DNA of 64,000 nt from positions 87,973 through 151,972 of IMG/VR virus record IMGVR_UViG_3300020220_000008. One strand, 5' to 3'. Shown piece after piece: positions 1 to 64,000 of the stretch. The first letter of the stretch is position 1, and every line of letters starts with the position of its first letter. The notes beneath the pieces were generated by a model. That model did not search any database and was not told the origin of the DNA. It was given only the letters and a program-made list of their open reading frames with translations. The position numbers and the translations under genes were made by a program. Source of the stretch: a virus.

Positions 1-75
1 GGTGAAGCAGTTTGTATTTCTGTTAATTCACCAGATAAATTGTATGTTACTGAAAACGCTATTGTTACACATAAT
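1..75 (+). other. C-terminal end of an intein in the helicase Walker A motif
   Basis: The first 25 codons do not look like helicase. They read as intein blocks F and G: VCISVNSPDKLYV followed by AIVTHN, with the penultimate His (70-72) and terminal Asn (73-75) required for Asn cyclisation. The next residue is Thr (76-78), an allowed +1 nucleophile. Insertion between GK and T of a P-loop is a classic intein site. Only the C-terminal part is in the window, so presence of a homing endonuclease domain cannot be judged. Confidence 0.85.
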
Positions 76-1329
76 ACAACATCAACAATAATCGCAGCAC
101 TTGAAACTCAGGCAAAAAAAATATTAATTGTTTGTCCGGCATCATTAAAAATAAATTGGCAAAGAGAAATTGAGAACTATTCAGATCGTTCCGTTTTTAT
201 TTGTGAAGGAAAAAAGTTTTCAACCGAACATGATTTTGTAATTATCAATTACGATATATTAAAAAACTTCCACGATCCAAAAAGTAAGGAATTAACTTTA
301 TTAGAACAATGTAATTTTGATTTGGTTATTTTGGATGAGGCACATATGATCTCGAACGCTCAAGCACAAAGAACAAAAATCATTAATAGTTTTGTTAAAA
401 AAATTAATAGAGTATGGTTGTTAACTGGAACGCCGATGACTTCACGACCTATGAATTATTACAATCTTTTGAGTATCATCGAAAGCCCTGTTGCACAGAA
501 TTGGATGGCATACGCCATTCGATACTGCCAAGGGTATCAGTTTAAAGCGGGAAATAGAAAAGTATGGAATGTTACAGGAGCCTCTAACTTAGAAGAGTTA
601 AGAGATCGAACTTCTAAACAAATCCTTAGACGATTAAAAGAAGAAGTTTTAGACCTACCTGATAAAATTATTACACCTGTATACTTGAGATTACAATCAA
701 AAGAATATGAAAATCTAATGGGCGAATACTATGATTGGTATGATAAAAATCCTGACGAATCATCATCACTTACCGTTCAGTTTTCAAAGTTAATGAAAGT
801 TAGAAAAGTAATTGCCAACGAAAAAACAAGACAAACTATTGAATTTGCCGAAAACATTTTAGAACAAGGGAAAAAAGTTATTATTTTTACAAACTTTACA
901 GACTCACTCCAAACAATCTATCAACACTTTAGAAAACAAGCGGTTTATTTAGATGGTAGTTGTTCTAACTCAGTTCGTCAACAAGCTGTTGACCAATTTC
1001 AAACAGATGAAAAGATCAAAGTGTTTGTAGGAAATCTCAAAGCCGCAGGAGTTGGTTTGACATTAACGTCCGCTGAGGTTGTTATTATGAACGACCTTTC
1101 ATTCGTACCGGCAGAACACTCACAAGCTGAAGACAGGGCTTACCGATACGGTCAGAAATCAAATGTATTAGTTTACTATCCTATTTTTGATAACACAATC
1201 GAAGCGGCGATTTATGATATTTTAATTAAAAAGAAAGAAATCATAAGAACTGTAATGGGTGATCAAATACCTGAAAATGTAGGTGATGTTGCTGAAGAAA
1301 TTCTTAACATGATTCTTAAGTATAAATAA
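1..1329 (+). CDS. SNF2-family DNA helicase/ATPase, 5' part missing and interrupted by an intein
   Basis: Superfamily 2 helicase of the SNF2/UvsW-like type, probably a DNA translocase for replication fork or recombination work. The frame is open from the window edge, so the N-terminus lies upstream. After the intein end (1-75) the extein resumes with TTSTIIAALE, as expected directly after the GK of a Walker A motif. Motif II is LVILDEAH (about 328-351), motif III is LLTGTP (about 418-435), and the C-terminal motifs V and VI read GVGLTLTSA and QAEDRAYRYGQ, the latter diagnostic of SNF2 proteins. The family is clear; the exact T4 counterpart is not. It is followed by a short gap and the gene at 1376. 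Confidence 0.88.
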   Translation, partial: GEAVCISVNSPDKLYVTENAIVTHNTTSTIIAALETQAKKILIVCPASLKINWQREIENYSDRSVFICEGKKFSTEHDFVIINYDILKNFHDPKSKELTLLEQCNFDLVILDEAHMISNAQAQRTKIINSFVKKINRVWLLTGTPMTSRPMNYYNLLSIIESPVAQNWMAYAIRYCQGYQFKAGNRKVWNVTGASNLEELRDRTSKQILRRLKEEVLDLPDKIITPVYLRLQSKEYENLMGEYYDWYDKNPDESSSLTVQFSKLMKVRKVIANEKTRQTIEFAENILEQGKKVIIFTNFTDSLQTIYQHFRKQAVYLDGSCSNSVRQQAVDQFQTDEKIKVFVGNLKAAGVGLTLTSAEVVIMNDLSFVPAEHSQAEDRAYRYGQKSNVLVYYPIFDNTIEAAIYDILIKKKEIIRTVMGDQIPENVGDVAEEILNMILKYK

Positions 1330-1363
1330 TTAATCAAATCTGTTTTAGTTTTTTTTTACTGAA

Positions 1364-1370
1364 TATTTAT
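1364..1370 (+). promoter_or_regulatory. TATTTAT motif, candidate late promoter element
   Basis: TATTTAT ends 5 nt before the ATG at 1376. It is one of about 14 copies placed in the same way before genes on both strands. No Shine-Dalgarno sequence is present here. Confidence 0.4.
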
Positions 1371-1375
1371 CGTAA

Positions 1376-3517
1376 ATGAAAGTCTACATTAAATACGAAA
1401 CTCCGGAATTAAAAAAAAACAAAGATTTTGTAGAAAAATTTATCAATTTTCTACAAAAAGAGTATCCTTTGAAAACAAATTTAAAATTAATGTTTTTAAA
1501 TGATAGATATGGAAAAATGTCTACAGGAAGTAGAAGGGGGGACAATTTGATTAAAGTGCTAGCCAAAGGTAGACTAAACAGAGATATCATGAGAACTTTA
1601 GCACATGAATGGGTTCATGAATACCAAATGACAATTTTGAAAAGAAAACAAGGCCCAAATATTGGTGGAGTTAATGAAGATGAGGCAAACGCATTTGCTG
1701 GTCAAATTGTTAAAAAATTTGAAGAATCTTATCCTGAACTAGAATCAATAATGTATGAATCGAAATCAATTACAGGAAAATTAAATCTACTTACGGAACA
1801 AATGTTATTAACTGAAAAAAATTTAATTAAGGATAAATTTATTTTGGAAATGAAAAAAATTGGGATTGATAAACTACCATATTCTTATTCATCTCTAAAA
1901 AAATTTATTGATACAAAAACTATGGATATTCACTACAACAAACATTACAAAGGTTATGTTAATAAGTTGAATAAGTCTTTGAAAAACAAAGACGGTGACA
2001 TGGAATTAGAAGAAATTATTAAATCTATAAGTAGATTCGACACTAAGGTTAGGAACAATGCTGGCGGTGCGTTTAATCATGCTTTGTTTTGGAAAATGTT
2101 ATCGCCGAAAAAACAAATACCAAGAGGAGAGATATATAAACAAATAAAAAAAGATTTCGGAAATATTAAAAAAATGAAAGACGAATTCAATCAAGCAGCA
2201 AAAGATCGTTTTGGTTCTGGATGGGCTTGGTTATATCTTTCTAAAGATGGTAAATTAAAAATAATGTCTACCCCTAATCAAGATAACCCACTTATGAATG
2301 TTGTAAAAAAAGGAGGGTTTCCACTTTTAGGCTTGGATGTTTGGGAACACGCATATTATTTAAAATACCAAAACAAAAGAGATGAATATATTAATAATTT
2401 TTGGAATGTTGTAAATTGGGATTTTATTGAGGAGTTATATTTATCAAAAACAAAAAAAACAATCAAAGAAGATATTTTTAATAAAGGAGTCATTAACGAG
2501 ATTAGTAAAACTTTTGCATTCCCATATACCACAAAAGGCTTAAGAGAACTTATACATTCTCAATATGTTGGTTGTTACAATAAACAATATAAAAATGGTT
2601 GTCTAGGTAAAATAGAAACAAAAAAATGTACAACTGAATTAGGGGTTTTAGGTGGTGATTATTCTGAAAAAAAATTCGGAGGTACTAGTCAGTGGTCGAT
2701 AATTAATAGATTCGATACTAATAGTCGTGTTAAAAAAGAAATCTATAATATATGGTTAGAAGAAACTCAAGGAGTAATCGACTTCAAAACATGGATCAAG
2801 GATCACGCATATGATTTATTTGCGAACGATGGAATGTATTTAGATAGATTGGCAGAACCAAATATAGGAACTATTGAGATTGGTAAAGATAATGAAAGTT
2901 ATGCAAAACAAATAATTAGACAAATATACAATCTTAGTCCTGATCAAGAGGGTGTATCTTATGAATTATATGAACATTGTTCTGGCGATGTTAATGATAG
3001 AAAGAAAGGACAAGATATTGTTTTAATTATAAAAGGGGGAGATACCATATATTTCCAAGTCAAACCTTTTTTAAATAAAAACAATGAAATTGAATATTTC
3101 GATGGTGGAGATAGAGGGTATTATTTTAAAGTTTCATCATGGCATAGACAAACAAAATATAAAGGGGAAAATGTCGATGTAATTTTATATGTAGACAGAA
3201 CCGAAAATAAATATGTAATGTTTAGAAATGACCACAATAGAATGTTAACGATAAGTAACCCGAAAACACAACCGCCTTACTTTATTTATTATTATGAAAT
3301 GCCGCTACAAAGTAATTTTGAAATTCCTATACAAAAAGAAATTTCTAAAATACCTGTCAAAAATTCAATATCTAGAGACGTTAAAAAAGAAATTGACTTT
3401 TATAAAGAAAGAATTAAATATTTTACCAACAAAATAAAAGAACTTGGGGGTGAAAATCAAGAAATAAGAAAACTAGTAGAATTATATAAAAAAAATTTAA
3501 ACAAGATAATAATATAG
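1376..3517 (+). CDS. Zincin-like / Mn-type superoxide dismutase / nuclease-like multidomain protein
   Basis: A 713-residue protein with at least three parts. Residues 1-130 hold a zinc peptidase-like motif HEWVH (77-81) followed by an acidic EDEAN segment (101-105) that could give the third ligand. Residues about 163-355 are a full Fe/Mn superoxide dismutase domain, with metal ligands His186, His235 (NHALFW), Asp321 and His325 (DVWEHAYY). Gly231 and Gln302 (in PNQDNP) match the manganese-type enzyme. The C-terminal part contains DIVLII...YFQVKPF, which resembles a PD-(D/E)XK nuclease core with Gln in place of the acidic residue, and ends in a Lys/Glu-rich helix. The linker on either side of the SOD domain carries (I/L)-X-E sites. 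SOD assignment is strong; the N- and C-terminal assignments are tentative. Confidence 0.85.
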   Translation: MKVYIKYETPELKKNKDFVEKFINFLQKEYPLKTNLKLMFLNDRYGKMSTGSRRGDNLIKVLAKGRLNRDIMRTLAHEWVHEYQMTILKRKQGPNIGGVNEDEANAFAGQIVKKFEESYPELESIMYESKSITGKLNLLTEQMLLTEKNLIKDKFILEMKKIGIDKLPYSYSSLKKFIDTKTMDIHYNKHYKGYVNKLNKSLKNKDGDMELEEIIKSISRFDTKVRNNAGGAFNHALFWKMLSPKKQIPRGEIYKQIKKDFGNIKKMKDEFNQAAKDRFGSGWAWLYLSKDGKLKIMSTPNQDNPLMNVVKKGGFPLLGLDVWEHAYYLKYQNKRDEYINNFWNVVNWDFIEELYLSKTKKTIKEDIFNKGVINEISKTFAFPYTTKGLRELIHSQYVGCYNKQYKNGCLGKIETKKCTTELGVLGGDYSEKKFGGTSQWSIINRFDTNSRVKKEIYNIWLEETQGVIDFKTWIKDHAYDLFANDGMYLDRLAEPNIGTIEIGKDNESYAKQIIRQIYNLSPDQEGVSYELYEHCSGDVNDRKKGQDIVLIIKGGDTIYFQVKPFLNKNNEIEYFDGGDRGYYFKVSSWHRQTKYKGENVDVILYVDRTENKYVMFRNDHNRMLTISNPKTQPPYFIYYYEMPLQSNFEIPIQKEISKIPVKNSISRDVKKEIDFYKERIKYFTNKIKELGGENQEIRKLVELYKKNLNKIII

Positions 3518-3525
3518 TTCAAAGA

Positions 3526-3533
3526 TATTTATA
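3526..3533 (+). promoter_or_regulatory. TATTTATA motif, candidate late promoter element
   Basis: An exact TATTTATA lies 13 nt before the ATG at 3547, in an A/T-rich leader without a Shine-Dalgarno sequence. Confidence 0.45.
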
Positions 3534-3546
3534 TAAAAAATATTTT

Positions 3547-4674
3547 ATGGCAATAATCAATGAACCCGAAAGAAGTGAGTTTTATCAAAAGGTAAGACAT
3601 CTTTTAGGTGCCCCATTAAGATCCGTGGAATTGGAGGACGAAATGATGGATACTTTATTAGAATATTCAATAGACGACTATTCTCAATACGTACAAGATT
3701 GGTTAATTGAATCTCAATGGACATCATTGTATAATTTGAATCTTGACACTCAATCTTTATCAAGAGCTTTCATTACTAAAAGTTTAGATTTTGAAACAAG
3801 ATACACTTTTGCCTATTCAAAAATTGTTGGGTTACAAGCTGGAGGTGATTGGGAAATTAAAAAAGATTACGTTCAGTTAGTTCCAAATCAACAAATATAT
3901 GAAATACCGGCCGGCAGAGAAATTAATGAGGTTCTTTGGTTTACACCATCTACATTGAACAATCTAATGTTTGGTTTAGGAGGATTTGCAGGAATTGGTA
4001 CTGGAACAGGTTTAGGAGGAGGGGGTGGTCTTGCCCAAATCGGTAACATGGCAGGAAGTTATTATTTAACACCCGCATTTGATACTTTGTTAAGGATGCA
4101 AGAAGTTAATATCCAAAGAAGAATTTATGCGGGTGATTTAACTTATTATATAACGGCTTTACCAGATGGTAAAAAAGCTTTACATCTTTTGAACACACCA
4201 GGTGGTAAATTTGACTTTGGAAACGCTGAATTGGCGAAAGGGCAAGTATGGTATTGGTATTATGACACATCACAAGGGGATAGAGACAAATGTTTGGCAG
4301 ACAATCCCGATATTGTTTTGTTGCCATCAGATGTTCCTTTTAATAAAATATCTTGGTACAAGTTAAATAATCCCGCACAAGTTTGGGTTAGAAAATGGTT
4401 TGTGGCATATTGTAAAGAAACATTAGCAAGAGTTCGTGGAAAGTTTAGTGGTAGTTTAAAAACCCCTGACGGAGATCTTACTATGGATTACACCACTTTA
4501 GCGACTGAAGGTAAAGATGAAAAGTTAAAACTAATCGAAGAACTGACAGGCGCAGATGGAAGACTTACAAGACTTCGTCCTGAAAAAGTTATGGAAAAAG
4601 AGGCATTATTAGCGGAAAATCTAAACAAAACTCTTAAATTTAGAGCTATGCCTCGTCAGATATATGTAATATAA
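3547..4674 (+). CDS. Virion structural protein, possibly T4 gp13-like neck protein
   Basis: A 375-residue protein without signal peptide or membrane segment. The N-terminal region (RSEFYQKVRHLLGAP, then an acidic DEMMDTLLEYSIDDY segment) resembles the opening of neck or head-completion proteins in T4-like phages. A Gly-rich stretch (about 140-160, TGTGLGGGGG) interrupts the middle and probably forms a loop. Near the C-terminus, AQVWVRKWFVAYCKETLARVRGKFSG is a conserved-looking block (residues about 278-303). The neck assignment rests on this general pattern and is not certain. It is preceded by its own TATTTATA motif and followed 4 nt later by the next gene. Confidence 0.5.
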   Translation: MAIINEPERSEFYQKVRHLLGAPLRSVELEDEMMDTLLEYSIDDYSQYVQDWLIESQWTSLYNLNLDTQSLSRAFITKSLDFETRYTFAYSKIVGLQAGGDWEIKKDYVQLVPNQQIYEIPAGREINEVLWFTPSTLNNLMFGLGGFAGIGTGTGLGGGGGLAQIGNMAGSYYLTPAFDTLLRMQEVNIQRRIYAGDLTYYITALPDGKKALHLLNTPGGKFDFGNAELAKGQVWYWYYDTSQGDRDKCLADNPDIVLLPSDVPFNKISWYKLNNPAQVWVRKWFVAYCKETLARVRGKFSGSLKTPDGDLTMDYTTLATEGKDEKLKLIEELTGADGRLTRLRPEKVMEKEALLAENLNKTLKFRAMPRQIYVI

Positions 4675-4678
4675 TTTT

Positions 4679-5026
4679 ATGGCAATCGTAAGAAAAAAAC
4701 CAATCAGAAAAACAGTTTTTAGAGGTGATAGATCATTGAATTTGGACACGTTTGACACAATAATTACGAGTGAAAATTTTTACAAAACTAATGGTGAAAA
4801 CTTAATAATAGTTAAAGATGTAAATATTTGTAAAATTAAATTAGACTCTACTACAACAGATACTATAAAAATAAAAACCTTGACTAACTGTACCATAATT
4901 CCTGACATAAATAGAATAGATGAGGAATGGGATGAAATATCAGTCGGTAAAGGAGCTTGTGTTGAGTTACAAAATGTTAACGGTGTTTGGTACATCCTAT
5001 CTTCTGACGGAGTAAAACTTGAGTAG
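4679..5026 (+). CDS. Small hypothetical protein, probably virion-associated
   Basis: A 115-residue protein with a basic N-terminus (RKKPIRKTVFRGDRS) and a beta-rich remainder ending VNGVWYILSSDGVKLE, a pattern common in phage fibre and decoration proteins. It starts 4 nt after the neck-like gene, so it is probably co-transcribed. Its last 30 bases overlap the 3' end of the DNA polymerase gene on the opposite strand. No specific function recognised. Confidence 0.6.
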   Translation: MAIVRKKPIRKTVFRGDRSLNLDTFDTIITSENFYKTNGENLIIVKDVNICKIKLDSTTTDTIKIKTLTNCTIIPDINRIDEEWDEISVGKGACVELQNVNGVWYILSSDGVKLE

Positions 5027-7816
5027 GTCATTTTCAGGAACATAACTCAACATTGTTTTATCGGCATTTTTGTACATGTGATATGGAGTTTCATTAACTC
5101 TATTCCAAAATGACATTTCTTCATCTGATATTTCCATTACATCTTCCAACTTGTCTTGATCACCCTCATCGAAAGGTTGCCCATTTATTAGTTCACATTG
5201 GTCTTTAGTGAAGAAAGGTCTATCTTCAGGATTCTTTACTAATAATCCGTTTCTTACTTCTTGTTTAAATACAACAAGTAATGGTTCAACTCTTTTATTA
5301 AATGTTAAAATTGCTCTTTGGATATTGTATTGACCTTTCATTGCTGGGTTGTTTTCTAAATCCGAAGGGTCAATACGATAACAATTTAACTGAATTATAG
5401 AATCTAAGTTATCAGGAATACTTCCACCGTAAGTATCGATATGTTCTTGTGACCAACCTTTTTTTGGTCTGTTAACTTTCTGAACATCTCCGTGCGATGC
5501 TTTTGTTGCGTTGTTTACATAAAAGATTACATCACCAAGATTAATATTAAGACCTTCTTTTATTGCAAGTTCCATATGTGCTTGACGAGACATTAAACTT
5601 CCTGCCTTTGTAGTTTGTTTACTACGAATGATATACTCGTCAATACTTTGTTTTACTTTAGCTTTGTTTGCAATATCCATAAGAGGTATTTGTAAATCAA
5701 ATATTTGTTGTACATATTCATAGTACCATTCCACAAACTCTTGTCCTTTACCATCAAGAAGTAATTTGATTCCTTTATCCAAGAATTTCTCAATATAGAT
5801 TGGCATTTTTTTAGATTTGATTGAGTTACCTGTAAGTTTGATTTTACCTTTTGCGGTCATAAGAGCGTAGTTCTTACGAGCTAAGTTTATACATGCAGGC
5901 CATTGACCATCAGTATCAAGAGCCATCTCACCTCTCATTGCAAGATCGTTAAACTCCATTACATCAGCTTCCTCACCGAAATATTCTCCACCTTCTTTGA
6001 CTTTCCAGTTCAGACCTTTACCAACATATTTTCTTTCTTCAACACCTTCAGGAACCGAAAAGTTAATACCGTCCGTGTCCATTACAAGAGGTGTATAACC
6101 ACGATCCATAAAGAAATGAATCATCATACGAAGATACTGACGACCTGTGCAAGTAATCATCTCACCTTTGTCCATATCACCCCAATGAAAAACTTGTGGA
6201 GCCGACAAGGCACCAAACATAGAGTTAATAAAAATCTTGATCGGTAATTGTTTTCGGTCATACGAAGTTGATTTCTTTTTATCGATCGTTGCATATTCCT
6301 CGGCCATTTGTTTGTATTTAATACGAGTATTACGGAAGTATGATAATAAACCTTTCATTGCGCCTGTTACATCACACTCGGGGAATACATCGTGTACCAA
6401 CTGAATAGAAGGGTATAGAGATGAGTAGTCGAGTTTTAATACATTCTTCGAATAACCTGTTCGGATCAAACGAGAAAGTCCGCCTACGAAGTTCCCTTTG
6501 TCGTTTTTTGCAGGAATCGCAAGTGCATGTTTATAAGACCAAGCTAACATCAACATTTTCCATAATGTTGCAGTTCCCATAGTTGAAACCCTTTCATATG
6601 TTGTTGGAAGAAGTGATGCCAACAAAAAAGATCCTTGATTGAATTCTTCGTCAACCAATAGAGTTTCTTCTAAGTCATCGTCAAGATAACGCTCAATAAT
6701 GTCGGCACCTGTTGTTTTAATATAAACATTCGGGTGTCTACCGCAAACTTCATCAATCTTTGAATCTATACCAACTTTTTTGTATTTACCATTTTCAATA
6801 TTTAACCAATACTCCTCCTTCTTCCGATACATAGATCCAATTTTATTATGTTCAACATAAATACGATCAGGGGATTCAGCCTCAATATATTTGGTAATAT
6901 ACTTCAAACCTGCTTCTTTGATGTTTGAATTAATTGCTTGAGCTCTTCTAACTGAATGCAGAATATCAATAATGTTATAACCCCACATTTGAGTTTGAGT
7001 AAACTTCTCTACTTCGTTTGCAAGTTTCAACATTGACTCTTTTTGTGAAATAGATTTCTCAGGGTTAAACGATTTGGCAACTCGTTTAATATCAAGATTT
7101 AAAATTTTACATCTTTCATAAATCCAATACCAGTCAAAGTTAAATGAGTTGTATCCTGAAAGAATGGAAGGTTTTTGTTCCTCAATAATATTAAAGAACT
7201 CCGTAATACCTCTACGTTCTTCGTCTTCATTAGCACATTCAATAACTTTTTTAAATCCTTTATTTGTTTTAATTCCGATCATGAAGATACGACCATCCTT
7301 GGGCTCAAGTGAGGTAGTTTCAAGGTCAAATACCATTCTCGTAATGTCGTTGTATTCTTCGAAACCTTTAAATAATCTTTTTTCTTTTGATATGAGGTAT
7401 TGTTCAACGGGAGGTAATACCATTATGAGGTCTCTTACATTTTCACCCCAAGGGTCTACTCCACCTTCTCTAAAGAACTGAATGAGGTTTCTATAACCTT
7501 TCATAGATTTTACAAGAAATGTTAAACCACGTTCTAAACGATCATTACCGTCAGTTCGTAGTTTTTCAATTATTATACCATGTTTGGTCATGGCTTCTTT
7601 TTGTAATGTCTTAGATTTCGAATAGAAGTTGAGATTTCGTAGATCACCCACCCAAGCAAAAGATACTAAAGTATCTAGTTGGATCTGTTTTCCTTTATTA
7701 GGAACTTCTTTTATTTTGAAAATCTTGTCTGTTAGATAATCGTATTCTACTGATACGATGAATTCTTCAGGATCATTACCCTGAAGAAATTGTTCTATTT
7801 CTTCTTGTGATATCAT
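4997..7816 (-). CDS. Family B DNA polymerase with 3'-5' exonuclease (T4 gp43-like)
   Basis: The replicative DNA polymerase, 939 residues, close to the T4 gp43 length. The exonuclease domain has Exo I FDLETTSLE (Asp164, Glu166) and Exo II GYNSFNFDWY (Asp228). The polymerase domain has motif A DYSSLYPS (about residue 462), motif B around KIFINSMFGA (about 532) and motif C MDTDG (about 579). All catalytic positions appear intact and no intein is seen. The start at 7816 (ISQEEIEQF) has no Shine-Dalgarno sequence. The leader contains a perfect hairpin (7842-7859) that could serve autoregulation as known for T4/RB69 gp43, and a TATTTATT element at 7872-7879. The 3' end overlaps the convergent gene at 4679 by 30 bases. 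Confidence 0.96.
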   Translation of the reverse strand: MISQEEIEQFLQGNDPEEFIVSVEYDYLTDKIFKIKEVPNKGKQIQLDTLVSFAWVGDLRNLNFYSKSKTLQKEAMTKHGIIIEKLRTDGNDRLERGLTFLVKSMKGYRNLIQFFREGGVDPWGENVRDLIMVLPPVEQYLISKEKRLFKGFEEYNDITRMVFDLETTSLEPKDGRIFMIGIKTNKGFKKVIECANEDEERRGITEFFNIIEEQKPSILSGYNSFNFDWYWIYERCKILNLDIKRVAKSFNPEKSISQKESMLKLANEVEKFTQTQMWGYNIIDILHSVRRAQAINSNIKEAGLKYITKYIEAESPDRIYVEHNKIGSMYRKKEEYWLNIENGKYKKVGIDSKIDEVCGRHPNVYIKTTGADIIERYLDDDLEETLLVDEEFNQGSFLLASLLPTTYERVSTMGTATLWKMLMLAWSYKHALAIPAKNDKGNFVGGLSRLIRTGYSKNVLKLDYSSLYPSIQLVHDVFPECDVTGAMKGLLSYFRNTRIKYKQMAEEYATIDKKKSTSYDRKQLPIKIFINSMFGALSAPQVFHWGDMDKGEMITCTGRQYLRMMIHFFMDRGYTPLVMDTDGINFSVPEGVEERKYVGKGLNWKVKEGGEYFGEEADVMEFNDLAMRGEMALDTDGQWPACINLARKNYALMTAKGKIKLTGNSIKSKKMPIYIEKFLDKGIKLLLDGKGQEFVEWYYEYVQQIFDLQIPLMDIANKAKVKQSIDEYIIRSKQTTKAGSLMSRQAHMELAIKEGLNINLGDVIFYVNNATKASHGDVQKVNRPKKGWSQEHIDTYGGSIPDNLDSIIQLNCYRIDPSDLENNPAMKGQYNIQRAILTFNKRVEPLLVVFKQEVRNGLLVKNPEDRPFFTKDQCELINGQPFDEGDQDKLEDVMEISDEEMSFWNRVNETPYHMYKNADKTMLSYVPENDLLKFYSVRR

Positions 7817-7841
7817 ACTTATTTACTTTTGGTGTATTAGC

Positions 7842-7859
7842 TGTCGAATAAGGTCGACA
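7842..7859 (-). promoter_or_regulatory. Hairpin in the DNA polymerase leader, candidate translational operator
   Basis: On the minus strand the leader contains TGTCGA, a six-base loop, and TCGACA: a perfect six-pair stem ending 25 nt before the polymerase ATG. T4 and RB69 gp43 repress their own translation by binding a leader hairpin; the position here is similar, although the T4 stem and loop sizes differ. The regulatory role is inference. Confidence 0.4.
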
Positions 7860-7871
7860 TTTACCTTCGTA

Positions 7872-7879
7872 AATAAATA
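7872..7879 (-). promoter_or_regulatory. TATTTATT motif upstream of DNA polymerase
   Basis: Read on the minus strand this is TATTTATT, 55 nt before the polymerase ATG. The longer spacing leaves room for the hairpin leader, unlike other copies that sit within 20 nt of the start codon. Confidence 0.35.
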
Positions 7880-7882
7880 TAG

Positions 7883-7897
7883 GAGTAATAATTACTC
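7883..7897. repeat. Perfect inverted repeat between polymerase and upstream gene
   Basis: GAGTAAT-A-ATTACTC, a 15-base dyad with a single central base. It lies 3 bases beyond the TATTTATT element and 3 bases from the end of the gene at 7901. A one-base loop cannot fold well as RNA, so a DNA-binding operator is more likely than a terminator. Confidence 0.4.
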
Positions 7898-7900
7898 TTA

Positions 7901-8743
7901 TCAACAGATATAAGTAGAATCTTGCATTACACCATTAAGAATTAAAAATACGTTATAACTTCCACCCTGCCACATAACAAAATAACCCGTATCTTCCGTA
8001 GAAAAACAAGTTTTGTCATTTGAATACAGAAGGTCTCCAACGATCAATTGCTGACTATTAGTATATCTGTCATAGTATCCATTTACACTATCAGTCCCTG
8101 CTTCCAAACCATTGAGGGCTAAACAGGCTAATATGGTGTTATTTCGGAAGTCACCAAAATTTGTTGTACTATAAACAAGTTGATTATAAAACTGATGTAC
8201 ACAAACAGGTTGATTCGGTGTCTGTGTGGGAGTTGGGGTTAAAGTTGGTGTCGGAGTAACAGTCATGGTTGGTGTAACACTTATTTCTGGTTCATTAGTT
8301 GGTGTGGGTGTTGGTGTTGGAAATGGGGTTGTACAACAACTATACTCTAAAGTATAACAAGGATTATAAAGGATATCAATCGAGTTAAAACTTTCAACAA
8401 CATTTATATATAGATTTTCTCTAACAGGTAGCACTAAAGTTCCCGTTTCATTAATAAAAACAAATTGACCCTCATACCTACCTATTTTCGAAGTGTCTTG
8501 AGGCGTAAATTTGTAATATATATAAAACTCGGCCGAAGCATTAGGATCCATTTCTAACTTTTCTACAAAACCAGCACTTTTAGTTAAAATTTTTGGAATT
8601 CCATTTTCGGTACTCACCATTGAAAAAAAAACAGATGAGGTTTCAATAAATTTCATCATAGAATCAAAATCTTGCGTCCCGTTTTTGACAACTTGCATTT
8701 TGAGTAAAGGTAAACTTGTATTTTGTCCTATTGTGAATTCCAT
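7901..8743 (-). CDS. Virion adhesin-like protein with BppU-like N-terminal domain and Pro-Thr linker
   Basis: The start at 8743 (EFTIGQNTSLPLLK) is chosen over the longer frame from 8821 because it aligns with the start of the neighbouring paralogue at 9821 and has a TATTTATT motif 12 nt before it. Residues 1-115 form a beta-rich domain, with GRYEGQFVF and NETGTLVLPV conserved in the paralogue, resembling the baseplate upper protein (BppU) N-terminal fold. Then comes a Pro-Thr-rich linker (many PTPT repeats) and a C-terminal domain of about 90 residues with three Cys, probably the variable receptor- or glycan-binding part. Role in adsorption is inference. Confidence 0.65.
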   Translation of the reverse strand: MEFTIGQNTSLPLLKMQVVKNGTQDFDSMMKFIETSSVFFSMVSTENGIPKILTKSAGFVEKLEMDPNASAEFYIYYKFTPQDTSKIGRYEGQFVFINETGTLVLPVRENLYINVVESFNSIDILYNPCYTLEYSCCTTPFPTPTPTPTNEPEISVTPTMTVTPTPTLTPTPTQTPNQPVCVHQFYNQLVYSTTNFGDFRNNTILACLALNGLEAGTDSVNGYYDRYTNSQQLIVGDLLYSNDKTCFSTEDTGYFVMWQGGSYNVFLILNGVMQDSTYIC

Positions 8744-8755
8744 CCGAACTTTTTT

Positions 8756-8763
8756 AATAAATA
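8756..8763 (-). promoter_or_regulatory. TATTTATT motif, candidate late promoter element
   Basis: Minus-strand TATTTATT, 12 nt before the chosen ATG at 8743. It supports that start and lies in the short gap after the 8781-9821 gene. Confidence 0.42.
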
Positions 8764-8780
8764 CCTTGTTTTTAATTTCA

Positions 8781-9821
8781 CTAAGGACAAATACCCCCCA
8801 CACAATTGTTAATTCCACCACTTACTGAGATGAAATCGTAATGTTGAGTAAATGCACCACAAAACGTTTGAGAACCGTTGAAAGGTAACGTTATAGCAAC
8901 AGTATTTCCACTACAATTTACGTAGATAGAATTAAGTACATTGTTTTGTGTTTTTGTGTATGTGAAGCATTTACAACCAAATGGAGATCCACATTGGTGA
9001 GAATTTATTACTTGACTATAATTACCAAACATACCACTGTACTGACCGACGTATACGATGGTGTTTGGTAAAAACGGAACCCCATTTCTTTTCAATACTC
9101 TAAACCAAGCACCATTCGTAGCAAATGAGTATGTGTCAAAATTGGGTGTTGCCCAAAGGGTTTGACTAATTGTTAATGCAGACATTACGGGTGTATATGC
9201 CGTTACATATTCATCACTTTCTGAGCAAGCAAGGTTTGAGTTGCCAGACCCAAAAGCTATAACCCACTCTGTGTATCCAGTTGGTTGTGGGCCATTAGTT
9301 GTTGTGGTTGTTGTCACAGGCATTAATGTAGTTGTTGTGGTAATTGGTGATACTGTGGTCGTAGTTGTTGTTACTGGAGGTATTGGTGGTTGTGGTGTTA
9401 ATCCACCAAAACAACACGGATAATCTACAACATAACAAGACTGAAATTCAAAATCGTTGATTACAAAACTTTCAGTAACATTAATATATATTTCTTGATT
9501 GATAGGTAGTGTTAAAATACCTGTTTCATTCCGAAACAAAAACTGACCTTTGTATCTTCCAACTTTTTTTGTGTCGAACGGTGTAAATTGATAATAAACA
9601 TAATATTGATCTTCAGTTATTAAATCCACAGGTTCTTTTTTCATAAATCCTGCTGGCCTCGAGACTATTCTTGGAACATCAGTTGTGATATCAACCATAG
9701 AAAAAAATACGTCAGTGCCCTCCAAAAACCTCATCGATCTGTTGTAGTCATTTCTTCCATCCTTGATAACATTAATCTTCAACACAGGAAGTGTTGCGTT
9801 TTTTCTGATAAAAAATTCCAT
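8781..9821 (-). CDS. Virion adhesin-like protein with BppU-like N-terminal domain and poly-Thr linker
   Basis: Paralogue of the 7901 gene. Both begin with an MEF...N...LP.LK pattern, then share FFSMV, PAGF and a GRYKGQF/NETG block over the first 115 residues. The linker here is a mucin-like run of Thr tracts separated by Pro, Val and Ser. The C-terminal domain (about 170 residues) contains several Cys, including FGCKCF and a terminal NCVGGICP, and ends in a Gly-rich tail. The ATG at 9821 is preferred over the TTG one codon earlier. A TATTTATA motif lies 13 nt upstream. The dense Thr makes the linker a possible O-glycosylation target. Confidence 0.65.
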   Translation of the reverse strand: MEFFIRKNATLPVLKINVIKDGRNDYNRSMRFLEGTDVFFSMVDITTDVPRIVSRPAGFMKKEPVDLITEDQYYVYYQFTPFDTKKVGRYKGQFLFRNETGILTLPINQEIYINVTESFVINDFEFQSCYVVDYPCCFGGLTPQPPIPPVTTTTTTVSPITTTTTLMPVTTTTTTNGPQPTGYTEWVIAFGSGNSNLACSESDEYVTAYTPVMSALTISQTLWATPNFDTYSFATNGAWFRVLKRNGVPFLPNTIVYVGQYSGMFGNYSQVINSHQCGSPFGCKCFTYTKTQNNVLNSIYVNCSGNTVAITLPFNGSQTFCGAFTQHYDFISVSGGINNCVGGICP

Positions 9822-9834
9822 CAAATCTTTTAAC

Positions 9835-9842
9835 TATAAATA
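9835..9842 (-). promoter_or_regulatory. TATTTATA motif, candidate late promoter element
   Basis: Exact TATTTATA on the minus strand, 13 nt before the ATG at 9821. Confidence 0.45.
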
Positions 9843-9848
9843 CTCCAA

Positions 9849-11516
9849 TTAAAATTCTTTTCTTAAATTAGATTCATAGAAATCAAACCTGTTGTGTTCG
9901 GTTGGAGTTAAAAGTAAGAGGCCTGGATATATTTTATTTTTAATTGTTTGTTTAAAACAATGAGACATTAAAGTTTGTTCATATGGAAAATCAAATTTGG
10001 TTTCAATATAACATTTATAATTTCCCTCTTTGGACAAAATAATGGGCCAATTTGATAAATAAATTTCTCCAGTAGCATATGCTAACCCATCATAAGATTT
10101 TATATTTTTATATTCTAAATATGGTGAGTTTGCCGACTGACCGTGTTTAGGTAGTTGTTGATTGTTAGGCCAATGTTTTGATCTGAAATCTTGATCAACA
10201 TTATACCATGACCATTGTCTTTCATGACTTCCATAAAACTCTGTAAAGTTTAATTTTAAAAAATCAAAATTTTCTTTTTTTATAATTTGTAAAAGTTTTT
10301 TATACAGATGTCTAACATTTCTATTAAAACCATTTTTACAAACCGATTCACCACCAGTGTAAAAAAACATGTCATCTTCAAAAAACAAATAATATTCCAT
10401 ATCTGAGTTTTCGAAATGTTCGGCCACCCAAACTCTACCCCCCGTTATACCTATATTATCTGTTTTTATGTGTTCGAATCCATATCTATCACAAAGATCA
10501 ATATACTTAGAGGTTGTTGAGTAATCTGTTGAGTTATTTAGAAGAAATTTATTAGTCTTTTCGATAAAATCTGAATCATATAATAACATTGAGTTTATTA
10601 ACGCTTCGAATTGTTTGGGGCTGTTGAAACTTATAATATATAAACCAACTTGACCATTAGTAATAGTCTTTATTATTCGTTCTTTCTTAAGTGATTTAAT
10701 TGTTATATTATTGTTTTTTAAATCTTCAAAAAATTTATATAAAAGACCATTGGGTTCAATTTCAACATAATCAATTATTGTTGGGTTGTTGTATAATAAT
10801 ATTGAGAACAAACTTTCTTCAGTCCCCATCAATCCTCTTTCAATCGTGGATTTCATAAGATTATAATAAAGAGTATTCATTTGTCTAATCAGACTGACGG
10901 GACCACCAAAAAAACCACCACGACAGACTTTATTGACTCTTGTACCTGTGATCTGATCCATTTTTTCAATATCAAACCCATGAATTTCTTTATCTGCCTG
11001 ATAAGGAAAGCAAACAAACGTAAAGTTATCAAAAAGACTTTCTATTTTTGGTAATACCTTGTCATGCGTTAAATAACCCATTTGAACGGTATTTGCCAAT
11101 CCAGCATCTATCCAATACAATTTTTCTGAATTAAATTTATCAAGCAAAACGGCGTCATGTAAAATAAACATTTTAGACATTACAATAGGGTTATACATTT
11201 CAAGTTTCGCTTGAGTTGAATCCTTTAACCAACCTGCTAAATTATACCACGTAGGATTCGTTCTTATTTTTTGAATTGAATTAAAAAATTCATTATTTTT
11301 GAACCAATTTAGATCACGCAAAATAAATTGCGTGTTTGAATCATTTCTTTTTTCCATAACAAATTTCTGAAGTTCTACATCTCCAAAAATTATCATATTA
11401 TTATCAACCTTTAGAAGTTGTTCGAATTTACTTAAATAGTGGTCAAAAGATCTTGACCAATTTTCAGATAAGTTTCCTCTACCTATATCCCATAAACCTG
11501 TTACTAATGTTATCAT
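9849..11516 (-). CDS. Two-domain glycosyltransferase (HtrL/WlaTC-like plus second GT domain)
   Basis: A 555-residue protein. The first half opens with ITLVTGLWDIGRGNL and contains QFILRDLNWF and LYWIDAGLA, which match the HtrL/YibB (WlaTC) family of lipooligosaccharide glycosyltransferases. The second half, from about residue 285, has VGLYIISFNSPKQFEALINS, then YYLFFEDDMFFY, an acidic EDD motif expected for metal and nucleotide-sugar binding in a GT-A fold. It is the last of three glycosyltransferases on this strand; its ATG overlaps the stop of the gene before it (TAATG). Acceptor unknown; the surrounding fibre genes suggest virion proteins or host surface glycan. Confidence 0.75.
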   Translation of the reverse strand: MITLVTGLWDIGRGNLSENWSRSFDHYLSKFEQLLKVDNNMIIFGDVELQKFVMEKRNDSNTQFILRDLNWFKNNEFFNSIQKIRTNPTWYNLAGWLKDSTQAKLEMYNPIVMSKMFILHDAVLLDKFNSEKLYWIDAGLANTVQMGYLTHDKVLPKIESLFDNFTFVCFPYQADKEIHGFDIEKMDQITGTRVNKVCRGGFFGGPVSLIRQMNTLYYNLMKSTIERGLMGTEESLFSILLYNNPTIIDYVEIEPNGLLYKFFEDLKNNNITIKSLKKERIIKTITNGQVGLYIISFNSPKQFEALINSMLLYDSDFIEKTNKFLLNNSTDYSTTSKYIDLCDRYGFEHIKTDNIGITGGRVWVAEHFENSDMEYYLFFEDDMFFYTGGESVCKNGFNRNVRHLYKKLLQIIKKENFDFLKLNFTEFYGSHERQWSWYNVDQDFRSKHWPNNQQLPKHGQSANSPYLEYKNIKSYDGLAYATGEIYLSNWPIILSKEGNYKCYIETKFDFPYEQTLMSHCFKQTIKNKIYPGLLLLTPTEHNRFDFYESNLRKEF

Positions 11517-12271
11517 TATCTTTCTAAATAACCAGTTTTATACCAAGTTTTTGAGTTGTCGTCAACACCTTCGTTTCTAAACCAAAAACAACCACCTCTA
11601 TCATTTGGTAAATGACCTACAATAGGGAAGGATTCAACCCTAGCTCTAAAATCATTATCTTTATTATAATTCATCACAATTTTTTGTATGTTATGTTTTC
11701 CAAGATAAGCAGATAAAACTATATCATCACTCCAAGATTTACCAACAAATTCATCAAAAAAATCTTGTTTAAAAAAACCATTTTTATATGACACTGTTTT
11801 ATATCCTTCTAAAATTTTAACTCTTGTATCTTTTTGAACTGTTGTACAAAAATGACAACTACCATCAAAAGAAGATATACCAGCAAACCCTAACGCAGAA
11901 TCTGGATATTCTTTTCTTTTTTCAATATGGTATTCTATAAAACCATCGATATATTCTAGATCATCATCAACTGTTATTAAAATTGTATCATCATTCCTAT
12001 CTAATCTCATTATGGTTGGTAATATTTTTGTTAAAGACCCATAATCTTCAGTTCTAAAAATCTTTAATTTTTCATCTTTAATTGATTCTAACCATTTAGG
12101 TATTACATATTTTTCATTTGATTTTTTACAAATATCTGGAATATTCAAATGGATTTCATAGTTGTTATATGATAAACCCAACAATCTTTCAATAACTGGT
12201 TTTAACCCACCGACAGATCTATTTATTCTGTTTGGTATTGTTGTTAGTGTTAGTATTACTTTTTGATTCAT
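11516..12271 (-). CDS. Glycosyltransferase, GT-A type
   Basis: The start at 12271 (NQKVILTLTTIPNR) is preferred over the longer frame because it falls 4 nt after the stop of the upstream gene and places the typical GT opening LTLTTIPNRI at the N-terminus. ILITVDDDLEY (about residues 95-105) supplies the DXD-type metal motif. Later SDDIVLSAYLGKH resembles the acceptor-side block of bacterial glycosyltransferases. About 251 residues. It sits in a tight three-gene unit, with 1-base overlap to the next gene. Confidence 0.75.
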   Translation of the reverse strand: MNQKVILTLTTIPNRINRSVGGLKPVIERLLGLSYNNYEIHLNIPDICKKSNEKYVIPKWLESIKDEKLKIFRTEDYGSLTKILPTIMRLDRNDDTILITVDDDLEYIDGFIEYHIEKRKEYPDSALGFAGISSFDGSCHFCTTVQKDTRVKILEGYKTVSYKNGFFKQDFFDEFVGKSWSDDIVLSAYLGKHNIQKIVMNYNKDNDFRARVESFPIVGHLPNDRGGCFWFRNEGVDDNSKTWYKTGYLER

Positions 12272-12275
12272 TAAA

Positions 12276-13520
12276 TTATAAATTTCCAACAATCCTTTCA
12301 CACCAATCTTTTGAAATTGAGTGAGGCCAAACAACCCAATAGGAAGGTATTTTTGTCGTTGGGAATTCTCTCCATATTTTACCATAACCATCAGGATCAT
12401 TTTTAATTCTTACAATTTCATTTGCGTCGGCATCTTGTCTAAAAATTGTTTCATGTTCTTTATCGTGAAATGCCACGACCCAAAAGTCATAATCGGTTTC
12501 GGTAACTTTATTTAAATCCAAATCAATACAATGTTTAAAAATTGTTGAAAATGTTTTTTTCCATGATTCCTCGTTTTCAAAATTGTACGTGTTTGGTGGA
12601 TATTTTTTATCCAAAGTTTCTTGTTGAACCGCTCTTGTTCTGAATAATATTCCTGCGTATTTTTCATAGTCTTGTACAGTCCTTTCAGACCCAAACCATA
12701 ATGAATAATTACCATCAAAAGTTTCACCATCTATACCTAATAACTGTCTGTTTTTAATGTGACAAGCAGTGTTTCTCAAATGCCAATCTTTATCATCATC
12801 CCATTGTTTTGTTCTACCTTTTCTTGTGTATTCATGCCAAATCAAAACTTTATGTGGATGAAATAAGTCATAACCATGTGTATATGATCTTACCGTAATT
12901 GAAATTTCCTCACCATGAAAATAAAATTCAGGATCGTGTTGGACTTCAATTGAAAATTGTCCTATCGTGAAACAATAGTGTGCGGAATAAAATCTAGCAG
13001 GAATAGGTTCTTTCATTTCCCTCCATCCTGGTATAATTTCGGGTAAAAAGAATACAACTCCTTCAGGTGTAAATCTATCGAATACCATTCTCCACGGTTC
13101 CATAATGCGAGCGGCGGGATCATTATCAGGATCAAATGATGATACATATCCTGTAAGTAATGGTTTTTTATGCCCTTTCTTTTGAAGTTGTTTAATCATT
13201 TTAATCATTTCTTCGTCCCAATTTTTTTCGAATCTCATATGAGAATCAATTTGTAAAGTATATTCTTCTCCACCATACATTTGTTGGACTTGGTGTCTAG
13301 CCCAACAAACACCTTTCGATTCCGTATATGGAATGTTTAATATTTTGAATCTTTTGTCTTTGGAATATTTTGATAAATCATCAAAACCATCTTCAGGATG
13401 AAATTGTCTTGCAATACCGAATCTAAGATTTCTTGGTTTTTTTGCATTTTCCAACATGTTTTCAATTGTTTGGATCAATTGTGGGTCTCTGTACGACGCG
13501 ATTTGTACAAATATTTTCAT
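12276..13520 (-). CDS. GlcNAc-type glycosyltransferase (Skp1 GlcNAc-transferase-like, GT60-like)
   Basis: A 414-residue protein. It has the signature of the GlcNAc glycosyltransferase family (Pfam GlcNAc, which includes Dictyostelium Skp1 GlcNAc-transferase): IFVQIASYRDPQLIQTIENM, FGIARQ, SKGVCWARHQVQQMYGGE and LQIDSHMRFEKNWDEEM, where DSH is the metal-binding DXD equivalent. Members add GlcNAc to hydroxyls of protein or glycan, and the Skp1 enzyme glycosylates a protein. First gene of the minus-strand glycosyltransferase trio. Acceptor specificity cannot be read from sequence. Confidence 0.85.
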   Translation of the reverse strand: MKIFVQIASYRDPQLIQTIENMLENAKKPRNLRFGIARQFHPEDGFDDLSKYSKDKRFKILNIPYTESKGVCWARHQVQQMYGGEEYTLQIDSHMRFEKNWDEEMIKMIKQLQKKGHKKPLLTGYVSSFDPDNDPAARIMEPWRMVFDRFTPEGVVFFLPEIIPGWREMKEPIPARFYSAHYCFTIGQFSIEVQHDPEFYFHGEEISITVRSYTHGYDLFHPHKVLIWHEYTRKGRTKQWDDDKDWHLRNTACHIKNRQLLGIDGETFDGNYSLWFGSERTVQDYEKYAGILFRTRAVQQETLDKKYPPNTYNFENEESWKKTFSTIFKHCIDLDLNKVTETDYDFWVVAFHDKEHETIFRQDADANEIVRIKNDPDGYGKIWREFPTTKIPSYWVVWPHSISKDWCERIVGNL

Positions 13521-13557
13521 AAAATTAAAATATCAAACAAATATCAGTTGTAAATTA

Positions 13558-13854
13558 TTAAGGACCTTCAAAGATATAAATTGACGCATCTTGGAATAAA
13601 AAGATAGGAAAGTCTTGAAACATTTTCCCATAAATTTTTTGGCAGTTAAGAGTATATATTTTTTCACAACCAGCACCATCAACAATTTTTAATATGATTG
13701 GTGTTGTGTTGTCTAATGGAAATGGTATGTCAAATGTAAAAGGACCACCAACGATTGTTGCAACAAAAAAACAATAAGTTATGGTTGCATCACATACATA
13801 GATATCAAATGGTGATGTTCCCGAAATTGAATTTATTTGTAATTGATTTGGCAT
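13558..13854 (-). CDS. Small hypothetical protein, probably virion-associated
   Basis: A 98-residue beta-rich protein (NSISGTSPFDIYVCD opening; FTFDIPFPLDNTTPIILKI in the middle) ending FPIFLFQDASIYIFEGP. The Ig-like pattern and the TATTTATC motif 20 nt upstream suggest a late structural gene. No family recognised. Confidence 0.55.
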   Translation of the reverse strand: MPNQLQINSISGTSPFDIYVCDATITYCFFVATIVGGPFTFDIPFPLDNTTPIILKIVDGAGCEKIYTLNCQKIYGKMFQDFPIFLFQDASIYIFEGP

Positions 13855-13874
13855 TAAAGTCGGTATTGTTTTTA

Positions 13875-13882
13875 GATAAATA
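13875..13882 (-). promoter_or_regulatory. TATTTATC motif, candidate late promoter element
   Basis: Minus-strand TATTTATC, 20 nt before the ATG at 13854, overlapping the end of a gene remnant. Confidence 0.35.
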
Positions 13883-13885
13883 TTA

Positions 13886-14014
13886 CTACCCGACTATTTC
13901 AATAACTTTTTGATATACCTGAAGAACTGACGGGTGACATTCAAATTTTTCTTTTCTTTCTAAACAACCAACCAAAGAAGGAATACCTTGTATTGATCCC
14001 CACTCTCTAACACC
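13886..14014 (-). pseudogene. C-terminal remnant of a GT9 heptosyltransferase-like gene
   Basis: The minus-strand frame reads GVREWGSIQGIPSLVGC then FECHPSVLQVYQKVIEIVG and a TAG stop at 13886-13888. This closely matches the C-terminus of the intact GT9 enzyme at 24340-25326 (GVKEWGSIQGIPPLVNC then FECHPTVLQVYRKI). Only about 42 codons remain; an in-frame stop lies just upstream, and the opposite strand takes over with Pro-Thr repeats. This is debris of a second copy, not a working gene. Confidence 0.8.
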
Positions 14015-14195
14015 AACAGTAACTCAAACGGCTAGTTTGACACCGAGTCATACACCAACGCCAACAGTTACACCATCATACCATCCATGTGGATATCAAC
14101 CAATTATTGTAATACCAAGCCCAAGTAATTATAGGACACCAACACCAACACTAACACCGAACATCAACCCGTGTTTGTTGAGAAGTCTTCAATGA
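14004..14195 (+). pseudogene. 3' remnant of a Pro-Thr-rich virion protein gene
   Basis: The plus-strand frame encodes SLTPTVTQTASLTPSHTP and then further TPTPTLTPN repeats ending CLLRSLQ and a TGA. It resembles the tail of the Pro-Thr-rich protein at 25991-26413. The frame is open back to about 13938 but has no start codon there, and that part is antisense to the GT9 remnant. Two 5'-truncated fragments therefore meet near 14010. The rest of the 13855-14269 gap holds only the motif before the fibre gene. Confidence 0.65.
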
Positions 14196-14254
14196 CAAAA
14201 ATAATAAATTACAATAATTATAATGATATATAGATTTAGTTTCCAAGTCATAAA

Positions 14255-14262
14255 TATTTATA
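14255..14262 (+). promoter_or_regulatory. TATTTATA motif before the collagen-like fibre gene
   Basis: Exact TATTTATA ending 7 nt before the ATG at 14270. No Shine-Dalgarno sequence follows. Confidence 0.45.
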
Positions 14263-14269
14263 GTTTAAG

Positions 14270-17200
14270 ATGCCACAATATAATAGATTAACTGATAGGT
14301 CGAGAGTTTCTGCGGTCACACTGAATGACATTATACATGTTGTTGTTACTGGTGATACATCACAGAGTCCTCAGGGATCATCATATTTTGCACCTTTAAG
14401 TGATTTACAATCAATATTAAGCGGATCAAGTGGTACCAATGGTACTTCAGGAACAAATGGAACTAGCGGTACTAATGGTACCTCAGGAATTAATGGGACT
14501 AGTGGTTCTTCAGGAACTTCTGGCTCATCAGGAATAAGTGGAACATCGGGTTCTTCAGGAACAAGTGGTGTTTCAGGTACCAATGGATCAAGTGGTTCAA
14601 GCGGTACAAGTGGAATTAATGGTACATCAGGATCTTCAGGTATTGATGGTAGTAGTGGAACTTCAGGTTCAAGTGGAACCAATGGTACTAGTGGTACAAA
14701 TGGTTTTGACGGAACATCAGGATCATCAGGAACTAGTGGTTCTTCAGGATTAAGTGGAACAGATGGTACGTCGGGAAGTTCTGGAACAAGCGGAACAGAT
14801 GGTACTAGCGGTACGAATGGAACAAGCGGAACAGATGGTAGTTCAGGAACTAGCGGAACTTCAGGTTCAAGCGGTATTGCTGGGACTAGCGGAACTTCAG
14901 GTTCTTCAGGGATAGACGGAACAAGTGGTACTTCAGGTTCTTCAGGTATTGACGGCACTTCAGGAACATCGGGATCAAGCGGAACAAGTGGTACTAATGG
15001 AACTGATGGGTCTAGCGGTACGGATGGAACTAATGGGTCAAGTGGAACTTCAGGAACCAACGGTACAGATGGAAGTAGTGGAACATCAGGTTCTAGTGGA
15101 ACAAATGGTACTAGCGGGTCATCCGGATCTAGCGGTACATCAGGGTCAAGTGGAACTAATGGTACTAGCGGGTCTTCAGGTACATCAGGAACTAACGGTA
15201 CTAATGGAACAAGTGGAAGTAGCGGTACGGACGGAACATCAGGGTCTTCAGGAACTAATGGGACATCAGGTACAAATGGTACATCAGGAACCAATGGAAC
15301 TTCAGGAACGAACGGTACAAATGGTACATCAGGAACCAATGGAACTTCAGGGACAAGTGGAAGTAGCGGTACCGACGGAACATCAGGGTCTAGCGGTACT
15401 AGCGGAAGTTCGGGAACAAATGGAACATCAGGGTCTAGCGGATCAAGTGGTAGTTCAGGTTCTAGCGGTACAGACGGTACTTCAGGTACTTCAGGTTCAA
15501 GTGGTATAGACGGTACATCAGGTACATCAGGGAGCTCAGGCTCAAGCGGAACAAGTGGTTCTTCAGGCTCTAGTGGAACAAATGGTTCTTCAGGAACCTC
15601 AGGAACTAGCGGCTCTTCAGGTACAGATGGTACAAGTGGAACAAGTGGTTCATCAGGGACTAGCGGTTCTTCAGGAACAAGTGGTTCATCAGGAACTAGC
15701 GGTTCTTCAGGAACAAGTGGTTCATCAGGTACCTCAGGTTCTAGTGGAAGTTCAGGTACAGATGGTACATCAGGAACAAGTGGTTCTTCAGGTTCTAGTG
15801 GAAGTTCAGGTACAGATGGTACATCAGGAACAAGTGGTTCATCAGGAACAAGTGGAAGTTCAGGTACAGATGGTTCATCAGGAACAAGCGGTTCATCAGG
15901 TACTTCAGGAAGTTCAGGTTCATCAGGTACTTCAGGAAGTTCAGGTTCATCAGGTACTTCAGGAAGTTCAGGTTCATCAGGTACTTCAGGAAGTTCAGGT
16001 TCATCAGGAACAGATGGTACAAGTGGTACAAGCGGCTCATCAGGAACAAGCGGTTCATCAGGTACATCAGGGAGCTCAGGTTCAAGCGGAACAAGCGGTT
16101 CATCAGGTACTTCAGGAAGTTCAGGTTCATCAGGTACTTCAGGAAGTTCAGGTTCATCAGGAACAGATGGTACTTCAGGTACATCAGGTTCTAGTGGCTC
16201 ATCGGGTTCCTCTGGAACAAGTGGTTCTTCAGGAACCTCAGGTTCTAGCGGCTCATCGGGTACTGATGGCACGTCTGGTACAAGTGGATCATCAGGAACA
16301 GATGGTACAAGTGGATCATCAGGAACAGATGGTACAAGTGGTACATCAGGAAGTTCAGGTACAAGTGGTTCTTCAGGTTCATCAGGAACTTCAGGAAGTT
16401 CAGGCTCCTCAGGTACAAATGGTACTTCAGGGACTGATGGGACTAGCGGAACATCAGGTTCTTCAGGAACTAGCGGAAGCTCAGGTTCTTCAGGAACTAG
16501 CGGAAGCTCAGGTTCTTCAGGAACTAGCGGAAGCTCAGGTTCATCAGGCACTTCAGGTAGCTCAGGTTCTTCAGGAACTAGCGGAAGCTCAGGTTCTTCA
16601 GGAACTTCAGGAAGTTCAGGCTCCTCAGGTACAAATGGTACTTCAGGGACTGATGGGACTAGCGGAACATCAGGTTCTTCAGGAACTAGCGGAAGCTCAG
16701 GTTCTTCAGGAACTAGCGGAAGCTCAGGTTCTTCAGGAACTAGCGGAAGCTCAGGTTCATCAGGCACTTCAGGTAGCTCAGGTTCTTCAGGAACTAGCGG
16801 AAGCTCAGGTTCTTCAGGAACTTCAGGAAGTTCAGGTTCTTCAGGTACAAATGGTACTTCAGGGACTGATGGGACTAGCGGAACATCAGGTTCTTCAGGA
16901 ACTAGCGGAAGCTCAGGTTCTTCAGGAACTAGCGGAAGCTCAGGTTCATCAGGCACTTCAGGTAGCTCAGGTTCTTCAGGAACTAGCGGAAGCTCAGGTT
17001 CTTCAGGAACTTCAGGAAGTTCAGGTTCTTCAGGTACAAATGGTACTTCAGGGACTGATGGGACTAGCGGAACATCAGGTTCTTCAGGAACTAGCGGAAG
17101 CTCAGGTTCATCAGGCACTTCAGGTAGCTCAGGTTCTTCAGGAACTAGCGGAAGCTCAGGTTCTTCAGGAACTTCAGGAAGTTCAGGTTCTTCAGGAACT

Positions 17201-19522
17201 TCAGGAACTTCAGGTACAAGTGGAACAAATGGAACCAGCGGAACTAATGGTACTTCAGGGACAAATGGTACTAGCGGTAGTTCAGGGACAAATGGTACAT
17301 CAGGTACTAATGGAACTAGCGGGACAAATGGGACAAGCGGAACTAGTGGGACCAACGGCACATCAGGGTCTAGTGGAACAAATGGAACTTCAGGCTCAAG
17401 CGGTACCAATGGAACATCAGGAAGTTCGGGCACGAATGGTACAAGTGGGTCTTCAGGCACTAACGGTACGTCAGGAACTAATGGAACCTCAGGAACGAAC
17501 GGTACGAATGGTACTTCAGGAACAAATGGAACATCAGGTACTAATGGAACAAATGGTACTAGCGGTACAAATGGAACATCAGGTACAAACGGAACATCAG
17601 GTACCAACGGTACTAGTGGAACGTCGGGAACAAATGGAACCAACGGTACAAGCGGTACCAATGGTACAAGTGGAACTAACGGAACTAGTGGTACAAACGG
17701 AACAAATGGTACTTCAGGCACAAACGGAACCTCAGGAACAAATGGAACCAACGGTACAAGCGGTACAAATGGAACATCAGGTACCAACGGTACTAGTGGA
17801 ACGTCGGGAACAAATGGAACCAACGGTACAAGCGGTACCAATGGTACAAGTGGAACATCGGGCACAAACGGAACCTCAGGAACAAATGGAACCAACGGTA
17901 CAAGCGGTACAAATGGAACATCAGGTACAAATGGAACATCAGGTACAAACGGAACAAATGGCACTAGCGGTACTAATGGAACAAATGGCACTAGCGGTAC
18001 TAATGGAACATCGGGCACAAACGGAACCTCAGGAACAAATGGAACCAACGGTACAAGCGGTACAAGTGGAACCAACGGAACTTCAGGTACAAACGGGACA
18101 AATGGTACTAGCGGAACTAACGGTACTTCAGGTGTTAACGGAACAAGTGGTACAAATGGTACTTCAGGCACTAACGGTACGTCAGGAACAAATGGAACTA
18201 GTGGTACATCACCGTCGGTACCGGGAGGGGGGGGCAAAGTTTTAACATCAGATGGGTTGGGTGGGATTACGGCAGAATCAAATTTAACTTTTGATGGTAC
18301 AGAATTAATCGTGACAGGTTATCAAAGAGTTGTTGATACAGTGGGAGGGGCACTTGGAAGTTTAAGAGTGGATAGTGCTGTCACTAACTTTTTACACAAC
18401 GCAATATCTGTAACCAATACAGGAGATTTTACTAACACAAATTCATTAGTGGGTGTTAATGTGGATGTTACGGATGGTATTTTTTCTAACACATGTTTTG
18501 CAGGTTCAACATTTTCCGCATACGGTAGTAATTATGGTATCGATTTGAGAAACAGTTCCACCGAAACCGGTTCTTCACAATACGGAGCGTCAGTTAGTGT
18601 AAACGGTTCAGGACCAACAGAAAAGTATGGGTATTATGGTTCTGTTAGTAATACTTCAGATTATAATTATGGTGTTTATGTCAATGTTGAGGACGCGACT
18701 GTGGAGAACTACGGACTTTATTCAAGAATTGCTAGTAGTGTTGGAGACACATACGGGTTTTATATATCAAATACAGGTACGGATTCAGGTGGTTCTGATT
18801 TACATTATGGTGGAAAAATTCTTGTTAGTGGTATAGGTCAACCAACAAGTACAGTAAAATACGGGTTGGAAATTGATTTGACTGGTGATGCAAAAATTAA
18901 TTATGGAGTTCACATTGATGTTGCAGGCGCAACAGACAATTTTAGTATTGTTACTCAAAATGGTTTTGCAATTTTTAATAACCTTGGCACATCAACCGCA
19001 GATTTTCAAGTCAAAGGAGACACGGATGATAATCTTATTTATGTTGATGCCTCCACAGATAATTTAGGGATTGGGACAAACTTACCATCAAGAAAATTAC
19101 ATGTAAATGGTGATTATACTTTTGTTCACAACCCAACTTCAGAATTAACTTCATCTGTTAGTGGTTATGGTGATATAGTAACATTTGGTTCGGGAAGTTT
19201 AACAGCAGGTGATTTATACTATTTGACAAGTTTGGGGTCTTGGTCGGCAACTGATGCAGATGCAGCGTCAACAGCAACAGGAATGTTAGCGTTTGCGTTG
19301 GGGTCCTCCGCATCGGACGGTATGTTAGTTAGAGGTTATATTAGAAATTCAGGATTTACAACAAATACAGGTAACATAGTCTATGTCTCAACAACCACAG
19401 GTGCTGTAACTACAACCGCACCATCAGGTAGCGGAGACATTATTAGAATTATTGGTTATAGTATAGACGGAACAAATGAAATAATTTATTTTAACCCTGA
19501 TAATAGTTGGGTAGAGGTTTAA
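14270..19522 (+). CDS. Giant collagen-like tail fibre protein
   Basis: A 1750-residue protein. Residues 1-51 form a short N-terminal attachment segment (PQYNRLTDRSRVSAVTLND). Residues 52-1314 are 421 uninterrupted Gly-X-Y triplets with almost only Thr/Ser at X and Ser/Asn/Asp at Y; proline is absent. The C-terminal 430 residues start after PSVPGGGGKVL and contain beta-rich repeats (KYGYYGSVSN, NYGVYVNVED, ENYGLYSRIA) and LGIGTNLPSRKLHVNGDY, a pattern typical of phage fibre ends, probably a trimerised tip. No S74 chaperone domain is seen. The fibre carries roughly a hundred Asn-Gly-Thr/Ser sequons and very dense Ser/Thr, next to protein glycosyltransferase genes. Structural role is confident; glycosylation is inference. 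Confidence 0.88.
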   Translation: MPQYNRLTDRSRVSAVTLNDIIHVVVTGDTSQSPQGSSYFAPLSDLQSILSGSSGTNGTSGTNGTSGTNGTSGINGTSGSSGTSGSSGISGTSGSSGTSGVSGTNGSSGSSGTSGINGTSGSSGIDGSSGTSGSSGTNGTSGTNGFDGTSGSSGTSGSSGLSGTDGTSGSSGTSGTDGTSGTNGTSGTDGSSGTSGTSGSSGIAGTSGTSGSSGIDGTSGTSGSSGIDGTSGTSGSSGTSGTNGTDGSSGTDGTNGSSGTSGTNGTDGSSGTSGSSGTNGTSGSSGSSGTSGSSGTNGTSGSSGTSGTNGTNGTSGSSGTDGTSGSSGTNGTSGTNGTSGTNGTSGTNGTNGTSGTNGTSGTSGSSGTDGTSGSSGTSGSSGTNGTSGSSGSSGSSGSSGTDGTSGTSGSSGIDGTSGTSGSSGSSGTSGSSGSSGTNGSSGTSGTSGSSGTDGTSGTSGSSGTSGSSGTSGSSGTSGSSGTSGSSGTSGSSGSSGTDGTSGTSGSSGSSGSSGTDGTSGTSGSSGTSGSSGTDGSSGTSGSSGTSGSSGSSGTSGSSGSSGTSGSSGSSGTSGSSGSSGTDGTSGTSGSSGTSGSSGTSGSSGSSGTSGSSGTSGSSGSSGTSGSSGSSGTDGTSGTSGSSGSSGSSGTSGSSGTSGSSGSSGTDGTSGTSGSSGTDGTSGSSGTDGTSGTSGSSGTSGSSGSSGTSGSSGSSGTNGTSGTDGTSGTSGSSGTSGSSGSSGTSGSSGSSGTSGSSGSSGTSGSSGSSGTSGSSGSSGTSGSSGSSGTNGTSGTDGTSGTSGSSGTSGSSGSSGTSGSSGSSGTSGSSGSSGTSGSSGSSGTSGSSGSSGTSGSSGSSGTNGTSGTDGTSGTSGSSGTSGSSGSSGTSGSSGSSGTSGSSGSSGTSGSSGSSGTSGSSGSSGTNGTSGTDGTSGTSGSSGTSGSSGSSGTSGSSGSSGTSGSSGSSGTSGSSGSSGTSGTSGTSGTNGTSGTNGTSGTNGTSGSSGTNGTSGTNGTSGTNGTSGTSGTNGTSGSSGTNGTSGSSGTNGTSGSSGTNGTSGSSGTNGTSGTNGTSGTNGTNGTSGTNGTSGTNGTNGTSGTNGTSGTNGTSGTNGTSGTSGTNGTNGTSGTNGTSGTNGTSGTNGTNGTSGTNGTSGTNGTNGTSGTNGTSGTNGTSGTSGTNGTNGTSGTNGTSGTSGTNGTSGTNGTNGTSGTNGTSGTNGTSGTNGTNGTSGTNGTNGTSGTNGTSGTNGTSGTNGTNGTSGTSGTNGTSGTNGTNGTSGTNGTSGVNGTSGTNGTSGTNGTSGTNGTSGTSPSVPGGGGKVLTSDGLGGITAESNLTFDGTELIVTGYQRVVDTVGGALGSLRVDSAVTNFLHNAISVTNTGDFTNTNSLVGVNVDVTDGIFSNTCFAGSTFSAYGSNYGIDLRNSSTETGSSQYGASVSVNGSGPTEKYGYYGSVSNTSDYNYGVYVNVEDATVENYGLYSRIASSVGDTYGFYISNTGTDSGGSDLHYGGKILVSGIGQPTSTVKYGLEIDLTGDAKINYGVHIDVAGATDNFSIVTQNGFAIFNNLGTSTADFQVKGDTDDNLIYVDASTDNLGIGTNLPSRKLHVNGDYTFVHNPTSELTSSVSGYGDIVTFGSGSLTAGDLYYLTSLGSWSATDADAASTATGMLAFALGSSASDGMLVRGYIRNSGFTTNTGNIVYVSTTTGAVTTTAPSGSGDIIRIIGYSIDGTNEIIYFNPDNSWVEV
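14423..18211 (+). repeat. 9-bp-periodic array encoding 421 Gly-X-Y triplets
   Basis: 3789 bp of GGN-(ACN/AGY/TCN)-(TCN/AGY/AAY/GAY) codons. Synonymous codons vary, so the array is diverse at DNA level in its first and last thirds and nearly identical in the middle. Because the periodicity removes stop codons, the opposite strand and other forward frames are also open for long stretches; those are not genes. Confidence 0.95.
16411..17200 (+). repeat. Higher-order near-identical repeats inside the fibre gene
   Basis: Four successive blocks each open with GGTACAAATGGTACTTCAGG and then carry different numbers of a 27-bp unit starting GGAACTAGCGGAAGCTCAGG. The blocks begin near 16410, 16629, 16848 and 17034. 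The near identity, against synonymous divergence elsewhere in the array, indicates recent expansion by slippage or unequal recombination. Confidence 0.8.
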
Positions 19523-19526
19523 TAAT

Positions 19527-20042
19527 ATGACAAAATTTAACGGTTTTGATTTTTATGATAAAAAACAAGTTGTTCTAACAAGTGGGATTCCAAGTGCATA
19601 TGTTAATGCGGCATCCAATACAAAAATCACTTCGGTATTTGTTCCAGCAAATACCTTTGCGGCTGGTGATATTTTGAGTATAGAGTGGGTTATTCGGTTA
19701 ACAGGTGCAACTTCAGGAAACACTACTCTTTTTTTGTATTGGAATGAGACAGATGATTTAACAACACCGACTCAGTTACAAACTCGTAATACCTCCAATG
19801 CGACTGTTAGTAAGAGGAATTCTCTTAATAGGAGACTTTCAATTGCCGTTGCTAATGGAACAGGTAATGGGTCAATTATGTATGGTGTTGCCGGAGCACA
19901 AGATACAGATTTTCCTGCAGTAACTTTTGCAATATCAAGTGGATTAGTATTAAATTGGACCATAGACTCTTACATAGTGTTATCCGGTTTTTCTACTATA
20001 AATACAGGAATTAGAACAGAGTTTTTCAAAGTTAGTAATTAA
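19527..20042 (+). CDS. Virion protein, member 1 of a three-paralogue family
   Basis: A 171-residue protein (TKFNGFDFYDKK opening). It shares with 20305 and 20825 the pattern VPANTFAAGD near residue 50, a beta-strand pair with YWNE, a RRLSIAVANGTGNG segment and a LNWTIDSYIVLSG end. It begins 4 nt after the fibre gene stop, so it is in the same operon. It may be a fibre tip, fibre partner or decoration protein; function is not known. Confidence 0.6.
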   Translation: MTKFNGFDFYDKKQVVLTSGIPSAYVNAASNTKITSVFVPANTFAAGDILSIEWVIRLTGATSGNTTLFLYWNETDDLTTPTQLQTRNTSNATVSKRNSLNRRLSIAVANGTGNGSIMYGVAGAQDTDFPAVTFAISSGLVLNWTIDSYIVLSGFSTINTGIRTEFFKVSN

Positions 20043-20047
20043 AAATT

Positions 20048-20308
20048 ATGGTATATTTAGAAAAAAAATTAAATACATTAGTTAAGTCTGTAGGTTCAGA
20101 TGGGGCGTCATTTTTAGATGTCCCAAGAACTCTAACATTCACAATTGTCGATGAAGAGGGTCATAGTGGATATTTTTCAAATAATCCAGAGGATGTTTCA
20201 ATAGAATTAGAGGAAAATATTATTTTTTTCAAAGTTAAAGACACTATAATTGATAATATTGAATTTCTCGATGCTCAAACAATGATAAATTATATTTACG
20301 ACTTATGA
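20048..20308 (+). CDS. Small hypothetical protein in the fibre operon
   Basis: An 86-residue, mostly beta protein (YLEKKLNTLVKSVGSDG opening, many acidic residues, LDAQTMINYIYDL end). It lies between two members of the three-paralogue family and overlaps the next start by 4 nt (ATGA). It does not belong to that family. Function unknown. Confidence 0.55.
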   Translation: MVYLEKKLNTLVKSVGSDGASFLDVPRTLTFTIVDEEGHSGYFSNNPEDVSIELEENIIFFKVKDTIIDNIEFLDAQTMINYIYDL

Positions 20309-20832
20309 CAAAGATAATAGGTTTTAATATGTATAGTCCTTTTAAGACTATTAGTTTGACAACTCCTCAATCAACTACTTCTTCATTAACAGAAGTTAAG
20401 TTGGGATCAGTACTTGTTCCCGCCAACACATTTGGGGCTGGCGATTCTTTGAAAATCGAGTGTTTTGCGAGAAAACAAAATACAAATGCAGTATCAAACA
20501 TAAGGTTGTATTGGAATACCTCTGATAGTATATCATCACCAACACCAATTAGAATTGGTGAAAATTTAGGTATTATTGCAACGGCAACAGCAATTCCAAT
20601 AGTTAGAAGATTAGGTGTTGTAACATCGGATGGTTCAGGAAGCGGGTCAAGTGCCTTATTAAATACAGTTGATTTTTTTTCAGATTACATAACATCAGCG
20701 GCCGGATTGTCTTCTGACCCAAGTAATTTGGCATTAAATTGGACTGTAGATAGTTATATTATATTGGCGGGTGATGTTGATAACGCATCAGATATATTAA
20801 ATTGTCAATGGATAAGAATTACAAATGGCTAA
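20305..20832 (+). CDS. Virion protein, member 2 of a three-paralogue family
   Basis: A 175-residue paralogue of 19527 and 20825: TKIIGFNMY opening, VPANTFGAGDSLKIE, RLYWNTSDS, VRRLGVVTSDGSGSGS and a final LNWTVDSYIILAGD block followed by CQWIRITNG. The end overlaps the next start by 8 nt. The high divergence of the surface-like middle with conserved ends suggests repeated duplication under selection for variation. Confidence 0.6.
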   Translation: MTKIIGFNMYSPFKTISLTTPQSTTSSLTEVKLGSVLVPANTFGAGDSLKIECFARKQNTNAVSNIRLYWNTSDSISSPTPIRIGENLGIIATATAIPIVRRLGVVTSDGSGSGSSALLNTVDFFSDYITSAAGLSSDPSNLALNWTVDSYIILAGDVDNASDILNCQWIRITNG

Positions 20833-21340
20833 AATAATCGGGTATAATGTTGGTGTTAAATATAAAGTTGTAACCACTACAACACCTGCGGGTAGTGTAA
20901 ACTCAATTTCTAATACTTTAATTAATTCATTGTTAATTCCTGCAAATACATTTTCTTCAGGAGACATTGTTACGATAGAAACTTGTTTAACAAAAAGTGC
21001 AACTAATAATACTTTTAGTTTTTATTTTTATGTTAATACATCCGCAACACTTGTTGGTGCGACTTTAGTTGCAACAAACACATCAGTTGCAAGTAATGTA
21101 AGAGCGGCTCAACTTTATCGTAGACTTGCAGTCGATGTTGCTTCGGGTAGTGGTAATGGCACAATAATAATAAACACATCAATAGCTGCGAGAGATGATA
21201 TAGGTGTCACAAATTATACTACAGGGTTTTCTACTTTAACAACTAATTGGACTACTGACCAATATTTAATTGTTTCAGGTTCTGTTGTTAGTACATCAGA
21301 CACACTTAGTTGTCAGTGGATAAAGGCTTCGAACGGTTAA
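20825..21340 (+). CDS. Virion protein, member 3 of a three-paralogue family
   Basis: A 171-residue paralogue: AKIIGYNVG opening, IPANTFSSGDIVTIE, YRRLAVDVASGSGNG, LTTNWTTDQYLIVSGS and CQWIKASNG. It is the last gene of the fibre operon; its stop abuts the stop of the convergent 981-residue glycosyltransferase gene with no bases between. Confidence 0.6.
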   Translation: MAKIIGYNVGVKYKVVTTTTPAGSVNSISNTLINSLLIPANTFSSGDIVTIETCLTKSATNNTFSFYFYVNTSATLVGATLVATNTSVASNVRAAQLYRRLAVDVASGSGNGTIIINTSIAARDDIGVTNYTTGFSTLTTNWTTDQYLIVSGSVVSTSDTLSCQWIKASNG

Positions 21341-24286
21341 CTATCTATTATCTATGTAAATTATTACTTCATTATAATATTCAATGAAGTGTTCGTTCCA
21401 TAAATCCCATTTTATGTCAATACCATCAACAGAGAAAACTTGGTAATTTGGAAAATTTTTAAGGTAAGTGTTTCTAAATTTTCTAAAGTTTTCTTTACTT
21501 CCTTCATAATAATTTTCATTTAAGTGCCACTCTCCTACAATTTTTTTTACATTATTTTTAATAAACTCATAATTATCATCCGTAAAAATATCGTATTCAC
21601 CACCCTCACAATCGGTTTTTAAAAAATCAATTTTATCTATATTGTATAAGTTCAAAAATTTTGCAAAAGTAATACTTTCCATTTCATTTTGTGTACCCTT
21701 TACTGAGTTGAAAAGTCTGTCGTTTTTGGTAAGACAATCACTGTTCGATATTCCTTTCATGATATGTGTCACAGGGTTTCCTATTGTATTTTTTACAAGT
21801 GTTGGAAAAAGTTCTTTACAAGGTTCGAAACAAAAAATGTGTTTTGGTTTTTTATGTAATATTGAATAAGTAAATGGCCCTAAACTTGCACCAATATCCA
21901 AAACAATGTCACCCTCCTCAACCTCGAAAAATTTTTCATATATTTTATGTTCAAAAATTTCCTTTTTTATCGTCTCACTACACCACTCGTTATTAGTTCC
22001 CCAATCAAATAAGACCTCATGTACATGATGTGTATTTTCTTCTTTATTTATAATCTTATCTATTTCTTTTATCACCATTTCAGATGTTATTTGTTTTGAA
22101 CATTCAAACATTTTTTCACTTCCTTTATGTAAAGGACACCAATTCCAATCACCGGCATCTAACCTGTCCCAATTAAAACATCCATGACATACATCTTCAT
22201 TTATGACTCTATATGTATCCAAAGTTGTTTCTGTCCATTTTTTACTAAATCCCGAAATAAGAACTATTGGTAACTTACAAGCCCAAGCCAACCATGAAAG
22301 GCCTGAACCGAGACCTACAAAAAATTCACATGTTGAAAGTTCATTTATTACTTCTTGTAAATCACCCCCATTGTATATTTTAACACCTTTTGGATAATAG
22401 TTACCCATATAACCATTTCCTTCTTTTGAATAAATTACACATTCATATCCAAGTGAATTCAAATAATCAACAACTTCTTGCCAACCATTTTTGTTATTCC
22501 AATATTTTGCTTGAGCTGTTGAGTGAAAACCAATACCTGCTTTTTTCTTTTTTGAAACCTCAGGAAGATTAAGTTTTGGTCTTATTTCATTATAGTCTAA
22601 TCCAAGAATATCAGTTGCAGTTTTTTGTAGTGGTTGAAGTTTAAAATCATTTGGATGTCTATTTTGATTAAACTTACCACTTTCATTATAGTACCATCCA
22701 AGTTGATATTGTGCAAAGATATTATAAACAATAACCCCTGGCTCAACAAACTCTATTTCAGGGTATTGGTCAACAAACAAACTATTTAAAAAAGTTGATA
22801 CAATGAGTTTGCAATTATGTTTTTTTCTAAATTCTTCGCAGTAAGGCATCCAAGCCAAAGTGTCCCCTAATGACTTTGAGCCAAACGATATATATACTCT
22901 TTTATTTTCTAAATTTAATATATCTGAAAAAACAACATTTCCATTTTCTTTAATTTCAGTTTTCCATGCTGTAAAATATTCTCTATTAAGTTTGACCCAA
23001 GAATTCATATCAATATTGTTGTTATAAATTATATTATTTTTTTCATCATAAAATGCAACTTCAAATTTTGAATTGCCGTCACCTACTATTTCAAGATAAG
23101 GGTTTACAACAAAATGTTGGTTTATTTTATAATCCTTATCAATCTTTTTGTTTTCAACAAAATCACAATTTTGTACTTTGTTATAAAACTTAAATAACTG
23201 ATTTCCAAAACTTTCTTCTTCTTTGATAATGTAAGTTTTTTTGTCCTCGATTAATTGAATTAATTTTTTTGAAATATCTTCGAAGTTATTTGAATCAATT
23301 GGAGTAATGTAGTCATCAAACATTCCCATGTATTGAGGTAAATTTCTTGTTAAAATTTTAAGACCATAACTTATGGACTCACGAACCACAAGAGGATTAC
23401 ACTCAACTAATGAATTAAACATTAAAACATCTGATGCAATCATAAAGGATTCAACATCATTTCTTTCACCCCAAATGGTTACGTTAGATGGTAAGTTTTC
23501 CATGAGTGGACCCCAATAGTATTCAAAATTTTCGGCCTGATTTCCAACAAAATGGAATTGAATGTTTGGATGAGTTTTTTCTAAAATACGAGCAATTTCA
23601 ATACCTTCTTTTTGATTTTTTCCTTCTGTCCATAACCCAACATTAAGAACATGGGTTTTTGTTAAATCTAAACCTAATTGTTCTCTTCGATTAATTTTTT
23701 CAATCAACGGAACTTTATGTTCTGTTTTTGAAATTGTGTTTTTGTGGTATAAATAACTCACCTTATCCTCCAATGGATATGTAATGACTTCTTTAGGTGA
23801 TTGTTTTTTATTATAAAGATTTTCTAAATGATATGGCGTTACAAAACAATAATAATCTGGTTCAAAATTTTTATTGTTATTTGCATTGTACCAAATATTA
23901 TGACAAGACTCAACAATTTTATAAGACCTATTGTTATTATAAATCTCGTTTAAAATATTAAGAGGTATTTTGTTAAAACTTTCAAAACCTTCAGGTACTT
24001 CTTCGAAATGAACAATATCTATATTGTTATTTTTTATTATATCAAATAACTCTATTTTTTTTTCTTTTTCTGTAAAAGAACCAAGAGAAATGAAATGATT
24101 ATTTCCTAACAAATCTATAATTTTATTTCTTTGTACCAAATAAATTGTGCTAAACTGCGAATATTCAACCAAATATACTTCAATTTCATTTTTGAATTTT
24201 TGCAAAGATTCAATTCTTTTTAATACAAATTGTGGCATCCCTCCTGTTGAAAGGTGAGGAACCACATACATCAACTTTAATTTCAT
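21341..24286 (-). CDS. Trifunctional GT4 / TibC-like O-heptosyltransferase / FkbM methyltransferase
   Basis: A 981-residue fusion. Residues 1-370 are a GT4 glycosyltransferase (YVVPHLSTGGMPQF, VLNVGLWTEGKNQKEG, then NPLVVRESISYG as the donor-site block). Residues about 385-750 match the autotransporter strand-loop-strand O-heptosyltransferase family (BAHT/TibC): a small beta domain, VYISFGSKSLGDTLAWMPY, then PLQKTATDILGLDY, FFVGLGSGLSWLAWA and four Cys (700, 703, 717, 729) that match the iron site of TibC. Residues about 760-981 are an FkbM methyltransferase (DIVLDIGASLGPF, FCFEP, FLKTDCEGGEYDIF). Known BAHT enzymes transfer heptose from ADP-heptose to Ser of adhesins. Next to a Ser/Thr-rich fibre, this suggests build-up and capping of a glycan on a virion protein. 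Confidence 0.88.
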   Translation of the reverse strand: MKLKLMYVVPHLSTGGMPQFVLKRIESLQKFKNEIEVYLVEYSQFSTIYLVQRNKIIDLLGNNHFISLGSFTEKEKKIELFDIIKNNNIDIVHFEEVPEGFESFNKIPLNILNEIYNNNRSYKIVESCHNIWYNANNNKNFEPDYYCFVTPYHLENLYNKKQSPKEVITYPLEDKVSYLYHKNTISKTEHKVPLIEKINRREQLGLDLTKTHVLNVGLWTEGKNQKEGIEIARILEKTHPNIQFHFVGNQAENFEYYWGPLMENLPSNVTIWGERNDVESFMIASDVLMFNSLVECNPLVVRESISYGLKILTRNLPQYMGMFDDYITPIDSNNFEDISKKLIQLIEDKKTYIIKEEESFGNQLFKFYNKVQNCDFVENKKIDKDYKINQHFVVNPYLEIVGDGNSKFEVAFYDEKNNIIYNNNIDMNSWVKLNREYFTAWKTEIKENGNVVFSDILNLENKRVYISFGSKSLGDTLAWMPYCEEFRKKHNCKLIVSTFLNSLFVDQYPEIEFVEPGVIVYNIFAQYQLGWYYNESGKFNQNRHPNDFKLQPLQKTATDILGLDYNEIRPKLNLPEVSKKKKAGIGFHSTAQAKYWNNKNGWQEVVDYLNSLGYECVIYSKEGNGYMGNYYPKGVKIYNGGDLQEVINELSTCEFFVGLGSGLSWLAWACKLPIVLISGFSKKWTETTLDTYRVINEDVCHGCFNWDRLDAGDWNWCPLHKGSEKMFECSKQITSEMVIKEIDKIINKEENTHHVHEVLFDWGTNNEWCSETIKKEIFEHKIYEKFFEVEEGDIVLDIGASLGPFTYSILHKKPKHIFCFEPCKELFPTLVKNTIGNPVTHIMKGISNSDCLTKNDRLFNSVKGTQNEMESITFAKFLNLYNIDKIDFLKTDCEGGEYDIFTDDNYEFIKNNVKKIVGEWHLNENYYEGSKENFRKFRNTYLKNFPNYQVFSVDGIDIKWDLWNEHFIEYYNEVIIYIDNR

Positions 24287-24339
24287 AATTTGAAAATAAT
24301 TTATTCATATTATTTGTGAAGTTTCTTACATTTTAAGTG

Positions 24340-25326
24340 ATGAAAAAAGTTTGTTTGGATTTATCTCAATCAAGAGCTCTTGGTGATACATTATGTTCAA
24401 CACCAACGATTAGAAAATTATATAATTCTTATAATCAAAAAATTTCCATTATAACTCACCACAAAGAAATTTTTAAAAACAATCCATATGTTGATGTTAT
24501 TTTCGATGTTGATGTGGAAAATCTAACAGATGAGTATGAAATTTTTAATTCCTTTGATGTTTTTTATAAACCAAATGGTGTTTGTAATAAACATAATGTT
24601 ATGGATATACGACAATTTCATGCAATTAATCTTGGGTTCATGTTAACAAAAAATGAAATGACCTTAGATTATATTCCATCACAAACTTCAATTATGAAAG
24701 AAATTCCAAGAAAATATGTTTTAATTCATCCCGTACAGAATTGGAATTCAAGAACTTGGTCAATTGATAATTGGAGGGTACTAACAAAATTATTAAACGA
24801 GCAAAATATAAATGTGGTTTCAATTGGAAAAAATTCATCTGAGTTTGGAGGTTCAAATGTGGAAAAACATGTTTTTGATTTTGATATTGATTTGGGGGTT
24901 AATTTAATGAACAAAACAACTTTAGATGAAACATGGAACTTGATTGAATATTCATTGTGTTTTGTTACAATGGACTCAGGACTTTTACATTTGGCAGGAA
25001 CAACCGATGCTCAAATAATTCAACTTGGAAGTTCAATAAACTATGAATTTAGAGCTCCTTATAGAAATGGTTCACAAGATTACAAATATTCTTACGTTGG
25101 TGGTGGTTGTAATTTGGCATGTGCTTCTGATATGAAACATGGGGTAAAAGAATGGGGGTCAATTCAAGGGATACCCCCACTTGTTAATTGTTTAGAAAAT
25201 AAAAAATCATTTGAATGTCATCCTACGGTATTACAGGTATATAGAAAAATAATGGAATTACTGCAGTCTGTATTTATAATATATGGCAACATTCAAGACA
25301 TGAATTTTTTTCAAGTCAAAGTTTAA
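24340..25326 (+). CDS. GT9 heptosyltransferase-like glycosyltransferase
   Basis: A 328-residue protein of the ADP-heptose:LPS heptosyltransferase family. SRALGDTLCSTPTIRKLY at the N-terminus is the GT9 acceptor-side opening; VLIHPVQNWNSRTWSIDNW and CFVTMDSGLLHLAGTTDA (about residues 128-147 and 208-225) form the donor side. ATG at 24340 is chosen over the GTG one codon earlier. The last 18 residues (after the QVYRKIMELL block) differ from the remnant at 13886 and read through DNA of a broken GT4 gene, so the native C-terminus was probably altered by a rearrangement. Divergent from the GT4-BAHT-FkbM gene. Confidence 0.82.
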   Translation: MKKVCLDLSQSRALGDTLCSTPTIRKLYNSYNQKISIITHHKEIFKNNPYVDVIFDVDVENLTDEYEIFNSFDVFYKPNGVCNKHNVMDIRQFHAINLGFMLTKNEMTLDYIPSQTSIMKEIPRKYVLIHPVQNWNSRTWSIDNWRVLTKLLNEQNINVVSIGKNSSEFGGSNVEKHVFDFDIDLGVNLMNKTTLDETWNLIEYSLCFVTMDSGLLHLAGTTDAQIIQLGSSINYEFRAPYRNGSQDYKYSYVGGGCNLACASDMKHGVKEWGSIQGIPPLVNCLENKKSFECHPTVLQVYRKIMELLQSVFIIYGNIQDMNFFQVKV

Positions 25327-25897
25327 TTTTTCTTTGGTTTGAATTTTTTTAAGTATTGATGGTTTTTTGTTTTCAATTGGGTATTGAAGAACTTTTTTAT
25401 AAACTTTTTCTAATTCGAACGTTTTTAAATGATATGGAGTTACAAACAAATATGAGTCAGGACGAAATTTTCTGTTTTTTGGATCAAACCAAATGTTATG
25501 ACATGTCTCAACAATCTTCCAAGTTCTTTTGTTATCATATAACTCGGTAAGAATACTAATTGGAATTTGATTGAAACTTTCAAACCCTTCAGAAATTTCT
25601 TCAATGTGAACAATATCAATTTGATTTTTTTTTATGATATCAACTAACTTATTTTTTTTTTTCGATATGGTTTGGTGTTCCCAAAGAATAAAAATTATCT
25701 TCACCGATTAGGTCTATTATTTTATTTCTTTGGACAACATATTGATTACCAAAATAAGAATATTCAACAACGTTTACTTTAAAATTATTATATAAAGATT
25801 GAATTCTTTTCAATGCAAATTGGGGCATCCCACCTGTTGATAAGTGAGGAACAACGTATAATATATTAATTTTTATCGATAGAAAATTTTGTTTCAT
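25285..25897 (-). pseudogene. Truncated and frameshifted GT4 duplicate
   Basis: The reading from 25897 (ILYVVPHLSTGGMPQF) is a close copy of residues 1-75 of the 981-residue fusion. It stops in an 11-A run (minus strand, 25652-25662) just after NHIEKKK. With 10 A the frame would continue into the second part, DIIKKNQIDIVHIEE to LKKIHVLNVA, which matches residues 80-217 of the fusion. Homology ends near 25285, where the convergent GT9 gene begins to overlap. The rest of the GT4 and the BAHT and FkbM parts are absent. Either a dead copy or, less likely, a slippage-controlled short protein. Confidence 0.8.
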
Positions 25898-25990
25898 TTA
25901 ACTTAATAATAAAAAACATTTAAAAAAAATCATTTATTTATTATTAATTTCGAACTATTTGAAATTAAAATCGATCTTTTACTTAAAAAA

Positions 25991-26413
25991 TTATTGTGTA
26001 ATACACGGATTCCAACTTGGTGTTGGTGTTGGACTGTTGCTCACGGTAGGGGTTGGAGTTGGGGTTGATGTTGTGGTTGGTGTTAATGTTGGAACTTTAC
26101 AAGGATCGATAGATGGTGTTGGTGTTATCGTTGAAGTTGGAGTTGGTGTGGGGGTTTTTGTTGGAGTAATAGTCGGAGTTGGTGTAGGAGTCGGTCTAAC
26201 AACATCTAAAAAATAAGGACAATTAGAAAAAACAGGTTTGATAGTATATGATCCATATATTTCTCTTGGTGGATATAATAAATGAGGTTCAAATAAGAAT
26301 GGTAATGTTATTTCGTGTAAATTAATGACAACATCATCATTGTCTGGTTTGAATAACACTTCTGCTAATTCACCATCATAAAAAACACTTCGAATTATTA
26401 TATTTTGACTCAT
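25991..26413 (-). CDS. Virion protein with Pro-Thr-rich C-terminal half
   Basis: A 140-residue protein. The first 75 residues are a small beta domain (IIIRSVFYDGELAEVLFKP). The rest is a run of Pro-Thr repeats with two Cys-containing interruptions (SIDPCKVPTLTP and the terminal SWNPCITQ). It starts directly after the stop of the 26414-28600 gene and may be translated with it. The PT half is like those in 7901, 26414 and the debris at 14004. It may be an extended, O-glycosylated stalk. Confidence 0.55.
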   Translation of the reverse strand: MSQNIIIRSVFYDGELAEVLFKPDNDDVVINLHEITLPFLFEPHLLYPPREIYGSYTIKPVFSNCPYFLDVVRPTPTPTPTITPTKTPTPTPTSTITPTPSIDPCKVPTLTPTTTSTPTPTPTVSNSPTPTPSWNPCITQ

Positions 26414-28600
26414 CTATGTATTAATTATTGTGTATGTAAAATCATTAGGGAAACATGATGATGTGTCACATACAGGACAATCGGGGTCGAACATGCTAAA
26501 CTTATCTTTTAATATTTTAAAATTGTGTTTCACCTCAGGACTAGAAATAGGTTGAGTATAAAATCTAAATTGAGAAATTGCACCGTCTAAAGTTCCTGCA
26601 AAATTTTCTTCCAATAAAATGTGTGTTTTCAATTTATTTAAAGTTGTTGCACTCAATATGTTTTCAGGAAAACATTCGGGATCTTGAATATAATACCCTT
26701 CTGACGTATCGGTACAAGAAGATAAGGTAAGATTTTCATGAAGTCCTTGAGTTCCCCCACCCCAAGACATATTGAACGGAACGGCCACTTGTCTTTCTTT
26801 GTCGGTGTCTAAAGCCCTCGGAATTACTTCTTCAAAATTTTCGATAGTATAAAATATTCTTCCATTGATATAGATTTTTAATCTACCCAACCTAAATTTA
26901 GTTTCATCTAACCAAATTCGATTTAGTTGGACTATCTTTACTTGTTGTGGGATTTCATATCCATTTGTGTAAGGAGGTTGGATTAAGGATACTGTGTTAT
27001 TTGCCAAACTTTGTAAAAACTCTACTCTTGTTATTTGATCTAATCCACCAAACCATCTGAGGTCACAAAAATCTATAAAAGTATAACGTTCGAAAACAAC
27101 ATCCAATAAGAACCAATGCTCTAAGTTTAACCAAGCTGGATTTACTTCTAAACAATAAGGATAAATTGGTGGCGTACAAATATCTTGTATTGTATATCCA
27201 GTGACATAAGTTTGACCTGTTACACATGTTCCAGTAGTTTGACATTCTCCTGTAATTTTCAAAACTCGAATTCCAATACCAGGATTTTTTGGGTCGCCAC
27301 ACAAACGGATAGAAAAATTATTTGACAAAGCGTCAAATTTTGGATCTTTTTCACAAGTATCCTCTATTGATTTAAAGACATTGGAAGGTTCAGTTGGCGG
27401 ACATCCACAAGTATCACAACCACAACTTGGACATGCCGTACAACAAGGTTTTGTTGGGCATGGTATCACATCAGAATATGTATCACATGATGGAGTTGGT
27501 GATGGAGTAGGTGTTGGTGTTGGTGTCGGGACAATTATTGTTTCACACTTATGTTCGAAACACATCCATCCACAGGTTTTACAGGGGTCCAAATCACAAC
27601 CGCATCCACATGTCAGTTTTGTTTCATAATTCCCATTACATAAGTTACATCCGTAATTCACATGAGGATCGTATTCACCACCAATTGGTCTCGGCGGATA
27701 TACGTAAATACATCTACTATTTTTGATATCATAATTACAACAAGCACAAGTTTCGAAACAATTAGTTAAACCACTTGTAACTCTCGTATAATTTGAGTCG
27801 CATTTTGGTGAACCATCGGCATAATGATAAAATTTATTTTCTGCTCTTGTTCCCAAATAGAATAACGTATTTTTGTTTTTTGGATAAATTTCATTCAAAG
27901 TTGTATATCCAACAGGTGGGTTGTATTCATTAAAAAATCTTGGTTTTAACAAAACTTCAACTGACCATCCTTTATTGAATCGTTCAGGTAATATTTCATA
28001 GTCATAACCAAATAATTTATAAAAACCTTGATAAAATCCACCATATAGTTCAATGTATCTCCCAACTTGGGGACTATACTTAGAAACCATTTCGTAAGAA
28101 GTGTAGTAAGTAACACCTGAAAATTTATTGTTCTTTGGTACATTTGTTGTTGTTTGAATAAGTTTCATTCTTCGGTCATAAAACATTCTATTAAATTTTA
28201 CTTCATCACTAAAAAGTCCGTTTGTAAAATTTAATAATTCACCTTCAATTAAATTTACCAATCCGTTATCAACTCCCGTTAATCCAATATCACAAGTTGT
28301 TCCAGCGGTGAAACATTCAATTCTTAAATCCTCGGGTTGATAAAAAGTTTCAGATATAACAACATTTTCAAAATTGTAGGACCCATAGTTTAATGTTAAA
28401 TTTAAGGAAGATAGAGGGCTATTCAAATCAATATTAATGGGTAATTTTTTACCGTCATTAACACCTATTATATATGGTGAAAAAATAACTTCTTGATTGA
28501 AGTCGACCTCATCGGAAGCTAAAGACATATCTTGTCCATCATAAAGGACTTGTAATTTTAACTTTGGGTAAATATATTGATTTATATTTTGATAAGACAT
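26414..28600 (-). CDS. Cys-rich virion protein with lectin-like C-terminal domain
   Basis: A 728-residue protein. Residues 1-270 are beta-rich. Residues about 270-400 are extremely Cys-rich (for example CACCNYD, LTCGCGCDLDPCKTCGW and CCTACPSCGCDTCGC), interrupted by one Pro-Thr tract (VPTPTPTPTPSPTPSC). The C-terminal third has RLKIYINGRIFYTIENFEE, NMSWGGGTQGL and GTLDGAISQFRFYTQPIS, the usual pattern of a concanavalin/LamG-like jelly roll that binds sugars. It is probably a receptor-binding or baseplate-edge protein. The Cys clusters could form disulphides or bind metal. A TATTTATA motif lies 10 nt before its ATG. Confidence 0.65.
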   Translation of the reverse strand: MSYQNINQYIYPKLKLQVLYDGQDMSLASDEVDFNQEVIFSPYIIGVNDGKKLPINIDLNSPLSSLNLTLNYGSYNFENVVISETFYQPEDLRIECFTAGTTCDIGLTGVDNGLVNLIEGELLNFTNGLFSDEVKFNRMFYDRRMKLIQTTTNVPKNNKFSGVTYYTSYEMVSKYSPQVGRYIELYGGFYQGFYKLFGYDYEILPERFNKGWSVEVLLKPRFFNEYNPPVGYTTLNEIYPKNKNTLFYLGTRAENKFYHYADGSPKCDSNYTRVTSGLTNCFETCACCNYDIKNSRCIYVYPPRPIGGEYDPHVNYGCNLCNGNYETKLTCGCGCDLDPCKTCGWMCFEHKCETIIVPTPTPTPTPSPTPSCDTYSDVIPCPTKPCCTACPSCGCDTCGCPPTEPSNVFKSIEDTCEKDPKFDALSNNFSIRLCGDPKNPGIGIRVLKITGECQTTGTCVTGQTYVTGYTIQDICTPPIYPYCLEVNPAWLNLEHWFLLDVVFERYTFIDFCDLRWFGGLDQITRVEFLQSLANNTVSLIQPPYTNGYEIPQQVKIVQLNRIWLDETKFRLGRLKIYINGRIFYTIENFEEVIPRALDTDKERQVAVPFNMSWGGGTQGLHENLTLSSCTDTSEGYYIQDPECFPENILSATTLNKLKTHILLEENFAGTLDGAISQFRFYTQPISSPEVKHNFKILKDKFSMFDPDCPVCDTSSCFPNDFTYTIINT

Positions 28601-28610
28601 GCGTTTTTCT

Positions 28611-28618
28611 TATAAATA
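28611..28618 (-). promoter_or_regulatory. TATTTATA motif, candidate late promoter element
   Basis: Exact minus-strand TATTTATA, 10 nt before the ATG at 28600. It is back-to-back with a plus-strand copy at 28632. Confidence 0.45.
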
Positions 28619-28631
28619 CAACAATTGAAAG

Positions 28632-28639
28632 TATTTATT
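28632..28639 (+). promoter_or_regulatory. TATTTATT motif, candidate late promoter element
   Basis: Plus-strand TATTTATT ending 14 nt before the ATG at 28654. With the copy at 28611 it forms a divergent promoter pair 13 bases apart. Confidence 0.42.
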
Positions 28640-28653
28640 GTAAAAAATATAAC

Positions 28654-29544
28654 ATGATTAAGTTGAACAAAGAGTATTTTCGAAAACCATATTATTTCTA
28701 TTTGAAAGATAAAGGTGATAAAATCTTAGTATACTTTTCTGTGTCAGATACTTTGAGTGAATCTAGACAAAATGATCAGTTTATTGAAATAGATAAGTCA
28801 GTATTTGAGGAAATACAAAATATTATTACCAAAATATTGAAGTCAAACAAAAAATTAACCAAACAACAAGTTCATAAATTAATTGATTCTCAATCAAAAA
28901 AACAAACTACACCCAAAGAATTGGATGAGTTGGTCAATCCCGATGGATCAATGATTAGTTCAAACATTCCGATTTTAAATCAAAGAAATTTGGCCAAAAA
29001 AACGATGGACCAAACTGTGAGAATGACAAAATCTAATCAATTTCCTTTCATCAGAGTTTATTATGGTGAGAGTGAAGAAAACAAAGGTAATATTTTAGAT
29101 GAAGTTGATCAATCAGAATCATTTGGGTTTGAAGAAACTGAGTTTGCAAAAAACTACAATCAAGCAAATAAAATTATGATAAACACATTAAAAGTTAAAG
29201 ACAACATCCAAAGAGACAAAAGATTAAAAAGATTAGGTTTCGATAAAAAATTGGATAAAGAACTTCAGCAAGACAAAAAACGAGGAAAGTGTAAAAATTG
29301 TTTTACAAAAAGAAGATTATCAGAATTAGAAAAAGAAAAAATGGAAATTTTAATTGACGAAATTCTTTTATCAAAAAAAACAAAACATTCCGATGTTGTT
29401 AAAAATAAAACAAGTGAAATCGACACATCAAAACCTATTTCGAAAATATTGATGAGAAACATCGAAGCGATTAAAAAAATTGCAGAAAAGGAAAATATAA
29501 GTGTTGACAGTTTAGTTAAACATTTAAAAAAAAGTGAACAGTAA
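28654..29544 (+). CDS. Hypothetical protein, charged and largely helical
   Basis: A 296-residue protein. The start at 28654 (IKLNKEYFRKPYYFY) is preferred over the frame from 28564, which would overlap the divergent gene. The N-terminal 60 residues look globular; the rest is rich in Lys, Glu and Asp with long predicted helices and a RGKCKNCF pair of Cys. First gene of a five-gene plus-strand unit ending at the terminator at 31325. Probably virion assembly or structure; family not recognised. Confidence 0.55.
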   Translation: MIKLNKEYFRKPYYFYLKDKGDKILVYFSVSDTLSESRQNDQFIEIDKSVFEEIQNIITKILKSNKKLTKQQVHKLIDSQSKKQTTPKELDELVNPDGSMISSNIPILNQRNLAKKTMDQTVRMTKSNQFPFIRVYYGESEENKGNILDEVDQSESFGFEETEFAKNYNQANKIMINTLKVKDNIQRDKRLKRLGFDKKLDKELQQDKKRGKCKNCFTKRRLSELEKEKMEILIDEILLSKKTKHSDVVKNKTSEIDTSKPISKILMRNIEAIKKIAEKENISVDSLVKHLKKSEQ

Positions 29545-30004
29545 TTTATACAATAAAACAATTCAACTACCGGATAAGGTTGTAGAGTACTTACAAATTT
29601 GTTTTGATCATATACCAAATTCAGATCCTTCAATCGAAGGACACAAAAGGAATGAAGAATTAAGAAATAGTGGGTATGCAACTTATCAACAGCTTGGTAG
29701 AATAAAAAATTGGTTCGATAATTACAATGGTGATAAGACTGACGCCCCATTTATTTTGAATGGCGCGGACTATATGAAAAATTGGGTAAATACCACTTTA
29801 GAAGATTTAAGAAATCATGAAGATGCTTCCGAATTTATTCAACAAGAATTTATGCCAAATTCGACAGATGACTTAACATTAAAAAATTTGGGACCCCTTG
29901 GCGATATGATAAGTCCTTCAAAAGAACATTCAAGATTCGTTCAAGACATCTCAATAAAAGAAGACCTTGATAGGATAAACAATTTAATAAAAAAAATAAT
30001 TTAA
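29534..30004 (+). CDS. Hypothetical protein, GTG start
   Basis: A 156-residue protein with no recognised family. GTG at 29534 overlaps the previous gene by 11 nt; no earlier ATG is available in frame. It contains ILNGADYMKNWVNTTLEDLR and many acidic residues, and ends with a helical Lys-rich tail. No membrane segments. Its position suggests a structural or assembly role. Confidence 0.55.
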   Translation: MNSNLYNKTIQLPDKVVEYLQICFDHIPNSDPSIEGHKRNEELRNSGYATYQQLGRIKNWFDNYNGDKTDAPFILNGADYMKNWVNTTLEDLRNHEDASEFIQQEFMPNSTDDLTLKNLGPLGDMISPSKEHSRFVQDISIKEDLDRINNLIKKII

Positions 30005-30005
30005 A

Positions 30006-30290
30006 ATGCAAACAGAAAGATTAGATTTTAGCCAACCACCAAATGACTTAACGGCAATTGCCGATCTTCAAAGAAAAAGTTTGATTGTAAAAAATGATTA
30101 CAAAACAGATAACCCTTATTCTGCGGTAAATCCTGACGCCCTTTCCGATGGAGATGAATCAGGTAAAGGTACAGGAATTTTCTTAGATACGGTCAATGGA
30201 GGTTCTTCTATTGATATTATCGAAAGAAAAAATGAAATTAAAATAAACGAATATCAACCAGACAAACCCTACACTACTCCATCGGCTTAA
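30006..30290 (+). CDS. Small hypothetical protein
   Basis: A 94-residue, polar, probably unstructured protein (QTERLDFSQPPNDLTA opening). It starts one base after the preceding stop and overlaps the next start by 1 nt (TAATG), so it is in one operon with its neighbours. No family recognised. Confidence 0.5.
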   Translation: MQTERLDFSQPPNDLTAIADLQRKSLIVKNDYKTDNPYSAVNPDALSDGDESGKGTGIFLDTVNGGSSIDIIERKNEIKINEYQPDKPYTTPSA

Positions 30291-30670
30291 TGAAACTTTA
30301 CAAAACATTAAATAATCTTATTTTAGAAATAGCATCAAAAAATCAAATTGTTGACGCTATTAAAAATAAACAAGTGTGCGTAATTTATTATAACGGTGAT
30401 GAACCAGGTGGAAAAGGTCTAAGAGTTATTGAACCTGTTGCATTTGGATTGAGTAAAAAAGGAAACCCCGTGTTAAGAGCTTGGGATAGAGAAGGAGCTT
30501 CTCACAGAGGTTATTTGGGTAAAAAACCATTACCAAGTTGGAGGTTTTTCAGGGTTGATAAAATGGAATTTATTAGACCAACTCAAGAAACTTTCGATAC
30601 TCCAAGACCTAATTACAATTCATCAGGAGATAAAAGTATGTCGAGACTAATTATAAACGCGGTATTTTAA
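30290..30670 (+). CDS. WYL-like small protein with possible capsid-targeting N-terminus
   Basis: A 126-residue protein. The core has VCVIYYNGDEPGGKGLRVIE, GNPVLRAWDREGASHRGY and SWRFFRVDKMEFI, a pattern shared with WYL-type ligand-binding domains seen in many phage small proteins. The N-terminus KLYKTLNNLILE followed by IAS resembles T4 capsid-targeting peptides, ending with an (I/L)-X-E site (ILE). It could thus be an internal capsid protein cleaved after residue 13. WYL-type recognition moderate, packaging is inference. Confidence 0.55.
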   Translation: MKLYKTLNNLILEIASKNQIVDAIKNKQVCVIYYNGDEPGGKGLRVIEPVAFGLSKKGNPVLRAWDREGASHRGYLGKKPLPSWRFFRVDKMEFIRPTQETFDTPRPNYNSSGDKSMSRLIINAVF

Positions 30671-30679
30671 TCGAAAAAT

Positions 30680-31300
30680 ATGAACTCAGAAGCAGAATTA
30701 CTACAGAAATTAATGATCTCAAAAAAGATCATGGAAAAACATCAAAATATCGAAAGAAATCAGGCGAGAAATATATCATCAGGATCAGGTTTGTCGGCAC
30801 CAATTGTTGAAGACTACAACGCTCCTTTGGCAAAATATAATATTCCATCCGACATATTGGAAGAGGCAAAACCTGTTGTACAACAGACACCCTCTAACAT
30901 TTCGGTAGAACAACGAATTGCTAGCTCTAAACTCCCTGACGAAATCAAACGGTTGATGATGGAACACCCAATACAACAACCAACAATGGGAACTGCGACA
31001 GGAGCGGTATTGAGTGATGATTTAGTTGAAAGAGCTAGTAGATTGATGAATACTAACACAAAAAATAATGTCTCTGAATCAGAAACTAAAAGACATGTTC
31101 AAACACAACAACATCCAATACAATCTACTTTGAGCGGAAAACAGATAAAAGATATTGTTAGAGGAACTGTTGAGGATGTTTTGAAGGAAAATGGACTGTT
31201 AATTGAATCTGAAATAAGATCAAACGAAATATTTAAGTTTAGAGTTGGCGAACATTTATTCGAAGGTAAAGTTACCAAAATTAAAAAAATTGCAAAATAA
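30680..31300 (+). CDS. Hypothetical virion-type protein
   Basis: A 206-residue protein with a helical, Gln/Lys-rich N-terminus (NSEAELLQKLMISKKIMEKH), a long polar and Pro-containing middle, and a C-terminal compact domain from about residue 155 (KQIKDIVRGTVEDVLKENG, FRVGEHLFEGKVTKI). The architecture (helix, linker, small beta end) suits a structural or scaffold partner. Last gene before the terminator at 31325. Confidence 0.5.
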   Translation: MNSEAELLQKLMISKKIMEKHQNIERNQARNISSGSGLSAPIVEDYNAPLAKYNIPSDILEEAKPVVQQTPSNISVEQRIASSKLPDEIKRLMMEHPIQQPTMGTATGAVLSDDLVERASRLMNTNTKNNVSESETKRHVQTQQHPIQSTLSGKQIKDIVRGTVEDVLKENGLLIESEIRSNEIFKFRVGEHLFEGKVTKIKKIAK

Positions 31301-31324
31301 AAAAACTTTTCAGGCGTCCACTCA

Positions 31325-31352
31325 ATCCACCCATTAAAGGTGGATTTTTTTA
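31325..31352 (+). terminator. Rho-independent terminator
   Basis: ATCCACC, loop CATTAAA, GGTGGAT, followed directly by a T tract. It closes the 28654-31300 unit on the plus strand. Confidence 0.88.
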
Positions 31353-31382
31353 TTGAAAATTACGATGAAAAAAAATTTAGAA

Positions 31383-31411
31383 TTGATAAAACAAAAAAAT
31401 ATGGTTATAAT
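31383..31411 (+). promoter_or_regulatory. Sigma70-like promoter before the glycosyltransferase region
   Basis: TTGATA (31383-31388), a 17-base spacer and TATAAT (31406-31411), almost the ideal sigma70 layout, about 65 nt before the ATG at 31476 and just after the terminator. It contrasts with the TATTTATA type before structural genes, so it may be an early or middle promoter for the 31476 operon. Confidence 0.5.
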
Positions 31412-31475
31412 TCATAAGTAAGACGGGAAATGACTATTAAAAAATATTTTTCCTTTATTAGAATTGAAACCAAAC

Positions 31476-32690
31476 ATGAAAGAAAAAATCAAAATTTTAG
31501 TACTACCTTCAGACGCATCAGGAGTAGGAAAATATCGGTCAGTCGACCCACACATTATGTTACAAAATTTATATCCTGACGATTTCCACGTCGATATAGA
31601 TTTCACACCGAAAGTTAGTGATTTTAATTATTGGAAAAATTACCAAATTGTTCATTTTCATAGAAATTTTGGAACCTTAGAACAATGTCCAACAATTATC
31701 AAAGCCCTTAAAAGTATGGGGATTATTGTTATTGCCGACCTCGATGATTATTGGTTACCAACAAAAGAACACCCTATTCACAATTTAATTTTGGCAGACA
31801 AAATGAATTCAAAAATTATCGAGAATCTTAAGGCTGCCGATTATGTAACAACCACAACTGAAATATTTGCAAATGAAATTAGAAAAATTAACAAAAATGT
31901 TATTGTTTTTCCAAACGCAATTGACCCGAAAGAAGGACAGTTTAATAAACCAACATTACCTTCAGACAAAATAAGAGTTGGTTGGTTAGGCGGTTCTTCT
32001 CATTTACATGATCTTAAATTATTAGATGGAATGGTTGGCAAACTATCAAGTCAACAGGATAAATTACAATTTTATTTGTGTGGATTCGATATACGAGGTT
32101 CCGTAACCGAAATTAATAAAGACACTGGAGAAAAAAAACAAAGACCTATTAAACCTGAAGAAACTGTTTGGGCAAGGTATGAAGAGATTTTTACAAATAA
32201 TTATAAAATTGTTTCTCCTGAATATAAATTATTTTTGAATCAATATAAGGAAGAAGATTTTCCTAACCTTTACAATGAAAATTATGTTCGTGTTTGGACT
32301 AGACCAACTGACTCATACGCAAAAAATTATTCAAAATTTGACATCTCATTAGCACCAATTAAAAACCACATATTTAATAGAATGAAATCCCAACTCAAAG
32401 TTATTGAAGCGGGATTTTACAAAAAAACCATAATTGCATCAAATCTTGGACCGTACACAATTGATTTGAAACACGCCCTAAAAAATGGTCAATTTACGGA
32501 TGGAAATGCACTTTTAGTCGATGAAGTAAGAAATCATAGTGATTGGGTCAAAAATATTAAAAAATTAGTTGATAATCCAAATATGATTGTAGATCTTGGC
32601 GAAAAATTATATGAAACCGTTAAAGACAAATATGACTTAAACTTTGTGACTCATCGAAGATCCGAATTTTACAAATCCTTAATTAAATAA
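31476..32690 (+). CDS. GT4-like glycosyltransferase
   Basis: A 404-residue GT-B type enzyme. ATG at 31476 (KEKIKILVLPSDASGVG) is chosen over an upstream TTG. The N-terminal half holds the acceptor side; IVIADLDDYWLP and VFPNAIDP are typical GT4 segments. The donor half has VGWLGGSSHLHDL and FDISLAPIKNHIFN followed by KVIEAGFYKKTIIASN, which contains the donor-binding Glu. First gene of the long plus-strand run. Donor and acceptor unknown. Confidence 0.8.
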   Translation: MKEKIKILVLPSDASGVGKYRSVDPHIMLQNLYPDDFHVDIDFTPKVSDFNYWKNYQIVHFHRNFGTLEQCPTIIKALKSMGIIVIADLDDYWLPTKEHPIHNLILADKMNSKIIENLKAADYVTTTTEIFANEIRKINKNVIVFPNAIDPKEGQFNKPTLPSDKIRVGWLGGSSHLHDLKLLDGMVGKLSSQQDKLQFYLCGFDIRGSVTEINKDTGEKKQRPIKPEETVWARYEEIFTNNYKIVSPEYKLFLNQYKEEDFPNLYNENYVRVWTRPTDSYAKNYSKFDISLAPIKNHIFNRMKSQLKVIEAGFYKKTIIASNLGPYTIDLKHALKNGQFTDGNALLVDEVRNHSDWVKNIKKLVDNPNMIVDLGEKLYETVKDKYDLNFVTHRRSEFYKSLIK

Positions 32691-32692
32691 AA

Positions 32693-33418
32693 ATGATTAA
32701 TATTCCAATAACAAAAATTTTATTTTTAGATATCGAAACCGTTGGTGGATGTGCTGATTACCAAACGTGTATCAATTTTAATCCCAAAGTTGCCGAACAA
32801 TTTGATAAATACTTTGATTGGTTTTTGAAAAGATTTCCTGAAGATAAAGAATCGGGTAAAGAAAAAACAACTGAAGAACACATGGATATTGTTTTCAAAA
32901 AACGAGCGGCACTTGTTCCTGAGTTTGCAAAGATTGTTTGTGTATCCATGGCATTTGTTTTAGATAATGGAGAAACAAAAAGACAAACATTTTTAGGTGA
33001 TGATGAACATAAACTACTTACTGAAGTAAGAGACCTTTTGAACCGTTGTCATAAATTAGATTTTTATTTATGTGGACATAATTTAAAAAACTTTGATATT
33101 CCAATGTTAGCAAAACGAATGATTGTAAATGGAATTATGCCATCTAAAATTCTACCGTCATACGATACTAAACCATGGGAGGTAAAAGCTATCGATACAA
33201 AAGAAATTTGGCAATACGGTGCATATACATCAATTGGATCTTTAGATTTAATGTGTGCTTGTTTAGACATCCCAACACCAAAAGATGGTGAGGTCAATGG
33301 TGGTATGGTACATGAGGCGTATTGGAGTCATAATAGATTAAAAGAAATCGCCGAATACTGTGAAAAAGATGTTAAAGTTTTGGTTGATACAATAATAAAA
33401 TTAAAATCATTGAGATAA
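32693..33418 (+). CDS. 3'-5' exonuclease of the PolB-exonuclease-like family
   Basis: A 241-residue DnaQ-fold nuclease. Exo I is ILFLDIETVGG (about residues 9-19), Exo II is YLCGHNLKNFDIPMLAKRM, and Exo III is YCEKDVKVLVD. These match predicted 3'-5' exonucleases related to the PolB proofreading domain (DNA_pol_B_exo2 type). It may act in DNA repair, recombination or RNA processing of the phage. It overlaps the dUTPase start by 1 nt. Confidence 0.85.
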   Translation: MINIPITKILFLDIETVGGCADYQTCINFNPKVAEQFDKYFDWFLKRFPEDKESGKEKTTEEHMDIVFKKRAALVPEFAKIVCVSMAFVLDNGETKRQTFLGDDEHKLLTEVRDLLNRCHKLDFYLCGHNLKNFDIPMLAKRMIVNGIMPSKILPSYDTKPWEVKAIDTKEIWQYGAYTSIGSLDLMCACLDIPTPKDGEVNGGMVHEAYWSHNRLKEIAEYCEKDVKVLVDTIIKLKSLR

Positions 33419-34032
33419 TGAGTAAAGAACTAAATAATAACGAAGAACAAGAAATAAACGCTCTTATAAAAATGTTAGAAGATCTAAATTCGAATGATAA
33501 CGGAACTAGTGAGATTAATTATAATTCCTTATTTGACACAATTGGTTTAGACTTTCAAGAATTAGAAGATGAAATTAAATCATATGTCCCGAAACTTGAC
33601 GTAAGTTATAAAAAATCAAATGAAAATACGATTGATCCAAAATATGTTTATGAGTCAGATTCTGGTTTTGATTTATATAGTGTTGAAGATAAGTGGATTC
33701 ATCCTTTTGATAGGATCCTTATTCCTACGGGTCTTCATATTGATATACCTGATGGATACGAGATTCAAGTAAGATCTAAAAGTGGTTTAGCACTTAAACA
33801 GGGTTTAATGGTTTTGAATTCACCAGGAACTGTAGATCAAGGATATTTAGGAGAAATACAAGTTATACTTTTCAATACCACAAATCAAAAAGTTAAAATC
33901 GAAAAAGGTCAAAAAATTGCTCAAGCGGTTTTATGTCCTGTGGTGTCGGGCAAATGGGTAAACCTAATTTCAAAAAATAAATTAGAAAATAAAGACCGAA
34001 ATAATAATGGTTTTGGGTCAACTGGTTTATGA
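33418..34032 (+). CDS. dut: dUTP pyrophosphatase, trimeric type, with N-terminal extension
   Basis: Hydrolyses dUTP to dUMP, lowering uracil in phage DNA and feeding dTMP synthesis. All five motifs are present: DSGFDLYS, RSKSGLAL, GTVDQGYLGEI, KGQKIAQAVLCPV and the C-terminal NGFGSTGL arm. The 204 residues exceed the usual about 145-155 because of a roughly 60-residue acidic N-terminal extension (NNNEEQEINALIKMLEDLN) with no recognised function. Start overlaps the previous stop (TAATG); end overlaps the next gene (ATGA). Confidence 0.95.
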   Translation: MSKELNNNEEQEINALIKMLEDLNSNDNGTSEINYNSLFDTIGLDFQELEDEIKSYVPKLDVSYKKSNENTIDPKYVYESDSGFDLYSVEDKWIHPFDRILIPTGLHIDIPDGYEIQVRSKSGLALKQGLMVLNSPGTVDQGYLGEIQVILFNTTNQKVKIEKGQKIAQAVLCPVVSGKWVNLISKNKLENKDRNNNGFGSTGL

Positions 34033-35408
34033 TTACAATAGGATTTAGTACAAAAACACCGAAACCAAATTTTATACAACAAATCAAAGAAACTTGTGGT
34101 ATTGATGACGCCGAGATCATAGAAAAAATAAATAATGGTGAAAAATCATTATCGGTTGTTTATAATGAAATATTAAATGAAAGTTCCAATAACATTGTTA
34201 TATTATGCCATGACGACATTATTTTTGAAAAAAAATATTGGGCAAAACGTGTGATTGAGCATTTCCAAAAAAGACCAGAGTATGGTATTTTGGGTGTTGC
34301 AGGTACAAGGTATTACCCTGAATCAGGTATGTGGTGGGAAGTATCATCTGAAATGATAGGTCAAGTTTATCACCAACACAACGGTAAAAAATGGTTATCA
34401 AAGTATAGCGAACCATTTGGTAATAAAGTTTTACAATCGGTTATTGTTGACGGTGTTTTCATGATGATACAAAAAGATAAAATATCCAAACAGTTCAATG
34501 AAAATGTTCAGGGATTCCATTTTTACGATACTACGTTTACATTCGAAAATCATTTAGAGGGTGTTAAGGTTGGTGTAATATCTAATATTCCAATAACACA
34601 CTTATCAATTGGTCAAACTAACCGACAGTGGGAAGAAAACAGAATTAAATTTATAGACACATTTAAATATAAATTACCTCAAATAATTGGTACTGATTTA
34701 CCTACGTTTACACATGACTCAAAACAACCTTTAGTTTCTGTAATTATGCCGATCCATAATTACGGTAACATGTTTCAAAAATCATTAGAGTCAGTATTCA
34801 ATTCGACTTATAAAAATATTGAGTTAGTAATTGTGAATGATGGGTCTAACAACCAATATATTCTTAATAAACTTGAGAGTTTATCAAATCACCCAAACAT
34901 TAAAATTATACATCAAAAAAATGCCGGTCCTTCTTCAGCAAGGAATACTGGTATTAAAAATTCTACTGGTGAGTATATTTTACCTTTAGATTCTGATGAC
35001 ATGATATCACCAGAATATATCCAAACTTGTGTTAATTTAATTGAAAAAAATAATAAATTGAGTCCGGTGTATTGTGATACAAACCATGTTGGTCAAATGA
35101 ACGGGGTTGAGAAGAGACCTGAATGGTCTAAAGAACGTTTAATACAAGGGCCATTCATTGTTAATTGTTCTATGTTTACTAAAGAAGCCTTCAGCAAATG
35201 TGGTGGTTATGACGAAAATATGAAAGGTTGGGAAGATTATGACTTATGGGTACGAATGATGAAATCAGGATATGTAGGTAAAAGAATACCAAAACCATTA
35301 TTCACTTATTTTCATCACGAAAAGGATGGAACTGTATCTACCGAAGCTAATAAAAATAGTCAAGAACTTTATGACTATATTATGAAAAAAAATAATTTAC
35401 AAAATTAA
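34029..35408 (+). CDS. Two-domain GT2-type glycosyltransferase
   Basis: A 459-residue protein with two GT-A domains. Residues 1-230 resemble the glycosyltransferase-like family typified by ITIGFSTKTPKPNFIQQI and ILCHDDIIFEKKYW (acidic HDD). Residues 235-459 are a canonical GT2: PLVSVIMPIHNYGNMFQKSL, NIELVIVNDGSN, GPSSARNTGIKNSTGEYI and PLDSDDMI, with GWEDYDLWVRM as the catalytic-base region. It overlaps the dUTPase stop by 4 nt. Likely adds two sugars in sequence; substrates unknown. Confidence 0.85.
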   Translation: MITIGFSTKTPKPNFIQQIKETCGIDDAEIIEKINNGEKSLSVVYNEILNESSNNIVILCHDDIIFEKKYWAKRVIEHFQKRPEYGILGVAGTRYYPESGMWWEVSSEMIGQVYHQHNGKKWLSKYSEPFGNKVLQSVIVDGVFMMIQKDKISKQFNENVQGFHFYDTTFTFENHLEGVKVGVISNIPITHLSIGQTNRQWEENRIKFIDTFKYKLPQIIGTDLPTFTHDSKQPLVSVIMPIHNYGNMFQKSLESVFNSTYKNIELVIVNDGSNNQYILNKLESLSNHPNIKIIHQKNAGPSSARNTGIKNSTGEYILPLDSDDMISPEYIQTCVNLIEKNNKLSPVYCDTNHVGQMNGVEKRPEWSKERLIQGPFIVNCSMFTKEAFSKCGGYDENMKGWEDYDLWVRMMKSGYVGKRIPKPLFTYFHHEKDGTVSTEANKNSQELYDYIMKKNNLQN

Positions 35409-35414
35409 AATAAT

Positions 35415-36038
35415 ATGACACTTAACGATTTAACAGACTCAATTTACGTTATAAATCTGAAAGAAAGAACTGACAGAAAAGAACACATTTTAAATCAATT
35501 AGAAAAAATAGGATGCAAAGATTATATTTTATTTGAGGGTGTTAACGGTAAAAAAATTGAGAATCCCACAAAAATGCCTTCAGGTATGTTTGGTTTAATT
35601 AAGACTTATATAAACATGTATAATGATTGGAAAAAAACACCTAAAGATAGTATTCTAATTATTGAGGATGATTGTATCTTCGTTGACGATTTTAATGAAA
35701 AATTAAAGGAGTATATGGATCATGTTCCTGAAAACTGGGACATGTTGTATTTTGGGGCAAATCACAATTATCATGTCGGTGAAAAAACAGAAGTTGTTAA
35801 TGAAAAATGTATCAAACTTAATAAGAGTTTTTCGGCACATTGTGTTATACTAAAATCTTATGTGTTTGAGGAATTGATGTTTGCACTACAAACATATTCA
35901 ATTGAGAATGATGTAATGATGGCAAACCTCCAAAGAAAATATAAGGCGTATTCAAGTGTTCCAGGTTTAACTTCACAAATTGTTAGTTTTTCTGATATAC
36001 AAAATCAAGTAATGGATTATAATTGGTTGATAAAATGA
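35415..36038 (+). CDS. GT25-family glycosyltransferase
   Basis: A 207-residue enzyme of the LPS glycosyltransferase (Lex1/Lic2B) family: IYVINLKERTDRKEHILNQL at the N-terminus, then ILIIEDDCIFVDDF as the acidic metal motif and NWDMLYFGANHN. GT25 members commonly transfer galactose to lipooligosaccharide, and related eukaryotic enzymes glycosylate collagen hydroxylysine. The link to the collagen-like fibre is only suggestive. It ends inside the next gene's start (ATGA). Confidence 0.85.
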   Translation: MTLNDLTDSIYVINLKERTDRKEHILNQLEKIGCKDYILFEGVNGKKIENPTKMPSGMFGLIKTYINMYNDWKKTPKDSILIIEDDCIFVDDFNEKLKEYMDHVPENWDMLYFGANHNYHVGEKTEVVNEKCIKLNKSFSAHCVILKSYVFEELMFALQTYSIENDVMMANLQRKYKAYSSVPGLTSQIVSFSDIQNQVMDYNWLIK

Positions 36039-36847
36039 TTGTAACTTCGTATTTGATGGGTGGGTTAGGAAATCAAATGTTCCAAATCGCCAAAGCAAAA
36101 ACGGAAGGATTTAAAAATAACATTGATGTAGTTTTTAGACCTATTTCATTTATTCCTATGGAGGGAAATCAACCAACAAAATATATGAATAACATTTTTA
36201 GGAATTTAAAATTTGATAACATTACAGAACCACTAATAAGAATATCAGAACCATCTTGGTCGTATAATAAAATTGAACCGTTGTATCATACGTCCACTGA
36301 GTTTTTTGGTTACTTTCAAAGTAGTAAAAATTTTGGGGATTTTAAAAATCAAATTAAAAGTTTATTCCAACCAACTGAAGAGTTTATAAATAAAATAAAA
36401 AAATTATATCCTTTTGTTTTCAAAAATAACTCAATATCCATTCATGTTCGTAGGGGTGATTACTTAGGTGTTAGTGATATTTTACCTGTGGTTGATAAAT
36501 CATATTTAAATGAGTGTCTTAGTCTAATTGATAAAAAAGGTTATATTTTTATATTCTCTAATGACAAAGATTGGGTCGAGAAGAATCTAAATTACCCCAA
36601 TTCAACCATTGTTAATAAATTAGATGATTATGAAGAATTATGGATGATGAGTTTATGTAATCATAATATTATGTCTAATTCTTCATTTTCTTGGTGGGGA
36701 TCTTATCTTAATTTAAATCACAATAAAAAAGTATTTGTACCATCAATTTGGTTTGGGCCTAGAGGGGAAAAACACTACCAAGATATATACGAAAATAAAT
36801 GGATAAAAATAAATGTTAAATATGAAAACGGAAAACTCATTGTCTAA
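36035..36847 (+). CDS. GT11 alpha-1,2-fucosyltransferase-like enzyme
   Basis: A 270-residue enzyme. YLMGGLGNQMFQIAKA at the N-terminus, SIHVRRGDYLGV (about residue 137) and SNSSFSWWGSYLN near the C-terminus are the three GT11 hallmarks; HVRRGDY contacts GDP-fucose. ATG at 36035 is chosen (ATGA overlap with the previous stop) rather than the in-frame start 12 nt earlier. The window also encodes Gmd and fucose synthase, which make the donor. Confidence 0.92.
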   Translation: MIVTSYLMGGLGNQMFQIAKAKTEGFKNNIDVVFRPISFIPMEGNQPTKYMNNIFRNLKFDNITEPLIRISEPSWSYNKIEPLYHTSTEFFGYFQSSKNFGDFKNQIKSLFQPTEEFINKIKKLYPFVFKNNSISIHVRRGDYLGVSDILPVVDKSYLNECLSLIDKKGYIFIFSNDKDWVEKNLNYPNSTIVNKLDDYEELWMMSLCNHNIMSNSSFSWWGSYLNLNHNKKVFVPSIWFGPRGEKHYQDIYENKWIKINVKYENGKLIV

Positions 36848-37598
36848 TACATCAATCTCTGACGAAAACAACTTTAAAAACATATGTAAATTTGCATGTG
36901 AAGATAATTATATTTTTAATAATTTTAAATCTAACCCTTCATTTAATCAGATATTAGAACACACAACATATGAACAAGGAGTTGGGTATATAAACGAAAT
37001 AGAAAAATTAACAAAGATAGATATGTCGTTAATTGAAAAATTTAAAACTAACGATATACAAGGTAACCCAAAACAGTTTTGGTATAAAGAACCTTATGGT
37101 AATGTATCCCCATCAACATTAAGGTATATTAAGGTTTTAAACGATTTAATCACATTATTCGGTAACCTTGACGATATGTCAATTGTGGAAATAGGTGTGG
37201 GTTACGGAGGACAATCAAAAATTATACAAGATCATTTTAATATAAAAGAATATAACTTTGTTGATTTACCTGAAGTTTTGGGACTCACAAAAAAATATTT
37301 AGATATGTACGATTACAAAAATCTTAATTTTTTAAATTTTAATAATCTACCAAATAAAAAATACGATTTGATAATATCAAATTATGCTATTACTGAGTGT
37401 AGTAAAGAAATGCAAGACATTTACATCGAAAAGATAATTTATAATTCAAAGCATTGTTATATCACCGGAAACGATATTGGTGATCATTTTAATTTAAAAA
37501 ATTACAATAAAGATGAGTGGGGTAAAAAAATACCTAACTCAATTTTTACAGAAGAAAAACCATTAACTCACCATAAAAACTATATATTATATTTTTAA
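36813..37598 (+). CDS. Putative sugar O-methyltransferase
   Basis: A 261-residue SAM-dependent methyltransferase of the putative sugar O-methyltransferase type found in surface-polysaccharide clusters. SIVEIGVGYGGQSKIIQDHF is the SAM-binding motif I, YNFVDLPEVLGL the second strand, and YDLIISNYAITECS the motif IV region. It overlaps the fucosyltransferase end by up to 35 nt; ATG at 36822 is an alternative start. Probably caps a glycan made by the neighbouring transferases. Confidence 0.78.
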   Translation: MLNMKTENSLSNTSISDENNFKNICKFACEDNYIFNNFKSNPSFNQILEHTTYEQGVGYINEIEKLTKIDMSLIEKFKTNDIQGNPKQFWYKEPYGNVSPSTLRYIKVLNDLITLFGNLDDMSIVEIGVGYGGQSKIIQDHFNIKEYNFVDLPEVLGLTKKYLDMYDYKNLNFLNFNNLPNKKYDLIISNYAITECSKEMQDIYIEKIIYNSKHCYITGNDIGDHFNLKNYNKDEWGKKIPNSIFTEEKPLTHHKNYILYF

Positions 37599-37601
37599 AT
37601 T

Positions 37602-38396
37602 ATGGATATTTTTAATATGAAAAGTCAAATTTTTCTACACAATGGGTCATCAACTGTTAACCAAACACCGAAGTATTTTAAATGGGATTTTTTTAATGGT
37701 ACAGGTGAGTATGATTTCTATATCGATGGTGGGATTATTAATGGTATTAATAATAGATTAGACGGTAATAAAAAAGTTTTATGGACACTAGAATCACCGT
37801 ACTTTAATAATGGGGTTTTTGATTATATAAAAAATAATTTAAAATTAGTTTTAGACGTTTTTGATTATATTTTCACATATAATGAGGAGTTATTATCGCT
37901 TAGTCAAAAGTTTTATTTTGTACCCGCAATGGGGTCATGGATAAAAGAGCCTATGATGTGTGATAAAAAAAAATTAGTATCAATGGTAACGTCAAATAAA
38001 ACTTTTACAGAGCAACAAAAACTTAGGTTTGATTTCGCCAACAACCATAAAGATAAGATTGATGTGTATGGTAGAGGATTTAATGAAATACATAATAAAG
38101 AAGAAGGTTTATGTGATTATATGTTTTCCGTTTGTATTGAGAACGCAACAATGGACACATATTTTACTGAAAAAATATTAGACTGTTTTGCAACCGGAAC
38201 AATACCAATTTATAAAGGGTCTAAAAAAATAATTGATTATTTTGATAAAGATGGTATTCTTTTTTTAGATGAGATAAATATTAACGATTTAAGTGAAGAT
38301 TTATATCTGTCAAAAATAGAGTCAGTTAAAAAAAATCTATATTTATGTAAAGAATTTATATTACCTGAAGATATTATATATAAAAAAATAAAATAA
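37602..38396 (+). CDS. GT10 alpha-1,3/4-fucosyltransferase-like enzyme
   Basis: A 264-residue enzyme. The C-terminal donor-binding block of GT10 is clear: YMFSVCIENATMDTYFTEKI followed by LDCFATGTIPIYKGSKKI (about residues 174-212), where GT10 enzymes read Y.TEK...F..GT.P.Y.G. The N-terminal half is more divergent (FFNGTGEYDFYIDGGIING). Second fucosyltransferase family in the same operon, consistent with the GDP-fucose pathway downstream. Confidence 0.85.
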   Translation: MDIFNMKSQIFLHNGSSTVNQTPKYFKWDFFNGTGEYDFYIDGGIINGINNRLDGNKKVLWTLESPYFNNGVFDYIKNNLKLVLDVFDYIFTYNEELLSLSQKFYFVPAMGSWIKEPMMCDKKKLVSMVTSNKTFTEQQKLRFDFANNHKDKIDVYGRGFNEIHNKEEGLCDYMFSVCIENATMDTYFTEKILDCFATGTIPIYKGSKKIIDYFDKDGILFLDEININDLSEDLYLSKIESVKKNLYLCKEFILPEDIIYKKIK

Positions 38397-38397
38397 A

Positions 38398-39087
38398 ATG
38401 AAAGTAGTTAGTTTTTCACTTTTTGGTTCGGATCCACTATACACCATAGGTGCTGTTAAGAACTCTGAATTAATGTTTAAAATATTTCCGGAATGGAAAA
38501 TGTGGGTTTACCATGACGACACAGTACCAAATGAAATATTAGATAAATTAAAAAACAATAATGTTAAACTAATAAAATCCGAAAATAATGGGTTTTATAG
38601 GTCTATGTGGAGATTCTACCCCTGTGGAAATAAATCTGTAGAATACTTTATATCTAGAGATGCTGACTCAAGGATTTCTCTAAGAGATAGGGCATCGGTA
38701 TATGAATGGATAGATTCTGGAAAAGATTTTCATATAATTAGAGACCACCCAGTTGGTCATTCGTGGGTTATTAATGCGGGTATGTGGGGTTCTAAAGGTG
38801 GGTCGATAGATATAATACCCTTGATAGACCGATATAATAATAATCCCCACGAAAAGTTTATTGACCAAATATTTTTAAGGGATATCATTTACCCGATGAC
38901 TAAAACATCTAGATTAGTGCACGATGAGTACTTTAATTATGAAGGGGATTGTCGTAAAATAATGAGAGATAGAAAAATAGATGACTTCGCATTTATTGGT
39001 GAATCTATAGACATTAACGATCAATCAAGGTATACTACAAATCCAGGGGATCAAAGAAAAACAATAATAGAAAGATACACAAATTAA
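38398..39087 (+). CDS. GT-A type glycosyltransferase
   Basis: A 229-residue protein. VVSFSLFGSDPLYTIGAVKN opens, followed by MWVYHDDTVP and YFISRDADSRISLRDRASVYEW. The SRDADSR segment is the DXD motif, and the following Arg-rich block is common to this family. DHPVGHSWVINAGMWGSKGG is a conserved acceptor-side segment. Starts 1 base after the previous stop. Family number not assigned. Confidence 0.75.
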   Translation: MKVVSFSLFGSDPLYTIGAVKNSELMFKIFPEWKMWVYHDDTVPNEILDKLKNNNVKLIKSENNGFYRSMWRFYPCGNKSVEYFISRDADSRISLRDRASVYEWIDSGKDFHIIRDHPVGHSWVINAGMWGSKGGSIDIIPLIDRYNNNPHEKFIDQIFLRDIIYPMTKTSRLVHDEYFNYEGDCRKIMRDRKIDDFAFIGESIDINDQSRYTTNPGDQRKTIIERYTN

Positions 39088-39092
39088 AGAAA

Positions 39093-39787
39093 ATGGATTT
39101 TACTTTTGGTATAGTGACTAATAAACATATAAGTGATTTGTTTGATGTGATACACTCAATAGACCAACAAAAAATCCCTAATTATGAAATTATAATAGTA
39201 GGTGGGGATATGGGGTCATATAACCATCCAAAAATTAAACATATACCGTTTAATGAATCTTCAAAAACAGGATGGATAACAAAAAAAAAAACTTAATAAC
39301 TCAAAATTCTATTTTTGAAAACATAGTTTTTCTACATGATTATATCACATTTTCAGATGGCTGGTACAGTGGTCAGATATTATCAGGTAATTATTTTGAC
39401 ATAAGAATGGATATTATATTAAATAAAGACGGTAGTAGATTCAGAGATTGGTGTCTATGGCCTCACAATCAAATAAATCACGGACAATCAACTGAAGACA
39501 TAATTAAAAGTTCTGCACTATTACCATATGAAATAAATAATTTAAATCAATTCCAATATATATCGGGAAGTTACTGGATTTCAAAAAAGAAAGTGATGGT
39601 AGAGTTTCCACTAAATGAGGATTTGACATGGGGAGAGGCGGAAGACGTGGAATGGTCTAAAAGAGTGAGGTTACATTATACATTTACCATGAATACTAAA
39701 TCTATAGTACAATTTAAAAAACAAAAATCAGTGGTTTTTAACCTCACAACAAATGAAATAATAAAAAAATTAGATGAATTAGTATGA
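39093..39787 (+). pseudogene. GT-A glycosyltransferase disrupted by a frameshift in an 11-A run
   Basis: The first part (39093-39296) reads DFTFGIVTNKHISDLFDVIH, an N-terminal GT2-like half, up to GWITKKKT and a stop. The second frame from 39272 continues with NLITQNSIFENIVFLHDYIT and WGEAEDVEWSKRVR, a normal GT-A second half. The junction is an 11-A run at 39281-39291; 12 or 9 A would join the two frames into a protein of about 230 residues. It could be a true mutation, a slippage switch, transcriptional slippage, or an assembly error. Confidence 0.8.
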
Positions 39788-41139
39788 TAAAGTTAATAAT
39801 ATTTGATCTAGACGGTGTTTTAGTAGATGCTAAAATTATACATTTTAATTCTTTAAATGATGCGCTAGGACCTAATTACTCTATAGATTGGTCGGAACAT
39901 TTAAGTAAATACGACGGATTAAAAACTAACCAAAAATTAGAGATGTTAACAAAAGAAAAAGGATTACCAATTGAGGATTATGACAAGGTTTGGAATGAAA
40001 AACAAAGATTAACATTATTAAAGTTAGGGTTGTTGTCTCCGTCAATTGAGTTACAAAATTGTATGAAAAAATTATCGAATGATGGTTATAAAATCGCATG
40101 TTGTAGTAATAGTATTCGTAAGACCGTATTGACGGTACTATCTAAATTGGGGATTATCGAATATTTTGATTTAATTCTATCTAATGAAGATGTTAAAAAT
40201 TCAAAACCTCATCCTGAAATTTATTGGAAAGCCGTTTCTATGATGGGATATCTACCTGAAGAAACTTTAATTGTTGAGGATTCACCATATGGTTTATTGG
40301 CCGCTAGTAGATCTAAATCGAACATAATGAGGGTAAAGTCACCAAAGGAAGTTACCTACAATAATATAAATAAACACCTTGGAGAGACAAAAATGAACAC
40401 AACACTTAAATGGAAAAATGATAAATTAAATATTTTAATTCCAATGGCCGGCGCAGGTAGTAGATTTGAACAAGCAGGATACACCTTCCCAAAACCACTA
40501 ATTGAGGTTAAAAATAAACCTATGATCCAAGTAGTAGTTGAAAATTTAAATCTTGATGCGAATTATATATATGTGGTACAAAAATCACATAGAAAAAAAT
40601 ACAATTTAGACATATTATTAAATTTGATAACACCCAATTGTACTATTGTTGAAACTAAAGGATTAACTGATGGTGCAGCATGTACAGCACTATTAGCGAA
40701 AGAATTTATAAATAACGAGAATCCATTATTCTTTGCAAATTCAGATCAATTTGTTGAGTGGGATTCAAATGAGTTTATGTATAAAATGCAAGAGACTGAC
40801 GCCGATGGTGGTATTGTCACCTTCACCGCAACTCACCCAAAATGGTCTTTTGCTAAAGTTGATGAAAATGGTTTGGTAACTGAAGTGGCAGAAAAAAAAC
40901 CAATATCTAACACTGCGACTGTAGGATATTATTATTGGAAACATGGTTCGGATTTTGTTAAATATGCAGAACAAATGGTAAATAAAAATATAAGAGTAAA
41001 TAAGGAATTTTATGTTTGTCCTGTTTTTAATGAAGCAATCAAAGACAATAAAAAAATTAGAACATTTAATATAGAAAAAATGTGGGGATTAGGGACACCT
41101 GAAGATTTAAAAAATTACTTAGAAAATTTTAAAAAATAA
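39784..41139 (+). CDS. HAD hydrolase / sugar nucleotidyltransferase fusion
   Basis: A 451-residue bifunctional protein. Residues 1-200 are a beta-phosphoglucomutase-like HAD domain: FDLDGVLVD (Asp8, Asp10), CCSNS, SKPHPEIY and IVEDSPYG. Residues 215-451 are a nucleotidyltransferase: LIPMAGAGSRF, TFPKPLIEV and later FFANSDQFV. Together they could convert a sugar phosphate (mutase or phosphatase) and activate it as an NDP-sugar. An internal ATG at 40393 after GGAGAG may start the second domain on its own. Starts with a 4-nt overlap (ATGA). Nucleotide and sugar are unknown. Confidence 0.85.
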   Translation: MIKLIIFDLDGVLVDAKIIHFNSLNDALGPNYSIDWSEHLSKYDGLKTNQKLEMLTKEKGLPIEDYDKVWNEKQRLTLLKLGLLSPSIELQNCMKKLSNDGYKIACCSNSIRKTVLTVLSKLGIIEYFDLILSNEDVKNSKPHPEIYWKAVSMMGYLPEETLIVEDSPYGLLAASRSKSNIMRVKSPKEVTYNNINKHLGETKMNTTLKWKNDKLNILIPMAGAGSRFEQAGYTFPKPLIEVKNKPMIQVVVENLNLDANYIYVVQKSHRKKYNLDILLNLITPNCTIVETKGLTDGAACTALLAKEFINNENPLFFANSDQFVEWDSNEFMYKMQETDADGGIVTFTATHPKWSFAKVDENGLVTEVAEKKPISNTATVGYYYWKHGSDFVKYAEQMVNKNIRVNKEFYVCPVFNEAIKDNKKIRTFNIEKMWGLGTPEDLKNYLENFKK

Positions 41140-41141
41140 AA

Positions 41142-41681
41142 ATGAATATCGTCATCCCAACATATAATAAACATTATCAATACAACATTAATTTTTTAGA
41201 TTCATTTGATTTATACTGTTTAGATAAAAAAAACGATTATGTAATGTTAATTGTAGGTGAGGTTGATTGCCGAGTTCACCTACCAAAACAAATTCAATTG
41301 CAAAGTAGACCAATTGATGAGGTAATTATAGAATGTGTTGATAGATTTTTTAGAACCTATTTAGACCTAAAAGAAAGGGGATATAATGTAATTGGTTGGG
41401 GTGGCCACCCATCAACCATATCAGGACCTAGCGAAAACCCCTCAGAACCTATTATTGGGGATTGTCGTTTTAGAAATACAATAAGTTTAAAATGGGACTC
41501 ATATATAGAATCTTTGTTTATTGAAAACAACATACCGCACGTTTCAATAATTAAAGACCTTATAGGTATTGACGGACTAACTAAAATGAATTACTTTATG
41601 GATTATTGTCATTTAAAACATGACTTAGTTAAAGAAATCATACAAACAAAATTTAAAGAAATTGGAATCTATGTCTACTAA
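41142..41681 (+). CDS. SGNH-hydrolase-like protein
   Basis: A 179-residue protein with LIVGEVDCRVHLP, GWGGHPST and a C-terminal MDYCHLKHD, a pattern of SGNH-fold acetyl hydrolases or transferases (Asp-x-x-His near the end). The usual N-terminal GDS serine is not obvious; IPTYNKHYQYNINFLDSFD holds the region. Could deacetylate or acetylate a glycan. Moderate to low certainty. Its end overlaps the next gene. Confidence 0.5.
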   Translation: MNIVIPTYNKHYQYNINFLDSFDLYCLDKKNDYVMLIVGEVDCRVHLPKQIQLQSRPIDEVIIECVDRFFRTYLDLKERGYNVIGWGGHPSTISGPSENPSEPIIGDCRFRNTISLKWDSYIESLFIENNIPHVSIIKDLIGIDGLTKMNYFMDYCHLKHDLVKEIIQTKFKEIGIYVY

Positions 41682-42369
41682 AAAAATATTTGTTAAACAA
41701 CATTTAGGATTGGGGGATAATATTGTCCATAATGGGATGGTAAGGAAGATTTCTGAGGATTACCCTGAATATGATATTTACGTACCCGCAAAATCACACA
41801 ATATAGATAATGTTAAATTTATGTATCGGGACATCAATAAGATTAAAGTTGTTGAGATAAATAACGATAATGATATGGATAGGTACACATTAACGAATAG
41901 ATTTCATAAAATAATTTCATCGTTTCTAATAGGTCAAAAAACATTTGATTATTCTAAGGACTTTGATGACTCATTTTATATGATGGCCGGATATGACCCA
42001 AAAATCAAACACGAATATTTTCATATCGAGAGGGACATTAATGAGGAAAATAGGGTTTACCAAGAATTAATATTAAATAATAATATTAGTAATTATGTTT
42101 TTATACACGAAAAAAAAGATGAAAACATACTAATAGATAGACGTAAAATTAATATTGATTTGCCAGTAATTTATGCGGATAGAAAATACAAAACTTTTTC
42201 ATTATTAAAGGTAATTGAAAACGCAAAAGAATGTCACATAATTAGTAGTTCTTTCCTTTCACTACTAATGTGTTATAAACTTAATAATAACGTTTTTGCC
42301 CATATGTATTCCGATAGGGTTGAACTTAGCGAATATATTAGTAAAAATGGCATAAAAGTAATTAAATAA
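41671..42369 (+). CDS. GT9-like protein of unknown specificity
   Basis: A 232-residue protein; ATG at 41671 is preferred. FVKQHLGLGDNIVHNGMVRK resembles the GT9 opening (GLGD, then a helix), followed by DYPEYDIYVPAKSHNIDNV. The second half has AKECHIISSSFLSLLMCY, comparable with the donor side. No clear catalytic residues. It overlaps the preceding gene by 11 nt. Confidence 0.5.
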   Translation: MSTKKIFVKQHLGLGDNIVHNGMVRKISEDYPEYDIYVPAKSHNIDNVKFMYRDINKIKVVEINNDNDMDRYTLTNRFHKIISSFLIGQKTFDYSKDFDDSFYMMAGYDPKIKHEYFHIERDINEENRVYQELILNNNISNYVFIHEKKDENILIDRRKINIDLPVIYADRKYKTFSLLKVIENAKECHIISSSFLSLLMCYKLNNNVFAHMYSDRVELSEYISKNGIKVIK

Positions 42370-42390
42370 ATAAACAATTAAATAAATAAA

Positions 42391-42699
42391 ATGGCTGATA
42401 CTTTAGGTAATGTTATCGACAAATTAGTTACCGTTGATATGAAGATGTGGACTAATCAAGAGTTATTATATGAAATAAGAAGAATGACTTTTGATGAATA
42501 TAAAGAAAAATATTTTAACGATGAAGAGGGAGCTCAAAAACTTTGGGAAACCTTAAAGAAAGCGACCGATCTGAATGTTCAAAGAAACCAACTAATCAAT
42601 GAAGTTGACGAAAAATTAATCGAACTAATTAACGCTAAGTTTTCAGGTGAGGATCTTGATAACGGTAAATTTTTACAACGATCTCACAAGACATACTAA
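42391..42699 (+). CDS. Small helical protein of glycan clusters
   Basis: A 102-residue, helical, charged protein (LGNVIDKLVTVDMKMWTNQE, LNVQRNQLINEVDEKLIEL). The pattern DKL..V..KMW..QE...E resembles small DUF4254/DUF6165-type proteins found among glycosyltransferase genes. No SD; the leader is AAATAAATAAA. Reading past its stop in the same frame gives the fragment at 42700. Confidence 0.55.
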   Translation: MADTLGNVIDKLVTVDMKMWTNQELLYEIRRMTFDEYKEKYFNDEEGAQKLWETLKKATDLNVQRNQLINEVDEKLIELINAKFSGEDLDNGKFLQRSHKTY

Positions 42700-42945
42700 T
42701 ATGAAACAATCCCATTTAGTCTTGCCGAGTATCAAGGATTACAAATTTTTAACGATCACATATCATATGGAAATATAGATTTTATGAAAAAATATTCTGA
42801 TTTATGGAACTATATGCACAGAATATATATAGAACATAATTTTGACATATCACATGCTGAAAAAGTTTTGAAATTTTATTTAGAAAATTATGTCACAACA
42901 GAAATAAACACAACAAGCAATATAAATTATAATATATTAAAATAA
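42700..42945 (+). pseudogene. Start-less open frame, likely gene fragment
   Basis: Directly after the TAA at 42697-42699 the same frame stays open: YETIPFSLAEYQGLQIFNDH, then MKKYSDLWNYMHRIYIEHNF and so on to the stop at 42945. It has no start until an ATG at 42784, which would give 53 residues. It looks protein-coding. It may be a 5'-truncated gene, a small gene from 42784, or the former C-terminus of the 42391 protein cut off by a stop. Confidence 0.45.
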
Positions 42946-42949
42946 CATT

Positions 42950-43840
42950 ATGGAAAAGGATTTTTTATTTTTTAACTACTCTTGGGTGTGGGGATCAACA
43001 ACTTACTTTAAATATTTTGAAAAGATGGGTCATTCTATTGATATTGTTGATGAGAATACCATTCATTATTTTAACCCAACCGTTAGTTATAAAAATGTGG
43101 TTGTTTATTTGCACGAACCGAATCAATTGCGTAGAATAAATTCTTTATTAGATAATCAACTGAGAAATAGTTTCCTTATCCAACACGACGATACCGATGA
43201 AGAACAATTACAAAGATGGACAATCAGAGAACCTGATATATTCATGCAAAGAGAATTGACAGATAATACACATATAACAACAAAATCACCTGTTATACCA
43301 TTTCATTTCCCAATGAATAGTATATATGATGAAAATATAACAGATAAACCATATGATATATCTTTTATTGGTAACATGACAAATCCAAGAAGAAGACCTT
43401 TTGTTGATTACATTATTAATTTATCACAAACGACTTTAAGTCATCTTAATTGGTATATAGATGTTAATGGAGCAAATTACAAACCAGGATTTGCAACTGA
43501 AAACTTTAGAAATATTACAAACCAATCTAAAATTGGTCTCCATTATTTTGGTAATTCCTACGACTCAATTAGGATTTGGGAAATCCTATCTTGTAAAACC
43601 GCATTATTAATGCCAAAAATGAGAAGTCATTCCGTTGACTCAAACCACATGGAGTTGAGTAACTATGAAATATTTAATGATGATTACTCCAACCTTGAGG
43701 AAAAAATAAATTATTTGTTAGAAGACAATAGATATCTTGATTTAGGGTTAAGAGGTCATGAGGAATTTAAATCAAACCATAATATTGATAAATGTTGTGA
43801 ATACTATTATAATTCAGTAATGAAAGTTGCCAGAAAATAA
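42950..43840 (+). CDS. CgeB-like GT-B glycosyltransferase
   Basis: A 296-residue protein. FFNYSWVWGSTTYFKYFEKM opens; YDISFIGNMTNPRRRPFVDY then YFGNSYDSIRIWEILSCKTA (about residues 200-220) match CgeB/Glyco_trans_1_2-type transferases, where the second segment replaces the usual E-x7-E donor site. It follows the fragment at 42700 by 4 bases. Substrate unknown. Confidence 0.75.
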   Translation: MEKDFLFFNYSWVWGSTTYFKYFEKMGHSIDIVDENTIHYFNPTVSYKNVVVYLHEPNQLRRINSLLDNQLRNSFLIQHDDTDEEQLQRWTIREPDIFMQRELTDNTHITTKSPVIPFHFPMNSIYDENITDKPYDISFIGNMTNPRRRPFVDYIINLSQTTLSHLNWYIDVNGANYKPGFATENFRNITNQSKIGLHYFGNSYDSIRIWEILSCKTALLMPKMRSHSVDSNHMELSNYEIFNDDYSNLEEKINYLLEDNRYLDLGLRGHEEFKSNHNIDKCCEYYYNSVMKVARK

Positions 43841-43852
43841 CTTACTGAATTT

Positions 43853-44947
43853 ATGATAAAAATCTATGAACCTTATCTAAATAAAAAAACATTATCTTAC
43901 GCTCACGAAGCGTTAGATTCTACTTGGATCTCATCTCAAGGTTATTATTTAGATGCTGCAAAAGAAAAATTGAAATCAATTTTAAATGTTAAATGGATTG
44001 TATTAACAAATAATGGTACCACGGCAACTCATTTATTGTCAAAATCATTAATCCATAAAAACCCTAACATCAATAACATTATTTGCCCTAATAATGTTTA
44101 TGTCGCCGCTTGGAATTCATTTTTATATGATAATCATTTTAATTTAAAACCGATTGATACCGACATAAAAACTTGGAATTTTAACGAAGATTTAATCAAT
44201 CCTAAAAAAAACGACGCCATTTTAGTTGTTCACAATTTAGGTAACATAGTTAATGTACCTAAACTACAGAATAAATTTAAAAACACTTTAATTGTTGAAG
44301 ATAATTGTGAGGGATTTTTGGGAAAATACGATGACCATTATTCGGGAACTAAATCACTTTGTTCTTCAGTTTCTTTTTTTGGTAATAAGACAATAACAAG
44401 TGGTGAAGGAGGTTGTTTTATAACAAACGACGATGAAACATTCGAGTATATAAATAACATCAGAAATCAGGGTCAATCAAGTGAAAAATTTATACATAAC
44501 AATTTAGGTTATAACTATAGAATGACCAATATACAAGCAGCAATTCTATATGGTCAGTTAGAGATTATGAATGAAATTATTGATAAGAAAAATGAGATCT
44601 TTAATTTGTATCGTGAAAATCTAAAAACGTTGGACAATGTTGAATTTCAAGAAATTGAGTCAGGTACTATTCACTCAAACTGGATGTTTTCACTAAGATT
44701 TAATAATATTGATATAGACATTAAAAGGTCTTTGGAATTGCATCTATATAAAATGGGTGTTGAGACTAGGCCTATGTTTTACTCAATTAATTCACACAAA
44801 CATTTAAAAAATATAAAATCAGATAACACCATATCTGACACACTAAATTCACAGGTATTATTATTACCAAGTTCCCCTAATTTGAATAAAGGTCAAGTAT
44901 TATATATTTGCAGACTAATAAAAGATTTCTTTAAATTAAAAAAATGA
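43853..44947 (+). CDS. DegT/DnrJ/EryC1/StrS-family sugar aminotransferase
   Basis: A PLP-dependent aminotransferase, 364 residues, that aminates keto-sugars on nucleotides. NGTTATHLL is the phosphate loop, VEDNCEGFLGKYDD the Asp that holds the PLP ring, and FFGNKTITSGEGGCF contains the Schiff-base Lys179; NLGYNYRMTNIQAAI is the conserved C-terminal block. With the GNAT-GMD gene at 45386 it could make an amino sugar from GDP-4-keto-6-deoxymannose (perosamine type); this is inference. It overlaps the next gene by 4 nt. Confidence 0.9.
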   Translation: MIKIYEPYLNKKTLSYAHEALDSTWISSQGYYLDAAKEKLKSILNVKWIVLTNNGTTATHLLSKSLIHKNPNINNIICPNNVYVAAWNSFLYDNHFNLKPIDTDIKTWNFNEDLINPKKNDAILVVHNLGNIVNVPKLQNKFKNTLIVEDNCEGFLGKYDDHYSGTKSLCSSVSFFGNKTITSGEGGCFITNDDETFEYINNIRNQGQSSEKFIHNNLGYNYRMTNIQAAILYGQLEIMNEIIDKKNEIFNLYRENLKTLDNVEFQEIESGTIHSNWMFSLRFNNIDIDIKRSLELHLYKMGVETRPMFYSINSHKHLKNIKSDNTISDTLNSQVLLLPSSPNLNKGQVLYICRLIKDFFKLKK

Positions 44948-45378
44948 TAAAAATTTCACACAGAGGTAATATTAATGGTAAATTTGAGTCTTATGAAAAC
45001 GAACCGAACTACATTGATTTAGCAATATCAAAAGGATATGATGTTGAAGTTGACGTTTGGTTTATAGATAATATTCTTTGGTTGGGTCACGATAACCCTC
45101 AATACGGGGTTGATTTCAATTGGTTTAAGGATAGATTATCTAAATTGTGGATACATTGTAAAGACATCGACTCAGTACTATTCTTTAAAGAATGTGGGTA
45201 TGATTTTAATTATTTTTGGCACCAAGAAGACCACATAACACTTACCTCTTTAAATTTTATTTGGGCATATCCCGGAAAACAACCAATTAAGGGTAGTATT
45301 TCAGTATTACCTGAGATTAATAACGAAGATATTAATTTATGTTTAGGTGTGTGTAGTGACTTTATTGAAAATTATTAA
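44944..45378 (+). CDS. Glycerophosphodiester phosphodiesterase-fold protein, short
   Basis: A 144-residue protein. KISHRGNINGKFESYENEP, GYDVEVDVW and LWLGHDNPQYG line up with the active-site motifs HRG..EN, E.D and HD of the GDPD/PLC-like barrel. At about half the usual length, later barrel strands are shortened, so the substrate may be small or the activity altered. It may trim or transfer glycerophosphate on surface glycans. Starts by ATGA-type overlap with the aminotransferase. Confidence 0.68.
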   Translation: MIKISHRGNINGKFESYENEPNYIDLAISKGYDVEVDVWFIDNILWLGHDNPQYGVDFNWFKDRLSKLWIHCKDIDSVLFFKECGYDFNYFWHQEDHITLTSLNFIWAYPGKQPIKGSISVLPEINNEDINLCLGVCSDFIENY

Positions 45379-45385
45379 TTTCACC

Positions 45386-46771
45386 ATGTTAAAACAAAAA
45401 AAAATTACATCAGAAAAGGATATTGAGTTACTAAGGAATCACATAGATAATAGCCCAAAAGGAACAAAAACATTTAGGTACTTTCAAAAAAGAGATTTTT
45501 CAGTATTACAAAAACATAAAATCACTTTTTTATATTTTAATAATGGTAAATGTGTAGGTTATGGGCATTTAGATGAAGAAGATGGTAATGTATGGTTAGG
45601 GGTGATAGTTTTTGACGGAAATAATGGTATGGGGTATGGTAAATATATTGTCGAATCGTTGATTAATTCTTATAATGGTGATATACTTTTATCTGTAGAT
45701 AAGGACAATATTATGGCACTAAAAATCTACAAAAATTTAAATTTTAAAATAATTAAGGAAAACGAAAAATCATATATAATGAAAAAATCTAAAAAAAATA
45801 AAGCATTAATTACAGGTATAAATGGCCAAGACGGTTCTTACTTGGCAGAACTTTTAGTAGAAAAAGGTTATGAAGTTTGGGGTACAGTTAAAAGAAATTC
45901 AGTATCAGAAACACAATCAACAAGAATTGATCATTTAAGAGACGACAATAAAATTACTTTAGAGTATGCTGACTTAACGGATATGGCCTCATTAATTAGG
46001 GTTTTGAAGATGGTTCAACCAGATGAGGTTTATAACTTAGCCGCTCAATCTCATGTTAGAATATCATTTGATCAACCGATATACACCGCGAACGCAACGG
46101 GATTAGGTACATTAAATATGTTAGAAGCGGTTAGAATGGTTTCACCACACTCTAAAATTTATCAAGCTTCTTCTTCAGAAATGTTTGGAAATAACATAGA
46201 TAGTGACGGGTACCAAAGGGAAACTACACCCATGAATCCGGTTTCGCCGTATGGGTGTGCTAAAGTTTTTTCATATAATATATGTAGAAATTATAGAAAC
46301 TCTTATGGTATGAAAATATGGAATGGAATTTTGTTCAATCATGAATCACCAAGACGAGGAACTAACTTTGTAACAAATAAAGTAGTTAAAGCCGCAGTAA
46401 GAATTAGTTTAGGTTTACAAGACAAATTACATATTGGTAATTTATCAGCAACAAGAGATTGGGGTCACGCAAAAGATTATGTTTATGCAATGTGGTTAAT
46501 GTTACAAACCGAAAAACCTGATGATTATGTTTGTGCGACAGGTATTTCACATTCAGTAAAAGACTTATGTGAATACGTATTTAGTTCATTAGGTTTAAAT
46601 TATTTAGAATATATTGTTGTTGACGAAAAACATTTTAGACCCGAAGAGTTAGAAAACCTTAAAGGTGATTCATCAAAATTAAGAAAATATTTAATGTGGC
46701 AACCTGAATACACATTTGAAACAATGTTAGCTGAAATGATTAAATATTGGTTAAAATATTATGGAAAATAA
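45386..46771 (+). CDS. GNAT acetyltransferase / GDP-mannose 4,6-dehydratase fusion
   Basis: A 461-residue fusion; ATG at 45386 is chosen over an earlier start that would overlap the previous gene. Residues 1-130 are a GNAT domain (NVWLGVIVFDGNNGMGYGKY binds acetyl-CoA; ALKIYKNLNFKII). Residues 137-461 are Gmd: ITGINGQDGSYLAELLV, NLAAQSHV, ASSSEMFG, and SPYGCAK with the catalytic Tyr and Lys; NHESPRRG. Gmd turns GDP-mannose into GDP-4-keto-6-deoxymannose, the shared precursor of GDP-fucose and GDP-perosamine. The fused GNAT could N-acetylate an amino sugar made by the aminotransferase upstream. It overlaps the next gene by 11 nt. Confidence 0.92.
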   Translation: MLKQKKITSEKDIELLRNHIDNSPKGTKTFRYFQKRDFSVLQKHKITFLYFNNGKCVGYGHLDEEDGNVWLGVIVFDGNNGMGYGKYIVESLINSYNGDILLSVDKDNIMALKIYKNLNFKIIKENEKSYIMKKSKKNKALITGINGQDGSYLAELLVEKGYEVWGTVKRNSVSETQSTRIDHLRDDNKITLEYADLTDMASLIRVLKMVQPDEVYNLAAQSHVRISFDQPIYTANATGLGTLNMLEAVRMVSPHSKIYQASSSEMFGNNIDSDGYQRETTPMNPVSPYGCAKVFSYNICRNYRNSYGMKIWNGILFNHESPRRGTNFVTNKVVKAAVRISLGLQDKLHIGNLSATRDWGHAKDYVYAMWLMLQTEKPDDYVCATGISHSVKDLCEYVFSSLGLNYLEYIVVDEKHFRPEELENLKGDSSKLRKYLMWQPEYTFETMLAEMIKYWLKYYGK

Positions 46772-47678
46772 AATTTTAGTAACAGGCGGTCATGGTTTGG
46801 TTGGGTCTGAATTTATTGGTGACCAATATTTCAAACCAACTTCTAAAGAATATGATTTAAGAAATCCACAAGAAGTTAATAGATTAATGTTAAAGAATTT
46901 TGATAGTGTAATACATACTGCGGGAAAAGTAGGTGGGTTAGGTGGTAATATGAATCATAAAGGAGAATTTTTTTATGACAACATAATGATAAACACTAAC
47001 GTAATAGAGTCTTCAAGACTTACAAAAGTAAAAAATTTAGTGGCATTTTTGTCAACATGTGTATTCCCCGATAATGTAGAATATCCCTTAACTGAGAAAA
47101 AAGTTCATTTGGGTCCACCCCACTTTTCTAATGACGCATATGCATATGCTAAAAGAATGACCGATATTCAAATAACAGCATATAAAGAACAGTATGGATT
47201 AAATTATAAATCAGTTATACCATCAAATATCTATGGTCCTAATGATAATTACGATATTATTAATGGTCATGTTATACCGTCACTAATTCACAAATGTTAT
47301 CTTGCAAGAGAAAATAAAACCCCTCTTAAAATATGGGGATCAGGAAATCCGCTAAGAGAATTTATTTTTAGTAAAGATGTTGCAAAATTAACTGAATGGG
47401 CGCTGTTTAATTACAATGAAAATGAACCAATAATACTTTCAACATCAGAAGAAATATCAATTAAAGAGATTGTTAATATTATTATTGAGCTGATGAATTT
47501 TAAAGGTGAAGTAATGTTTGATTCATCTAAACCTGATGGTCAACATAGAAAACCTTCTGACAATTCTAAAATAAAAAATTATTTACCTGAATTTAAGTTC
47601 ACTCCTATATATGAAGGGTTAAAAGAAACTATTGAATTTTTCGAAAACAATTATAGTTTTGTAAGAAAAAATGGATAA
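46761..47678 (+). CDS. fcl: GDP-L-fucose synthase
   Basis: A 305-residue epimerase/reductase that converts GDP-4-keto-6-deoxymannose to GDP-L-fucose. ILVTGGHGLVGSEFI is the NADPH site; STCVFP gives the active-site Cys (about residue 99); YAYAKRMTDIQ gives the Tyr-x3-Lys pair; PSNIYGPNDNYD is the substrate loop. It directly follows Gmd with an 11-nt overlap, so the two-step pathway is coupled. Product feeds the GT11 and GT10 enzymes at 36035 and 37602. Confidence 0.92.
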   Translation: MENKILVTGGHGLVGSEFIGDQYFKPTSKEYDLRNPQEVNRLMLKNFDSVIHTAGKVGGLGGNMNHKGEFFYDNIMINTNVIESSRLTKVKNLVAFLSTCVFPDNVEYPLTEKKVHLGPPHFSNDAYAYAKRMTDIQITAYKEQYGLNYKSVIPSNIYGPNDNYDIINGHVIPSLIHKCYLARENKTPLKIWGSGNPLREFIFSKDVAKLTEWALFNYNENEPIILSTSEEISIKEIVNIIIELMNFKGEVMFDSSKPDGQHRKPSDNSKIKNYLPEFKFTPIYEGLKETIEFFENNYSFVRKNG

Positions 47679-48117
47679 ACAAAACAGAACTATAGGTATT
47701 ACTTGTTCAACATTTGATCTTTTACACGCAGGCCATATAATAATGTTAGAAGAGTGTAAAAAATATTGTGACTATCTAATATGCGCACTACAAATAGATC
47801 CAACAATTGATAGACCAGAAAAAAACAAACCAATACAGACTTTGGTTGAAAGATATATTCAATTAGATGCAGTAAAACACGTAGATAAAATTATACCATA
47901 TAATTCGGAGGAAGAGCTCGAATCAATATTTTTATCTTTAGATTTAGATGTTAGGATAATAGGTGAAGAATATAAAGAAAAGGACTTTACGGCAAAAAAC
48001 ATTTGTCAAAAAAGAGGCATAAAGTTCGCCTATAACAAGAGAGATCATAATTTTTCATCTACTAACTTAAGAAATTTAATTTATGACCAAGAAACATCCA
48101 AAAGATTTGTAAGATAA
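47671..48117 (+). CDS. Cytidylyltransferase-like nucleotidyltransferase (TagD type)
   Basis: A 148-residue nucleotidyltransferase. TCSTFDLLHAGHIIMLEECK contains the HxGH motif and SSTNLRNLI the C-terminal (I)SSTxLR motif. Closest family is glycerol-3-phosphate cytidylyltransferase; heptose-phosphate adenylyltransferases (HldE domain) share the fold. The first would make CDP-glycerol, fitting the GDPD-fold gene nearby; the second would supply ADP-heptose. Motifs cannot separate them for certain. Confidence 0.8.
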   Translation: MDKQNRTIGITCSTFDLLHAGHIIMLEECKKYCDYLICALQIDPTIDRPEKNKPIQTLVERYIQLDAVKHVDKIIPYNSEEELESIFLSLDLDVRIIGEEYKEKDFTAKNICQKRGIKFAYNKRDHNFSSTNLRNLIYDQETSKRFVR

Positions 48118-48121
48118 AATT

Positions 48122-48853
48122 ATGCAAAAAAGAAAAATAAACACGACAACCGAGGATACTAAAACTCCACAATCAAAAAAAGAGTTCATAAACACGGTAG
48201 TAAAGAAAAAACAAAGAAGTAAGTTTCTTACTGAAAATCAAAAAGAATATTACGATAGATTAATCACGAATCAAATCACAATATGTTCGGGACCAGCTGG
48301 TGTTGGTAAAAGTTATATTGCAATGAAGGCCGCAGTTGATCTTTTATTAGACGATGGAAACGCATATGAAAAAATTATAATTGTAAGGCCTGCGGTTGAG
48401 GCAGAGGAAAAACTTGGTTCACTGCCTGGAAACTTAGAAGAAAAATTAGATCCTTACATCTTCCCATCTTATTATTTATTGAATAAAATTATTGGTAAAG
48501 ATGAGAGAGAAAAATTGAAGGAACATGAAATAATAGAAGTATTTGCTTTAGCATATATGAGAGGTATGAATATAGATAATTCGATTTTAATTTTCGAAGA
48601 AGCCCAAAACTCAACCCCCAATCAGATGAAACTCCTTCTTACTAGAATTGGATTCAATAGTAAGTTTTTTATATCTGGAGACATTGAACAAACTGATAGA
48701 TATAAAGACAAAAAACAATCAGGTTTATACGATGCTTTAACAAGATTCAAAGGGGTAAACGGAATAGGTATTTTTGAATTTGGAGAAAAAGATGGAGTAA
48801 GAAACCCAATTATTACAAAAATATTACAAAAATATGATGAGGATAGGCATTGA
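48122..48853 (+). CDS. phoH: PhoH-like ATPase
   Basis: A 243-residue ATPase common in large phages. Walker A is CSGPAGVGKSYIAMKA, PAVEAEEKLGSLPGN is the PhoH signature, and Walker B is SILIFEEAQNST; SGDIEQTDR is the sensor region. Basic N-terminal tail of about 35 residues. Function in phages is unsettled (RNA metabolism is proposed). Overlaps the next gene by 20 nt. Confidence 0.93.
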   Translation: MQKRKINTTTEDTKTPQSKKEFINTVVKKKQRSKFLTENQKEYYDRLITNQITICSGPAGVGKSYIAMKAAVDLLLDDGNAYEKIIIVRPAVEAEEKLGSLPGNLEEKLDPYIFPSYYLLNKIIGKDEREKLKEHEIIEVFALAYMRGMNIDNSILIFEEAQNSTPNQMKLLLTRIGFNSKFFISGDIEQTDRYKDKKQSGLYDALTRFKGVNGIGIFEFGEKDGVRNPIITKILQKYDEDRH

Positions 48854-49496
48854 TATCAATGGTGTTTTAAGAGATACAATTGGAAAATTTTCTCAACTTT
48901 ATGAGAAACATTTAATTGAATCTGATGATAAAGATGTTGTTCACAACACTTATGAATTAGATATGTCTGGAAATACACAGATTATTAACAATCTTACGGA
49001 AAAGTTTGACTATAAAATTATTTCGGAAGTTGATTCTCTAAATTTAGAAAACCATTTTGCGTTCAAAAACAAAGACGAGTTGTTTAATTTTATGTATGAA
49101 GAATACTCTATGGAATTATTTGGTCATGCACCATCCACCGAAATGACGACTTTCAATATTTTAAACGATTTATATTTCAATTTGAGAAACGAGAACGAAT
49201 TAGTAGTTGTCTCGAGCGAAATCGGAAAATCTAAACCATCTTCTCTTTTTTTTCTTTCTAAATTTGGATGTTTGTTAGAAAAAATATTTTTTTTCAGTGA
49301 GATCACAAAAAATAACATGTGGAATCAAATAGATGTTTTACTTACCGCAGATCCTAATCTATTATTAGAAAAACCAAAAGGAAAAATTGTAATACAATTC
49401 AATACTTCCTACAATAAACATGTTCAATCAGATTTACAAATAGACAGATTATGTGAATTTGAAGAAATTTTAAAAAAAATAAAGAAAAATGTTTAA
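48834..49496 (+). CDS. HAD-like protein with altered motif I
   Basis: A 220-residue protein. RIGIDINGVLRDTIGKF is a HAD motif I of the 5'(3')-deoxynucleotidase type, but the second Asp of DxD is Asn (Asp7-Ile-Asn9). VVVSSEIGKSKPSSLFFLSK gives motifs II and III (Lys), and VLLTADPNLL resembles motif IV. With Asn9 the phosphatase chemistry may be weakened or changed. ATG at 48837 is equally possible. Overlaps PhoH and the next gene. Confidence 0.6.
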   Translation: MMRIGIDINGVLRDTIGKFSQLYEKHLIESDDKDVVHNTYELDMSGNTQIINNLTEKFDYKIISEVDSLNLENHFAFKNKDELFNFMYEEYSMELFGHAPSTEMTTFNILNDLYFNLRNENELVVVSSEIGKSKPSSLFFLSKFGCLLEKIFFFSEITKNNMWNQIDVLLTADPNLLLEKPKGKIVIQFNTSYNKHVQSDLQIDRLCEFEEILKKIKKNV

Positions 49497-49743
49497 AATT
49501 TTAGGAGAAAATTACTATGTCGATTTAGATAAAATCGAAAAAGAAGTTGAAATTATGAATTTGACAGGTGAATCCCAAATTCATTTAGTCAAATATGAAA
49601 TGATTAAAAATATGTTGGAGACTGTTTTAACCGAAAATGAAACTGTGGATGAGAATATGGGATTTAAAACAAATGAAGTTACCATTCCATTTAAAATTTC
49701 ATTTAACACTCTCTTAATAAAAAAAATAATAAATAAATTATAA
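49489..49743 (+). CDS. Small conserved-looking hypothetical protein
   Basis: An 84-residue protein (FKILGENYYVDLDKIEKEVE). One domain of mixed alpha/beta; no membrane segment. It overlaps the previous gene by 8 nt and is followed 5 nt later by a glycosyltransferase. Function unknown. Confidence 0.5.
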   Translation: MFKILGENYYVDLDKIEKEVEIMNLTGESQIHLVKYEMIKNMLETVLTENETVDENMGFKTNEVTIPFKISFNTLLIKKIINKL

Positions 49744-49748
49744 TTAAT

Positions 49749-50807
49749 ATGAATGAAGAACAAATTAAAAAATTAGAAAAATCTATCGACAACATGAAAG
49801 AAAAGTTGTCACGGATTTATTTTATTGTGCAAGACACAAAAGGTAACGCTAAAGCATCGATAAGATACATTTATCAAATGGCTTTGACTTTAAAAAGAAA
49901 CGGTTACAATTCCATTATCCTTCATGAAAAACCAGATTATTTTGGTGTTTCTTCTTGGTTAGGTGAAGAATATATGTTAGAATTAGAACATAGAGCAATC
50001 GAAGGAACAAGTTTAGAAATTTCCCCTGATGATTTAATTATCATTCCTGAAATATATGGATTCATAATGGATCAAATCACAAAACTTCCTTGTGGTAAAG
50101 TTGTTTTATGTCAGGCTTTTGATCACATATTTGAAACTTTACAACCAGGTCAAACTTGGAGTCAATTAGGGTTTTACAAATGTATTACAACTTCAGAAAA
50201 ACAAAAAGAATTAATCGAGGGTGTTATGAGACAAATTTCAGTTGATGTAATTTCCCCTTATATTTCCGATAATTTTCAAAAAAATACATTCCCACCAAAA
50301 ACTGTCGTAAATATTCACACTCGTGATCATAGAGATACAACAAATCTTATCAAAACTTTTTATGCTAAATTTCCACAATATAGATGGATCACATTTAGAG
50401 ATTTGAGAGGACTGTCTGAAGAAGAATTCTCCTTAGCAATGAAAGACAGTTTTATTTCTGTTTGGATAGATCAAACAAGTTCTTTTGGGACATTTCCATT
50501 AGAATCTATGAAAATGGGAATTCCTGTATTAGGTTTGGTTCCTGATCATGTACCAACATGGATGAATGAAGACAATGGGCTTTGGATGAATAATAAAACA
50601 ATTATAGTTGATGTTCTTTCCGACTTTATTCAAAATTGGTTAGAAGACAATTTAAATCCAGAGTTGTTTTCTAACATGGAATCGACAATTAATTCAATTT
50701 CAAACTCACAAAAATTTGAAACGGATACTTTAGAACTTTTTAGTAAAATGTTCGAAAGCAGAATAACTTCATTTGAAGATCAACTTGAAAAATTACAAAC
50801 AATTTAA
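49749..50807 (+). CDS. GT-B fold glycosyltransferase
   Basis: A 352-residue protein with an N-terminal helix and then IYFIVQDTKGNAKASIRYIY, LIIIPEIYGFIMDQI and, on the donor side, SVWIDQTSSFGTFPLESMKM (about residues 237-256), where the E follows the pattern of GT4 donor sites. YRWITFRDLRGLSEEEFSL precedes it. Distinct from the other GT4-like enzymes in the window. Confidence 0.72.
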   Translation: MNEEQIKKLEKSIDNMKEKLSRIYFIVQDTKGNAKASIRYIYQMALTLKRNGYNSIILHEKPDYFGVSSWLGEEYMLELEHRAIEGTSLEISPDDLIIIPEIYGFIMDQITKLPCGKVVLCQAFDHIFETLQPGQTWSQLGFYKCITTSEKQKELIEGVMRQISVDVISPYISDNFQKNTFPPKTVVNIHTRDHRDTTNLIKTFYAKFPQYRWITFRDLRGLSEEEFSLAMKDSFISVWIDQTSSFGTFPLESMKMGIPVLGLVPDHVPTWMNEDNGLWMNNKTIIVDVLSDFIQNWLEDNLNPELFSNMESTINSISNSQKFETDTLELFSKMFESRITSFEDQLEKLQTI

Positions 50808-50809
50808 TT

Positions 50810-51616
50810 ATGAGCAACAAAAATAAAATATCAGTTATTTTACCAATTAAATCAGGTAAAGCAATCGACTTTCAAGAATTTTTTGATAAGTGTATCCAAT
50901 CTGTCAAAAATCAAGGAGATTTTTTAGGTGAACTAATAATCGTTCACGGATCAGAAGAATATTTAACTAACTTTTTAGATAAGTATGATTTCAGTGGTCT
51001 AACTGTAGTCAAAGAAGTATGGACAACCAAACCAAATTTTGCGAAACAAGTAAACAAGGGTGTTGAAATCGCAAAAAATGAATGGTGTTCGATCGTGGAA
51101 TTTGATGACGAATATTCGAATATTTGGTTCAAAAACGTAATTAAATATATGAATATTTATAAAGATGTAGATGCGTTCTTACCTATAGTAGTTGACGTTG
51201 ATGATAAGTTGGTATTTGCTGGATTTACTAATGAAGCAACTTTTGCGGCTAATGTATCAACTGACATGGGAATTTTGAGCAACGAAACATTACAAACTTA
51301 TCAAAATTTTCAGACATCAGGTATGGTTTTCAAAAAACAAAAATACCAAGAAGTTGGTGGTTTGAAATCCAATATCAAACTAACTTTTGGTTATGAATTA
51401 TTTTTACGTCTTACACACTACTCAGCACGAATTATGACAATACCTCGTATTGGTTACAAACATATTAACTTAAGAGAAGGATCAATTTTTTGGAACTACA
51501 AAAACGGTGACGACAGATTGGATCAGGAAGAAGCAAGATTTTGGATCGAGACGGCAAAAAAAGAATTTTTTTTCAAAAACGAAAGGGATATAAATTATGA
51601 ACCACAAGAAATTTGA
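50810..51616 (+). CDS. GT2-type glycosyltransferase
   Basis: A 268-residue GT-A enzyme: ISVILPIKSGKAIDFQEF opening, then ELIIVHGSEEYL, QVNKGVEIAKNEWCSIVEFD with the acidic FDDEY motif, and SGMVFKKQKYQEVGGLKSN for the acceptor side. It ends within the start of the sigma factor gene (TTGA overlap). Last glycosyltransferase before the late-gene region. Confidence 0.8.
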   Translation: MSNKNKISVILPIKSGKAIDFQEFFDKCIQSVKNQGDFLGELIIVHGSEEYLTNFLDKYDFSGLTVVKEVWTTKPNFAKQVNKGVEIAKNEWCSIVEFDDEYSNIWFKNVIKYMNIYKDVDAFLPIVVDVDDKLVFAGFTNEATFAANVSTDMGILSNETLQTYQNFQTSGMVFKKQKYQEVGGLKSNIKLTFGYELFLRLTHYSARIMTIPRIGYKHINLREGSIFWNYKNGDDRLDQEEARFWIETAKKEFFFKNERDINYEPQEI

Positions 51617-52359
51617 TAGTAGTAAATGAAACTGAAATTATAAACAAAAAGAAAAAGAAAGGTAGAAAACCAAAAGTTAATAATTATTTTGATGAAAGAG
51701 AGGAGACGGCAGTTAGAAATTTTTTAGTCGCCGAAACTTACGATGAAAAAAACAAAATTTATAACGATTATTTAAGAGTACCTTTAGACAAAATGATATC
51801 TTCAATTATTAGAAGATATAAATTGTATAGGAAGGATATGAACTACGAAGAAATACACGTAGATACACATTCTTTTTTGATGACTAAAATTGAAAAATTT
51901 AAACCTTCAAAAGAAAAAAAGGCATATTCTTATTTCGGAACTATTTGTAAAAACTATTTGATGGGACAAATAATGAAAGATCAAAAAGAAACAAATAGAA
52001 AAATATCATACGAGGATATTTCTAGTGATTTATCAAACAAAAGTGAAATGTCTTATTCAATTGATAATTATGACTTGAGTTCAGAAACTATCATTAAAAA
52101 GTTTTTAGAAAAATTAAAGAATAATTTGGAAAATCAAGAAATCAATGAACAAGAATATAAATTAGGTTCAGCAATTTACGATCTATTTGAAAATTACAAT
52201 CAAATTTTTCATGACACCTCAAACAATAAATTTAATAAAAATTTAATTCTTTTTGAACTCAGAGAAATGACAAATCTTTCTACTAAAGAAATCAGAACTT
52301 TGATTAAAAAATATAAAAAATTGTATTATGATTTAATCCAAGAATTACTTAAAGATTAA
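51613..52359 (+). CDS. Late-transcription sigma factor, T4 gp55-like
   Basis: A 248-residue protein with a basic N-terminus (NKKKKKGRKPKVN) and the region-2-like block SYFGTICKNYLMGQIMKDQK, which is highly typical of gp55-type sigma factors. A C-terminal helical segment (SAIYDLFENYNQ...LSTKEIRTLIKKYKKLYYDL) may form a region-4-like end. TTG at 51613 is the only reasonable start; no ATG follows before about residue 60. It may recognise the TATTTATA motifs, comparable with T4 gp55 and TATAAATA. Confidence 0.82.
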   Translation: MIVVNETEIINKKKKKGRKPKVNNYFDEREETAVRNFLVAETYDEKNKIYNDYLRVPLDKMISSIIRRYKLYRKDMNYEEIHVDTHSFLMTKIEKFKPSKEKKAYSYFGTICKNYLMGQIMKDQKETNRKISYEDISSDLSNKSEMSYSIDNYDLSSETIIKKFLEKLKNNLENQEINEQEYKLGSAIYDLFENYNQIFHDTSNNKFNKNLILFELREMTNLSTKEIRTLIKKYKKLYYDLIQELLKD

Positions 52360-52367
52360 TATTTATT
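52360..52367 (+). promoter_or_regulatory. TATTTATT motif, candidate late promoter element
   Basis: TATTTATT ends 3 nt before the ATG at 52371, just after the sigma factor stop. Confidence 0.38.
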
Positions 52368-52370
52368 ATT

Positions 52371-52742
52371 ATGCCCCGACCAACAAAAAAAGAAATTAAT
52401 TTATCAAAAGAATCAATGTTGTCTTTGATGCAAGAAATTTATAACGAACTTGTAGAACAAAGAAGTACTGCGATTAGAATACAAAACAAAATGTTAACAA
52501 TGATGAAAGAACCTGAAGATATGACTGTGATAGGTCCTGTGATTGAAAAACAACAAAAAATCATAAATGATTGTGTTGAGAAAAAACTAACTTTGTCAAA
52601 ATTACAAGCGCAAATGTGGCAAAAATCCACAGACAAAGAAGAAGATTTTACTCTGTCAGATATAGACATGAATGATCTTGCAATCCAAAGTTTATTACAA
52701 AAAGATATCAATACGGACTCAAATTATAAAATGAAAAAATAA
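52371..52742 (+). CDS. Small helical hypothetical protein
   Basis: A 123-residue, mainly helical protein: INLSKESMLSLMQEIYNELV, a long coiled-coil-like middle and a polar end. It heads the structural operon after the sigma factor. Size and helix content would suit a small terminase or scaffold partner, but nothing specific is recognised. Confidence 0.5.
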   Translation: MPRPTKKEINLSKESMLSLMQEIYNELVEQRSTAIRIQNKMLTMMKEPEDMTVIGPVIEKQQKIINDCVEKKLTLSKLQAQMWQKSTDKEEDFTLSDIDMNDLAIQSLLQKDINTDSNYKMKK

Positions 52743-52748
52743 TGTTTT

Positions 52749-54668
52749 ATGGCAGTAGATATAAATGAAGAGTTAAAAAAGGCTGAAAATAAATCAGGCG
52801 TATATAAAAAATACAAAGAGTATAAAAAAGGGTATGAAGACCTAAAAAAAAAGGTTGGAAGTTCACAGGAAACTAGTAACAATTTTTTGAAAAAACCTTT
52901 GAATGATTTCACGGCTTGGAAAAAAAAACATGAAGCTAATGCTAAAACTTTTTTGGATGAACTAATAAAACAATTGAAACAACTCAAAGGTTCTGGTGTT
53001 GAATCAGATAAGTTGATCAAAAGAATATTTATCAATTCTTTAAAAAAAATCAAACCTCAGATAAAAAATCTCATTATCGATGAAGCGATCAAAGCATTAG
53101 GATGTAGTAACATAACTTTAACGATACCATCAACATACTACGTACCTGTTAAGTCTGTAGATTTATTTGGATCTTTTGAATTACCGCCGACCGACAAAAT
53201 TGGAAAATTTTTCTATGAACAAAATGAAATTTCATACAACGAATATCCATTTTCGATGAATAGAGAACTATATAATAGAATTCAAAATCTAAATCAACCA
53301 TATTCTGCTGTTGCGAACAACAACTATTTAGGTCTATCTCAACAAGGTATTTTTGATATAACCTATGTTGAAAGCTACGTTGATCCCATATCTCTACAAC
53401 CAATACAAGGTAGTTTTTTTAAAGTGGATATAAGTACAAGATTAGGAGTACCGGCCGTTGATAAATTGTTGTCAGATTATTACGAATCAATTGACATTTT
53501 AGATTATAAACAATTTTTTACAAATTTAGTAGATTATGTTACAGGAGTAATTTCTTTCGGAAGAGGTGACGGAAATTTAAAACTTAGTTCTATACAAAAA
53601 GTTTTAATTATTATGCAAAGAATATTAGGATTATGTTCTGATTCAAATAAAGAAATTAATGTCGGATCGTCTTCTAAAATATCTGAGGTTGATAATGTTG
53701 ACGAATCTTTTTATGAATTTAACAACATTGACCTTAGAATTATAGAACAAAATATTTCTGATATAAAATTAGGTGTAATCGAATACGAAGAGTGTGATAA
53801 AATTAAATTTCCTCTTAACCTTGAGGCGGTTTTGACCGCCTTAGATGAATTAACTTTCAACGAAGATACCACAGACGTAAATGAAATAGAGGCAGCCTCA
53901 GGTATTATTTATCCCGCTACAGATGACACTTTTAAACTTTCTTTAGATGCAGGATTTTTTCAACAATTTATTAAAGCGTTAGTTAATTCTGTGTTATCGC
54001 CAAAGAATGTTTTACCTATTATGACAGTTGCCGCAATGTTTAATCAACCTATTTATAAAGAAATTTCTAATATTGAGGACTTTCAAAAAAAATTCAGAAC
54101 ATTTTTTAACGAATTCATGACTAAGATTACGGCAATTTTTACCAAAGAAGTTTTCAATGAACTTAAAAAAGAAATAAAAGCATTAGTGAAGTTGTTATTG
54201 GAAGACATAGGTACAGAGAAATCAAATAAAAAATATCGAATGATATTAGCAATTGCCGCTGTTATACCAGGACTATTAGTAATTGCAAAAGATTTCAGAG
54301 AATGTAGAAGTGTTTTAGATGAATTGTTACAATTGTTGAATATAGGTATAAAAAAAGGATTGGATGCTATAGCTGCCAAGGGTGGTGATTTACCACTTCC
54401 TTTATTATTGTCGGCAAAAATTTTGGATGGATATTCACCAACAAGAGCATTTCTAAACGTTATAGAAAATTTAGAAGAAATAGGAGTTCCTACTGGACCT
54501 ATGCCAGATGGTAGCCCAAACGAATTTTTAGCGTCAATCAAAGCAATTATTGATGGAAACGCTAAAGAAATCGAAGAAAACAGTAAAGTAGCAATCGGTA
54601 TTGGACCATTAACCATAACACCAGCAGGTGTTACCACACCATCAGATGCATATGGAAAGTTTTTTTAA
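52749..54668 (+). CDS. Large virion protein, probably baseplate or tail
   Basis: A 639-residue protein with a helical, Lys-rich N-terminal 110 residues, a mixed central part (TIPSTYYVPVKSVDLFGSFE, GIFDITYVESYVDP), a helical, hydrophobic C-terminal half (LAIAAVIPGLLVIA, about residues 499-512) and a Gly/Pro-rich end (VGIGPLTITPAG-like). The hydrophobic stretch is short and within a helical bundle. Immediately upstream of the OB-fold baseplate gene, so a baseplate hub, wedge or tape-related role is plausible; not identified. Confidence 0.55.
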   Translation: MAVDINEELKKAENKSGVYKKYKEYKKGYEDLKKKVGSSQETSNNFLKKPLNDFTAWKKKHEANAKTFLDELIKQLKQLKGSGVESDKLIKRIFINSLKKIKPQIKNLIIDEAIKALGCSNITLTIPSTYYVPVKSVDLFGSFELPPTDKIGKFFYEQNEISYNEYPFSMNRELYNRIQNLNQPYSAVANNNYLGLSQQGIFDITYVESYVDPISLQPIQGSFFKVDISTRLGVPAVDKLLSDYYESIDILDYKQFFTNLVDYVTGVISFGRGDGNLKLSSIQKVLIIMQRILGLCSDSNKEINVGSSSKISEVDNVDESFYEFNNIDLRIIEQNISDIKLGVIEYEECDKIKFPLNLEAVLTALDELTFNEDTTDVNEIEAASGIIYPATDDTFKLSLDAGFFQQFIKALVNSVLSPKNVLPIMTVAAMFNQPIYKEISNIEDFQKKFRTFFNEFMTKITAIFTKEVFNELKKEIKALVKLLLEDIGTEKSNKKYRMILAIAAVIPGLLVIAKDFRECRSVLDELLQLLNIGIKKGLDAIAAKGGDLPLPLLLSAKILDGYSPTRAFLNVIENLEEIGVPTGPMPDGSPNEFLASIKAIIDGNAKEIEENSKVAIGIGPLTITPAGVTTPSDAYGKFF

Positions 54669-54888
54669 TATTGAAGATAAAAGAATAAAGGCAAATGAAG
54701 TTCTTAAAATTATTAAAGAGCATAAAGACAGATCGAACAGAGATTTGCAAATTGCCATGGAATTTATAAGTGAGGATCACAAAGTCACCAAAGAATCTAT
54801 AATTAAGTTAACACACCATTTGGACGCTTTGGAAAACACTTATAATGTTATACATAAAGAATATACAGAAAGAACAAAGGTCATATGA
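54652..54888 (+). CDS. Small coiled-coil-like protein
   Basis: A 78-residue helical protein (ESFFNIEDKRIKANEVLKII). ATG at 54652 is preferred to the GTG at 54628; it overlaps the 639-residue gene by 17 nt and the next gene by 4 nt (ATGA). Tight coupling between two baseplate genes suggests a structural partner or chaperone. Confidence 0.55.
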   Translation: MESFFNIEDKRIKANEVLKIIKEHKDRSNRDLQIAMEFISEDHKVTKESIIKLTHHLDALENTYNVIHKEYTERTKVI

Positions 54889-56438
54889 TAGACGATAAAA
54901 GAATGATTTTCCAAGGTTATGTAATAAATAACCAAGATCCTTTAATGTTAGGTCGTATAAGAGCCTTACCAATCGATCAAGTTGAGTCCGATATTTTACC
55001 CATAGATTTCAATCCTGAAAAAGATATTTGGACTGAAAAAGATCCTCTAATTTTTCTTCCTTTACTACCTTATTATATAAGTCAAATTCCAAAAATTGAT
55101 GAGTATATTCACATTTTTTATCACAACACAGAAATGGTTGTTGACAATTCTAAATTTTATATTCAAGGACCTATTACTAGACCCCAAAATAACTTTTTTG
55201 AATCTTGGCATAATTCAGAATCAATGTTAGCTAGTGGAGTTTTTTTAAAAAAAGCAAATAACATCAAAGACCCGTTAAGTTTTGAAATCAAAGCTGAAGC
55301 AAAAGGGATTTATCCTGAACCAGGAGATAATGCTTTACTTGGAAGAGGGACCTCTGATGTTATTGTTAAACAAGAAGAAGTGTTAATTAGAGCAGGAAAA
55401 AATATACCAACACAAACTGCAGGATTTAATTTACCAACACCTAGACTTAATCGAGCATTTGTCCAACTTTCAAACTTCGAACTCGAAAGAGGTGAAAGAC
55501 CTCCCAAAAAAGTTACTGAATTAATTAATAAAGCTTTGGCGGTCAAAAAATTAATCGAGTGGGAAATTACAAATGAAAACAGTATTACAGGTCTAACACA
55601 AAATAATTCAGTAACAGGTGTGACATATTATGATGGTAATATTAAATTATATTCTTTACTACCTAAATCAAAGGTAACAACAATTGATATTCACATGAAC
55701 ACACCTTTAGATGATTCTAAAGCGGGGCCAGAGTATGAATTGTTTTTTACTGGTCAAACTTTAGAGGAAGGTGTAAAAATTATCAATCAATTTATTTCGG
55801 GGGTAAATAATGGAAAAATCAATGTTCAAAATTATGAACAATATCCTTTCGATAGTAGTTTACAGATTTCAAGACAATTTCCCTTTTATTTTAGACCTTC
55901 AAAAAATAACGTTGATAAGCTTAGTTCGACAGGATCAACTGACTTTAACATGGTGAATAATTTTTTTACACAAATAAAATTGCTACCATCAAATAAAGAA
56001 TATGGAAGTGTTTTAGTTTGGACAAAAAATATTGTGGGCCAACAACTTACAGTTCAAACAAATACACTTGATCAAAATGTTTACACATCAAATCCAATAT
56101 CCTTCGGAACAATGGTCGCAGACACACTATATCTTCTTTCCCATAAAACAGATATCCCTTCCAAAAGAAAAATTGTTTTAGAACCGAAAAAAACTTTATA
56201 TGGTATTCCACAACCTTTCTTCAACGAAATTATAAGTAAAAACACAGATCCTATGGTAAGAGGAAATGAACTTATGAAATTATTAACTCTTATTGTTGAT
56301 TTTTTAGAGTCACATGTTCATAACATAAATAAAGCGCCAATACCAGTTGCTGTCGATGGAACAAAGATAGAAGAAATAAGAAATATTTTGCAAAATTCTA
56401 GTAACACAATATTAAATCAAAGAATACGACTTAATTGA
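54885..56438 (+). CDS. Baseplate protein with gp5/gpV-type OB fold
   Basis: A 517-residue protein. FQGYVINNQDPLMLGRIRAL (residues about 9-28) is the standard start of the OB domain of baseplate hub/spike proteins. The rest is beta-rich; no lysozyme domain like that of T4 gp5 is visible. A helical C-terminal region (LMKLLTLIVDFLESHVHNIN) may contact the hub. It belongs to the cell-puncturing or hub part of the contractile tail. Confidence 0.68.
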   Translation: MIDDKRMIFQGYVINNQDPLMLGRIRALPIDQVESDILPIDFNPEKDIWTEKDPLIFLPLLPYYISQIPKIDEYIHIFYHNTEMVVDNSKFYIQGPITRPQNNFFESWHNSESMLASGVFLKKANNIKDPLSFEIKAEAKGIYPEPGDNALLGRGTSDVIVKQEEVLIRAGKNIPTQTAGFNLPTPRLNRAFVQLSNFELERGERPPKKVTELINKALAVKKLIEWEITNENSITGLTQNNSVTGVTYYDGNIKLYSLLPKSKVTTIDIHMNTPLDDSKAGPEYELFFTGQTLEEGVKIINQFISGVNNGKINVQNYEQYPFDSSLQISRQFPFYFRPSKNNVDKLSSTGSTDFNMVNNFFTQIKLLPSNKEYGSVLVWTKNIVGQQLTVQTNTLDQNVYTSNPISFGTMVADTLYLLSHKTDIPSKRKIVLEPKKTLYGIPQPFFNEIISKNTDPMVRGNELMKLLTLIVDFLESHVHNINKAPIPVAVDGTKIEEIRNILQNSSNTILNQRIRLN

Positions 56439-56446
56439 TATTTATT
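56439..56446 (+). promoter_or_regulatory. TATTTATT motif, candidate late promoter element
   Basis: TATTTATT ends 12 nt before the ATG at 56459 and overlaps the region after the baseplate stop. Confidence 0.42.
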
Positions 56447-56458
56447 ATAAAAAGATAA

Positions 56459-57925
56459 ATGTCAATTAATAACTCTTATTTTAGTAGAAATAATACAATA
56501 GTATTCAACAGTTATGTAAATACAGGTAGGAACCCTGTTACGCAACTTTATTATGGGGATGGTGGTTTAGTAAATCCAATAGGGTATTCAAGGTTTATTT
56601 TTGATTTAGATTTGGAGCTATTGAGAGAAAAGTTATTCACAGGTGTAATCTCCACAGGTTGTACAAACAACATGAGACACATTTTAAAAATGACAAATAC
56701 TTCATCATTCGATAATGAACTTTTGAATACGTCTATGCCTGATGGGAGTTTGAGAGCGACTTCTTTTGATTTGATCCTTTTTAGAATACCACCGAAAGAT
56801 TTTGATCAAACAAGACCACAATATTGGGATGAAGGTGTTGGTTATGATTTTTATGATGTACCAAATCAAATGATACCAAACAAATATTATTCCAACAGAC
56901 CATCGAATTGGTATCAAACAACAACAATAGAAAATTGGGAACAATCTGGAGTTTATGACAACATGAATATTGGACCTATACCCTTTTCTTCGTTGACAAT
57001 TGTAGATATACAACATTTTGAATTCGGTAATGAAGACATCGAATTTGATATGACACAAGAAATCAATGATTTATTAAACGGAGACTACATAAATCCTACA
57101 GGTTGGGGAATCGCATATCTTCCAGATGTTGAAAATCTTGTAGGGACAAGTGGAATTTATTCTGTAGGTTTTTTTACAAGACATACCCAAACTTTTTATG
57201 AACCCTATTTACAAACAACTTATGATGATTTAATTGAAGATGATAGAAATAACTTCACATTGGGAACTGCCAATAAATTATACCTATACATTTACGAAGA
57301 TGGGGATTTCAAAAATTTAGATCAAACACCATTAGTAACCATTTCCGATTCATCGGGAACTGCAATACCTGGTTTAATAAACTTAATTTCCTGTTTGAAA
57401 ACAAAAGGAGTTTATGAAGTTGAAATTCCGCCGCTAATTGGTTACAAAACACCTTGTTTATTTACGGACACATGGTCATATATAAAACTTAATGGATTTT
57501 CATTACCCAATCAAATTAATGAATTTACTGTATATCCGTTGAAAAAATCAATCCAAATTGGAACGTCAACAAATGATCCTTCTCAATATGGATTTAGTTA
57601 TTACGGATTAAAACAAAATGAAAAAATCTTAAATACAGATGTTAGAAAAGTTGGGGTTATAATAAAACAGGCCTATACAACAAATAAACAACTTCCCAAC
57701 GTAGATGGTCAATATAGAGTGTATGTTAGAGAAGGTCAAACTGAAGTTATTGTTCAAGATTGGACTTCATTGAATAGAACACCAAATGAGTATTATTTCA
57801 TTTTTGATACAAGAGATAAAATACCAAATATGTATTTTGTTGATATCAAGGTAACGACCTCAGGTCAAGTAAATGTTTATAAACAACAAATTAATTTTCA
57901 AATCGTAAACGAGAAAACAGAATAA
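56459..57925 (+). CDS. Virion structural protein, baseplate or tail region
   Basis: A 488-residue, beta-rich, aromatic-rich protein (SYFSRNNTIVFNSYVNTGRN opening; YRVYVREGQTEVIVQDWTSL near the C-terminus). No membrane segments or catalytic motifs are seen. The composition and its own TATTTATT motif mark it as a late virion gene; the last 120 residues look like an Ig-like or fibronectin-like domain. Confidence 0.55.
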   Translation: MSINNSYFSRNNTIVFNSYVNTGRNPVTQLYYGDGGLVNPIGYSRFIFDLDLELLREKLFTGVISTGCTNNMRHILKMTNTSSFDNELLNTSMPDGSLRATSFDLILFRIPPKDFDQTRPQYWDEGVGYDFYDVPNQMIPNKYYSNRPSNWYQTTTIENWEQSGVYDNMNIGPIPFSSLTIVDIQHFEFGNEDIEFDMTQEINDLLNGDYINPTGWGIAYLPDVENLVGTSGIYSVGFFTRHTQTFYEPYLQTTYDDLIEDDRNNFTLGTANKLYLYIYEDGDFKNLDQTPLVTISDSSGTAIPGLINLISCLKTKGVYEVEIPPLIGYKTPCLFTDTWSYIKLNGFSLPNQINEFTVYPLKKSIQIGTSTNDPSQYGFSYYGLKQNEKILNTDVRKVGVIIKQAYTTNKQLPNVDGQYRVYVREGQTEVIVQDWTSLNRTPNEYYFIFDTRDKIPNMYFVDIKVTTSGQVNVYKQQINFQIVNEKTE

Positions 57926-57930
57926 TTAGA

Positions 57931-57938
57931 TATTTATA
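57931..57938 (+). promoter_or_regulatory. TATTTATA motif, candidate late promoter element
   Basis: Exact TATTTATA, 12 nt before the ATG at 57951. Confidence 0.45.
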
Positions 57939-57950
57939 AAAAAAAATATT

Positions 57951-58340
57951 ATGCCATTTCAAAATTTTGAGTTATGTGATCAATCGGGAGTTTTTGTTCA
58001 AGTCGACGATAATGATGCAACTTTAGTTACAGGTGACACGTATTCCGTAATAGATGGTTCTACAGGTGCAATATATTGTGCCACTTTTGTTGGGGGTGCT
58101 CCATCGGGACCTGAATATACTTTAGGAACTTTATTTGATTCTTGTATTTCTTGTAATTCTAGTATTCCATTTTCCGCAGGAACAGAATACAAAGGTTGTG
58201 TTATCTGTTGTCCATGTGGAACAGGAACAACCGTAAATGAAGTAACATTACCACACCCAGAATGGACAGGGTTATATGGAAATCCAATTACACAGTTAGA
58301 TGCAGTTCAATTAGGAGGACAAAACGGATTATACATGTGA
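57951..58340 (+). CDS. Small Cys-rich virion protein
   Basis: A 129-residue protein (PFQNFELCDQSGVFVQVDD) with eight Cys, including SCISCNSS and CVICCPCG. Similar Cys clusters occur in the large protein at 26414 and the capsid insertion at 60741. Probably a secreted-like, beta-rich virion part; disulphides or metal binding are possible. Confidence 0.5.
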   Translation: MPFQNFELCDQSGVFVQVDDNDATLVTGDTYSVIDGSTGAIYCATFVGGAPSGPEYTLGTLFDSCISCNSSIPFSAGTEYKGCVICCPCGTGTTVNEVTLPHPEWTGLYGNPITQLDAVQLGGQNGLYM

Positions 58341-58345
58341 AGATT

Positions 58346-58804
58346 ATGAAAAATTTAAATTATATTATTAGAAAAGTTTTATTAGAAACACACGACGAAC
58401 AACATTCCTCGAGATATATGTTTTTTTCCAATTTGGAACAAATGAGAAGACAATGTGATCTATTATTAGATTTGGATCAAAACATGATTGACGAAATTTT
58501 AGAAAACGGTCATGATTGGGCTCAAGATCACGTCAGTGAAGCAAAAAACAACATGGATCAAGTTTTTGATTTTTTGATGAATCAGACCAATTCAGAACAC
58601 CATGAAGACAATATGTATGACGATATGATGATGGAAGGTAGGAAAAAAACTGGAACAAAATTATGTGCTAGAGGTATTGCATCTGCCAAAGCAAAATACG
58701 ACGTATATCCAAGCGCATATTCAAATGGTCACGCTGTCCAAGTCTGTAAAGGGAAAATTAAAGGACTTGACGGAAAAAGAAGGTGTTCAGGAGCGTTTTG
58801 TTAA
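58346..58804 (+). CDS. Probable capsid-internal protein with targeting peptide
   Basis: A 152-residue protein; ATG at 58346 is preferred to the start at 58262 because it gives KNLNYIIRKVLLE, nearly the same as the N-terminus of the gene at 58966. The peptide ends with an (I/L)-X-E site (LLE, then THDEQ), as in T4 capsid-targeting sequences. The C-terminus has AKAKYDVYPSAYSNGHAVQV followed by CKGKI, a motif common in phage virion proteins (DUF5872-like). The middle is acidic and Met-rich. Co-packaging and cleavage are inference. Confidence 0.6.
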   Translation: MKNLNYIIRKVLLETHDEQHSSRYMFFSNLEQMRRQCDLLLDLDQNMIDEILENGHDWAQDHVSEAKNNMDQVFDFLMNQTNSEHHEDNMYDDMMMEGRKKTGTKLCARGIASAKAKYDVYPSAYSNGHAVQVCKGKIKGLDGKRRCSGAFC

Positions 58805-58806
58805 TG

Positions 58807-58835
58807 AACTAATCCTAATTAGTTTTATTTTATAT
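58807..58835 (+). terminator. Weak AT-rich hairpin, possible terminator
   Basis: AACTAAT, loop CCTA, ATTAGTT and then TTATTTTAT, directly after the stop at 58804. The stem has only A/T and one G/C pair, so strength is doubtful. The rest of 58836-58965 has no visible gene. Confidence 0.45.
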
Positions 58836-58965
58836 TCATTTCGATATTTGTAGAACAAACATAAACTACAAATAAATGAAAAAAGAAGAAACAAAAGTGA
58901 AATCGAAGTAAAAACAATATAAAAAATTCTTTGGATTATATTTTAAAAAAAAAATTAATTCTAAT

Positions 58966-59733
58966 CTAAGAAGATTTAAGTTTTTGAATAATTGACAGTA
59001 CCGTGGTATCTTCTTTTATATTCTTTTTTGGTTTATAAGAAGTCATCACAGGTTTTTGTCCTTTACCTTGTTGTGGATCTTTTTTTTCGGCTCTTCTTTT
59101 TTGAGCACAAGCACTCCTTTTTTGTGAGTCAGACATTTTACCAGCAACTCCCGCAGCTCTACACTTAGGATAAGAACCCTTAGAAGTATCACTTCGTCCA
59201 CAGGGAGGATGCTTACCGTCGACTTTACGACAAATATCTACCCAAGGACCACTTGGTTGAGAAGATCCTTTGGGTTTCTTCTTTTTACCAAACCATACGG
59301 CCAAATCTTCGTTTATTAAACCTTTGTCTGAAACTTCCACCCACTCATTAAAAGGGACCTTTTCTATAAATGGCGCCAATTTCCTATTATGATCAGGACT
59401 TTTACCATCATACATAAATTGATTCACAGGGTTTCCATCTTGATCTGAAAAGGTTGAGTAAGGGTGGGATTTGATGTAATTCTGTATTTTTGAAGCGACT
59501 TTTTCCAACTCTATAATTTGATCTTTTTTTAGGTCAAACTTGTGGTCATAACTATCATATTGGACAAGTGGGCTTTTGAAATTAGATACAGACTTGTCAA
59601 ATGGTCCCAAACTCGATTTTTTCCATGGTCTAAGACCTGGTTGCACGGGAGGTATATAACTTCCCCGACTTCCCGTAGCGTCACTCGTCGCCTCTCTAAT
59701 TACCTTAGATATAATTTTATTTAGATTTTTCAT
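58966..59733 (-). CDS. Probable capsid-internal protein (DUF6321-like C-terminal block)
   Basis: A 255-residue basic protein. It opens KNLNKIISKVIREATSD. The segment IRE then ATSD repeats the probable cleavage site of the major capsid protein (INE then ATSD), and the opening matches the 58346 gene. The C-terminal half has GPWVDICRKVDGKHPPCGRS and KGSYPKCRAAGVAGKMSDSQ, characteristic of phage DUF6321-like proteins, then Lys/Arg-rich tails that could bind DNA. Strongly suggests an internal head protein matured by the prohead protease. TATTTATA lies 11 nt before the ATG. Confidence 0.65.
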   Translation of the reverse strand: MKNLNKIISKVIREATSDATGSRGSYIPPVQPGLRPWKKSSLGPFDKSVSNFKSPLVQYDSYDHKFDLKKDQIIELEKVASKIQNYIKSHPYSTFSDQDGNPVNQFMYDGKSPDHNRKLAPFIEKVPFNEWVEVSDKGLINEDLAVWFGKKKKPKGSSQPSGPWVDICRKVDGKHPPCGRSDTSKGSYPKCRAAGVAGKMSDSQKRSACAQKRRAEKKDPQQGKGQKPVMTSYKPKKNIKEDTTVLSIIQKLKSS

Positions 59734-59744
59734 TGAATAACATT

Positions 59745-59752
59745 TATAAATA
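59745..59752 (-). promoter_or_regulatory. TATTTATA motif in a divergent, palindromic context
   Basis: Minus-strand TATTTATA, 11 nt before the ATG at 59733. It is part of ATTTATAAAT, so it may also serve the plus-strand gene at 59769. Confidence 0.42.
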
Positions 59753-59768
59753 TCTTATAATTATAAAT

Positions 59769-59981
59769 ATGAATGAAGAAAAAGAAATTTATGGTAACCT
59801 TTTTGGGTCAATAGAACTTTTGAGTGAGGAACATTTAGAGGCAATTTTAGTGTCTATGGATAAGGATTTAGCAAATTATTATATAATTGAATCTGTTAAA
59901 TTGGCCTACAGGAAAGGGGTTTATACAATTGGTGAAACAGAAGTTATTTCTAAAGCAATTAGAACTATGTTAAGACAATAA
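59769..59981 (+). CDS. Small hypothetical protein
   Basis: A 70-residue helical, acidic protein (NEEKEIYGNLFGSIELLSEE; ESVKLAYRKGVYTIGETE). The start at 59769 is chosen over the longer frame from 59733, which would overlap the divergent start. Its last 12 bases overlap the HNH gene's end on the opposite strand. Function unknown. Confidence 0.5.
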   Translation: MNEEKEIYGNLFGSIELLSEEHLEAILVSMDKDLANYYIIESVKLAYRKGVYTIGETEVISKAIRTMLRQ

Positions 59982-60653
59982 TTTATTTGATTTTTTAATA
60001 TTGTCAACACCCCACATAGGTTGTAAATTACCTAATGACCAACAATTCATAAACGCTTCATCGCCTATTTCTAAAATCATAAACGATGAAATGGGTTTAA
60101 CGTGGTCAACGTGCCATTCACCGTAGTTATCCCACGACATATTTTCACTGAATCTATCTTCCAAATGAGATATAAGTTGCTCGGGAGTATATTTTAGAAT
60201 GTCAAAATAATGTCCGTTTTTATTTATGTCGTTTTCTTTAAGAACTTGATAAATAGCAGTTCTGAAATTGTTTATTAATTTATAGAGGGGGTCTCTTGAT
60301 TTACGATTTCTTTCGTAATTTCTTTTATTTTCCCTATGTCTTTCAATATTTTTTTTTCTCCATTTTTGATGATACTCATTAAGATGTTCTCTATTTTTTT
60401 CAGACCATTTTTTGTAATAAATTAATTTCTTTTCTTTGTGTTTTTGGTAGTTTCTTTTATCAGATGCACTTTTACCCCCTTTATATTTTCTTCCAGATGA
60501 CCCAATCTTAACATTATTTTCTTTTAAAATTCTTAACACTATATGTTTTTTTATATCTAATTTTTCAGATATAGAAGGACTACCCAAATATTCTTCATTA
60601 TAAAGTCTTATAATTTCACATTCTAAATCCTTATCAATAATTATTTTTTTCAT
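59970..60653 (-). CDS. Free-standing HNH homing-type endonuclease
   Basis: A 227-residue protein. An N-terminal helix-turn-helix-like region (LYNEEYLGSPSISEKLDIKK) is followed by a basic, helical DNA-binding linker and an HNH core WHVDHVKPISSF, with NCWSLGNLQPMWGVDNIKK completing the family pattern. Such genes insert next to conserved phage genes; this one sits just after the major capsid gene, separated by a terminator, with its own TATTTATA element. Confidence 0.85.
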   Translation of the reverse strand: MKKIIIDKDLECEIIRLYNEEYLGSPSISEKLDIKKHIVLRILKENNVKIGSSGRKYKGGKSASDKRNYQKHKEKKLIYYKKWSEKNREHLNEYHQKWRKKNIERHRENKRNYERNRKSRDPLYKLINNFRTAIYQVLKENDINKNGHYFDILKYTPEQLISHLEDRFSENMSWDNYGEWHVDHVKPISSFMILEIGDEAFMNCWSLGNLQPMWGVDNIKKSNKLLS

Positions 60654-60657
60654 ATAA

Positions 60658-60665
60658 TATAAATA
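60658..60665 (-). promoter_or_regulatory. TATTTATA motif before the HNH gene
   Basis: Minus-strand TATTTATA, 4 nt before the ATG at 60653. Confidence 0.38.
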
Positions 60666-60690
60666 TAACGTAGAACCTATTATTATAAAT

Positions 60691-60721
60691 AAAAAAAGGT
60701 CAGATTTCTCTGACCTTTTTT
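60691..60721 (-). terminator. Strong terminator after the major capsid gene
   Basis: GGTCAGA, four-base loop, TCTGACC, flanked by A and T tracts on both sides, so it can act in either direction. It lies 20 nt after the capsid stop on the minus strand and separates capsid from HNH transcription. Confidence 0.9.
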
Positions 60722-60740
60722 CTTATAAAACTTTAATTGA

Positions 60741-62678
60741 TTATCTCAATTCTCTCAAATCGAATGTTCTAACACCATCCACGGTAATTCTCCCGTAGAA
60801 TCTGTTGTTCACCATCTTCTTCGCGTATCTGGTCATAATACCTTTGATTGGCGTAAAGTTGAATGGGTTATACATTGTAGGTGTTAATTGTAGAGGAACA
60901 TACGGTGCGTAAATGTAACCTGTGTCTAATAATGAAGTTCCTTTGTGTCCGATCAAAACTTGGTTTGGTGGGAAGTAAGGATCACGATAAACTTGGTAAC
61001 GTCCTGAAAGTGTACCTACTCTTTCAATACCCATGTTGTATTGGTCTTGCTCAGGAGCCGCGTTAGATACGTGGAAGTATTCTAAATCGTCAAAGATAGC
61101 AGAAACCTCAGATGATACAACAATCCAGTTAGCTCCACCTCTCAAAGTAGATTTGTGGATTTGTGCTGACAATTGGTTGATTGCAGTAATCATAGTTTGG
61201 TTCCAATCTTTCTGAGTATAAGAAACTTGGTTGTTGATTCTTCTCCATCCGTTGTAGTCCCAACGTAACTGCCATGCCGCTCCTTTTCTCAAGTCACGTA
61301 AGATTTCACGGTCAATTTCAGCTGCAACTTGCTCTGATAACAAAGCCGTCAATTCGGCCTCAGCATCAATGTTGTGGAATGCAGCAACGTCTTGTGCTAA
61401 CTCAGGTGACCACTGTGCTCTTAGTTTTCTTTCTGTAACAGATACAGTTACTGACTCAAGGTCAAAAGAAACCTCACCAATTTGATCTTCAAATTCCAAA
61501 TTGGCATATCTTCTATACCATGCGGTAAATGAAGATGCTGATGATCCTGATGAGATTGTTGTCCCTGTATATCCGTCTAACGAAGTCGCATCACAATCAG
61601 CACATACAGGACAAGATAAATCAACCTCTAACCAAATACAACCATTTTCATCACAAATGTCATTATAGTTACCACCATTACCACCGTTAGATGGACTGTT
61701 TGGATAACCTGACGCATTTGTGAACACAGTTGCTGCGTTGCTACCATATTTTACAATACCTTTACCATAGATTTGAGTTACAACTCTAAATAATAGAGGA
61801 GCGTAAACTGTGGATCCATTATAAGTAGTTGTTGTTACACTACAAGGTGTTGTTGCTGCTGAGAAACCATTAGCCGCGTAAATTCTAAGGTCAGAAAGGA
61901 ATGACTCAGTGTCCATTTCGTTACCATCAGGACCGATAAGTTTTCCAGCTCCTGAATTCATGAAACCACAAAGTTTAACGATAACTTTTCTATAGTTACC
62001 TGCTGGAATAATTTCACCAGCACCAATGTTAGCGTTTACTAACTCAGAACCGGCCCATGCTTGAACTAACGTAGTTGCAGTGACCGCAGTCCACTTACCT
62101 TTAGAGTAGTCAAATAATCCAGGAGGATCTAATGACGCTTCGTTGCCTTCGTAAAATAAATCGTAAAGATTTTTTTTGTAGTAGTAATCATTGGTAGGAT
62201 ATCCTTGGCTAGGATTGTTCAAATTGGCATTAACCGCTTCTGGTGAACCGATTGGTGCGTAATGATCACCACCCGCTGTTGCGTTAGATGGTGAGGAATT
62301 TGGATAAAGGTTTGCATACGTAGAACTAAGATTTTGATATCCTTGAATACGTGGTACAAAGTAGAACAATTTACCAATAGGTAAATTCATTGCTTGTACT
62401 GATACGATGTCGTTAGCTAACAATTTAGAAAATACACGTCTTACAATCGGGAAAACAACTGTTTCGAATGCTCCATTTGAAGTTCCGTCAGAAGTTGCTT
62501 CGTTGATTAAAAAAGATGCTTGATTTTCGTATAATTGTGCTACGTTTTCTTTTAGGTGACCTCTTAGGCCATCTAAAAAACCTAATTTGTCCCATTTGTT
62601 AATTGTGTCTTCTTTGATAACTTTAAGGTGTTTTAACCCGATGTTACCAACAAGACCTGATTCTAATAAAGCTCCCAT
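60741..62678 (-). CDS. Major capsid protein, T4 gp23-like
   Basis: A 645-residue protein, longer than T4 gp23 (521). The N-terminal 60 residues form the delta region; YENQASFLINE followed by ATSDGTSNG gives a (I/L)-X-E cleavage site after Glu60, comparable with gp23 cleavage after Glu65. PIVRRVFSKLLANDIVSVQA and MNLPIGKLFYFVPRIQGYQ match the gp23 core, and FTPIKGIMTRYAKKMVNNRF the C-terminus. A middle insertion has a Cys cluster (ICDENGC, CPVCADCD). It follows the scaffold-like gene, as gene 23 follows gene 22 in T4. Confidence 0.92.
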   Translation of the reverse strand: MGALLESGLVGNIGLKHLKVIKEDTINKWDKLGFLDGLRGHLKENVAQLYENQASFLINEATSDGTSNGAFETVVFPIVRRVFSKLLANDIVSVQAMNLPIGKLFYFVPRIQGYQNLSSTYANLYPNSSPSNATAGGDHYAPIGSPEAVNANLNNPSQGYPTNDYYYKKNLYDLFYEGNEASLDPPGLFDYSKGKWTAVTATTLVQAWAGSELVNANIGAGEIIPAGNYRKVIVKLCGFMNSGAGKLIGPDGNEMDTESFLSDLRIYAANGFSAATTPCSVTTTTYNGSTVYAPLLFRVVTQIYGKGIVKYGSNAATVFTNASGYPNSPSNGGNGGNYNDICDENGCIWLEVDLSCPVCADCDATSLDGYTGTTISSGSSASSFTAWYRRYANLEFEDQIGEVSFDLESVTVSVTERKLRAQWSPELAQDVAAFHNIDAEAELTALLSEQVAAEIDREILRDLRKGAAWQLRWDYNGWRRINNQVSYTQKDWNQTMITAINQLSAQIHKSTLRGGANWIVVSSEVSAIFDDLEYFHVSNAAPEQDQYNMGIERVGTLSGRYQVYRDPYFPPNQVLIGHKGTSLLDTGYIYAPYVPLQLTPTMYNPFNFTPIKGIMTRYAKKMVNNRFYGRITVDGVRTFDLRELR

Positions 62679-62707
62679 TTTTTTTATTTTATTTTTTAGT
62701 TTATTTT

Positions 62708-64000
62708 TTATTTTATTTTTAACATCAAATCCTTCATTCTTAAAAATTGAGGATTCTCATACGTTTTTGACTCAATTAAGTTTACTGCTGAACCTGTTTC
62801 AACAGATTTATTTACAGTTCTTTCAATTGATTCGGTTAATTTTTGTTCTGAACCTGAACTTACTGAAGATGACAATTCATTTTTAATAGTTCGGTAAAGA
62901 TTTTTAGATTCTTTCAAAGATTCAACATTATCAAATCTTCTTAGAATATTTATTTTTTCTTGTTTAGTTGTTGAGTGTTCAGTGAACAAACGAGTTGCAT
63001 AAGCTAAATTTGAATTAAAAACCGCAACTTCATTGATTTTGGTTCTGAAAACGTCTAAAGCTTTTTTATACTCGTTATTTTTTTCTTTTAACATTTCAAC
63101 TTCTTCATTTATTCTTGTGTGCGGTCTTACTCTGATTTCTTTTCTGTTAACATTTTGATCAGAACCTTTTCTGTTTCCAACTTTATTGGCTCTGGTGTAA
63201 CTATTAGTTCGTACGGCTTCTTTAGTTTCCATTTTTCTAACATTCTTGAAATCACCATTCGTTTCGTCCTTATATTCAAATTTTGCTTTACCTGTTCCCA
63301 TGGCTTTAGTTCCTTTTCCAAAAGCTTCTTTTCTTTTTTCATTAAACCCTCCGCTCATGTTAGGTTTTTTACCATATGCAAATTTAGGACCACGACCAAT
63401 ACCGACACCTTTATTTTTGATTGATTTTTTGGTTTTTTCAACGGCTTCAGCGATTGCATTTTCTAAGTCATCTCCTTCGAATTCATAAACTTTTTCTTCA
63501 CTTCCGTAACCATCTTCTTCTTCAAGACCAATTCCGCCCATCATAGCACCTTTTGCGGCACCAGCCCAAGACCAACCTTCATTATATTCATGTTCAGGCT
63601 CGCTATCTATATCTTCGCCCAATTTATAATCGGATTCGTCATATATGTTCTTACCAAACTTGCTTGAAGTGTCCCCATCCATTTCTATTTCATATATTAC
63701 TTCATTCATTTTTCTTTCTGATTCTCTTAGTCGTATCATATATTCGTTATCACCGTCTTCAAGGTGTAACATTTCACCTTCTTTTTTTATAACGATTCCA
63801 TCATCATCTCCCATTGCTTTGAAAACTTTTAAGACTTCAGCGTCAGAAGCTCCTCTCATATCGATAGTTTCTCCTTCATCATCCATTTCCATGTCTTCAT
63901 CATCCATTTCCATGTCTTCATCATCCATTTCCATGTCTTCATCATCCATTTCCATGTCTTCATCATCCATTTCCATGTCTTCATCATCCATTTCCATGTC
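62708..64000 (-). CDS. Prohead core/scaffold-like protein, N-terminus outside the window
   Basis: Partial gene; the frame is open through the window end. The visible part begins with acidic heptads (EMDDEDM repeated), then more acidic and Gly-rich sequence, a Lys-rich middle and a helical C-terminal 130 residues (EVEMLKEKNNEYKKALDVFR, SSSVSSGSEQKLTESIERTV). Helical acidic composition, place just before the capsid gene, and LTE and LIE sites that a gp21-type protease would cut match T4 gp22-like core proteins. Family assignment is by context and composition. Confidence 0.65.
   Translation of the reverse strand, partial: DMEMDDEDMEMDDEDMEMDDEDMEMDDEDMEMDDEDMEMDDEGETIDMRGASDAEVLKVFKAMGDDDGIVIKKEGEMLHLEDGDNEYMIRLRESERKMNEVIYEIEMDGDTSSKFGKNIYDESDYKLGEDIDSEPEHEYNEGWSWAGAAKGAMMGGIGLEEEDGYGSEEKVYEFEGDDLENAIAEAVEKTKKSIKNKGVGIGRGPKFAYGKKPNMSGGFNEKRKEAFGKGTKAMGTGKAKFEYKDETNGDFKNVRKMETKEAVRTNSYTRANKVGNRKGSDQNVNRKEIRVRPHTRINEEVEMLKEKNNEYKKALDVFRTKINEVAVFNSNLAYATRLFTEHSTTKQEKINILRRFDNVESLKESKNLYRTIKNELSSSVSSGSEQKLTESIERTVNKSVETGSAVNLIESKTYENPQFLRMKDLMLKIK
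63886..64000 (-). repeat. 21-bp tandem repeat encoding EMDDEDM heptads
   Basis: More than five nearly perfect copies of CATCATCCATTTCCATGTCTT (plus-strand reading; 21 bases, two halves CATCATCCAT and TTCCATGTCTT), continuing past the window edge. It gives the acidic N-terminal part of the scaffold-like protein. Confidence 0.9.

Follow-up and report, generated by a model that had tools for sequence, protein, structure and literature searches.

The DNA analysed here is a window of 64,000 nucleotides, corresponding to bases 87,973–151,972 of a 151,972-base virus contig (G000) that belongs to a T4-related lineage of large aquatic phages. A second contig (G010; 106,306 bases) overlaps it by 38,865 bases with 100% identity and prolongs it by 67.4 kb, which puts the size of this phage genome at 219 kb or more. 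The features relevant to this work are the following (coordinates are those of the window; all cuts are predicted):

30290..30328, plus strand: weak candidate leader MKLYKTLNNLILE, 13 codons, of the protein encoded at 30290–30670; PSSM score 0.5
58346..58387, plus strand: leader MKNLNYIIRKVLLE, 14 codons, cut after E14; PSSM score 20.7
58346..58804, plus strand: putative cargo protein 1, 152 aa, with homologs; phrog_27331 (4.1e-12)
58966..59733, minus strand (5′ end at 59733): putative cargo protein 2, 255 aa; phrog_23735 (2e-07); best 80 of 548 related loci
59692..59733, minus strand: leader MKNLNKIISKVIRE, 14 codons, cut before ATSD; PSSM score 20.6
60741..62678, minus strand: gp23-type major capsid protein (MCP), 645 aa; PF07068 (1.1e-72)
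62499..62678, minus strand: MCP propeptide, residues 1–60, ending in LINE; cut E60/A61
62708..64000, minus strand: scaffold gene (gp22 position), interrupted by the contig end and assigned from the gene order in six relatives

The open frame of the 58346 protein extends to 58262, whereas its homologs start at 58346. An endonuclease VII-like (HNH) gene (59970–60653) separates the capsid gene from the 59733 gene, and such genes are also found at the corresponding place in several related phages. In the interrupted scaffold sequence, MEMDDED is repeated in tandem where the contig ends. Elsewhere in the window, at 7901–13520 and 25258–25897, overlapping same-strand ORFs apparently represent split or frameshifted genes, which by eye are glycosyltransferase-like.

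Leaders as exchangeable N-terminal modules

An initial annotation had pointed to KNLN-type starts shared by the genes at 58346 (plus strand) and 59733 (minus strand). Both strings, MKNLNYIIRKVLLE and MKNLNKIISKVIRE-ATSD, are present, and the shared leader lies far above chance, as judged from an invariant E14 in homologs and from the excess of N-terminal matches over the controls given below. When 39 homologs of the 58346 protein carrying several leader types were aligned, E14 was the sole column without variation among residues 1–23 and the sole one ahead of the domain. The common domain (RYMFFSNLEQMRRQ...) is found behind starts as different as MKNLNRIIKKVLLE, MKKIINLTESDLNRIIKRVLNE, MKRVIRLNETDITNLVKRVLNE and MRITESQLNNLVKKIVTE, and in Prochlorococcus phage P-SCSP2 the C-terminal domain of this protein is encoded on its own by a gene of the head module. 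E14 is also invariant in the family of the 59733 protein (n = 32 homologs; pI of the protein 9.7 after the predicted cut), the preceding residue being variable. In a second cargo family, leader ends mostly differ (KLME, SISE, LLNE, IINE, VLKE, IVKE) and the mature part, AP(I/V), starts immediately behind the leader E; the P3 residue is lost in a few distant members. From these alignments, homologous cargo proteins exchange leader types, and the junction is the invariant E. In contig G005 (132815–133840), a leader-like motif (ENVIRITESELIQLILSELRK) is found at the C-terminal end of a homolog of the 59733 protein; T4 Alt is also cleaved at the C-terminus (PMC5694885).

For the protein at 30290, whose start had been described as similar, the string MKLYKTLNNLILE is confirmed and (I/L)xE is kept among homologs as ILE, IVE or INE, but the profile score of 0.5 does not assign it to the same leader type. 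We therefore regard it as a weak candidate, for which an origin by chance or composition is possible.

The proteome scan suggested by the initial annotation yielded many more N-termini of the leader form than had been seen before. In seven contigs (that of the window, G001–G005 and G010), 95 of 1546 proteins match, compared with 5 of 5174 Met sites inside proteins and a mean of 5.2 in shuffles; owing to the 38.9-kb overlap of G000 and G010, two of the 95 enter the count twice. As the leader form was picked after examples had been seen, it is the internal-Met and shuffle controls that bear the weight. A motif-free comparison of 1150 proteins gave 1891 pairs that are alike solely in their first 45 residues (signal-peptide-like starts are involved in 87 of them), whereas an internal stretch gave 59 such pairs and the C-terminal 45 residues gave 97. 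When applied to about 80 kb of T4, the same comparison returned four pairs, two of which were IPII–IPIII and IPI–IPIII, known capsid-targeted proteins. Given the same residue, codons of the leaders agree in 55.5% of cases versus 50.1% expected from codon usage; it is therefore the peptide and not the DNA that is conserved, synonymous codons being nearly randomised.

These figures bear on the alternative that the leaders reflect chance, AT-rich composition (which often places I, L, K and E close to the N-terminus) or 5′ DNA that was duplicated recently. The (I/L)xE end is indeed frequent by itself, [ILVM]xE being found within residues 9–45 of 59% of the proteins. The internal, shuffled and C-terminal controls, the codon data and a codon-reversed decoy pattern, which gave zero matches in viral contigs, nevertheless refute this origin for the main leader types, and we give it hardly any credence.

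Leader types and their common end

Clustering resolved about eight unrelated leader types, about 11–25 residues long and most of them ending in (I/L)xE. Examples are LTESDL..IVKRVIxE, MKIIITE.Q, MNLQE.IRKVLRE, MKELIRHILKE, MKNLN.IIKKVIxE, EEK.RIL.MH..AT...YLxE, LLES.LGNVKPL(I/L)xE, YKRG..ISE and SYSKIRHIQ. Figures for class I leaders come from 4–6 sequences, and no claim is based on types G or I. As in a T4-type capsid-targeting sequence (CTS), a short N-terminal leader (about 10–20 aa) that ends in (L/I)xE is common to otherwise unrelated proteins.

The commonest type comprises 182 distinct leaders that were selected without using the end. P1 is E in 97% of them, P3 is almost always I, L, V or M, no P2 residue exceeds 28%, and conservation collapses past the P1 E. 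The proteins behind these leaders fall into 127 BLAST groups. In five other types (7 to 20 sequences each), the [ILVM]xE end is found in 80–100% of the leaders, versus 1.7% expected per site. Comparison of the cargo with Pfam, PHROGs and the PDB assigned almost no function beyond one LysM-lysozyme. On contig L208 (6998–7879), a lysozyme plus LysM protein with a leader of the MKIVITENQ type is a possible ejected cell-wall enzyme.

The residue behind the commonest-type leaders is mostly Q, N, E, D or S, not A as at the capsid site; as the small P1′ residue is absent, cleavage is less certain for most of these leaders than for the 59733 protein and the MCP. Low-confidence models of both window proteins (pLDDT 67 and 46) predict one helix over residues 2–16, followed by a low-confidence stretch. 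Both the predicted helix and the variable residues behind E in most leader types would fit a leader that docks its protein to the prohead or to another part of the virion and stays attached, the final E lying within the helix. A free P2 between fixed P3 and P1 is, however, the form of a gp21 site, this end is all that unrelated leader types have in common, and the MCP has the same site; we hence regard docking without cleavage as unlikely.

The capsid protein site and the prohead protease

The MCP matches the gp23 family and carries an (L/I)xE site at about residues 60–65, as a T4-type gp23 with a propeptide does. The initial annotation had placed INE-ATSD at the expected cleavage site, and this stands: the protein reads ASFLINE-ATSD, A being residue 61, with a predicted cut after E60 (E65 in T4). 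Homologs of the MCP are present in at least 80 related loci of IMG/VR; among the relatives displayed, LINE/A is unchanged and the residues behind the site differ in kind and number. The same type of site is found in cultivated phages (IVSE/A in immuto, LISE/A in Mel-JY01, FLTE65/A in T4).

The identity of ATSD in the MCP and in the 59733 protein had been taken as meaningful. The strings are indeed identical, but the match is not informative, since 10 identical cases were found in 101 contigs where 14 were expected. Considered as a linked mark of capsid and internal protein, it was rejected, pairing within a phage being no better than shuffled. Both families favour A-(T/S)-(S/G)-(D/E) behind the site. 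By eye, the MCP start LLESGLVGNIGLKHLKVIKE (62610–62678) resembles the leader type RFKQLLES.LGNVKPL(I/L)xE.

The protease family PF03420 was found in 23 of 25 related records; one of the two without it is the window's own contig, which stops inside the scaffold gene. G010 carries the complete scaffold gene and, just upstream of it, a gene for a gp21-like protease (66028–66756 of G010). This protein matches the family of T4 gp21 (Peptidase_S77) and aligns with the solved T4 gp21 (5jbl) at 7e-15; the Ser, His and Asp residues are present, and the motifs of this catalytic triad are kept in six homologs. As for gp21, the protease gene is located upstream of the scaffold and capsid genes in the head block of six relatives. 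A conserved scaffold segment, EEI..LVKESL.EQ, weakly resembles leaders; the helix SLVKESLKEQ was considered as a leader source and proved suggestive only (scores up to 10).

When a DNA pattern of the commonest leader type was searched for, matches were found in many viral contigs and in two stretches among the genomes of 84,980 prokaryote species; one of these stretches is a true leader, the second encodes an unrelated protein. On a contig of a Bacteroidota MAG (L258, 2187–2224), a true-looking class A leader (MKKIIKLTESDLYRIVKKVISE) lies on a short ORF near an apparent DNA polymerase I gene (by eye), possibly a phage remnant or captured gene. Among the matches listed, 16 of 27 viral contigs with the pattern have the protease family, compared with 4 of 20 control contigs, which carry an arbitrary 15-base pattern and are shorter on average. 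Of the 11 contigs without protease, one has gp23 and two look truncated, as they share a tail sheath at 64–70% identity. Truncation or gp23 accounts for these three; the remainder count against the reading that we prefer. A tblastn search of phages with a 22-aa leader remained without matches up to E 10 and is uninformative, since such a query is too short.

As regards gene location, many leader genes are far from head genes, and leaders of the commonest type are amphipathic, with a median moment of 0.45 (background 0.15). Both facts would suit leaders that direct their proteins to a membrane, to the transcription or replication machinery or to an intracellular compartment rather than to the head, since basic amphipathic helices are able to bind membranes and other proteins. 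On the other hand, two leader genes adjoin the capsid gene in most of the relatives in which this region is present, in two relatives small leader-bearing genes separate the protease gene from the scaffold gene, the leader end fits the head protease motif and T4 provides a precedent. Targeting elsewhere is thus, in our view, very improbable.

Putative head-targeting propeptides and their precedents

Taking all this into account, we consider it probable that the N-terminal leaders are T4-like capsid-targeting propeptides, greatly expanded and present on dozens of unrelated proteins. The initial annotation had proposed one T4-like targeting peptide, cut at (I/L)xE and usable to find head-packaged proteins. 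The comparative evidence strongly favours the propeptide: leaders swap at an invariant E, their end agrees with the MCP site and the gp21 motif, and a gp21-family protease is encoded in the head operon; the single peptide, however, has to be replaced by about eight types. What the sequences provide is leaders that are shared and can be swapped, their (I/L)xE end, a matching MCP site and a protease gene with catalytic residues; scaffold binding, cleavage, presence in heads and ejection are what we infer. The leader, an amphipathic basic helix, would bind to the scaffold core while the prohead assembles and bring its protein inside. A gp21-type prohead protease would then cut behind (I/L)xE, a site type presumably also used for MCP maturation, and the freed cargo would remain in the head and be delivered with the DNA. 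In this lineage, such a module has been joined to numerous unrelated proteins of each genome, and leaders of other types have taken its place. Weighing against this reading, the tagged proteins per genome outnumber anything proven for T4.

T4, giant phages and P1 already provide examples of the principle of head-targeting leaders. The 10 residues at the start of T4 IPIII are a sufficient targeting signal for the prohead core, and gp21 cuts after L/I-X-E, the freed proteins being ejected with the DNA (PMC9026906, PMC7411985). The CTS has 10–20 residues (PMC9026906, PMC7411985, PMC5694885), and Alt is cut at ITE-6 (PMC5694885). T4 IPI–IPIII and Alt resemble the present case in having a short N-terminal leader on unrelated proteins, an (I/L)xE end and a gp21-family protease (PMC9026906), and gp23 is cut at the same kind of site. 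T4, however, uses one leader type (MKTYQEFIAE) on a handful of proteins, whereas here about eight types are found on many proteins and are swapped between homologs.

The giant Salmonella phage SPN3US and phiKZ-type phages are likewise large, and their head proteins have N-terminal propeptides cut after xxE, with identical N-termini on the diverged paralogs gp53 and gp54 (PMC5694885). Their motif is AXE and their propeptides mostly exceed 100 residues, compared with (I/L)xE and about 11–25 residues here. In phage P1, an N-terminal 30-residue signal of DarB is enough to carry a reporter into heads, but it is not presented as a shared, swappable family (PMC9024508) and P1 belongs to another capsid lineage. 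The Far-T4 phages and the cultivated relatives Flavobacterium phage immuto (which has gp21 and gp23), Microcystis phage Mel-JY01 and Rhodothermus phage RM378 are mostly aquatic, with a divergent gp23 and an (I/L/V)xE site at the same place of the MCP. A strict leader regex gave few matches in immuto and none of the LTESDL type; its leaders are of other types, and it has recurring ones of its own, e.g., MKKSQLRQIIKE and FDLKKFLVENKLT.NS. In the Far-T4 paper (PMC4360716), the words protease, cleav- and internal protein are all absent. Many unrelated, swappable leader types on many proteins of one lineage had no precedent in the literature searched, which is weak evidence given its incomplete coverage.

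A broader proposal is that of an open cargo-loading system, in which some eight leader families or more, each with its own evolutionary origin, end in one protease motif and an estimated tenth to quarter of the proteome is loaded and ejected; here we lean slightly towards doubt. Core-binding segments of the scaffold or the capsid protein may be the origin of some leaders. A leader module would account for first residues like MKK(I/V)IRLTESDL..IVKRV being common to many unrelated phage hypothetical proteins.

To our knowledge, the proteins that enter the cell with the DNA are not known for nearly all uncultivated large phages. Judged from their sequences, the leaders very probably mark which proteins go into the host with the DNA. 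The N-terminal rule has a very low false-positive rate, internal controls being near zero, and would give candidate ejected, early-acting proteins straight from metagenomes; the leaders could also serve as natural tags to load foreign proteins into phage heads.
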